Assembly: GCA_027451225.1 (NCBI GenBank)
Contig: DAIDJU010000010.1
Coordinates: 1 to 40,688, forward strand
Reading direction: 5' to 3'
DNA length: 40,688 nucleotides
Source of the DNA: Acidocella sp.
GTDB taxonomy: Bacteria; Pseudomonadota; Alphaproteobacteria; Acetobacterales; Acetobacteraceae
Part shown: piece by piece, positions 1 through 40,688 of the stretch
Layout: each line of letters begins with the position of its first letter
Position numbering within the stretch: position 1 is the stretch's first letter
Program-made: the position numbers and the translations under genes
Notes under the pieces: generated by a model
Databases searched by the model: none
Told to the model about the DNA's origin: nothing
What the model saw: the letters and a program-made list of their open reading frames with translations, nothing else

Positions 1-815
1 GCCAGCGCCACCACGATGCCGCCGCGCGCCGAGCCGTCCAGCTTGGTCACGATCAGCCCGGTCAGGTCCACCATCTCCTTGAAGATGCCCACCTGCGTCA
101 CGGCGTTCTGGCCGGTGGTGGCGTCCAGCGTCAGCAGCGTGGCATGCGGGGCGGAGGCGTCGAGCTTGCGGATCACGCGGATGATCTTGCGCAGCTCCTC
201 CATCAGCGCGGTCTTGTTGTGCAGCCGCCCGGCGGTGTCGATCAACAGCACATCCGCGCCGATCTTCTGCGCCCGGCTCAGCGCGTCATGCGCCAGCGAG
301 GCCGGGTCGGTATTGGCCGGGGCCGTCACCACCTCCACGCCCGAGCGTTGGCCCCAGACCTGGAGTTGCTCCACCGCCGCCGCGCGGAAGGTGTCGCCCG
401 CCGCCAGCACGCAGCTCAGCCCCGCCTGCTTGTAGCGCGATGCAAGCTTGCCGATGGTCGTGGTCTTGCCCGCCCCGTTCACCCCGGTCATCAGGATGAC
501 ATAGGGCTTATGGGCACGGTCAATCTCCAACGGCTTGGCCACGGGGGCGAGAACCTTGCCGATCTCGCCACCCAAAGTCTCTCGAATTTCCTCGGCGGTG
601 ACTTCCTTGCCGAAGCGCGTGGAGCGGAAGCTCTTGATCACCCGCGCCGCCACGGCGGTGCCGAGATCGGCGGCGATCAGCTGCTCCTCCAGCTCCTCCA
701 GCGCCTCGTCATCGAGCTTGCGCTTGGTGAACACGGCGGCGATGTTGCCGGTAAGCTTGGCCGCAGAGCGGGACAGCCCGGATTTGAGCCGGGAGAAGAA
801 AGACGACACAGCCAT
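1..815 (-). CDS. ftsY: Signal recognition particle receptor FtsY (C-terminus cut by window edge)
   Basis: Reverse-strand reading gives MAVSSFFSRLKSGLSRSAAKLTGN...VILMTGVNGAGKTTTIGKLASRYKQAG...DTFRAAAVEQLQVWGQR...DVLLIDTAGRLHNK...GLIVTKLDGSARGG, the SRP GTPase G motifs. Absent from the ORF track because no stop codon lies in the window. Confidence 0.95.
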   Translation of the reverse strand, partial: MAVSSFFSRLKSGLSRSAAKLTGNIAAVFTKRKLDDEALEELEEQLIAADLGTAVAARVIKSFRSTRFGKEVTAEEIRETLGGEIGKVLAPVAKPLEIDRAHKPYVILMTGVNGAGKTTTIGKLASRYKQAGLSCVLAAGDTFRAAAVEQLQVWGQRSGVEVVTAPANTDPASLAHDALSRAQKIGADVLLIDTAGRLHNKTALMEELRKIIRVIRKLDASAPHATLLTLDATTGQNAVTQVGIFKEMVDLTGLIVTKLDGSARGGIVVAL

Positions 816-818
816 TTG

Positions 819-1640
819 TTACACCAGATCCGGCAATTCGCCCGCGAAGGCTGTTTCAGCGGGGCCGCGCATCAGCACATGCCCGTTCTCGGCCCAGGTA
901 ATGAGCAACTCGCCGCCATCCATCACCACCGTGGCCTGCCGGCCGGTGAGGCCGCGCCGATGCGCGTTCACCAGCGCCGCACAGGCGCCGGAACCGCAGG
1001 CGAGCGTCAGCCCCGCCCCACGCTCCCACACCTTCAGGCGGATGCGGCTGGGGCTCTCGATCAGGGCGAAGCCGATATTGGCGCGCTCGGGGAACATCCG
1101 GTGTGTCTCCAGCTTCGGGCCGATCAGCTCGATCGGCAGATGGGTGAAGCCATCGACGAAGAAAGTGGCGTGCGGATTGCCCATGGAGCAGGCGGCGGGG
1201 TCGGTGGCGGGGCCAAGCGCCAATTGCAGATGCAGCGTATCCGCAGGACCAGCGAGCGGGATATCGCCCCATTCCAGAAGCGGTATGCCCATATCCACCT
1301 CGACCAGCCCCGGCCCCAGGATCTCGGCCCGCAGCAGGCCGGAGATGGTGCGGATGGTCACGCGGCGCTCGCCGGTTTCCTCGGCCAGCAGGGCGGCAAC
1401 ACAGCGCGTGGCGTTGCCGCAGGCGCCGCTCTCCGAGCCATCGGAATTCAGGATGCGCATGAAGGCATCGGCCCCGGCTTCATCGGGCTCGATGATGACG
1501 AGCTGGTCGCAGCCCACGCCGAGGCGGCGGTCGGCAATGTGGCGGATGGCGGCGGTGGAGAGGTTCAACGCCGTGGTGCGGGCATCCAGCACCACGAAAT
1601 CATTCCCCGCGCCATGCATTTTTAGAAAGTGAAGCGGCAT
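819..1640 (-). CDS. dapF: Diaminopimelate epimerase
   Basis: [21 protein letters not shown]..., [12 protein letters not shown] and ACGSGACAA motifs with the two catalytic Cys. Confidence 0.96.
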
Positions 1641-1743
1641 GGCCCTAAATTAGCGCGCCGCGCCCGGGGCGGCAAACCCGCCCCCGCAAATTGCTGCCCC
1701 GCCAAGCCAGGGGCTTGAACTGCAACCAATAAAAGTTCGCCGC

Positions 1744-1802
1744 AAAAAAATGCCGCCTTTTTTGTGAAAAAGGCGGCATCCAAAAAACTTTTATAAGGTT
1801 TT
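1744..1802 (-). terminator. Rho-independent terminator downstream of mreB
   Basis: 13-bp stem ATGCCGCCTTTTT/AAAAAGGCGGCAT (1750-1762 / 1767-1779), followed on the minus strand by a T7 run; begins right after the mreB stop. Confidence 0.8.
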
Positions 1803-3647
<1,845 letters not shown>

Positions 3648-5435
3648 TCAACTCCCCGCGATCGCCGCCGCCACGCGGCGCACGAAGGCCGAGGGGTCCT
3701 CGGGCAGATCGCCCTCCTGCAGCTTGGCGAGGTCCAGCAGCAGCCCGGCCTCGTCCGCCACGCTCTCACGCGCGCTCAAGGCCTGCACCAGCTTGTGGCT
3801 GGGGTTGATCTCCAGCTTCGGCGGCAGGCCGAACACCGGGCGGCCCGCGCGGCGCAGCAGGCGCTGCATGGCCAAGTCCGGCCCGCCCTCGGCCGCCACC
3901 AGCATGGCGGGGCTATCCTGCAAGCGAGTGGAGGCCAGCACGGCGGAGACCTTACCCTCCAGCGCCGTGCTCAGCTTCTCGCACAGGGCCTTCACCGCCT
4001 CGTCCACCTCGGCGGCCTCGAACAACGAGCCAGCCTGGGAGACGCTGGTGAGCTTCTTCTCCTTGTAGGTGCCCAGGCGCGCGGGCCAGAAGGCGTCGAT
4101 GGCGTCGGGCAGCAGCAGCACCTCGAATCCCTTGGCAGCGAAGCCCTCGAGCTGCGGCGAGGTCTTCAGATGCGCCGCCTCGCCCGCCAGATAGTAAATC
4201 GCCTCCTGCCCTTCCGGCATGCGGGCGATGTACTCGTCCAGCGTGGTCGAGCCCTCCTTGGTGGACTCGAAACGCAGCAGCGCCGCGATATCCGCCGCGT
4301 GGCCGGTATCCTCGTAAATGCCTTCCTTCAGCACCGAGCCGAAATTCTCCAGGAAGGCCTTGAAGCTCTCGGGCTCCTTCGCCTTGGCCTTCAGCTCGGA
4401 GAGCACGCGGTTGATGAGCGCCTTGCGGATCTTGTCCAGCACCGGGGTGGCCTGGAGCAGCTCGCGGGAGACGTTCAGCGGCAGATCCTCGGTATCCACC
4501 ACGCCGCTCACGAAGGAGAGCCAGTGCGGCAGCAGCTCCGCCTGGTCGGTGATGAACATCCGCTTCACGTGGAGCCGGACCTTGGAGTCCCGCGCATCCT
4601 CAACCGGCATGAACGGTTTGCTGGAGGGGATGAACAGCAGCGCCGAGAATTCCAGCGTGCCTTCCGCGCGCCAATGGATCGTGGCCCACGGGTCATCGAA
4701 CTGATGCGCCACGTGGCGGTAGAAATCGGCATAGTCCTCGGCCGAGACCTCGCTCTTGGCCCGCCGCCACAGCGCCGTGCCCTTGGTCACGGGCTTGAAC
4801 GCGCCATCTTCCTCCAGCTCGATGGGCAGCGCGATATGGTCTGCCCATTTGCGGATGACGGTTTCCAGGCGGATCGGCTCCAGGAACTCCTCGGCATCGG
4901 GCTTGATGTGCAGGAGGATGGTGGTGCCGGGGGCTTCACGGGTCGCGCTCTTCAGCGTGTACTGGCCCTTGCCGTCCGAGACCCATTCCCAGGCCTCGTC
5001 ATGCCCGGCCTTGCGGGAGATCACCTCAACCTTATCCGCCACCATGAAGGCGGAGTAGAAGCCCACGCCGAACTGGCCGATCAGGCTCGGGCGGTCCTCG
5101 GGTTTCTTCTCGGCCAGGGCGGAGGTGAAGGCGGCGGTGCCGGAGCGGGCGATGGTGCCCAGATGATCCGCCAGCTCCTCCTTGGTCATGCCGATGCCGC
5201 AATCCTCGATGCGGATGGTCTGCGCCAGCTTATCCGCCGAGAGGCGGATGGCCGGGTTCTCGGGCAGGGCCAAAGCTTCGTCCGAGAGGGCGAGAAAGCG
5301 GCGCTTATCCGTGGCGTCCGCCGCGTTGGCCACCAGTTCGCGCAGGAAGATCTCGCGGTCCGAGTAGAGCGAATGCACCACAAGGTCGAGCAGGCGGCCA
5401 ACCTCGGTGCCGAAATTACGTGTTTCTTCAGTCAT
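3648..5435 (-). CDS. htpG: Molecular chaperone HtpG (Hsp90)
   Basis: [44 protein letters not shown]..., [16 protein letters not shown]. Confidence 0.97.
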
Positions 5436-5551
5436 GCGGTCCTCGTTCTGATGGCGCGTTATTTATGAAAACCGGACCGGCTCTCCAAGAGGGTGGCGGC
5501 GCGCGAGCGGCGCTGTTATGGGCGGGCCGCAACCAGTTCACGGAGTTTCCC

Positions 5552-6016
5552 ATGGCCGCCAGCGCCAGCTTCATCCGCCTCAACCGCGCCGATCTTACCG
5601 ATCTCGTTACCGCCGCACAGGATGACGACCCGCGCGCCTTGGCTAATTTTCTGGCCGAGACCGGCACCTCGGTGGCCGAGTATGACGGCGATGGCGAGAT
5701 CTTCTCCGTGCTGCTGCCGGTCCTGTCGGACGATTACGATATCGACCTGGAAACCAGCGAGAACGCGACCCTGGCGGATATCGCCGAAGCAACCGACGCG
5801 CTGGTCTTCATCCTCACCCAGGATGACAAAGAGCGTTATCTCGATCAGCTCGCCCCGGAGGAGTTCGACGCCGAGGAGCTGGCCGAGCTGTACGAGGACT
5901 TCACCGAGGAAGAGGCCGACGGCGCGGGCGAGGCGATGCTGGCGGCCATCGGCGCGCTGCACCAGGCGCTCGGCGAGACCGACGCCGAGCACGTCATCGT
6001 GGTGACGGCCGGCTAA
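5552..6016 (+). CDS. Small acidic protein of unknown function
   Basis: MAASASFIRLNRADLTDLVTAAQDDDPRALANFLAETG...; highly acidic 154-aa ORF with no antisense competitor of known family. Confidence 0.65.
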   Translation: MAASASFIRLNRADLTDLVTAAQDDDPRALANFLAETGTSVAEYDGDGEIFSVLLPVLSDDYDIDLETSENATLADIAEATDALVFILTQDDKERYLDQLAPEEFDAEELAELYEDFTEEEADGAGEAMLAAIGALHQALGETDAEHVIVVTAG

Positions 6017-6088
6017 GAGACTGTTTGCAAAGCCTACTCTGGCGGCCGTCCAGGGGCGACTCGCCAGAGCGACTTTTCAAACAGCCTC
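6017..6088. repeat. Imperfect inverted repeat (28/27-nt arms)
   Basis: Left arm GAGACTGTTTGCAAAGCCTACTCTGGCG, right arm reverse complement GAGGCTGTTTGAAAAGTCGCTCTGGCG; flanked by TAA on both sides. Confidence 0.7.
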
Positions 6089-6091
6089 TAA

Positions 6092-6994
6092 TTACACGTT
6101 CGGCACCGACGAGCCGGGGGCTGGCGGCGTGAAGGGCGGCGCCACCACCGGCTCCGGTGCGTTGGGCTCGCTGGCGTTGAGCGCAATGCCCGCCCCCAGC
6201 GATTTCGCCATCTCGGTGGGCACCAGAATGGTCACGCCGCGATCCTTGTTCATGTCGTAGATCAGCCCCATCTGGCGGATCTGCAACGCCACCGGATTGT
6301 TGGCGTAGATATGAGAGGCGTCGGCGATCTGCTGGGCGATCGCGACCTCGGCGCTGGCCAGGGTCACGCGCGCCTCTTTCTCCTTCTCGGCCTGGGCGTT
6401 GCGGCTCATCGCGTCGTTCAGCTCGGGCGGGATCTTCACGTCGCGGATCTCCACCGCGATATCGCCAATGCCCCAGCCATCGGTCTTGCGGGCGATCAGC
6501 GCTTGCAGCTTCTCGTCCACCGTCTCGCGGCTGGCCAGCAGCTCCGAGAGCCGGGTGGCGGAGATCACCTCGCGCAGGCTCGTCTGCGCCACCTGGGCGA
6601 CCATGTTGCGGTAATCCGTAAGCTCGGTGGCGGCGCGTTTCACGTCCGTCACGCGCCAGAACAGGATGGAGTCCATGGTCACGGAAACCGCGTCGGCGGT
6701 CAGCGTGTCCTCGGCCGAAATGCGCGTGGATTGGCGGCGGGTGTCCACCACCGTGTAAACATTCTCAAAGGCCGGGATGAGGAAATACAGCCCCGGCCCG
6801 CGCACCCCGGCAAAGCGCCCGAGGAACAGCACCACCGCGCGCTCCCACTCGGCGCAGGTACGCAGCGTGATGCCGAGGATGATGCCGAGGGCGATCAACG
6901 CGATGCCGATGGCCGTCTGCTCTAGGAAGTAGATGCACGCCGCACCAATGGCGACGAAGAAGACAGCGATCAGCGTGACAGCATTATTGTTCAT
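6092..6994 (-). CDS. SPFH/stomatin-like (slipin) membrane protein
   Basis: N-terminal TM hairpin, then CAEWERAVVLFLGRFAGVRGPGLYFLIPAFENVYTVVDTRRQSTRI...TDYRNMVAQVAQTSLREVI; typical band-7 domain. Confidence 0.9.
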   Translation of the reverse strand: MNNNAVTLIAVFFVAIGAACIYFLEQTAIGIALIALGIILGITLRTCAEWERAVVLFLGRFAGVRGPGLYFLIPAFENVYTVVDTRRQSTRISAEDTLTADAVSVTMDSILFWRVTDVKRAATELTDYRNMVAQVAQTSLREVISATRLSELLASRETVDEKLQALIARKTDGWGIGDIAVEIRDVKIPPELNDAMSRNAQAEKEKEARVTLASAEVAIAQQIADASHIYANNPVALQIRQMGLIYDMNKDRGVTILVPTEMAKSLGAGIALNASEPNAPEPVVAPPFTPPAPGSSVPNV

Positions 6995-7074
6995 GCGGGC
7001 CTCCTGGCTTTTGCTCCCTACGCTAGCACGCAACGGTTTTGCCTGCGACTCGTTCTCCCTGCTACCGGGTGGGC

Positions 7075-8619
7075 ATGGATACTGACGTGCTGATGACATT
7101 CGTGGCGGCTGTTCTGGCCCTGGCGGCGGCGATTCTGGCGGGGCTGGCCTGGCAGGCGGCGCGCAACGCCCCACAGCGCCTGGGGCTGGCGCTGGACAGG
7201 GTGCTGGCCAATGAGCGCGCCGAGGCCGAAACCACCCGCGCGCATCTGCTGGCGGCGGAAGGGCGGCTGAACACCACGATCCAGACCGGCACCACCGAGG
7301 CGCTCTCCCGCGCCTTCAGCCAGATTTCCGCCGCCACCCAGAACGTGGCCGCCACCGTGGACAGCCTGCGCCGCCAAGCCGCCGAGGACGCGCAGAAAAC
7401 CGCGCTGGCGCTGGAGACGCGCCTGACCGCCATCCAGGCCAGCATGGCCGAGGCGCAGAACAACAACGCCACGCAGATGCGCGCCACCACCGAAACCATG
7501 ATCGCCACGCTGGACCAGCTCCGCCGGCAGGCCAGCGAGGATTCGCAAAAAGCCACCCAGGCGCTGGAGGCGCGCCTTGTCGCCATCCAGACCGGCATGG
7601 CCGAGGCGCAGAACAACAACGCCACGCAGATGCGCACGACCATCGAGACCGTGGCCGCGACGCTGGACGGGTTGCGCCGCCAAGCCGCCGAGGATGCGCA
7701 GAAAACCGCGCAGACACTGGAGACGCGCCTGACCGCCATCCAAAGCTCGGTGAACGAGAAGCTGCACGAGGCGGTGGAGCAGCAGATGACCGCCAGCTTC
7801 GCCCGCGTGCTGGAGCAATTCGCCCAGGTGCAGCAGGCGATGGGCGAGGTTCAGGCAACGGCGGCGCAGATCGGCGATCTCAAGCGCCTGTTCTCCAACG
7901 TGAAGACCCGCGGCGGCTGGGGCGAGGCGCAACTCGGCGCGATGCTGGAGCAGATCCTGCCCCCCGGCGCGTTCGAGCGGAATTTCGCGGTGAAGGACGG
8001 GGCACGCGAGCGGGTGGATTTCGCCCTGCGCATGCCGGCGCGGGAAAAACTCTGGCTGCCGATGGACGCCAAATTCCCCACCGAGGATTACGAACGCCTG
8101 CTCGCCGCCGCCGACGCCGCCGATAACGAGGCCGAGCGGACCGCCCGCGACGGCTTGGCCGTGCGCGTGCGGCTGGAAGCCAAGAAGATCCGCGAGAAAT
8201 ACATCTCCCCGCCGGAGACGGTGGATTTCGCCGTGCTGTATCTGCCCAGCGACGGGTTGTTCGCCGAGGTGGCGCGCATCCCCGGGCTCATCGACGATGT
8301 GCGGGCGAAGGAGAAGGTGATCGTGCTCGGCCCGACGCTGCTGCCCGCCATGCTGCAAACCATCCATCTCGGCCATGTCACGCTGGATTTGGAAAAGCGC
8401 GCGGGCGAGATCGGCAAGCTGCTCGGCGCCACGCGCGGCGAGATGGTGAAGATGGACGACGTCCTCGCCAAGCTCGCCGCCAATGCCAGCGCCATGAGCA
8501 ACAACATCGAGAAGGCCCGCGTGCGCACCCGCGCCGTGAGCCGCGTGCTGCGGACCGTGGAGATGGTGGAAAGCTCCACCGCCCAGGCGCTGCTCGGGCT
8601 GGAAGCCGAGGAGGAATGA
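7075..8619 (+). CDS. rmuC: DNA recombination protein RmuC
   Basis: N-terminal TM plus coiled coil, then SNVKTRGGWGEAQLGAMLEQILPPGAFERNFAV...LWLPMDAKFPTEDYERL...FAVLYLPSDGLFAEV. Confidence 0.92.
   Translation: MDTDVLMTFVAAVLALAAAILAGLAWQAARNAPQRLGLALDRVLANERAEAETTRAHLLAAEGRLNTTIQTGTTEALSRAFSQISAATQNVAATVDSLRRQAAEDAQKTALALETRLTAIQASMAEAQNNNATQMRATTETMIATLDQLRRQASEDSQKATQALEARLVAIQTGMAEAQNNNATQMRTTIETVAATLDGLRRQAAEDAQKTAQTLETRLTAIQSSVNEKLHEAVEQQMTASFARVLEQFAQVQQAMGEVQATAAQIGDLKRLFSNVKTRGGWGEAQLGAMLEQILPPGAFERNFAVKDGARERVDFALRMPAREKLWLPMDAKFPTEDYERLLAAADAADNEAERTARDGLAVRVRLEAKKIREKYISPPETVDFAVLYLPSDGLFAEVARIPGLIDDVRAKEKVIVLGPTLLPAMLQTIHLGHVTLDLEKRAGEIGKLLGATRGEMVKMDDVLAKLAANASAMSNNIEKARVRTRAVSRVLRTVEMVESSTAQALLGLEAEEE
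7345..7743 (+). repeat. 153-bp in-frame tandem repeat (about 2.6 copies) in the rmuC coiled coil
   Basis: GTGGCCGC.. starts at 7345 and 7651 (306 = 2x153); ATGGCCGAGGCGCAGAACAACAACGCCACGCAGATGCGC recurs at 7444 and 7597. Confidence 0.85.
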
Positions 8620-9203
8620 ACCCGCGCCGCCGCGCTCTGCTCGCCTTGCCCGTGCTGGCCCTTGCCGGGTGCCATCACGATCTGTCCCCGCAGGATGTGA
8701 GCGTGCGCGGCCTGATCCCGGATCTCGCCTTCACCATGACCGCCGCCGCCACCGGCCAGACCGTGACGGCGGCGGATCTGCGCGGCTACGTCACGCTGCT
8801 TTATTTCGGCTACACCCATTGCCCGGATGTCTGCCCGGCGACGCTGTATAACCTCCAGCGCATCCAGGCCCGCATGGGGGCGGCGGCTTCCAAGGTGCGC
8901 GTGCTGTTCGTTACCGTGGACCCGGACCGCGATACCCCCGCTTTGCTGGCGCAATACGCGGCGTTGTTCGGCACGAATGTCACCGGGTTGCGCGGCACGC
9001 CGGATGCGCTCTACGCCCTGGCGCGGCGCTACCGCGTGGTGTTCTCGGTGAGCAAGGAGCCCAGCTACACCGTCACCCATTCGGCGGCGGTGTATGTGTT
9101 CAACGCAAGGGGACAGGCGGAATTCATCATCGCCGGGCTGGACACGCCCCGGCCCGACCTCGATGGCATCGCCCGCGATCTGCGCGATGTGGCCTCTGAA
9201 TAG
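8616..9203 (+). CDS. SCO1/SenC family copper-chaperone-like lipoprotein
   Basis: Lipobox LALAGC; FGYTHCPDVCPATL CxxxC motif; FVTVDPDRDTP; VTHSAAVYVF. Confidence 0.92.
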   Translation: MNPRRRALLALPVLALAGCHHDLSPQDVSVRGLIPDLAFTMTAAATGQTVTAADLRGYVTLLYFGYTHCPDVCPATLYNLQRIQARMGAAASKVRVLFVTVDPDRDTPALLAQYAALFGTNVTGLRGTPDALYALARRYRVVFSVSKEPSYTVTHSAAVYVFNARGQAEFIIAGLDTPRPDLDGIARDLRDVASE

Positions 9204-11414
9204 TTACTGAGAGGCCAGCCCCATCAAGGCCTGACGGTTATAGGGGATTTCGATCCCTTCCTCGGCGAAGCGCTTGACCACCCGCGCGCAGAACTCCCGC
9301 CGCACGCCCCAATGCTGGCCGGGGCCGGTGCGAATCTGCCCGGTAATGACCAACCCGAGCTGACCGAATTCATCCAGCCCGAAGATCTGCAAATCGTCGC
9401 GGATCATCTCGCCCCATTTCTTGTCCTCGCGCATGGTCGCGGCAACCTTGCGCAGCACGCCAAAGACGCGCTCCACATCCTCGCGATAGCCGACCGTGAT
9501 GGAAATCTGCGCGTAGCTGAAATCACGCGTCATGTTGGTGACCGTGCCGACCGAGGAAAACGGAATGATGTTCACCGAGCCATCCGACCCGCGCAGGCGG
9601 ATGGTGCGGATGGAGAGCCGCTCCACCGTGCCGCTCAGTCCGCCCAGGGAGACGTAATCGCCCACCTGCATCGCGTCCTCCAGCAGCAGGAACAGCCCGG
9701 TGATGACATCCTGCACCAGCTTCTGGCTACCAAAACCCACCGCGATGCCCGCAACGCCCGAAACCGCGAGCAGCCCGGTGGCGTTCACGCCGATCTCGGC
9801 CAGGCAGGCGAAGAAGGTGACCAGCAGGATGACCGTGCCGATGGTGGCGCGCAGCAGCGGCGCAAGGGTACGCAGGCGCGAGGCTTGGCGGGTGCGGCCG
9901 CCATCGGTCAGGCTCTCGACCCGCTGGTGCAGCAGAAAATTCGCCCCCTCCCACAGCACCAGCGCCACGGTGATGGTGACAACGATGGAGATCAGCGCGC
10001 CGAGCAGGCCGCGGCTCAAGGGGTCGGTCAGCAGGGCGTTGAAGACATTCATCCCCCAGCCCTGCAGGATGAGCAGCAACACCAGCGCGCCGATGACGAT
10101 ACGCACAAACACGCGGATAAGCGGGTTATAGGCGCGGGCGCGGGCCGCCAGCAGCGGGTGGCGCGGCTTGGCGGCGGAAGGGGCGGGGAAGGCGCGTTCG
10201 AGCAGCGCGTTGCTGCCCACCCAGGCCAGCATGCCCAGCCAAACGGCGGCCACCAGCACCAACACCACGCGCAGCAGCATGATGAAGGCGTTCGGCACCC
10301 CGGCCGCCAGCGCCACCCATAGCGCCATCACGTAAAACAGCGCGAGGTAAGGCCATGTTCCGGCCATGCGCCGTCGCAATTGGGCGCGCATGCCTTCGGC
10401 CTCGGGCGGGCCGGAGATCCAGCGCCCCACCAGCGCCCGGCTCTGCCAGATGCTCACGGCAAGCTCGACATGCACCGCCAGGGCGACGAGCCGGCCCAGC
10501 ACGTCGGCGCCGTCCTGCGGCAGGCCGAGGACTTCGGCCGTGGCGATCAGGCTGAACCCGATAAACCCGGTGGCCAGCAGCACGAAAACGCGGTGCATGA
10601 TGGCCTGGGCGCGCAGGCTGGGCATGGCGATGAGCCGAAGCTGGGGGGCGGCGGGGGCGATGAGCAGGCGCACGGTCTCCTGCGCCAGCCGGCAGGCCAG
10701 ATAAGCATTGCCGATGCCGGTAATGGCCAGATGCGCCGGGCGCCCCTTCAGCAGGCCGTAGGAGATGAGTAATTGCAGCCCCACGGCAAAGCCGATGAGC
10801 GGCAGCAGCCCCAGCACGAAGCGCAGCAGCGCGAACGCCAGCCGCCGCGACCAGGCCAGCACCGAAACACTGCGGTCAATACGTTTCTCCTGCTCCCCGG
10901 CCTCGGCATCGGCCAGGCCCTGCTCGTCCTGGTCTGGCAGAAACTCCGCCGTGCGGGGTTGGGCGTAGCGCAGGCAAAGCGCCACGGGGCGGCGCAGGGT
11001 AAAGCGGATCGCGGCCTCCAGCAGCAAGGCCGGCAGCAGCGCGAAGAGCAGGCCAAGGCCGATGGCCCCGGCATCGGCCAGGCGCTGCGGCGAGGCGGGC
11101 AGCCCCTCCAGCCAGAGCAGCACCGGGGCAAGGCGGGTGGAGCGGTGCAGCGCCCCGGCGACGTCCGCGAAAGTCTGCCGGGCCTCACCGCCAACCGCGC
11201 TGGCGATGGAAAAGCCCAGACTATCGGTGCCGAAGGGCGTGGCGCCCGTGTTATCCTCCTGCGCGTCGGGCACGGCATTGGCGAGCGCCGCGAGCGGCGA
11301 GCCGGGGATGATGGTGGTGCTGGCCTTGGCCGGGGCCTCGCTGGTGGAAGCCGCCTGCGCCAGGGCGCCGTGGCAGAGGGTAAGCAGCAGAACGAGGACT
11401 GAGGCGAAGCGCAT
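9204..11414 (-). CDS. MscS-family mechanosensitive ion channel
   Basis: Signal peptide, multiple TMs, then VSGVAGIAVGFGSQKLVQDVITGLFLLLEDAMQVGDYVSLGGLSGTVERLSIRTIRLRGSDGSVNIIPFSSV. Confidence 0.92.
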   Translation of the reverse strand: MRFASVLVLLLTLCHGALAQAASTSEAPAKASTTIIPGSPLAALANAVPDAQEDNTGATPFGTDSLGFSIASAVGGEARQTFADVAGALHRSTRLAPVLLWLEGLPASPQRLADAGAIGLGLLFALLPALLLEAAIRFTLRRPVALCLRYAQPRTAEFLPDQDEQGLADAEAGEQEKRIDRSVSVLAWSRRLAFALLRFVLGLLPLIGFAVGLQLLISYGLLKGRPAHLAITGIGNAYLACRLAQETVRLLIAPAAPQLRLIAMPSLRAQAIMHRVFVLLATGFIGFSLIATAEVLGLPQDGADVLGRLVALAVHVELAVSIWQSRALVGRWISGPPEAEGMRAQLRRRMAGTWPYLALFYVMALWVALAAGVPNAFIMLLRVVLVLVAAVWLGMLAWVGSNALLERAFPAPSAAKPRHPLLAARARAYNPLIRVFVRIVIGALVLLLILQGWGMNVFNALLTDPLSRGLLGALISIVVTITVALVLWEGANFLLHQRVESLTDGGRTRQASRLRTLAPLLRATIGTVILLVTFFACLAEIGVNATGLLAVSGVAGIAVGFGSQKLVQDVITGLFLLLEDAMQVGDYVSLGGLSGTVERLSIRTIRLRGSDGSVNIIPFSSVGTVTNMTRDFSYAQISITVGYREDVERVFGVLRKVAATMREDKKWGEMIRDDLQIFGLDEFGQLGLVITGQIRTGPGQHWGVRREFCARVVKRFAEEGIEIPYNRQALMGLASQ

Positions 11415-11496
11415 GGCCGGAACTGAGGTGGGATTGGCCGGGAAGTCAACCGCCATGCTGGGCAACGGCCCCGATGCGGCCTATATATTTAGTAAC

Positions 11497-11685
11497 ATGA
11501 AAACGCTTCTCCTGGCCCTGCTGGGGCTGGACATGCTGGCCGTCCTCGCCGTGATGCTGGCCGGGGCGCTGGGCATGGCCAACCCGGACCGAGACCCACG
11601 CCGCTCCAACCGGCTAATGCGCTTGCGCGTGATTTTGCAGGGCGTCGCGGTGGCCCTGGTGCTGGCGCTGCTGCTCGCCGGATAA
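11497..11685 (+). CDS. HIG1-domain-like twin transmembrane miniprotein
   Basis: 62-aa MKTLLLALLGLDMLAVLAVMLAGALGMANPDRDPRRSNRLMRLRVILQGVAVALVLALLLAG; two TM helices with SNxLMRxRVxxQG signature. Confidence 0.75.
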   Translation: MKTLLLALLGLDMLAVLAVMLAGALGMANPDRDPRRSNRLMRLRVILQGVAVALVLALLLAG

Positions 11686-11689
11686 CCCT

Positions 11690-12322
11690 ATGACGCCGGA
11701 TCTGTTCGGCGAGGCCGCGCCGCCGGGGCTGCATTATCTGCCCGGCTTCGCCCTGGCCGATGAGGCGGCGCTGATCGCCGCCGCGCGGGCGGTGGCGGAA
11801 CAGGCGCCCTTCCGGGTGATGTCCACGCCGGGCGGGCGGAAGATGTCCGTTGCCATGACGAATTGCGGCGCGGCGGGCTGGGTGAGCGATGCGCGGGGCT
11901 ACCGCTACGCACAGCGCGACCCGCTGACCGGCCTGCCCTGGCCCGCCATGCCGCCGCTCTTTCTGGCCCTGGCGCAAAGGGCGGCGGGCATGGCGGGGTT
12001 CGGCGGCTTTGTCCCCGATGCCTGCCTGATCAACCGCTATGAGCCCGGCGCGAAAATGGCGCCGCACCAGGACAAGGACGAGGCGGATTTCACCGCGCCC
12101 ATCGTCTCCGTCTCGCTCGGCCTGCCGGCGGTATTCCTGTGGGGCGGGGCGCGGCGTGCGGACAAGCCCGCCAAGCTGCCCCTGCTGAGCGGCGATGTGG
12201 TGGTCTGGGGCGGAGAAACGCGGCTGCACTTCCACGGCATCGCGCCGCTGCGCCCGGGCAGCCATCCGCTGCTCGGCGCGGCGCGGGTGAACCTCACCTT
12301 CCGCCGCGCCTTCAGCGCATAA
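11690..12322 (+). CDS. alkB: AlkB-type alkylated-DNA repair dioxygenase
   Basis: NRYEPGAKMAPHQDKDEADFTAPIVSVSLGLPAVFLWGG...HGIAPLRPG...ARVNLTFRRA; Fe(II)/2OG HxD...H and C-terminal RxNxTxR. Confidence 0.93.
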   Translation: MTPDLFGEAAPPGLHYLPGFALADEAALIAAARAVAEQAPFRVMSTPGGRKMSVAMTNCGAAGWVSDARGYRYAQRDPLTGLPWPAMPPLFLALAQRAAGMAGFGGFVPDACLINRYEPGAKMAPHQDKDEADFTAPIVSVSLGLPAVFLWGGARRADKPAKLPLLSGDVVVWGGETRLHFHGIAPLRPGSHPLLGAARVNLTFRRAFSA

Positions 12323-12350
12323 AAAAATCCGGGGCCTCGCGGCCCCGGAT
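12321..12350 (-). terminator. Rho-independent terminator of the polyamine operon
   Basis: ATCCGGGGCC-TCGC-GGCCCCGGAT stem, followed on the minus strand by T7. Confidence 0.85.
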
Positions 12351-12374
12351 CGATAAGCCTGTTATGGCCTCGGC

Positions 12375-13751
12375 TTATTCTTCGGCCAGAATATCGGACA
12401 CCCGCTTGCCGTAGCCAGACGGGCGGAAGAACAGGATGCCGATGACCAGCCCGCCAATGCCCACGACCTTGACCGTGAGGTTGAAGGTGGTCAGCGCATA
12501 GAGCCCCAGCCCGAACAGAGCGAAGGCGCTGGCCGCCGGGAACAGCACGTAATGCACGAAATCCCACAGCGAGGTCTTGAGGCTGTCCTTGTACACCCAG
12601 GCGCAGACCAGCCCGGCGAGGCCGTAATAATAGCAGACCTGCACGGCGATGGCGCTGACCGAGTCCGCCAGAATGGTGGAGACGGAGGACTGGAAGCTGG
12701 AGATGAAGATCACCACCAGGCCGACGGCCAGCAGCAGGTACATGGTGCGCACCGGGGTGATGGTCTTCTCATGCACCTGGCCGAAATAGGGCGGCAGGGC
12801 ATGGTCGCGGCCCATGGCGAACAGGGTGCGCGAGAATTGCAGCATGGTGGTTTCCAGCGTCGCCACCGAGGACAGGATCAGCACCAGCGAGGCCGCGTAA
12901 CCGCCGGTCTTGCCCAGGCCCGATTCCACGGCGACGTGGTAGATCAGGTTGTCGGAGAAGCCCGACGCATCCTGGAGCGTGAAGATCAGCAGCGCCGCCA
13001 CGGTGAAGGCGACAAACGAGGCGATGGTGGCGAAGATGGAGAGGAACCCGCCCTGCCCGGCCGCGTTCTTCTCCTGGCCCCTGGTCTCCTCGGCGAGGTT
13101 GGCGGTCACGTCCCAGCCCCAGTACAGAAACACCGTGGCCAGCGCCGCCGGGGCGAAGCTGCCGGCGGGGTAGTTGAAGCCGAACCAGGACCAGGAGAAC
13201 GGGTTCACCACGTGCCCGGCCGAATGCACAAAGGCGGCGATGGAGATGACGAACAGGATGCCAAGCTCGATGGTGCTCATCACCATCTGAATCTTGCTGG
13301 TCAGCTCGATGCCGGTGATCAGCACCACGCCGATGATGATGAACCACACCGCGCCGATGCCGGTGGTGAGCCACACATTGCTGGCGAGGCTGGGGTCGAA
13401 CAGGTCGATGGTGGCGGTGCCGAGCGGCACGGAGCCGGTGACCATGAACACCATGGCGGCAACCAGCAGCGCCCAGCCGGAGAAATAGCCCAGGAACCCG
13501 CCGAACACGGATTTGGTCCATTCATAGGCCGCGCCCGCATTGGCCATCTTGGCCGAGAGCCCCTTATACGCCACGGCCACGCCGAGCATCGGCACGGCGA
13601 AGATCAGCAGCGCGTTGGGAGCCACCATGCCCGCCGTGCTCAGCAGCCCGGCAATGGCCACCGCGATCGAGAATCCAGGCGCGGACCCGGCCACGCCCAT
13701 GATGATCGATTCAAAAAACGATAGAGAATTAGCTTTGAGTTGATTACTCAT
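12375..13751 (-). CDS. APC-superfamily amino acid/polyamine permease
   Basis: MSNQLKANSLSFFESIIMGVAGSAPGFSIAVAIAGLL..., about 12 TMs; YAWTKSVFGG-like AYEWTKSVFGGFLGY. Confidence 0.9.
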   Translation of the reverse strand: MSNQLKANSLSFFESIIMGVAGSAPGFSIAVAIAGLLSTAGMVAPNALLIFAVPMLGVAVAYKGLSAKMANAGAAYEWTKSVFGGFLGYFSGWALLVAAMVFMVTGSVPLGTATIDLFDPSLASNVWLTTGIGAVWFIIIGVVLITGIELTSKIQMVMSTIELGILFVISIAAFVHSAGHVVNPFSWSWFGFNYPAGSFAPAALATVFLYWGWDVTANLAEETRGQEKNAAGQGGFLSIFATIASFVAFTVAALLIFTLQDASGFSDNLIYHVAVESGLGKTGGYAASLVLILSSVATLETTMLQFSRTLFAMGRDHALPPYFGQVHEKTITPVRTMYLLLAVGLVVIFISSFQSSVSTILADSVSAIAVQVCYYYGLAGLVCAWVYKDSLKTSLWDFVHYVLFPAASAFALFGLGLYALTTFNLTVKVVGIGGLVIGILFFRPSGYGKRVSDILAEE

Positions 13752-13768
13752 CCCGTCCCCCTGCTTGC

Positions 13769-14850
13769 TTAGATATTGCTCTTTGGTTGCTGCTGGGTGA
13801 TGCAATGGATATTGCCGCCCCCCAGCAGAATTTCGCGCGCCGGAACCATGACGATCTCCCGCTCCGGGAAGACCCGGGCCAGAATTTCACGCGCCGGCGC
13901 GTCTGTTTCCACACCAAAACTTGGCGCGATGATCGCGCCGTTGGCGATGTAGAAATTCACGTAAGAGGCCGCCATGCGCTCGCCCTCGCGGCGGTTCATG
14001 CCGCTGGCCGTGGCGTCGACGCCCTCGGCCTCCTCCTTGGTAAAAAACATCGGCGTGGGCATGGGTATCCGCTCCACGGTGAGTTGCCGCCCTTGCGCGT
14101 CGTGCGCGGCGAGCAGCCTTGCCTCGGCATCACGGCTCACCGCGTAATGCGGGTCGGCCGGATCATCGCACCAGGTGAGCAGCACCACGCCGGGGCGGAT
14201 GAAGCAGGCGAGATTATCGACATGCCCGTCCGTCTCGTCATGCGGCACGCCCTCGCGCAGCCAGATGACCTGCTTCGCGCCGAGATACTCCTTCAGCATC
14301 CGCTCCATGTCCTGGCGGGTGATGGCCTCGTTGCGGTTCTCGTTGAGCACGCATTGCTCGACGACCAGCACCGTGCCCTCGCCATCCACATGGATCGCCC
14401 CGCCCTCGATGACGAAAGGGGCGCGGAAACGCGCGGCGCGCTCCAGCCCGAGGATCTTGCCCGCCACCTGATCGTCGAGATCCCAGGGGAAGTACAAACC
14501 ACCCTTGAGCCCACCCCAGGCGTTGAAGGGCCAGTCCACCCCCGCGACCTCGCCGCCCGGCCCGAGCAGAAAGCTCGGCCCGACATCGCGGCACCAGGAA
14601 TCGTTGGTGCTGACCTCCACCACCCGCACACCCTCGGGCAGCATGGCCCGGGCATTCTCGTATTGCCGGGCGCTGACCAGCATGGTCACCGGCTCGAACC
14701 GCGAAATCGCCGTGGCGACCTCGGTAAAGGCGCGCTGGGCGGGTTTGCCCCCCAGCCGCCAGTTATCCGGCCGCTCGGGCCAGATCATCCAGCACCCCGC
14801 ATGGGGCGCCCACTCCGCCGGCATGGCAAAGCCAGCGGCGAGCGGCGTCG

Positions 14851-14854
<4 letters not shown>
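13769..14854 (-). CDS. aguA: Agmatine deiminase
   Basis: [23 protein letters not shown]..., [49 protein letters not shown]. Confidence 0.95.
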
Positions 14855-15740
<886 letters not shown>

Positions 15741-15744
<4 letters not shown>

Positions 15745-17111
15745 GCGTTCTTCAGATAGGCGTCGTATTCGACGTCCGAAATACGCTTGCGCATCTCGCT
15801 GATCTCCTGGCGTTTGCAGGCGGTGAACAGGCGCTGGAAGTCCGCCCCGAAGATATCGGCAATGGCCGCGGAGTTGGAGAACCGCTCCACCGCGCCGGAC
15901 CACGCGATGGGCAGCGGCGGCGCATGCGGGCTGCGCGTGGTGCCGACGCTCTCCGGTCCGGGATCGGCCTTGGTCTCCAGCCCCAGCAGGGCCGAGCCGA
16001 GCAGCGAGGCGAAAGCGAGATACGGGTTGCAATCCGCCCCCGCCACGCGATGCTCGACGCGCGAGGCGGCCGGGTCCGAGGTGATGACGCGCACGGCGGC
16101 CATGCGGTTGTCGTGGCCCCAGTCGCCATAGGTGGGCGCGTGCACGCCAGGGGCGAAGCGCCGGTAGGAGTTGGCGTGCGGGGCGAGCGTCAGCATCGTA
16201 TCCGGCATCGTGTTAATGATGCCGCCGACAGCGTGGTACAGCCGGTCCGTGCCGCGCTCCGGCGTGGACTGGAAGATGTTCTTGCCAGCCGTGTCCAGCA
16301 CCGACATGTGCACATGCATGCCCGAACCCGCGCAATGGCCGTAGGGCTTGGCCATGAAGGTGGCGGTGAGACCGTGCTTGCGCGCGATCTCCTTGATGCT
16401 GCGCTTAAACATGGTGGCATTATCCGCCACGCGCAGGGCGTCGGTGTTATACTTCAGCGTCACCTCGAACTGGCCGGGGCCGTTCTCGGAAATCAGCGTC
16501 TCGATCTCGATGCCCTGGATGCGGGCGGTCGCCATCATCTCGCGCAGGATCGGCTCGTATTCGCGAATCTCGCTGAGGCCCACGGCATCCACCTGCCAAC
16601 CGCGCCAGCCGGATTCATCGGCCCCGCGCGGGGCGATCTTCAGGCCGCCATGATGACCTGAATTATCGACGAGGTAGAACTCCAGCTCCACGCCCAACGC
16701 CGGGGTGAGGCCCGCCGCCTTGTAGCGGTCCAGCACACGCGAGAGCACGCCGCGCGGGTCGAGGTAGAAATAGCTGCCATCGGCCTCGCGCATCGTCAGC
16801 AGCGCCTGGGCGGTGTTGCCCTCGGCCCAGGGCATGCGGGTGATGGTGTGCGGCACGGCGGTGCAAAGCCCATCCGGGTCGCCCGTATCCTGGGCGATGC
16901 CGTCCTCCATCACGTCATTGCCCCAGATGTCCAGCAGGAACACCGAGCGGGGAATGGCCAGGCCCGGCCCGAACAGCGACTTGGACTTGCCCGGCTGGAG
17001 CCACTTGCCGCGCAACACGCCGTTCACGTCCACAACAAACGCCTCGACGAAATCGCTCTGGGCCATCAACGCGGCCTTCGCCGCGTTGTCGGTATCGATA
17101 ACCGCGTTCAA
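15741..17111 (-). CDS. Glutamine synthetase-like gamma-glutamyl-polyamine synthetase (PuuA/SpuI type)
   Basis: GS catalytic motifs (LGVELEFYLVD, NGPGQFEVTLKYNTDAL, GSGMHVHMSVLD, RVEHRVAGADCNPYL) in a polyamine operon. Confidence 0.88.
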
Positions 17112-18487
17112 GATGCAACCTCCGACTTCACGATCTCATAGGTCTGGTCGATAGACTTCTTCGCCAGGGCGACCATGGTGTCGATCTCGCTTTCGGTGAT
17201 GGTGAGCGGCGGCGCGAACACCATGGTGTCGCCCACGGCGCGCATGATCAGCCCGCTCTCAATAAACAGATCACGGCAGATGGTGCCCGTGCGGCCCTTC
17301 TTGGCGAAGCCCTTGCGGGTGCGCTTATCCGCGGTCAGCTCGATCGCGCCGATCAGCCCCACGCCGCGGATTTCGCCCACCAGCGGGGAGTCGCCCACCG
17401 CCTCGGCCAGCTTGGCGCGCAGGATATGGCCCTTGGCCTCGGCCGCGGCGACCAGCCCCTCGTTCTCGATGAGTTCGATATTCTTCAGCGCCACAGCGCA
17501 GGAAACCGGATGACCGGAATAGGTGAAGCCGTGATAATATTCACCGGCGTCGTTGATCATCACCTCGGCCACGCGGTCATGCAGCATCACGGCGGAAAGC
17601 GGCACATAGCCGGAGGTGATGCCCTTGGCCATCGTCATCATGTCCGGCTTGATGCCGAAGTAATCGGAACCGAACATCTTGCCGGTGCGGCCGAAACCGC
17701 AGATCACCTCGTCCGCGATCAGCAGGATGTCGTTTTCCTTGCAGATGCGGTTGATCTCGGGCCAGTAGGTCTCGGGCGGAATGAGCACGCCGCCAGCGCC
17801 CTGGATCGGCTCACCAATAAAGGCGGCGACATTCTCGGCGCCCAGTTCGTGGATCTTCTTCTCCACCTCGCGCGCGGCGTAGATGCCGAATTCCTCCGGG
17901 CTCATCTGCCCGCCCTTGCCATACCAATAGGGCGGCAGAACATGCACGAAGTTCGGCATGTCGCCGGCTTGGCGGTGCATGTCCGCCATACCGCCGGCGG
18001 ACGCGCCAAGCGTGGTGGAGCCGTGATAACCATATTCACGGCCGATGACGATCTTCTTGTTCGGCTGGCCCTTGGTCTGCCAGTACACGCGGGCGGTGCG
18101 CAGCGCGCTGTCCACGGCCTCGGAGCCCGAACAGGCGAAGAAGGCGTGGTTCAGCCCTTCCGGCGTGATCTGCGCGAGGCGCTGGGCCAGGCGCACGGCG
18201 GGCTCGGTCGTGGTTTTGAAGAAGGTGTTGTAGTACGGCAGCTTGGTCATCTGCGCGGTGGCGGCCTCGACCAGCTCCTTGCGGCCATAACCGGCGGCAA
18301 CGCACCAGAGACCGGCCATGCCGTCCAGGATCTTGTTGCCCTTGTCGTCGTACAGAAACACGCCTTCGGCCGAGGTAATCACCTTCACGCCACGGGCATG
18401 CAGATCCTTATGGTCGGTGAACGGGTGGAAATGATGCGCAGCATCGAGAGCCTGCAGCGTTGCAGCGGCGTTGATATCGTCCAACAT
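17108..18487 (-). CDS. Class III aminotransferase, putrescine/polyamine:pyruvate type (SpuC-like)
   Basis: MLDDINAAATLQALDAAHHFHPFTDHKDLHARG..., GREYGYHGSTTLGASAGG, LLIADEVICGFGRTG, MTMAKGITSGYVPLSAV (PLP Lys). Confidence 0.9.
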   Translation of the reverse strand: MLDDINAAATLQALDAAHHFHPFTDHKDLHARGVKVITSAEGVFLYDDKGNKILDGMAGLWCVAAGYGRKELVEAATAQMTKLPYYNTFFKTTTEPAVRLAQRLAQITPEGLNHAFFACSGSEAVDSALRTARVYWQTKGQPNKKIVIGREYGYHGSTTLGASAGGMADMHRQAGDMPNFVHVLPPYWYGKGGQMSPEEFGIYAAREVEKKIHELGAENVAAFIGEPIQGAGGVLIPPETYWPEINRICKENDILLIADEVICGFGRTGKMFGSDYFGIKPDMMTMAKGITSGYVPLSAVMLHDRVAEVMINDAGEYYHGFTYSGHPVSCAVALKNIELIENEGLVAAAEAKGHILRAKLAEAVGDSPLVGEIRGVGLIGAIELTADKRTRKGFAKKGRTGTICRDLFIESGLIMRAVGDTMVFAPPLTITESEIDTMVALAKKSIDQTYEIVKSEVAS

Positions 18488-18728
18488 TTTTATATGTATC
18501 CCCAAAAATTTAATCTGAATCGCGCGCGCCAGGGCACCGCAGTGCTGCGGCGCACAAAACACAAGCACAAATATTCAGTCGCGGGGGGGGCTGAAACCGA
18601 TGCGTGCGCAGAGAAGCAGCATCTCTGCCTTACGCTTGGGCTCGGGAAGTGCGGCTGCAAAAACCATGCGCAAAGCTTGGCATGGCCGCAAAAGCGTTTC
18701 AAGAATTTTTTATTAAGGGCAATTTTTT

Positions 18729-18756
18729 GGTTGCCGGGGGGGATCCCCCGGCAACC
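18729..18756. other. Perfect 12-bp stem hairpin downstream of the cytochrome-porin gene
   Basis: GGTTGCCGGGGG-GGAT-CCCCCGGCAACC; no T tract on the minus side, so not a canonical terminator. Confidence 0.6.
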
Positions 18757-18771
18757 CGCGGCACAACCGGC

Positions 18772-20127
18772 CTAGAACACAAACCAGATGCCGGTGAAGA
18801 ACACGTTATTATCCCCGGCATTGCGGCCATTGCCGTCGTAATTATGGGCGAGGCCGTTAAACTGGGTATAGGTCGTGTACTCGGCGAAGAATTTGGCATT
18901 GGCCCAGGGGAAGAACTTCGGCCCACCCCGGTTGAACGGATAATAATCCAGCTCGGTCGTGAAGCTATCGGTATTGGGCTTGCCGTTGGCGTTGCTGGAG
19001 GACGTGTTGTAGAGCCCGGTATCGCCGCTGCCGGTAATGCTGTTGAAGGATTCCGTGATCCCGAACATCTGCCGCCAGAGATAGGAGGCCGTGATCGCCT
19101 CGACATTCAGCGCGTCGTTCAGGTTTGCGGTATCGCCCTGCCGGTAGCTTGCTCCCCAATGCTGGTACTCGTGGAACCAGGAGGCCTGGACCGAGAAGGA
19201 CTGATTCGCCTCGATATGCTGGAACTGGAGGTCGAGGCCGACATCGGTCAGATTGTCGGTCGGGCCGTGCTTCAGCCCGGATGGGTACGGATGGTCTGTC
19301 AGGCCGGAGGCACCGACCTCAATGGAGTTCTCGCCCATGCTGTGCTGGTAAGCCACGCGCCAATACGGCGTGACCCCGGCAATGCCGTTGGACGGCCCCG
19401 CCCCAAGCGCGAAAGCCGTATGGTCGGGCAGAGATTTATACAAATCCACCTCGCCATAGAGCATGTCCTCCGGCGTGATGTTGATGGCTGAATACCCGCC
19501 AAAACCCGCCACGGTCTGCGCCAAATTATTGATTTGCAGGCTGGCGGTCGGCCCCATACCCAGGCTGTCCGAAATGAACGGATAACCCCAGGCAGGCAGC
19601 GTGTTCCACAAATCCGTCATCGTGGGGTTGTTGTTGAAGGTGACGCCATAGACCACCGGCATACCGAACAGATTCAGCCCCCGGGCGAGGCGGATGTCTG
19701 TATTGTCCCAGGTGAACTGATGGGAGATACCATCGAACGTGCCTTGCACGAAGGCGCCGAGACCAAGCTGCTTGTCCAGCACGCCGCCGTAGAACAGACT
19801 GGTCTGCTGGATCGACCACGCATTGTTGCTCGGATAATCCGGGGACAAACCACCGGCCACCTTGTTGTTCAGGTGGGTGTAGCCGCCTTCCACCATCGCC
19901 GAGAAATTTTTGGCGTCGGGGAAGTCCTGGTTACCCAGCACATAGGCTTTCATCTTGAAGAGGCGGCCAAACGGCGTGAGCTGCGGAAAGCCGATATGAC
20001 AGGCGGCGCAAGGCAGGCCCGTTTGCGCCGCGAAGGAAGGAATCGCCTCGGCCGGGCGGGACGCCGCCAGCAGCGCGGCTGAAGCGGCAACGCCGCCAAC
20101 CATAACTTGTACAATACGCTTAACCAT
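18772..20127 (-). CDS. Predicted outer-membrane monohaem cytochrome-porin fusion (Cyc2-like)
   Basis: Signal peptide (..LLAASRPAEA), immediately IPSFAAQTGLPCAACHIGFPQLTPFGRLFKMKAYVLG with one CxxCH, then about 400 aa of amphipathic aromatic-rich sequence ending in ..FFTGIWFVF (terminal Phe of an OM barrel). Confidence 0.7.
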   Translation of the reverse strand: MVKRIVQVMVGGVAASAALLAASRPAEAIPSFAAQTGLPCAACHIGFPQLTPFGRLFKMKAYVLGNQDFPDAKNFSAMVEGGYTHLNNKVAGGLSPDYPSNNAWSIQQTSLFYGGVLDKQLGLGAFVQGTFDGISHQFTWDNTDIRLARGLNLFGMPVVYGVTFNNNPTMTDLWNTLPAWGYPFISDSLGMGPTASLQINNLAQTVAGFGGYSAINITPEDMLYGEVDLYKSLPDHTAFALGAGPSNGIAGVTPYWRVAYQHSMGENSIEVGASGLTDHPYPSGLKHGPTDNLTDVGLDLQFQHIEANQSFSVQASWFHEYQHWGASYRQGDTANLNDALNVEAITASYLWRQMFGITESFNSITGSGDTGLYNTSSSNANGKPNTDSFTTELDYYPFNRGGPKFFPWANAKFFAEYTTYTQFNGLAHNYDGNGRNAGDNNVFFTGIWFVF

Positions 20128-20136
20128 TCGAATCTC

Positions 20137-20180
20137 CCAGATCGTCTTCTCGCAATAACCAGATCATCTTCTCGCAATAA
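20137..20180 (-). repeat. 22-bp direct tandem repeat (2 copies, 1 mismatch) in the leader of the cytochrome-porin gene
   Basis: CCAGATCGTCTTCTCGCAATAA (20137-20158) followed directly by CCAGATCATCTTCTCGCAATAA (20159-20180). Confidence 0.9.
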
Positions 20181-20273
20181 ACTGTAACAAGAAAAACCGC
20201 CGCCAAACGTTGATCTTGCTCAATTTTTACATGTCTATTGCGTGAAATTGCGGGCTTGGGCAGTTAGTCAGCC

Positions 20274-21278
20274 ATGTCCGACCTCGATGAATTGCTGAAC
20301 GCAAGGGGGCAGAGCGCCAATTTCGGCGCCTATGTCACCGCCGCCTGTTTCGACCCCGCCACCGGCCAGCCCGCCTTCGCGCTGGGGGACGGCACTTTGC
20401 GCCTGGGCGCAGAGGGCGAATTTTCCACTGTGAACGCGCATCAGGGGGCGGTGCTGAGCTTGTGCGCACACCCGCTGGGCGGGTTCCTCTCGGGCGGGGA
20501 TGACGGGCAGTTAGTCCGCACCCAAGCCGGGGAAGCCGCGCAGGTGCGGAAATTCGGCTCCAAATGGGTCGAGCATGTCGCGGCGTTCGCGGGCAAGACG
20601 CCTTATATCGCCGCCGCCGTGGGCAAGACCGTGCATCTGCTGAACGGTGCGGGCGAGGCGCTGCGCGAACTCCCCCACCCCTCCACCGTCACCGGCATCG
20701 CGTTCGACACCAAGGGCAAGCGCCTCGCCGCCTCGCATTACAATGGCGCGTCGCTATGGTTCACCGCCTCGGCCTCCGCGCCCAAGGTGCTGGAATGGAA
20801 GGGCAGCCACACCGGCGTGGTGCTGCACCCGAATGGCGAGGCGCTGGTGACCTCGATGCAGGAAAACGCCCTGCATGGCTGGACCTTGCCCGAGGGCAAG
20901 CACATGCGCATGTCCGGCTACCCGGCCAAGCCGGAATCCATCGGCTTCACCAAATCCGGCCGCTGGCTGGCCACGGCGGGGGCGGAGAGCGTGGTGCTGT
21001 GGCCGTTCTTCGGCGGCGGGCCGATGGGCAAAGCCCCCAAGGAGCTTGGCATGGGCGACGGCATCGTGAAGCGCGTGGCCTGCCACCCTGAACACGAGGT
21101 GGTGGCCGCCGGGTTCGATACCGGCATGGTGCTGCTGATCGACATCAACCGTGAGACGGTGCTGCCCGTCTGCGGGCCAGATCGCGGCCCGGTCTCGGCC
21201 CTGGCGTGGAACGCCACGGGGTCGCATCTGGCCATCGGCACGGAAACCGGCTTCGCCGCGTTGATAAACTTCGCTTAA
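20274..21278 (+). CDS. WD40 repeat beta-propeller protein
   Basis: MSDLDELLNARGQSANFGAYVTAACFDP...; repeating blades such as TVTGIAFDTKGKRLAASHYNGASLWF and PVSALAWNATGSHLAIGTETGFAALI. Confidence 0.85.
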   Translation: MSDLDELLNARGQSANFGAYVTAACFDPATGQPAFALGDGTLRLGAEGEFSTVNAHQGAVLSLCAHPLGGFLSGGDDGQLVRTQAGEAAQVRKFGSKWVEHVAAFAGKTPYIAAAVGKTVHLLNGAGEALRELPHPSTVTGIAFDTKGKRLAASHYNGASLWFTASASAPKVLEWKGSHTGVVLHPNGEALVTSMQENALHGWTLPEGKHMRMSGYPAKPESIGFTKSGRWLATAGAESVVLWPFFGGGPMGKAPKELGMGDGIVKRVACHPEHEVVAAGFDTGMVLLIDINRETVLPVCGPDRGPVSALAWNATGSHLAIGTETGFAALINFA

Positions 21279-21292
21279 AAGGCGGGGTCTTC

Positions 21293-21342
21293 GTGGGGGC
21301 TTTTTGTAAAAAGCCCCCACATTCTCAAAAACGTTTTAAACT
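21293..21342 (-). other. Perfect 13-bp hairpin with AT apex after acs; same architecture as the mreB terminator
   Basis: GTGGGGGCTTTTT-GT-AAAAAGCCCCCAC (21293-21320) plus flank to the acs stop. Confidence 0.7.
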
Positions 21343-23277
21343 TTACCCGGCGCGGTTGCTAACCAGTTCCGTCACCACGCCCGGGTCGGCCAGGGTCGAG
21401 GTGTCGCCCAGGCTGTCCGTCTCGTTGGCGGCGATCTTGCGCAGGATGCGGCGCATGATCTTGCCCGAGCGGGTCTTGGGCAGGCCCGGCGCCCACTGGA
21501 TCACATCCGGCGCCGCGATCGGCCCGATCTCCTTGCGCACCCAGGCGATCAGTTCCTTACGCAGCGCCTCGGTCGGCTCCACATCCGCCACCAGCGTCAC
21601 ATAGGCGTAAATGCCCTGGCCCTTGATGTCGTGCGGGAAGCCCACCACGGCGGCCTCGGCCACGGCCTCATGCGCCACCAGCGCGGACTCGACCTCCGCC
21701 GTGCCCATGCGATGGCCGGAGACGTTGATCACATCGTCCACGCGGCCGGTGATCCAGTAATAGCCATCGGCATCGCGGCGCGCGCCATCGCCCGTGAAGT
21801 ACAGCCCCTTGAAGGTGGAGAAGTACGTCTGCACGAAACGGGGATGGTCGCCATACACGGTGCGCATCTGGCCGGGCCAGCTATCGGCGATGCAGAGATT
21901 GCCCTCCGTCTCGCCATTCAGCTCCTTGCCCTCACCATCCACCAGCACCGGGCGCACGCCGGGCAGCGGCAGCGTGGCCGAGCCGGGCTTGAGCGCCGTG
22001 GCGCCGGGCAACGGGGAGATGAGGATGCCGCCGGTTTCCGTCTGCCACCACGTATCCACGATCGGGCAGCGATGCTCGCCGACCACGCGGTCATACCAGT
22101 GCCAGGCCTCGGGGTTGATCGGCTCGCCCACCGAACCCAGAATACGCAGGGATTTGCGAGAGGTCTTCTTCACCGGCTCCTCGCCGTCGCGCATCAAAGA
22201 GCGGATAGCCGTGGGGGCGGTGTAGAAGATGTTGACCTTGTGCTTGTCCACCACTTCCCAGAAGCGCGAGGTGGTGGGGTAGTTCGGCACGCCCTCGAAC
22301 ATCAGCGTCGTCGCGCCGTTGGCCAGCGGGCCGTACACAATATAGGTGTGGCCGGTCACCCACCCCACATCAGCGGTGCACCAGTAAATCTCGCCGGGGT
22401 GGTAGTCGAACACATATTGATGCGTGAAGCTCGCCCACACCATGTAGCCGCCGGTGGTGTGCAGCACGCCCTTCGGCTTGCCGGTGGAGCCGGAGGTATA
22501 AAGAATGAACAGCGGATCCTCGGCGTTCATCTCCACCGGGGTGTGCTTGGGCGAGGCCGCTTCCGTCACCACGTGGTACCACACGTCGCGCCCGTGCTGC
22601 ATGTCCACCTTGCCGCCGGTGAGTTGGGCGACGATCACGGTCTTCACGCTCGGGCAGGTTTTCAGCGCCTCGTCGGCATTGGCTTTCAGCGCCACCTTGC
22701 GCCCGCCGCGGCGGCCTTCATCGGCGGTGATCAGCGCGACGGAGTTGCAGTCCTGAATACGGTTGGCGAGGCTGTCCGGCGAGAAGCCGCCGAACACCAC
22801 GGAGTGAACGGCCCCGATGCGCGCGCAGGCGAGCAGCGCCACGGCGGCCTCCACCACCATCGGCAGGTAAACGGTAACGACATCGCCCTTCTTCACACCC
22901 TGGGCGGTAAGCGCATTGGCCAGGCGGCAGACCTTCTCGTGCAGTTCACGATAGGTCACCTTGGTGGACATCTCCGGGTCGTCGCCCTCCCAGATGATCG
23001 CCACCTGATCGCCGCGCTCGGCCAGATGCCGGTCCAGGCAGTTGGCGCTCGCGTTCAGCGTGCCGTCCTCGAACCATTTGATCGAGACATCGCCATGAAA
23101 GGAGGTGTTCTTGATCTTGGTGGGGAACTTGATCCAGTCGATGCGCTTGGCTTCCTGGGCCCAGAACGCCTCCGGCTCGGCCACCGCCTGCGCCGCCATC
23201 AGGCTGTATTTCTCGGGGGAGATGAGCGCATGAGCGGCGATTTCCGCCTTGATGGGCACGATATCGGCGTCGGACAT
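21343..23277 (-). CDS. acs: Acetyl-CoA synthetase
   Basis: [67 protein letters not shown]. Confidence 0.96.
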
Positions 23278-23619
23278 TTTTACCTCCGTTATGGTTCTTA
23301 GCTGTATTTGAGTATGTCAAATCTTCTGCGAAACCAAAAGAGTGGTTTAATCTGAAACAATCATGTTCCATTTAAAAACGCCCAAATTTGTTGCGCTTAT
23401 GTGAACACCCTTTCCGCACCGCAGCAAAACCCGGCCGTAAGACGAACAAATCGTTGACAGTGCCTCATCTTTCTGTGCCAATTTTAAGCTGCAATCGACT
23501 GCGGCTTGACTTGAATACGCGCTCCCGGTGACCGGACGCAGGCAAGACGGGCACAACCCGGTTGTCCTCCTGGCTGGCACGCCCGGAGGCAATTTTTATG
23601 AGGAGCGACGAGGACGTAA

Positions 23620-23822
23620 TGGCTACCGGTACCGTCAAGTGGTTCAACACCACCAAAGGCTTTGGCTTCATCGTGCCGCAGGATGGCGGCAAGGATGTTT
23701 TCGTGCATATCACCGCAGTGCAGGCGGCTGGCCTGCGCGGGCTGAACGAGGGGCAGAAGATCTCCTACGAAATCGCCATGGAGCGGGGCAAGGCAGCCGC
23801 CATCAACCTCAAGGCGGTCTAA
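23620..23822 (+). CDS. Cold-shock protein (CspA family)
   Basis: [39 protein letters not shown]... with RNP1/RNP2. Confidence 0.95.
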
Positions 23823-23851
23823 CGGACCGGCAAAATCAGCAAAAACACGGC

Positions 23852-23880
23852 AACGGGGCAGGCTTTGCCCCGTTGTTTTC
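23852..23880 (+). terminator. Rho-independent terminator after the cold-shock gene
   Basis: AACGGGGCA-GGCTT-TGCCCCGTT followed by GTTTTC. Confidence 0.8.
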
Positions 23881-24009
23881 GTTTGCCTTCGCATCGCTTC
23901 CCCGCTAGCCTTACCATTACGTCCGGTAACTGCATCATAACCACGGGCGCACGGGGGCTGCGCTGGTCTTTGAACCGGCTTACCCCGGCATAAAAAGACG
24001 AGGAAACGA

Positions 24010-25674
24010 ATGACGGATTTCAGCGCGCAGTATATGGCGCTCAGCTTCACGCCCACGGCCGCGGGCGACATGCTGGACGCCGCAGTGCAGCAATTCAGCC
24101 AGAAATACGCAATCGATTTTCTGGGCCGGCGCTATAAATACGCCGAGATCGGCGCGCTTGCCAATCGCGCCGCCGCGGGCTTGCAGAAACTGGGCGTGAC
24201 CAAGGGCGTGAAGGTGGGGCTCTGCCTGCCCAACACGCCTTATTCCATCATCATGTATTACGCCGTGCTCAAGGCCGGCGGCACGGTGGTGAATTTCAAT
24301 CCGCTCTACACCGCGCACGAAATGGAAACGATGGTGCACGATTGCGGAGTGGACATCATGGTCTCGCTCGATGTGCCGCCAATCCACGAGAAGATCAGCC
24401 AACTCGTCTCTAAGGGGCTGGTCAGGCGCGTGGTCGTCTGCCGCTTGGCCGAGGCGCTGCCTCCACTCAAAGGCTTGGCGCTGCGGCTGTTCCGCCGCAA
24501 GGATCTGGCCCAAGTGCCGCCCCATGCGCCCTATGTCGAATTCGCGCAGCTGCTGAAGGGTCCGGCCTGGCCCGGTCCGGTGGTTATCGACCCGGAACAC
24601 GACATCGCGGTGCTGCAATTCACCGGCGGCACCACCGGCACGCCCAAGGCGGCCATGCTTACGCACGCCAATGTCACCGTAAACGTGCAGCAGGTGGCGG
24701 CGGCGATGCCGAAACTTGAATACGGCGCCGAGCGCGTGCTGGGCATGCTGCCGTTCTTCCATGTCTTCGCCATGACGGCGGTGATGAATCTCGGCCTGAC
24801 CATCGGGGCCGAGTTGCTGCTGCTGCCAAAGCCCGACCCGAAGCAGCTGATGCACACCATCTACACGCGCAAACCCACCATCCTGCCCGGCGTGCCCACG
24901 CTCTTCACCGCCATCAGCAACGCCGCCGAAAAGGCCGGGCGCACCGATCTCAGCTTCATCAAATTCTGCGTCTCCGGCGGCGCGCCGCTCTCGGTGGAGG
25001 TGATGGAGCGCTTCGAACGGTTTTCCCAGAGCCGCATTCTGGAAGGCTACGGGCTGAGCGAGACATCGCCGGTACTCACCCTCTCGCGCGAGGCGCTGGT
25101 GAAGCCTGGCAGCGTCGGCCCGGCTCTGCCCGGCACCATTATGGAAATCCACGATCCGGCCCACCCCGAGACGGTGCTGCCCCAGGGGGCGCGCGGTGAG
25201 ATCTGCGTGCGCGGGCCGCAGGTCATGCGCGGCTACTACAACAAACCCGAAGAAACCGCCTACGTGTTTACCAACGGCATGCTCCGCACCGGGGATATCG
25301 GCTATCTCGATGAGGATGGCTATCTCTTCATCGTGGACCGCATCAAGGACGTGATCCTCTGCGGCGGGTTCAACGTGTATCCGCGCGTCATCGAGGAAGC
25401 CGCCTACCAGCACCCGGCGGTGCAGGACGCCATCGCCATCGGCATCCCCGATGCTTATCGCGGCCAGAGCCCCAAGCTTTATGTCGCGCTGCGGCCGGGC
25501 ATGGAGGCCACGGGGGAGGAGATCCTCGCCTTCCTGCGCGGCCGGCTGAACCCGATCGAGATCCCCAAATCGGTTGAAATCCGCGCCAACCTACCCAAGA
25601 CCATGGTGGGCAAACTCTCCAAAAAGGAGCTGGTGGCGGAGGAGGCCGCGAAGGCGCGAAACGGCGCGGCTTGA
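24010..25674 (+). CDS. Long-chain fatty acid-CoA ligase (FadD-like)
   Basis: ANL motifs FTGGTTGTPKAAMLTHANV, GYGLSETSPV, GDIGYLDEDGYLFIVDRIKDVILCGGFNVYPRVIEE, PKTMVGKLSKKEL. Confidence 0.93.
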   Translation: MTDFSAQYMALSFTPTAAGDMLDAAVQQFSQKYAIDFLGRRYKYAEIGALANRAAAGLQKLGVTKGVKVGLCLPNTPYSIIMYYAVLKAGGTVVNFNPLYTAHEMETMVHDCGVDIMVSLDVPPIHEKISQLVSKGLVRRVVVCRLAEALPPLKGLALRLFRRKDLAQVPPHAPYVEFAQLLKGPAWPGPVVIDPEHDIAVLQFTGGTTGTPKAAMLTHANVTVNVQQVAAAMPKLEYGAERVLGMLPFFHVFAMTAVMNLGLTIGAELLLLPKPDPKQLMHTIYTRKPTILPGVPTLFTAISNAAEKAGRTDLSFIKFCVSGGAPLSVEVMERFERFSQSRILEGYGLSETSPVLTLSREALVKPGSVGPALPGTIMEIHDPAHPETVLPQGARGEICVRGPQVMRGYYNKPEETAYVFTNGMLRTGDIGYLDEDGYLFIVDRIKDVILCGGFNVYPRVIEEAAYQHPAVQDAIAIGIPDAYRGQSPKLYVALRPGMEATGEEILAFLRGRLNPIEIPKSVEIRANLPKTMVGKLSKKELVAEEAAKARNGAA

Positions 25675-25754
25675 TCTCGGTCAATTGGCGGTGCGGGCGG
25701 CGGGATTATAGGTTGCGGTTATAAGGGGCGCCTGCCCCCGACGGGAGATAGATC

Positions 25755-28151
25755 TTGTCCGACACCAGCCACCCTGCCCCTCTGCCACCGGAGCGCCTGC
25801 GCCGCACCGCGGATTTCGCCAGCCTCACCTTCCAGTCCACTGCCGAACTGACGCCGTTCGACGGCTTCACCGGCCAGGAGCGCGCCCTGGGGGCGGTGCG
25901 GCTGGGAAGCGCCATCGACAAGCCCGGCTATAACCTGTTCGCCATCGGCCAGCCGGGCCTGGCCATGCAGCAGGCGGTGGAGATCATGCTGCGCGAAGCC
26001 TCCGCCGCGCGCGAGGCCCCGCCAGACTGGGTGTACGTGAACAACTTCACCGAGCCGCACAAGCCCATGGCGGTCCGCCTGCCCGCCGGGCGCGCGGTGA
26101 AATTCAGCACCGCCTTGCGCGAGTTGATCGACGACCTGAAAGCCGCCCTGCCGGCCGCGTTCGAGAGCGAGGAATACCAGAAGCGCCGCGGCGCGCTGGA
26201 TGAGACATTCCAGAAAAAGCAAGCAGAGGCCTTCAAGGAATTAAACGGAAAGGCGGCGGAGCGCGGGCTGGTGCTGCTGCGCACGCCGCTTGGCTTCGCC
26301 TTTGCGCCCGCGAAGAATGGGCAGGTCGTCTCGCCGGATGAATTCCACGGCTGGGATGAAGCCGCGCGGCTGAAGGCGCAAGACTCCATCCACGAGATGG
26401 AGAAGGAACTCGAACACATCATGCAGCAGATGCCCGCCTGGGAGAAGGCGCGGCGCGATGAACTCCGCAAACTCAACCGCGACACCGCCAACTTCGCCGT
26501 CGGCAGGTTGATCGACGAGACCAAGGCCAAGTTCTCCGACCTGCCGCAGGTGCAGGCGCATTTCGAGGCCGTGCGCCGCGATCTGGTCGAGAATGTCGGC
26601 ATGTTCGTCGGCAAGAGCGAGGGCGAGGAAGGCCCCGCACCAAGCGCGCCGCCCGGCGGGCCGTTCGACCGTTACGAGGTCAACGTGTTCGTCGCCAACG
26701 ACCCCGCCAATCGCGGCGTGCCGATCGTGCATGAGCTGCATCCGACACTCGGAAACCTTACAGGGCGCATCGAGTATCTTTCCATGCAGGGCGCGCTGGT
26801 CACCAATTTCCGGCTGATCAAGCCCGGCGCGCTGCACCGCGCCAATGGCGGCTACCTGCTGCTGGATGTGCGCGCCTTGCTCACCGAGCCGTTCAGCTGG
26901 ACGGCGCTGAAACGCGTGCTCAAACGCGGCGAGATCGTCATCGAGGACGCCAGCCATTTCCTCGGCCTTGGCAGCACGGTCACGCTGGAGCCAGACCCGG
27001 TGCCGCTCGACCTCAAGATCGTGCTGTTCGGCGAGCGCATCCTCTACTACCTGCTCGCGCAATACGACCCCGAGCTTGGCGAACACTTCAAAATTCTGGC
27101 TGATTTCGAGGATGATTTCGAACGCTCCGCCAAAAATGAAGCTTCTTACGCCAAGCTCGTCGCCGCCATGGCGATGCAGGACAAGCTGCGCCCGCTACAG
27201 CGCGAGGCCGTGGGGCTGGTGATCGAACAGGCCGCCCGCCTCGCCGACGATTCCGGGAAGCTGACGCTGGTGACAGACCAGATCCGCAACCTGATCGTCG
27301 AGGCCGACCATTGGGCGGCGCAATCCTCGCGCAAGCAGATCGAGCGGCAGGACGTGCAATACGCGCTGGACCAGCAGATCTGGCGCGCCTCGCGCATCCG
27401 CGACCGCGACCGCGAGATGATCCTCGACAATGTCGCGCTCATCGAAACCACCGGCCAGCATGTCGGGCAGATCAACGGGCTGAGCGTGATGGAGCTGGGC
27501 GGGTTCCGCTTCGGCCGGCCCACGCGCATCACCTGCCGCGTGCGCCCTGGGGCGGGCAGCGTTATCGACATTGAGCGCGAGGTGAAACTCGGCGGGCCGA
27601 TCCATTCCAAGGGCGTGCTCATCCTCTCCGGCTTCCTCGCCGGGCGCTACGCGCTGGACGCGCCAATGTCCCTCTTCGCCAGCCTGGTGTTCGAGCAATC
27701 CTACGGCGGGGTGGAGGGCGACAGCGCCTCCTCCGCCGAGTTGTACGCCCTGCTCTCCGCCCTGGCCGAAGCCCCGCTGCGCCAGGACATCGCGGTCACG
27801 GGCTCGATCAACCAGCATGGCGAGATCCAGGCCATTGGCGGGGTGAACGAAAAGATCGAGGGCTTTTTCGAGATCTGCCGCCAGCGCGGGCTTACCGGCA
27901 CGCAAGGTGTCGCCATCCCGGCCTCCAACGTGCGCCACCTGATGCTGCGGCAAGAGGTGGTGGACGCCTGCAAGGCCGGGCAATTCGCCATCTACCCCAT
28001 TGCCACGGCGGATGAGGGCATCGCCCTGCTCACGGGCCTGACCGCCGAGGCGCTGAACGCCAAGGTGGAACAACGGCTGAAGGACTTCGCCAAGATCCGC
28101 CAGCACTTCGGCGAAAGCGAGGCCAAACTCAAGCCGGACGAGACGCCATGA
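25755..28151 (+). CDS. Lon-family (S16) protease with AAA-like N-terminal region
   Basis: C-terminal Ser-Lys Lon protease: EGDSASSAELYALLSALAEAPLRQDIAVTGSINQHGEIQAIGGVNEKIEGFFEICRQRGL; N-terminus TPFDGFTGQERALGAVRLGSAIDKPGYNLFAIGQPG. Confidence 0.9.
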   Translation: MSDTSHPAPLPPERLRRTADFASLTFQSTAELTPFDGFTGQERALGAVRLGSAIDKPGYNLFAIGQPGLAMQQAVEIMLREASAAREAPPDWVYVNNFTEPHKPMAVRLPAGRAVKFSTALRELIDDLKAALPAAFESEEYQKRRGALDETFQKKQAEAFKELNGKAAERGLVLLRTPLGFAFAPAKNGQVVSPDEFHGWDEAARLKAQDSIHEMEKELEHIMQQMPAWEKARRDELRKLNRDTANFAVGRLIDETKAKFSDLPQVQAHFEAVRRDLVENVGMFVGKSEGEEGPAPSAPPGGPFDRYEVNVFVANDPANRGVPIVHELHPTLGNLTGRIEYLSMQGALVTNFRLIKPGALHRANGGYLLLDVRALLTEPFSWTALKRVLKRGEIVIEDASHFLGLGSTVTLEPDPVPLDLKIVLFGERILYYLLAQYDPELGEHFKILADFEDDFERSAKNEASYAKLVAAMAMQDKLRPLQREAVGLVIEQAARLADDSGKLTLVTDQIRNLIVEADHWAAQSSRKQIERQDVQYALDQQIWRASRIRDRDREMILDNVALIETTGQHVGQINGLSVMELGGFRFGRPTRITCRVRPGAGSVIDIEREVKLGGPIHSKGVLILSGFLAGRYALDAPMSLFASLVFEQSYGGVEGDSASSAELYALLSALAEAPLRQDIAVTGSINQHGEIQAIGGVNEKIEGFFEICRQRGLTGTQGVAIPASNVRHLMLRQEVVDACKAGQFAIYPIATADEGIALLTGLTAEALNAKVEQRLKDFAKIRQHFGESEAKLKPDETP

Positions 28152-28852
28152 CCACGCGATGGAGCTTCAAGCGGGTGGTCATCGACCTGCACCGCAGCGC
28201 CACGGACCAATCCGCCATCGCCCAAGCCAGCGAGCTGGCGGCGGCCATGGGGCTGGAACTGTTTGGCCGCTTCATCCCCTCGCCGGGCCTCGCCAACCTC
28301 GCGCAACTGCCCTTCGCGCGGGAATTCCGCCCGATGGAGCGCGAATGGCGCCCGCTGGACCCGGAGCGCGCGGCGCAGGAGCTGGACCTTGCCGCCGCCG
28401 CCGCGCGCCGGTTGTTCCAGCGCGCGGCCGGGGCGGTGGCGCAGCGTTTCGAGGTCATCGAGAACCAGACCGACGGGTTCCACCCGCAAGAGGACATCGC
28501 GGTGCTGCGCTATGCCGAATGCCTGGAAGCGTCCTGCGCCATGGTGCTGGACGAAGCCCTGCGCAGCGCGGCCGCGGTGCTGATCGTGCCCGGCAACGTC
28601 AAACCCCGGCGCGGTCCGGTGGTCGCCCTGGCTGACTCGCCCGGCGACCCGGCGCTGGATGTCGCCTCCGCCCTGGCCGCCGCCGTGGGCGAAACCGCGC
28701 TGGGCATCGGCATGCGCACCCCCGGCCATGCCCCGCCACCGCCTGAGGGGCGGCTCATCGTCATCACCCGCCACACCCTGCCGGACGACGCCCTGCTGGT
28801 CCTGGCCAGCCATAAGCGCGTGCCGGTGCTGGTGCTGCGTCCCCCCGCCTGA
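28148..28852 (+). CDS. Uncharacterised protein, possibly universal-stress-protein-like
   Basis: MTTRWSFKRVVIDLHRSATDQSAIAQASELAAAMGLELFGRF... resembles a Usp N-terminus; ATGA-type overlap with the Lon gene. Confidence 0.6.
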   Translation: MTTRWSFKRVVIDLHRSATDQSAIAQASELAAAMGLELFGRFIPSPGLANLAQLPFAREFRPMEREWRPLDPERAAQELDLAAAAARRLFQRAAGAVAQRFEVIENQTDGFHPQEDIAVLRYAECLEASCAMVLDEALRSAAAVLIVPGNVKPRRGPVVALADSPGDPALDVASALAAAVGETALGIGMRTPGHAPPPPEGRLIVITRHTLPDDALLVLASHKRVPVLVLRPPA

Positions 28853-28908
28853 GCGCCCCCTGCTCACGATTCTGGCATCATGGCGGGAAAATTGGTATTA
28901 AAGGCGCC

Positions 28909-29190
28909 ATGTCTCGTTATGCACGCCTATTCTGTCTCGCAGCGCTTGCCCTGCCCGTAGCGTCCCCCGCTCTCGCGCAATACGCGGATAGCCCCAGCTC
29001 CGGCGAGGTCTCGCACCAGTTCAGCTCCGGCGCCAACCGCGTCGGCCAGGGCGCAACCCAGATCGGCGAAGGCATCAAGAACGGCGCGATCATGACCTGG
29101 GACGCCATGAAGAACGGCGCGCACGCCTTCGCCAACAGCTTCAACGGGGACCAGTCCAACTCGCCGCATTATAATTCATCGTCGCAATAA
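28909..29190 (+). CDS. Small secreted/periplasmic protein of unknown function
   Basis: Signal peptide MSRYARLFCLAALALPVASPALAQ, then 69 aa. Confidence 0.65.
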   Translation: MSRYARLFCLAALALPVASPALAQYADSPSSGEVSHQFSSGANRVGQGATQIGEGIKNGAIMTWDAMKNGAHAFANSFNGDQSNSPHYNSSSQ

Positions 29191-29207
29191 GTTTCCGGAA
29201 GCGGGCC

Positions 29208-29263
29208 GGGCGGAACCTGTCAATCTTGTAACCCCACAGGCCGCCCCTGCATGACATGCGGGG
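29208..29263 (+). promoter_or_regulatory. Overlapping (mutually exclusive) hairpins upstream of the polyene-type operon
   Basis: Stem 1 GGGCGGaaCCTGT (29208-29220) / ACAGGCCGCCC (29236-29246); stem 2 GCCCCtGCATG (29243-) / CATGCGGGGC; the arms share 29243-29246. Confidence 0.4.
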
Positions 29264-29316
29264 CCGCCCGACAGCCCCTCTGCTTGCAACACCGGGATGA
29301 TCTGCTAGACGTTTCA

Positions 29317-29406
29317 ATGAGACTGGAAGGGTTGCTTGTGGACATTGCTTACGAAAACCGGCTTGCCGCCTATGTGTTTCCGGTAACCGGAGTCTTGGCC
29401 AAATGA
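29317..29406 (+). CDS. Possible 29-aa leader ORF overlapping the ACP start
   Basis: MRLEGLLVDIAYENRLAAYVFPVTGVLAK stop; ends in ATGA overlapping the ACP ATG at 29403. Confidence 0.3.
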   Translation: MRLEGLLVDIAYENRLAAYVFPVTGVLAK

Positions 29407-29681
29407 GCATCAGCAACACCACGCAGACAACCGAAGAAGCCGAACTCGCCCGCCTGATCGTCGAGACCCTGAACCTGGAAGTGACGGCCGAGAGCATCGA
29501 CCCGGAAACCCCGATCTATGGCGAGGGGCTGGGGCTGGATTCGATCGATATGCTGGAGATCGCCCTTGTCGTGTCGCAGCGCTATGGCGTGAAGCTGCGC
29601 GCGGACGATGAAAACAACGTTCAGATCTTCCAATCCCTGCGCAGCCTGAACCGCTTCATCCAGGACCACCGGGGCGCGTAA
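29403..29681 (+). CDS. Acyl carrier protein (aryl-polyene-type cluster)
   Basis: GEGLGLDSIDMLEIALVVSQRYGVKL, phosphopantetheine DSxD motif. Confidence 0.93.
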   Translation: MSISNTTQTTEEAELARLIVETLNLEVTAESIDPETPIYGEGLGLDSIDMLEIALVVSQRYGVKLRADDENNVQIFQSLRSLNRFIQDHRGA

Positions 29682-30251
29682 ATGCGGGCCGAGCCAGCCG
29701 CCCGCCCGCCTGCTCTGGGGCTTATGGCGCTTATCGCCGTCCCGGTCCTGTTCCATCTCATCATCGTCTACACCGCCCACACCCCTCTGGCCTTGCGCTT
29801 CAGCGCCGGGGGGCTGGCCAAGCTGGGCTTCGTCTCGGTGGCGGCGCTGATGCATTGGGGGCTGTATACCAGCCTGCTCGCCACCTTTGGGCTGACTTTG
29901 CGCCCCGGCCATGAGCCGCTCATCACCGGCATGGCGCGGCGCCTGCATGGCGATATCGCGGATGAGCTGGTCCGCTACACCCGCAACGTCACCATCGCCT
30001 GGACGATCTTCTTTGCGATGCAGCTCACCCTGTCCATCACGCTGTTCTGCTTCGCCCCGCTGGTGGTGTGGTCCTTCTTCGTCAATATTCTGGATATCCC
30101 GCTGGTGGTGACGATGTTCGCGGCGGAATACGCCATCCGGCTGCGCTGCCTGAAGAATCCGCCTCGCCATTCCCTGTCCATGATCTTCAATATGGTCGCC
30201 GGTTCCGTGCGCGAGGCGAGGGAGCGTCCGGCCAGGCAGGAAAACTTATGA
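29682..30251 (+). CDS. COG4648-type integral membrane protein of aryl-polyene-type clusters
   Basis: Multiple TMs (LMALIAVPVLFHLIIVYT, TIAWTIFFAMQLTLSITLFCFAPLVVWSFFVNILDIPLVVTMFAAEYAIRLR); located between the ACP and the AMP-ligase. Confidence 0.7.
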   Translation: MRAEPAARPPALGLMALIAVPVLFHLIIVYTAHTPLALRFSAGGLAKLGFVSVAALMHWGLYTSLLATFGLTLRPGHEPLITGMARRLHGDIADELVRYTRNVTIAWTIFFAMQLTLSITLFCFAPLVVWSFFVNILDIPLVVTMFAAEYAIRLRCLKNPPRHSLSMIFNMVAGSVREARERPARQENL

Positions 30252-31573
30252 ATACCCCAACGGCGCATGTTTATTCCGTAACCTCCCACGCGGCGGAGGA
30301 TATCGTCGCCCGGCGCGGCGGCGAAACGCTGAGCGCCGCGCAATTCCAGCGCGACGCGGCCGCCCTGGCGGCGCGGCTCCCCGCACGGCGGCACATCATC
30401 AATCTGTGCACCGACCGTTACCGCTTCATGGTCGGGCTGGCGGCGGCGCTGCTGCGCGGGCAGGTCAGCCTGATGCCCACCGCCAACGTCCCCGAGGCCC
30501 TGCGCGCCTTGGCCGAGGATTACCCGGACCTCTACGCCCTGACCGACACAGGCGAGGCGGTGGTGCCAAGCTTCGCCTATCCGGCGGACCTCTCCGGCGC
30601 GGCGGCGGACATGCCCCTTATCCCCGGCCAACAGCGCGCCGCCGTGCAGTTCACCTCGGGTTCCACTGGCAAGCCCAAGCCGGTGCCCAAATCCTGGTCC
30701 ACGCTGGTGCATAGCGCCCGCACCGCCGGGGCGCGGCTCAATGCCCCGGCCCTGAAGGGGGCCACCATCGTCGGCACCGTGCCGCACCAGCATAGCTACG
30801 GGCTGGAATCCATCGTCATGCTCGCCCTCCAGCATGGGTTCGCGGTGGAAGCCTCCAGCCCGCTCTACCCGGCGGATGTGCGCGCGGCCCTCGAGAGCGC
30901 CCCGCGCCCGCGCATTCTGGTGACCACGCCGGTGCATCTGCGCGCTTTGGTGGCGGAGCCCGAGGGCATGCCGGTGGTGGACCTCATCCTCTCCGCCACC
31001 GCACCGCTGCCCGAGGCGCTGGCCCAGGCCGCCGAGACCTGTCTCGGCGCACCGCTGGTCGAGATCTATGGCTGCACCGAGGCCGGGCAGGCGGCCTCCC
31101 GCCGTTCCACGCAAGAGACGGACTGGCATCTTTTCGACGATATCGACCTGCGCCAGGACGAAACCGGCAACTGGGCCAGCGGCAAGGCGGTGGAAGGCAT
31201 CGCGCCGTTGCAGGATGTGATCGAGCTGACCGGGCCGCGCCATTTCCGCCTGGGGGCGCGGGCTTCGGAGCTGGTGAACATCGCGGGCAAGCGCAGTTCG
31301 CTGCCCTATCTCAACAACCAGCTCCTCTCCATCCCCGGCGTGCAGGACGGCGCCTTTCTGCTCGACGACGACGCCACCGGGCCCGTGCAACGGCTGATGG
31401 CCATGGCCGTGGCGCCCGCCCTCACGCGGGAGGACATCCTGCGCGCCTTGCGCGAGCGCATCGACCCCGCCTTCCTCCCCCGTCCGCTGGTGGTGGTGCA
31501 GTCCCTGCCCCGCAACGCCGTGGGCAAGCTGCCGCGCACCGATTTGCTGCGCCTGCTCGGCCGCACCTCATGA
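30248..31573 (+). CDS. AMP-dependent acyl/aryl-CoA (ACP) ligase
   Basis: ANL A3 motif [48 protein letters not shown]. Confidence 0.88.
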   Translation: MNTPTAHVYSVTSHAAEDIVARRGGETLSAAQFQRDAAALAARLPARRHIINLCTDRYRFMVGLAAALLRGQVSLMPTANVPEALRALAEDYPDLYALTDTGEAVVPSFAYPADLSGAAADMPLIPGQQRAAVQFTSGSTGKPKPVPKSWSTLVHSARTAGARLNAPALKGATIVGTVPHQHSYGLESIVMLALQHGFAVEASSPLYPADVRAALESAPRPRILVTTPVHLRALVAEPEGMPVVDLILSATAPLPEALAQAAETCLGAPLVEIYGCTEAGQAASRRSTQETDWHLFDDIDLRQDETGNWASGKAVEGIAPLQDVIELTGPRHFRLGARASELVNIAGKRSSLPYLNNQLLSIPGVQDGAFLLDDDATGPVQRLMAMAVAPALTREDILRALRERIDPAFLPRPLVVVQSLPRNAVGKLPRTDLLRLLGRTS

Positions 31574-31857
31574 CCGGCTGGCGGACACAGGCCCTGACCA
31601 TCCCCGCCGAGCACCCCAGCGCCGACGGGCATTTCCCAGGCAACCCGATCATCCCAGGCGCGCTGCTGCTGGATGTGGCGCTCGAGGCGATGGGTGTCGC
31701 GGGCGGCGCGGTGATCCGGAGCGCGAAATTCCTCCGCCCCGTGCGCCCCGGCACAGCGCTGGAGCTGCGTTGGCAGCCCGCCGGCGAGCAGGCCTGGCGC
31801 TGCGAGTGCCTGGCCGCCGGGGATCTGGCGGCCAGCTTCACGGTGGCGCTGGCATGA
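31570..31857 (+). CDS. FabZ/FabA-like 3-hydroxyacyl-ACP dehydratase (short)
   Basis: IPAEHPSADGHFPGNPIIPGALLLDVALEAMG, the hot-dog HFPGxPxxPG motif. Confidence 0.85.
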   Translation: MTGWRTQALTIPAEHPSADGHFPGNPIIPGALLLDVALEAMGVAGGAVIRSAKFLRPVRPGTALELRWQPAGEQAWRCECLAAGDLAASFTVALA

Positions 31858-32756
31858 AGAGCGAAGCGCAAACCCAGGAATGGACCACACAGCGCGAGCG
31901 CGGGGCGCTGCCGGTCATCAAGGCCTGCGTCTGGGTCGCGCTGCGCCTCGGCCGCCGCACGGCGCGGCTGTTTCTCTACCCGGTGTGCCTGTACTTCCTG
32001 CTCTCCTCCCCCGCGGCGAGCGCGGCCTCGCGCGGCTATCTCGCCCGCGTGCTGGGCCGCCCGGCCGGGCAGCGGGATGTGTTCCGCCACTTCCTCACCT
32101 TTGCCTCCTGCGTGCTGGACCGCGTCTTCCTCCTCAACGAGCAGCGGGGCTGGTTCGACATCACCGTGCATAACGAGGCGCTGGTGCAGGAGATCGAGGC
32201 GCAGGGCCGGGGCTGCATGCTGTTCGGCGCGCATTTCGGCAGTTTCGAGGTCGCCCGCGCCGTGGGCCGCCAGCGCGAGCATCTGCCGATCAGCCTGCTG
32301 ATGTACGAGGAAAACGCCCAGAAAATCCGCGCCGCCCTCGCCGCCATCAACCCCAATCTGGCGACGGAGGTGATCGGCCTCGGGCGGCTGGACTCGCTGA
32401 TCGCCGTGGCGGAGCGGTTGCAGCGCGGGCATTTCATCGGCGTACTGGCGGATCGCAATGTCGATGGCCGGGACCTCGTCCGCTACCCGTTCCTGGGCGG
32501 CGAGGCCAGCTTCCCCAAGGGCCCGTTCCGCGTGGCCATGCTGCTCCAGCGCCCGGTGGTGATGATGGCCGGGCTCTATCGCGGCGGGCGGACATACGAT
32601 GTGCGATTCGAGCTGTTGGCCGAGGCCCCCGCCGCGCGCCCGGCGGACCCGGAAGCCTGGATCGACGATGTGATGCGCCGCTATGTCACCCGGCTGGAGG
32701 CGTATTGCCGCGAGGCCCCGTTCAACTGGTTCAACTTCTATGATTTCTGGGCCTAA
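31854..32756 (+). CDS. Lysophospholipid/lipid A-type acyltransferase (LPLAT)
   Basis: FLLYF..RGCMLFGAHFGSFEVARAVG, GHFIGVLADRNVDGRDLVRYPFLGGEASFPKGPFRVAMLLQRPVV. Confidence 0.85.
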   Translation: MKSEAQTQEWTTQRERGALPVIKACVWVALRLGRRTARLFLYPVCLYFLLSSPAASAASRGYLARVLGRPAGQRDVFRHFLTFASCVLDRVFLLNEQRGWFDITVHNEALVQEIEAQGRGCMLFGAHFGSFEVARAVGRQREHLPISLLMYEENAQKIRAALAAINPNLATEVIGLGRLDSLIAVAERLQRGHFIGVLADRNVDGRDLVRYPFLGGEASFPKGPFRVAMLLQRPVVMMAGLYRGGRTYDVRFELLAEAPAARPADPEAWIDDVMRRYVTRLEAYCREAPFNWFNFYDFWA

Positions 32757-32757
32757 C

Positions 32758-33339
32758 ATGCGCAGGGCGCTGCTCGCCGCCCTGCTGCTCCTGGCCCCCG
32801 CCACCCAGGCGCAGACCATGTGGAGCCTGGATGTGCTGATGATCCAGATGGCCCAGGTGCGCGCCGCCTCGGCCAGCTTCACCGAGCAGAGAACCTCGCC
32901 GCTGCTCAACGCCCCGCTGACCACCCAGGGCACGCTGCGCTACACCGCGCCCGCCTATATGCGCAAAACCACGCAGGGCCCGGCGCCGCAGGACTTCATC
33001 CTCGACCACGACCGCATCACCATGAGCGGCGGGCCGGACGGCAAGACGCATGTGTTCCACGCCTCGGACGCGCCGCAGATCGGCGGGCTGGTCGAGGGCA
33101 TCCGCGCCGTGCTGGCGGGGGACGAGGCCACGCTCACCCGGCTCTACACCGTGCAGCTCGGCGGGGACGCCGCCAACTGGCAACTGCAACTCACCCCGCT
33201 TGACCCCAAGGTGGCGAAGCTGGTGCGCGCCATCACCATCGCGGGCAGCGGGGCGCGCATCACCGGCATCGACACCGCCAGCCCCGATGGCAGCGACTCC
33301 CACATGCGCATCGCCGAGACCGTGAGCGATGCGCCCTGA
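32758..33339 (+). CDS. LolA-like outer-membrane lipoprotein carrier-type protein
   Basis: Signal peptide, then MAQVRAASASFTEQRTSPLLNAPLTTQGTLRYTAPAYMRKTTQGP. Confidence 0.8.
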   Translation: MRRALLAALLLLAPATQAQTMWSLDVLMIQMAQVRAASASFTEQRTSPLLNAPLTTQGTLRYTAPAYMRKTTQGPAPQDFILDHDRITMSGGPDGKTHVFHASDAPQIGGLVEGIRAVLAGDEATLTRLYTVQLGGDAANWQLQLTPLDPKVAKLVRAITIAGSGARITGIDTASPDGSDSHMRIAETVSDAP

Positions 33340-35647
33340 ACGTCTCGCCCTCGGGCTCTGGCTGGCGCTGCTGGTGCTGTGCGGCGTCATCGCCGCGCGC
33401 GCCAGCTACCGTACCCAGATGGGCGATTTCCTGCCGCACTCCGCCTCGCTGGAGCAGCAGGTGCTGGCGCAGCAGGTGAATGGCGGGGCGGCCTCGCATA
33501 TCCTGCTCGTCGCGCTGGAGGGCGCGCCCACCGCGACGCTGGCGGCGCTGAGCGAGGATCTCGCCGGAAAGCTGCGGGACAACGCCGCCTTCATCGACGT
33601 GATGAACGGCGACGACCACTCCCTGGCCCAAATCCAGGATTTCATCTGGCGCAACCGCTATCTGCTGAGCGATTCCGTCACCCCCCAGCGCTTCACCGCC
33701 GAGGGGCTGCATACCGCGCTGACCAGCGATATCGGGTTGCTCGGCACCGACCTCGCCCCCGTGCTGAGCCAGAGCCTGCCCCAAGACCCAACCGGCGAGG
33801 CGCTGAACCTGATGTCCACCCTCGCCCCCGCCAGCGCGGGACCGGCGGTGAATGACGGCGTCTGGACCTCGCCCCAAGGCGACGACGCGCTGCTCCTGCT
33901 GCACACCGCCGCCCCCGGCTTCGACCTCGACGCGCAGCAGCGCGACCTGGGGCTGGTGGATGCCGCCTTCGCCGCCGCGCGGGCCGAAACGCCCGGCGCG
34001 CAGGCTGCCAGGCTGGAGATAAGCGGGCCGGGCGTTTTCGGGGTGCGCACCCGGGATGTGACGAAGCACGACGTCACCCGGCTCTCGATCCTCGCCACCA
34101 TCGGGGCGGTCTCGCTGCTGGCCTTCGCCTATCGCTCGCCGCGCGTGCTGCTGCTGGGGCTGCTGCCCATCGCCAGCGGGGCGCTGGCGGCCATCGCCGC
34201 CGTGTCGGTGGGGTTCGGCTTCGTGCATGGCATCACGTTGGGGTTCGGCGTCACCCTCATCGGCGAGGCGATGGATTACGCCATCTATCTCTTCACCCAG
34301 ACCGCCCAGGGCGACACGGCGCGCGACACGCTCTCGCGCATCTGGCCCACGCTGCGGCTGGGGGCGCTCACTTCAGTGGCCGGGTTCGCGGCCATGCTGT
34401 TCTCCAGCTTCACCGGCTTCGCGCAGCTGGGGCTGTTCTCCATCATGGGGCTGATTACCGCCGCCGCCGTTACGCGCTTCGTGCTGCCGCCTCTGATGCC
34501 CAAACAGTTCTTCGCCGTGGGGGCCGGGGGCATGGCCAAGCCGCTGGGCTGGCTCATCCGCCACCAACGCCCGGCGCGCCTCATGGCGCTGGCGGCGCTG
34601 CTGGCGGCGGGGGCGGCGCTGCTCACCCACAGAGGCGGCATGTGGGATGAGAATTTGCTCGACCTCAGCCCCATCCCCACCGCCGCCCAGGCACTGGACG
34701 CGAAACTGCGCCACGAACTCGGCGTGCCAGACCAGCGCTATTTCGCGGTGTTCCAGGCCGGGAGCGCGCAGCAGGCGCTGGCCCGGAGCGAGGCGCTGGC
34801 CCCCGTGCTGGCCGGGCTGAAGGCGGACGGCGCGCTGGCGGGCTACGACCTGCCCAGCAACATTCTGCCCAGCGACGCCACGCAGCGCGCCCGCCAAGCC
34901 GCCCTGCCCGACGCCGCCACGCTCAGCGCCAGGCTGGCCCAGGCGCAAACCGGGCTGCCCTTCCGCGCCGATGCCTTCGCGCCCTTCCTGAAAGACGTGG
35001 CGGCGGCGAAAACCGCTCCGTTGCTCAACGCGGCCAGCCTGCCCCCAGCGCTGGCGCTGCGCTTTGGCTCCATGCTGGTGCAAAACGGGGCCGACTGGGT
35101 CGTCACCGCCCCGCTCACCGACATCGCCGATCCCACGGCGGCGTCCCAGCGCCTCGCCGCCGCCGGCGCGAACTTCGTCGATCTCGACCATGAATCCGCC
35201 ACGCTGATGTCCACCTTCCAGCGCGAGGCGGTGACTCTGGCCGTAGTCGGCAGCCTCGCCATTCTGTCGCTGCTCGTCGTGGGGCTGCGGTCACCGCGCC
35301 GCGCGGCACGGGTGGCGGCGCCGCTCGCCATGGCTGTCGCCATCACGGCGGCGCTGCTCACGCTGGGGGGCGGCAAGCTCTCCATCTTCATGGTCACGGG
35401 GTTTCTGCTCATCGTCGCCATCGGCTCCAATTACTGCCTGTTCTTCGAACGCGCCGTGGCGGGCAGCGTGGCCTGGGAACGGGCCATCGCCTCGATCCTG
35501 CTGGCCAATCTCTGCACCGTGGCGGCTTATGGGCTGATGGCGCTCTCGCATATCCCGGTGCTGCACGATATCGGCGTGACCGTCGCCACCGGCACCTTCC
35601 TCAGCCTGCTCTGCGGCGCGGTGTTCAGCCGTGGGGGCGCGCCATGA
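33329..35647 (+). CDS. MMPL/RND-family exporter
   Basis: 772 aa, two 5-6 TM blocks separated by periplasmic domains; GFGVTLIGEAMDYAIYLFTQTAQG and VTGFLLIVAIGSNYCLFFERA. Confidence 0.88.
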   Translation: MRPERLALGLWLALLVLCGVIAARASYRTQMGDFLPHSASLEQQVLAQQVNGGAASHILLVALEGAPTATLAALSEDLAGKLRDNAAFIDVMNGDDHSLAQIQDFIWRNRYLLSDSVTPQRFTAEGLHTALTSDIGLLGTDLAPVLSQSLPQDPTGEALNLMSTLAPASAGPAVNDGVWTSPQGDDALLLLHTAAPGFDLDAQQRDLGLVDAAFAAARAETPGAQAARLEISGPGVFGVRTRDVTKHDVTRLSILATIGAVSLLAFAYRSPRVLLLGLLPIASGALAAIAAVSVGFGFVHGITLGFGVTLIGEAMDYAIYLFTQTAQGDTARDTLSRIWPTLRLGALTSVAGFAAMLFSSFTGFAQLGLFSIMGLITAAAVTRFVLPPLMPKQFFAVGAGGMAKPLGWLIRHQRPARLMALAALLAAGAALLTHRGGMWDENLLDLSPIPTAAQALDAKLRHELGVPDQRYFAVFQAGSAQQALARSEALAPVLAGLKADGALAGYDLPSNILPSDATQRARQAALPDAATLSARLAQAQTGLPFRADAFAPFLKDVAAAKTAPLLNAASLPPALALRFGSMLVQNGADWVVTAPLTDIADPTAASQRLAAAGANFVDLDHESATLMSTFQREAVTLAVVGSLAILSLLVVGLRSPRRAARVAAPLAMAVAITAALLTLGGGKLSIFMVTGFLLIVAIGSNYCLFFERAVAGSVAWERAIASILLANLCTVAAYGLMALSHIPVLHDIGVTVATGTFLSLLCGAVFSRGGAP

Positions 35648-36342
35648 ACATCGTCACGCGGCTGGACTACGCCTCCCCCCTGCCCGGCGATGACCGCCTG
35701 CTGCTGGTGATGCTGCCGGGGGCGGGCATCCGCGCCCGGGACTTTGCCGCCCAGGGCATGGTGGCAGCTGCTCACGCACAAAACCTGCCCGTGGATGTGA
35801 GCGTGGTGGAGCCGGATCTCACCCTCTATCTGGAGGACGAGGTAACGGCGGCGCTGCATCGCGAGGTCATCATGCCCGCGCGGGCACGGGGCTATACGCG
35901 CATCTGGCTGCTTGGCATCTCGCTCGGCGGCATGGGGGCGTTGCTCTATGCCAGCGCACATCCCAACGAGGTGGAGGGGCTGGTGCTGCTGGCCCCGTTC
36001 CTCGGCACGCGCGGCACCATGGCCGCGCTGGCCAAGGCGGGCGGGCTGGGGCCCGAGACCCAGGCGCTGGCCACCACCGCGCCGGAGCAGCGCCTGCTCG
36101 GCTGGCTCACCGCGCATCTGGCGCAAGGGGCGGCGGCTCCGGCCCTGTATCTGGGCTATGCGCGGCAGGACCGTTTTGCTCCTGGCCACAGGCTGCTGGC
36201 CGAGCACCTGCCACCTTCGCGCACGGCCATTCAGGATGGCGGGCATGACTGGCCCGCCTGGACGGCGCTATGGCGGGAGCTGCTCGCCCACGCCCCCTTC
36301 CGCCCCAGGCCAAGCGGTGATAGAGATTGTTACAAAATCTGA
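35644..36342 (+). CDS. Alpha/beta hydrolase
   Basis: Nucleophile elbow GISLGGMG; acid YARQDRFAPG; GGHDWPAW His. Confidence 0.85.
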   Translation: MNIVTRLDYASPLPGDDRLLLVMLPGAGIRARDFAAQGMVAAAHAQNLPVDVSVVEPDLTLYLEDEVTAALHREVIMPARARGYTRIWLLGISLGGMGALLYASAHPNEVEGLVLLAPFLGTRGTMAALAKAGGLGPETQALATTAPEQRLLGWLTAHLAQGAAAPALYLGYARQDRFAPGHRLLAEHLPPSRTAIQDGGHDWPAWTALWRELLAHAPFRPRPSGDRDCYKI

Positions 36343-37538
36343 TGGGTTTAAGCACGGGGATCATGGGCAAAGCCGACATCGCACTTGCCGGTCCCGGCAC
36401 CTCCTACCAGACGCTCTTCCCCTATCACGCCGAGTTCTGCGCGCTCTCGGAATTCCGCAAGAAGCCCGGCTTCGGCGCTGAGCTGCGCAGCGGCATGGGC
36501 GGGCATGCGGTGCTCTACCTCAACGGCGTGCGGCTGGACCGCGCCGCCCGCTACCCCGTGCTGCGCCTCTGCGCGCCCGATGAAGCGCCGGAGCAGCACG
36601 GCGTCGGCATCAGCGTGAACGAACATTACCGCAACGCCAACTGGATCGCCGTGGAGGGCCGGGACTTTCTGCTGCGCGGCGCGCTGGAGGAGGGCGAGCC
36701 CTTAACCCGCGCCAGCTACGCCCGCACCCAGGCCCGCGCCCAGGCGATGGGCATTTTCGAGGGCGTGGAGTTCCACCCGCATCTGTTCCGCGACAAGCCG
36801 CACGGCATGTCCGACCGTGAATATATGTACGAGATCTCGGTGGCCTCGGATTACGGCGTGCGCTTCGGGCGCGATGCCTATTGCGCCCGCGTGCCGCTGG
36901 ACCATGCCCGCATGGGCGCGATCGTCGATTACCTGAACGCGCTCAACCGCCCCTACCAGGAGGGCAGGCGGATTTATACCTGGAAGATCTTCACCGATAA
37001 CTGCGTGCATGTGGGGCATAACGCCCTGGCGGCGGCGGGGGTATGGGCCCCCTGGCCCACCGGGCAATCCCCGATGCTCGCCGCCTTCAAATTCCCCGTC
37101 CCCAAGAATACATTCGTGGACCTGATGCTGCGCACCAACGATTTGCCGCTTGAAGCCCCCGACGCCCTGTACGCGGACCACGCCGCGCTTCAGGCGTTGC
37201 TGCGCTGGGGCAGCCTGCCCGTGGGGCCGGGGGCGCTGGCCGTGGCCGAACCGGCGGTGGCGCGCAACGAGATCTACGACGTCTCCCGCCGGCTGAAGCT
37301 GATTTTCTACGACAACCCGTTCTGGGGCCCGTACCGCCCCCGCTTCAACCGCATCTTCGCCGACCCGCGCTATACCGATCTGCGCGCCAATCTGCGCCAT
37401 TTCGCCGCGCGTTACGTGGCGGCCAAGCGGCAGGGCAAGGGGCCGCACCCGGCCTTCACCGCGCGGTATGAGGCGCATATCGCCCATGCCGCCGCCCAGG
37501 CCTCGGCCATGCTGGCTGCGCTGGGGGAGGCGGCATGA
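36342..37538 (+). CDS. Uncharacterised protein, candidate permuted papain-like (NlpC/P60/LRAT-type) enzyme
   Basis: 399 aa; His-first GMGGHAVLYLNGVRLD, Cys-later TWKIFTDNCVHVGHNALAAAGV. Start could instead be 36363. Confidence 0.5.
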   Translation: MGLSTGIMGKADIALAGPGTSYQTLFPYHAEFCALSEFRKKPGFGAELRSGMGGHAVLYLNGVRLDRAARYPVLRLCAPDEAPEQHGVGISVNEHYRNANWIAVEGRDFLLRGALEEGEPLTRASYARTQARAQAMGIFEGVEFHPHLFRDKPHGMSDREYMYEISVASDYGVRFGRDAYCARVPLDHARMGAIVDYLNALNRPYQEGRRIYTWKIFTDNCVHVGHNALAAAGVWAPWPTGQSPMLAAFKFPVPKNTFVDLMLRTNDLPLEAPDALYADHAALQALLRWGSLPVGPGALAVAEPAVARNEIYDVSRRLKLIFYDNPFWGPYRPRFNRIFADPRYTDLRANLRHFAARYVAAKRQGKGPHPAFTARYEAHIAHAAAQASAMLAALGEAA

Positions 37539-38725
37539 CGCAGCTTGCCCTCACCGCCTTTTCCATCGTCACCGCGCTGGGCGCCGGGCAGGACGCCAAT
37601 CTCGCCGCCCTGCGCGCGGGGCGCAGCGCCCTCGTCCCCTGCCGGTTCGATACGCTGCCCATCGACGCCTATGCCGGCGAGGTGGAGGGGCTAGACCAGC
37701 CCCTCACCGGCCCCTGGGCGGGGTTTGACTGCCGCAACAACCGCCTCGCCGCCCTGGCGTTGCGGCAGGATGGCTTCCTCGACGCCGTGGAAGCCGCCAA
37801 GGCGCGGCATAGCCCGGCGCGCATCGGGCTGTTCCTGGGCACCAGCACATCCGGCATCTGGGAGACAGAGACCGCCTACCGCCACCGCGCCCCGCAAACC
37901 GGCGCGCTGCCGCAAGGGTTCGACTACGCCCGCACCCACAACACCTACGCACTGGGGCGGTTCCTGCGCGAGTATCTGGGCCTGGGCGGACCGGCCTTCG
38001 TGATCTCCACCGCCTGCGCGGCCACCTCCAAGGTGTTTGCCGACGCAGCCCGGATGATCCGGGCCGGGATCTGCGATGCCGCCATCGTCGGCGGGGCGGA
38101 TACCCTGTGCGGCACCACCTTGTTCGGCTTCCACGCGCTGGGCGTGATGGCGGAGGGGCCGTGCCGGCCTTTTGATGCCGCGCGCAATGGCATCTCCATT
38201 GGCGAGGGGGCGGGCTTCGTGTTGTTGGAACGCCCCAGCCCGGCGCACGGGGCCGAGACCGTGATGCTGCTCGGCACGGGTGAAAGCTCGGACGCGTATC
38301 ACATGTCCTCCCCCCACCCTGAAGGCGAGGGCGCGCGCGCCGCAATGCTCCAGGCCCTGGCGGCGGCGGGGTTGCTGCCGGAGGAGATCGACTACATCAA
38401 CCTGCACGGCACCGCGACGCTGGTGGGCGACGCGGCGGAAGACAAGGCCATCTCCGGTTTGTTTGGCGATAAAGTGCCTTGCAATTCCAGCAAGGGCTTC
38501 ACTGGCCATACGCTCGGGGCCTCGGGCGTGGTGGGGGCGGCGTTCGCGGCGCTGGCCATCCGGCACGGTTTCATCCCGGGCAGCCCACATACGCGCGAGG
38601 TCGATCCCGGCTTTGCCAGCAATTATTTGCGCGAGGGGCGGGAAGCGCGGGTGAACCATGTGCTGTGCAACGCCTTCGGCTTCGGCGGGGTGAATTGCAG
38701 CATGGTGCTGGGGCGAGCGGCATGA
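37535..38725 (+). CDS. Beta-ketoacyl-ACP synthase (FabF/KAS II-like)
   Basis: FVISTACAATSK (Cys), INLHGTAT (His), KGFTGHTLGASG (His), NAFGFGGVNCSMVL. Confidence 0.94.
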   Translation: MTQLALTAFSIVTALGAGQDANLAALRAGRSALVPCRFDTLPIDAYAGEVEGLDQPLTGPWAGFDCRNNRLAALALRQDGFLDAVEAAKARHSPARIGLFLGTSTSGIWETETAYRHRAPQTGALPQGFDYARTHNTYALGRFLREYLGLGGPAFVISTACAATSKVFADAARMIRAGICDAAIVGGADTLCGTTLFGFHALGVMAEGPCRPFDAARNGISIGEGAGFVLLERPSPAHGAETVMLLGTGESSDAYHMSSPHPEGEGARAAMLQALAAAGLLPEEIDYINLHGTATLVGDAAEDKAISGLFGDKVPCNSSKGFTGHTLGASGVVGAAFAALAIRHGFIPGSPHTREVDPGFASNYLREGREARVNHVLCNAFGFGGVNCSMVLGRAA

Positions 38726-39525
38726 TGCACGTGTATCTGGAAGGCATCGGCCTGTTCGGACCGGGGCTGGCGGGGTGGGAAGCCGGCCGCGCCGCTCTGG
38801 CCGGAGCCGTACCCTACACCCCAACCGAAACGCCTCTGCCCGCCGCCGCGCTGCTGCCCGCCAATGAGCGCCGCCGCGCCCCGAAGATCGTGCGGATCGC
38901 CCTGGCCACCGGGGCCGAGGCCCTGGCTGCCGCCGGGCGAGACCCGGCGCGGGTTGCGGCAGTGTTCACCTCCTCGGGCGGCGATGGCGATACGATCCAC
39001 GAGATCATGTCCACCCTGGCCTCGCCTGTCCGCGAACTTTCTCCCACGCGGTTCCACAACTCGGTGCATAACGCGGCGGCGGGGTATTGGAGCATCGCCA
39101 CGGCCTCGCGCGCGGCCTCGACCAGCCTGTGCTGCCATGACGGCAGCTTCGCCGCGGGGCTGCTGGAAGCGGCGGTGCAGGCAACGGTGGACAACAAAGC
39201 CGTGGCGCTGATCGCCTATGATGTCCCCTACCCCTCGCCGCTGGCCGAGGCACGGCCCATCGGCCCCGCTTTTGGTGTGGCGCTGGCGCTCTCACCCGCG
39301 CCCTCCCCCGCCAGCTTCGCCCGGCTGGAGATGGCGCTGACCACGGACCAACCGCTCAGCCATAACGCCGAGCCCACGCTGGAGGCGCTGCGCCGCGCCA
39401 CCCCGGCGGCGCGCGCCTTGCCGTTGCTGGCGGCACTGGCGACGAACGGCACGGCGGCGGTGACGTTGGAGTATCTGCCGGATCTGGCGTTGAACGTGAG
39501 CATCACACCGGAGAAAAGCTCATGA
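38722..39525 (+). CDS. Truncated KS-like protein / chain-length-factor-type partner
   Basis: KS N-terminal-type fold cues (ATGAEALAAAGRDPARVAAVFTSSGGDGDTIHEI..RFHNSVHNAAAGYWSIAT) but no HGT or GHxxG active-site His motifs. Confidence 0.8.
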   Translation: MMHVYLEGIGLFGPGLAGWEAGRAALAGAVPYTPTETPLPAAALLPANERRRAPKIVRIALATGAEALAAAGRDPARVAAVFTSSGGDGDTIHEIMSTLASPVRELSPTRFHNSVHNAAAGYWSIATASRAASTSLCCHDGSFAAGLLEAAVQATVDNKAVALIAYDVPYPSPLAEARPIGPAFGVALALSPAPSPASFARLEMALTTDQPLSHNAEPTLEALRRATPAARALPLLAALATNGTAAVTLEYLPDLALNVSITPEKSS

Positions 39526-39959
39526 GCATCGGGCATGAGCAGATCCAGGGCATGATCCCCCATTCCGGCGCCATGTGCCTGCTGGACGAAGTGCTGGACT
39601 GGGACGCCGCCGCCGTGCGCTGCGTTTCCCGCCGCTACCGCCTGCCCGGCAACCCGCTGCGCCGCGCCGATGGTACGCTGGGCACCGCCTGCGGCGTCGA
39701 GATCGCGGCGCAGGCGATGGCTGTGCATGGGCGGCTCACCGCGCCCGAGGGAGGTGAGCCTGTGCCGGGTTATCTGGTGGCTCTGCGGGATGTACGGCTC
39801 GCCGCGCCGCTGCTGGACGAGGCGGGGGAAGAGTTGCTCGTGGAGGTCAGGTTGCTGATGGGCGACGGCAAGGGCGCGACCTATGAATTCGCCCTCTCGG
39901 CGGAAGGCGCGCCATGGCTCGCCGGGCGGGCCACCGTGCTGTTCGGAGCGGGGCAATGA
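39522..39959 (+). CDS. 3-hydroxyacyl-ACP dehydratase-like hot-dog protein
   Basis: IQGMIPHSGAMCLLDEVLDWD...CGVEIAAQAMAVHG..; dehydratase family of aryl-polyene-type clusters. Confidence 0.85.
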   Translation: MSIGHEQIQGMIPHSGAMCLLDEVLDWDAAAVRCVSRRYRLPGNPLRRADGTLGTACGVEIAAQAMAVHGRLTAPEGGEPVPGYLVALRDVRLAAPLLDEAGEELLVEVRLLMGDGKGATYEFALSAEGAPWLAGRATVLFGAGQ

Positions 39960-40675
39960 GCCGCGCGCTGGTGACTGGCGGCAGCGGGGCCATCGGCGGG
40001 GCCATCGCCCGCGCGCTGGCGGCGGCGGGGCATCATGTCTATGTCCATGCGCATGGGCGGATTGAGCGCGCGCAAGAGGTGGCGGCGGAGATCATCGCCC
40101 AGGGCGGGGCGGCGGAGGCCGTGCAATTCGACCTCACCGACGCGCAAGCCACGCAAGCCGCCCTGGCCGCGATACTGGACGCCGGCGCGGTGCAGATTTT
40201 GGTTAATAATGCGGGCATCCATGACGACGCGCCGATGCCGGGGATGCGCCATGAGCAATGGGCGCGGGTGATCGATGTTTCGCTCAACGGTTTCTTCAAC
40301 GTCACCCAGCCGCTGCTGCTGCCGATGATCCGCACGCGCTGGGGGCGGGTGATCAACATCTCCTCGGTAGCCGGGGTGATGGGCAATCGGGGCCAGGCCA
40401 ATTACGCGGCGGCCAAGGCCGGGCTGCACGGGGCGGCGCGCTCGCTGGCGCTGGAGGTGGCGAGCCGGGGGATCACCGTGAATACGGTGGCGCCGGGGAT
40501 CATCGCCTCGCCCGCCACGGCGGAGCTGTTCCCCAAGGAGGCGCTGGAGCGCATGGTGCCGGTGAAACGCGCCGGAACGCCGGAGGAGGTGGCCGATCTC
40601 GTCGGCTTCCTGGCCTCGGAGCGGGCGGGCTATATCACGGGGCAGCTCATCAACATCAATGGCGGCATGGCCTGA
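39956..40675 (+). CDS. 3-oxoacyl-ACP reductase (FabG-like SDR)
   Basis: ALVTGGSGAIGGAIARAL, NNAGIHDD, YAAAKAGLHG, TVAPGIIASPAT. Confidence 0.94.
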   Translation: MSRALVTGGSGAIGGAIARALAAAGHHVYVHAHGRIERAQEVAAEIIAQGGAAEAVQFDLTDAQATQAALAAILDAGAVQILVNNAGIHDDAPMPGMRHEQWARVIDVSLNGFFNVTQPLLLPMIRTRWGRVINISSVAGVMGNRGQANYAAAKAGLHGAARSLALEVASRGITVNTVAPGIIASPATAELFPKEALERMVPVKRAGTPEEVADLVGFLASERAGYITGQLININGGMA

Positions 40676-40688
40676 ACAGCAGCCGCAG

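Follow-up and report, generated by a model that had tools for sequence, protein, structure and literature searches.

A Cyc2-like cytochrome-porin fusion as a probable iron-linked electron port in an Acidocella-type bacterium

We identified a Cyc2-like cytochrome-porin fusion in an Acidocella-type MAG of the Acetobacteraceae, and this protein is probably an iron-linked electron port between dissolved iron and the periplasm, working in one direction or the other. The host assembly comprises 2.6 Mb in 200 contigs and is 97.4 % complete; the gene (18772..20127, minus strand) lies in what we call the window, the whole stretch of 40,688 nucleotides that was analysed. The architecture of the protein and its homology to Cyc2 are firm, while its haem loading, iron as its substrate, the direction of transfer and the electron acceptor are what we infer. 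Acidophilic heterotrophs that cycle iron need a step at the outer membrane, for which the gene is a direct candidate; most genomes of the genus carry it.

The open reading frame encodes 451 aa, and a Shine-Dalgarno-like GGGAG (20134..20138, minus strand) can be read from the sequence ahead of its ATG start. Residues 1-28 form a Sec-type signal peptide (20044..20127, minus strand) with a cleavage site, placed by eye, between ...RPAEA and IPSF; the AlphaFold model has a helix in this region at residues 2-21. The only CxxCH in the frame is the haem c attachment motif CAACH at residues 40-44 (19996..20010, minus strand), assigned from the sequence and the family alignment. An earlier sequence-only reading had reported a Sec signal and one CAACH near the N-terminus in the context AIPSFAAQTGLPCAACHIGFPQLTPFGRLFK, which we found to match exactly. 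It had also described an outer-membrane-barrel sequence ending in Phe, and this was borne out by the C-terminus, ...GIWFVF, and by the strands of the model. The reading frame and its cytochrome-porin features are therefore confirmed as a real observation. Around the gene, no intrinsic terminator or promoter rose above chance level. Immediately downstream of it, at 18729-18756, is a G+C-rich inverted repeat with perfect 12-bp arms (GGTTGCCGGGGG and CCCCCGGCAACC), which lacks the T-run needed for an intrinsic terminator on the minus strand.

AlphaFold modelled the protein from 73 aligned sequences with a pLDDT of 91.8 and a pTM of 0.86. A 16-strand barrel with the haem motif on an N-terminal plug had been predicted, and the model contains just this: exactly 16 strands between residues 75 and 450 (18778..19905, minus strand), behind a helical plug at residues 31-59 (19951..20037, minus strand) that holds the haem motif and the stretch PQLTPFGRLFK. 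Conservation supports both assignments, and Foldseek supports that of the barrel. Among the PDB matches listed by Foldseek are the general porins OmpT, Omp32, OmpF, PorB, OprP (2o4v) and OprO (4rjw), and also AlgE, with TM-scores of about 0.40-0.46 by query length; such modest values are expected for a diverged barrel that carries a plug. No haem-porin structure is among the best 50 PDB matches. Clear placement in a non-redox porin family would have spoken against a cytochrome-porin, and no such family claims the protein. Pfam and NCBIfam gave no family for it at E values up to 10, their porin models had no convincing match in 20 relatives, and a sequence search of the PDB found no family.

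Across the family, conservation is highest in the plug, and ten of the residues in and around it (P30, Q35, T36, C40, C43, H44, L50, G54, F57 and K58) are the same in all 103 members. In the strands of the barrel, conservation is higher on the lumen side than on the lipid side (P = 7e-9), with faces assigned by hydrophobicity and the more polar face taken as the lumen. The net charge of the lumen is -12 in the window protein and -5.6 on average in the family; the choice of the polar face makes the size of this interior charge partly a matter of construction, but not its sign. An acidic lumen of this kind is suited to cations. Residue 78 is Met in 97 of 103 family members, and Met78 (19894..19896, minus strand), which the alignment and the model place on strand 1, facing the lumen close to the plug, is a candidate for the distal haem ligand. 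No residue that could be a second axial haem ligand is shared by every Cyc2, and Met78 is kept only on the window's side of the family.

Keffer et al. defined Cyc2 by the signature AxPxFAR[QK][TY], a CxxCH, a PxL and a porin (PMC8406198). With 451 aa, the window protein lies above their bound of at least 365 aa, and it has the N-terminal CxxCH, a PxL four residues past it (CAACHIGFPQL) and, judging from the model and the porin fold matches, a 16-strand porin barrel behind the haem domain. Its homology to the Cyc2 of iron oxidisers runs through f176, a family inferred to be zetaproteobacterial, which the profile of the window's family matches with E values of 1e-20 to 1e-26 over the N-terminal 130 aa; past the first strands, the barrel sequence has diverged. 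The two families have in common the plug signature P-x-F-x-x-Q-T-xxx-CxxCH-...-P-x-L-...-G-x-x-F-K. The same signature occurs in a Cyc2 from another proteobacterial family (G647), with two dihaem cytochromes downstream. The published signature, in turn, is missed at a single residue: AIPSFAAQT (residues 28-36; 20020..20046, minus strand) fits every fixed position save one, where Ala34 (nt 20026-20028, minus strand) takes the place of Arg. The Cyc2-like identity proposed from the sequence thus stands in its homology, for which a match to Cyc2 profiles had been anticipated, and in its barrel and plug, but not in this residue.

Ala34 is present in every Acidocella and Acidiphilium sequence examined, and these form one clade (SH-aLRT 99-100). 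The nearest neighbours of the clade, related Acetobacteraceae, have Gly or Glu at this position; on a second branch of the family, it is occupied by Ala, Ser, Thr, Leu or Gln. This variety indicates that the Arg was replaced more than once. The tree of Keffer et al. was built after sequences without PxFAR[QK][TY] had been discarded (PMC8406198), so that sequences lacking the Arg would be absent from it. Screens that demand this motif would lose entire clades of Cyc2-like proteins, and either potential iron oxidisers are undercounted wherever this filter is used or it divides the proteins by function. As a speculative extension, which we hold to be improbable, the Acidocella/Acidiphilium clade could represent a functionally shifted Cyc2, adapted in heterotrophs to the reduction of Fe(III) or to another substrate, in which residue 34 sets the haem potential or the direction of transfer and in which the window's subclade has been rewired to a different periplasmic acceptor.

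The gene is full-length or nearly so in 20 of 25 genomes of the genus, the window's own included, and four of the 25 have no match for it. Acidocella aquatica, which belongs to the genus, has the orthologue. In G012, a remnant (G012:C59:232428-232775) retains only residues 13-102 and 420-451 in one 158-aa frame, with most of the barrel gone. Identity to genus members is 57-77 % in the alignment, and a later search found a nearest relative at 86 %. The gene is under purifying selection, with a dN/dS against relatives of 0.15-0.17; together with the family-wide residue identity and the presence of the gene across the genus, this shows that CAACH did not arise by chance. Beyond the genus, 72 of 250 genomes of the Acetobacteraceae have homologues, as do 35 of its 102 sampled genera, and a scan of named genomes yielded more than 500 related loci, spread over Alpha-, Beta- and Gammaproteobacteria, Acidobacteria, Gemmatimonadota, Verrucomicrobiota, Bacteroidota and others. 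Some genomes hold three or four Cyc2-like copies (four matches in G992, three each in G1124 and G1179).

The gene had been described as standing alone. This is correct for the window, where the gene calls include no second CxxCH reading frame, but not for many relatives. A cytochrome c gene lies directly downstream on the same strand at 23 of the 68 family loci with at least 700 nt of downstream sequence, against a background of about 0.018 cytochrome reading frames per kb in the far flanks of these loci. Within the genus, the partner cytochrome adjoins the gene in 11 of the 18 genomes whose downstream side is visible. The partner is a monohaem cytochrome c in Acidiphilium and many Acidocella, and a dihaem c4-like protein in others. 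In G007, the gene order is trihaem cytochrome, cyc2-like gene, monohaem cytochrome, ccmC and ccmF, and in G003 and G020 ccmF lies within about 2-3 kb of the pair of cyc2-like and cytochrome genes. At the locus of the window's genome and of six relatives (G001, G009, G011, G016, G022 and G024), a partner cytochrome is lacking. Such an absence, like the G012 remnant, might be expected if the system were decaying in the window's subclade, the partner having been lost from the locus and the barrel retained only as a pore. We consider decay very unlikely, since the plug and haem residues are all intact and dN/dS within the subclade is about 0.15.

Another kind of neighbour was found in seven other relatives, mostly Hyphomicrobiales, which encode a small protein beside the gene; three of three that were scanned match HiPIP (PF01355) above the cut-off. 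HiPIP carries electrons and has been implicated in iron pathways, both those of acidithiobacilli and those of phototrophs (PMC10715153). The HiPIP-type gene is upstream and divergent at L050, L056, L057, L059, L064 and L104, and L090 has two upstream copies on the same strand. Members of the family are widespread beyond the known iron oxidisers, for example in Ralstonia, Paraburkholderia, Nitrosospira and Methylocapsa, and Keffer et al. regard other functions as possible and Cluster 3 as uncertain (PMC8406198), which would leave room for a redox sensor, a gated channel or a conduit for a non-iron substrate, e.g., copper or humic substances. However, the plug and the acidic lumen are strongly conserved and cytochromes or HiPIP are paired with the gene, as would suit the transfer of single electrons to or from a cation, and we judge a non-iron role unlikely.

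For the iron port, we propose that the protein would be exported by Sec and then receive a c-type haem at CAACH. The short haem domain would plug the periplasmic mouth of the 16-strand barrel, and dissolved iron would enter the acidic lumen from outside and exchange one electron with the haem. The haem may then swap electrons with a cytochrome c of the periplasm, either soluble or anchored in the membrane, a partner presumably encoded by the adjacent gene in many relatives but not in the window's subclade. Given the lack of an adjacent partner there, another carrier would have to serve, for example a 354-aa dihaem cytochrome on contig C83, which of the proteins in the window's genome is the one most closely related to the partner.

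As to direction, we lean slightly towards Fe(II) oxidation over Fe(III) reduction, because every Cyc2 tested so far, three proteins, oxidises Fe(II) (PMC8406198). The same protein could work in reverse, as an outer-membrane Fe(III) reductase fed by periplasmic cytochromes under low oxygen, and this we regard as possible but doubtful; it is the other direction of the port, and the probability we assign to the port is common to both. Reduction follows closely, since Acidocella and Acidiphilium are heterotrophs known to reduce Fe(III) and not known to oxidise iron (PMC8790237, PMC8305228). The terminal reductase by which Acidocella aromatica and Acidiphilium reduce Fe(III) is described as unsettled, and Cyc2B is present in Acidithiobacillus that reduce iron anaerobically (PMC8790237, PMC10715153). 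The lack of rusticyanin in the window's genome would also agree with a reductase, while the tested Cyc2 proteins and the four genus genomes that do without the gene weigh against it.

Our genome-wide statements come from single-family searches of the host genome, and it was in such a search that rusticyanin had no match. Rusticyanin-like proteins in the genus genomes G001, G003 and G005 (L159-L162) reach 87-102 bits, compared with a curated cut-off of 146.7. The rus-type gene order of Acidithiobacillus, cyc2-cyc1-cup-cox-rus, does not occur here, there being neither a cytochrome beside the gene nor a rusticyanin. A search for named Acidithiobacillus Cyc2 by way of operon context, run over gammaproteobacterial genomes, turned up no recognisable rus operon. 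CcmF, of the c-type haem attachment system, was not found in the window's assembly and is present in 22 of 24 genus genomes. The alignment with the close relative G016 reaches the very start of contig C108 at a point about 2.2 kb short of ccmF, and nothing else in the assembly carries it on. True loss of CcmF would undermine haem attachment; we rejected it, as the alignment stops at the contig end ahead of ccmF, which makes an assembly gap the better reading, although it remains a caveat. In weighing the iron port, we counted for it the model, the porin folds, the Cyc2 profile matches, the partner, ccm and HiPIP neighbours, the conserved acidic lumen, dN/dS and the Fe(II) oxidation by the tested Cyc2 proteins, and against it the Ala in place of Arg, the missing partner at the locus, the lack of rusticyanin, the CcmF missing from the assembly and the heterotroph physiology.

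The protein resembles the Cyc2 of Acidithiobacillus, Mariprofundus and Leptospirillum (Cyt572) in its signal peptide, its single N-terminal CxxCH with PxL after and AxPxFAxQT before, its size class of about 400-480 aa and its 16-strand barrel with a fold related to OprP and OprO, the structures used for modelling Cyc2 (PMC8406198). It differs from them in having Ala for the Arg of FAR and in lacking Cyc1, rusticyanin and a cox operon in its surroundings. MtrAB, MtoAB and PioAB do the same job of moving electrons across the outer membrane through a barrel, but with two proteins, a 26-strand barrel and ten haems, in contrast to the one protein, 16 strands and one haem motif here (PMC8406198). 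Network neighbours of Acidithiobacillus Cyc2 include Acidiphilium, Acidisphaera and Acidocella (PMC10654088), and Acidocella homologues have been reported, the gene often being adjacent to a mono- or dihaem cytochrome (PMC10715153). The homologues of these acid-mine heterotrophs very probably belong to the same orthologous group as the window protein (PMC10654088, PMC10715153), whose subclade, unlike them, has no adjacent cytochrome (PMC10715153). With these 2023 papers, Cyc2-like proteins in the genus were already known, and the window holds a variant; in the accessible passages of the literature, we found mention neither of a fixed loss of the Arg nor of a subclade whose locus lacks the partner.

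The remainder of the window has other content. The divergent gene upstream of the Cyc2-like gene encodes a WD40 protein. Downstream, at 12378-18568 on the minus strand, lies a polyamine/agmatine-type catabolic cluster with genes for a class-III aminotransferase, a glutamine-synthetase-type enzyme, a carbon-nitrogen hydrolase, an agmatine-deiminase-type protein (PAD_porph) and an amino-acid permease. A lipid-type biosynthetic cluster occupies 29682-40672 on the plus strand and encodes a lipid A-type acyltransferase, an MMPL exporter, a beta-ketoacyl synthase and a short-chain reductase, an arrangement that may resemble aryl polyene clusters.
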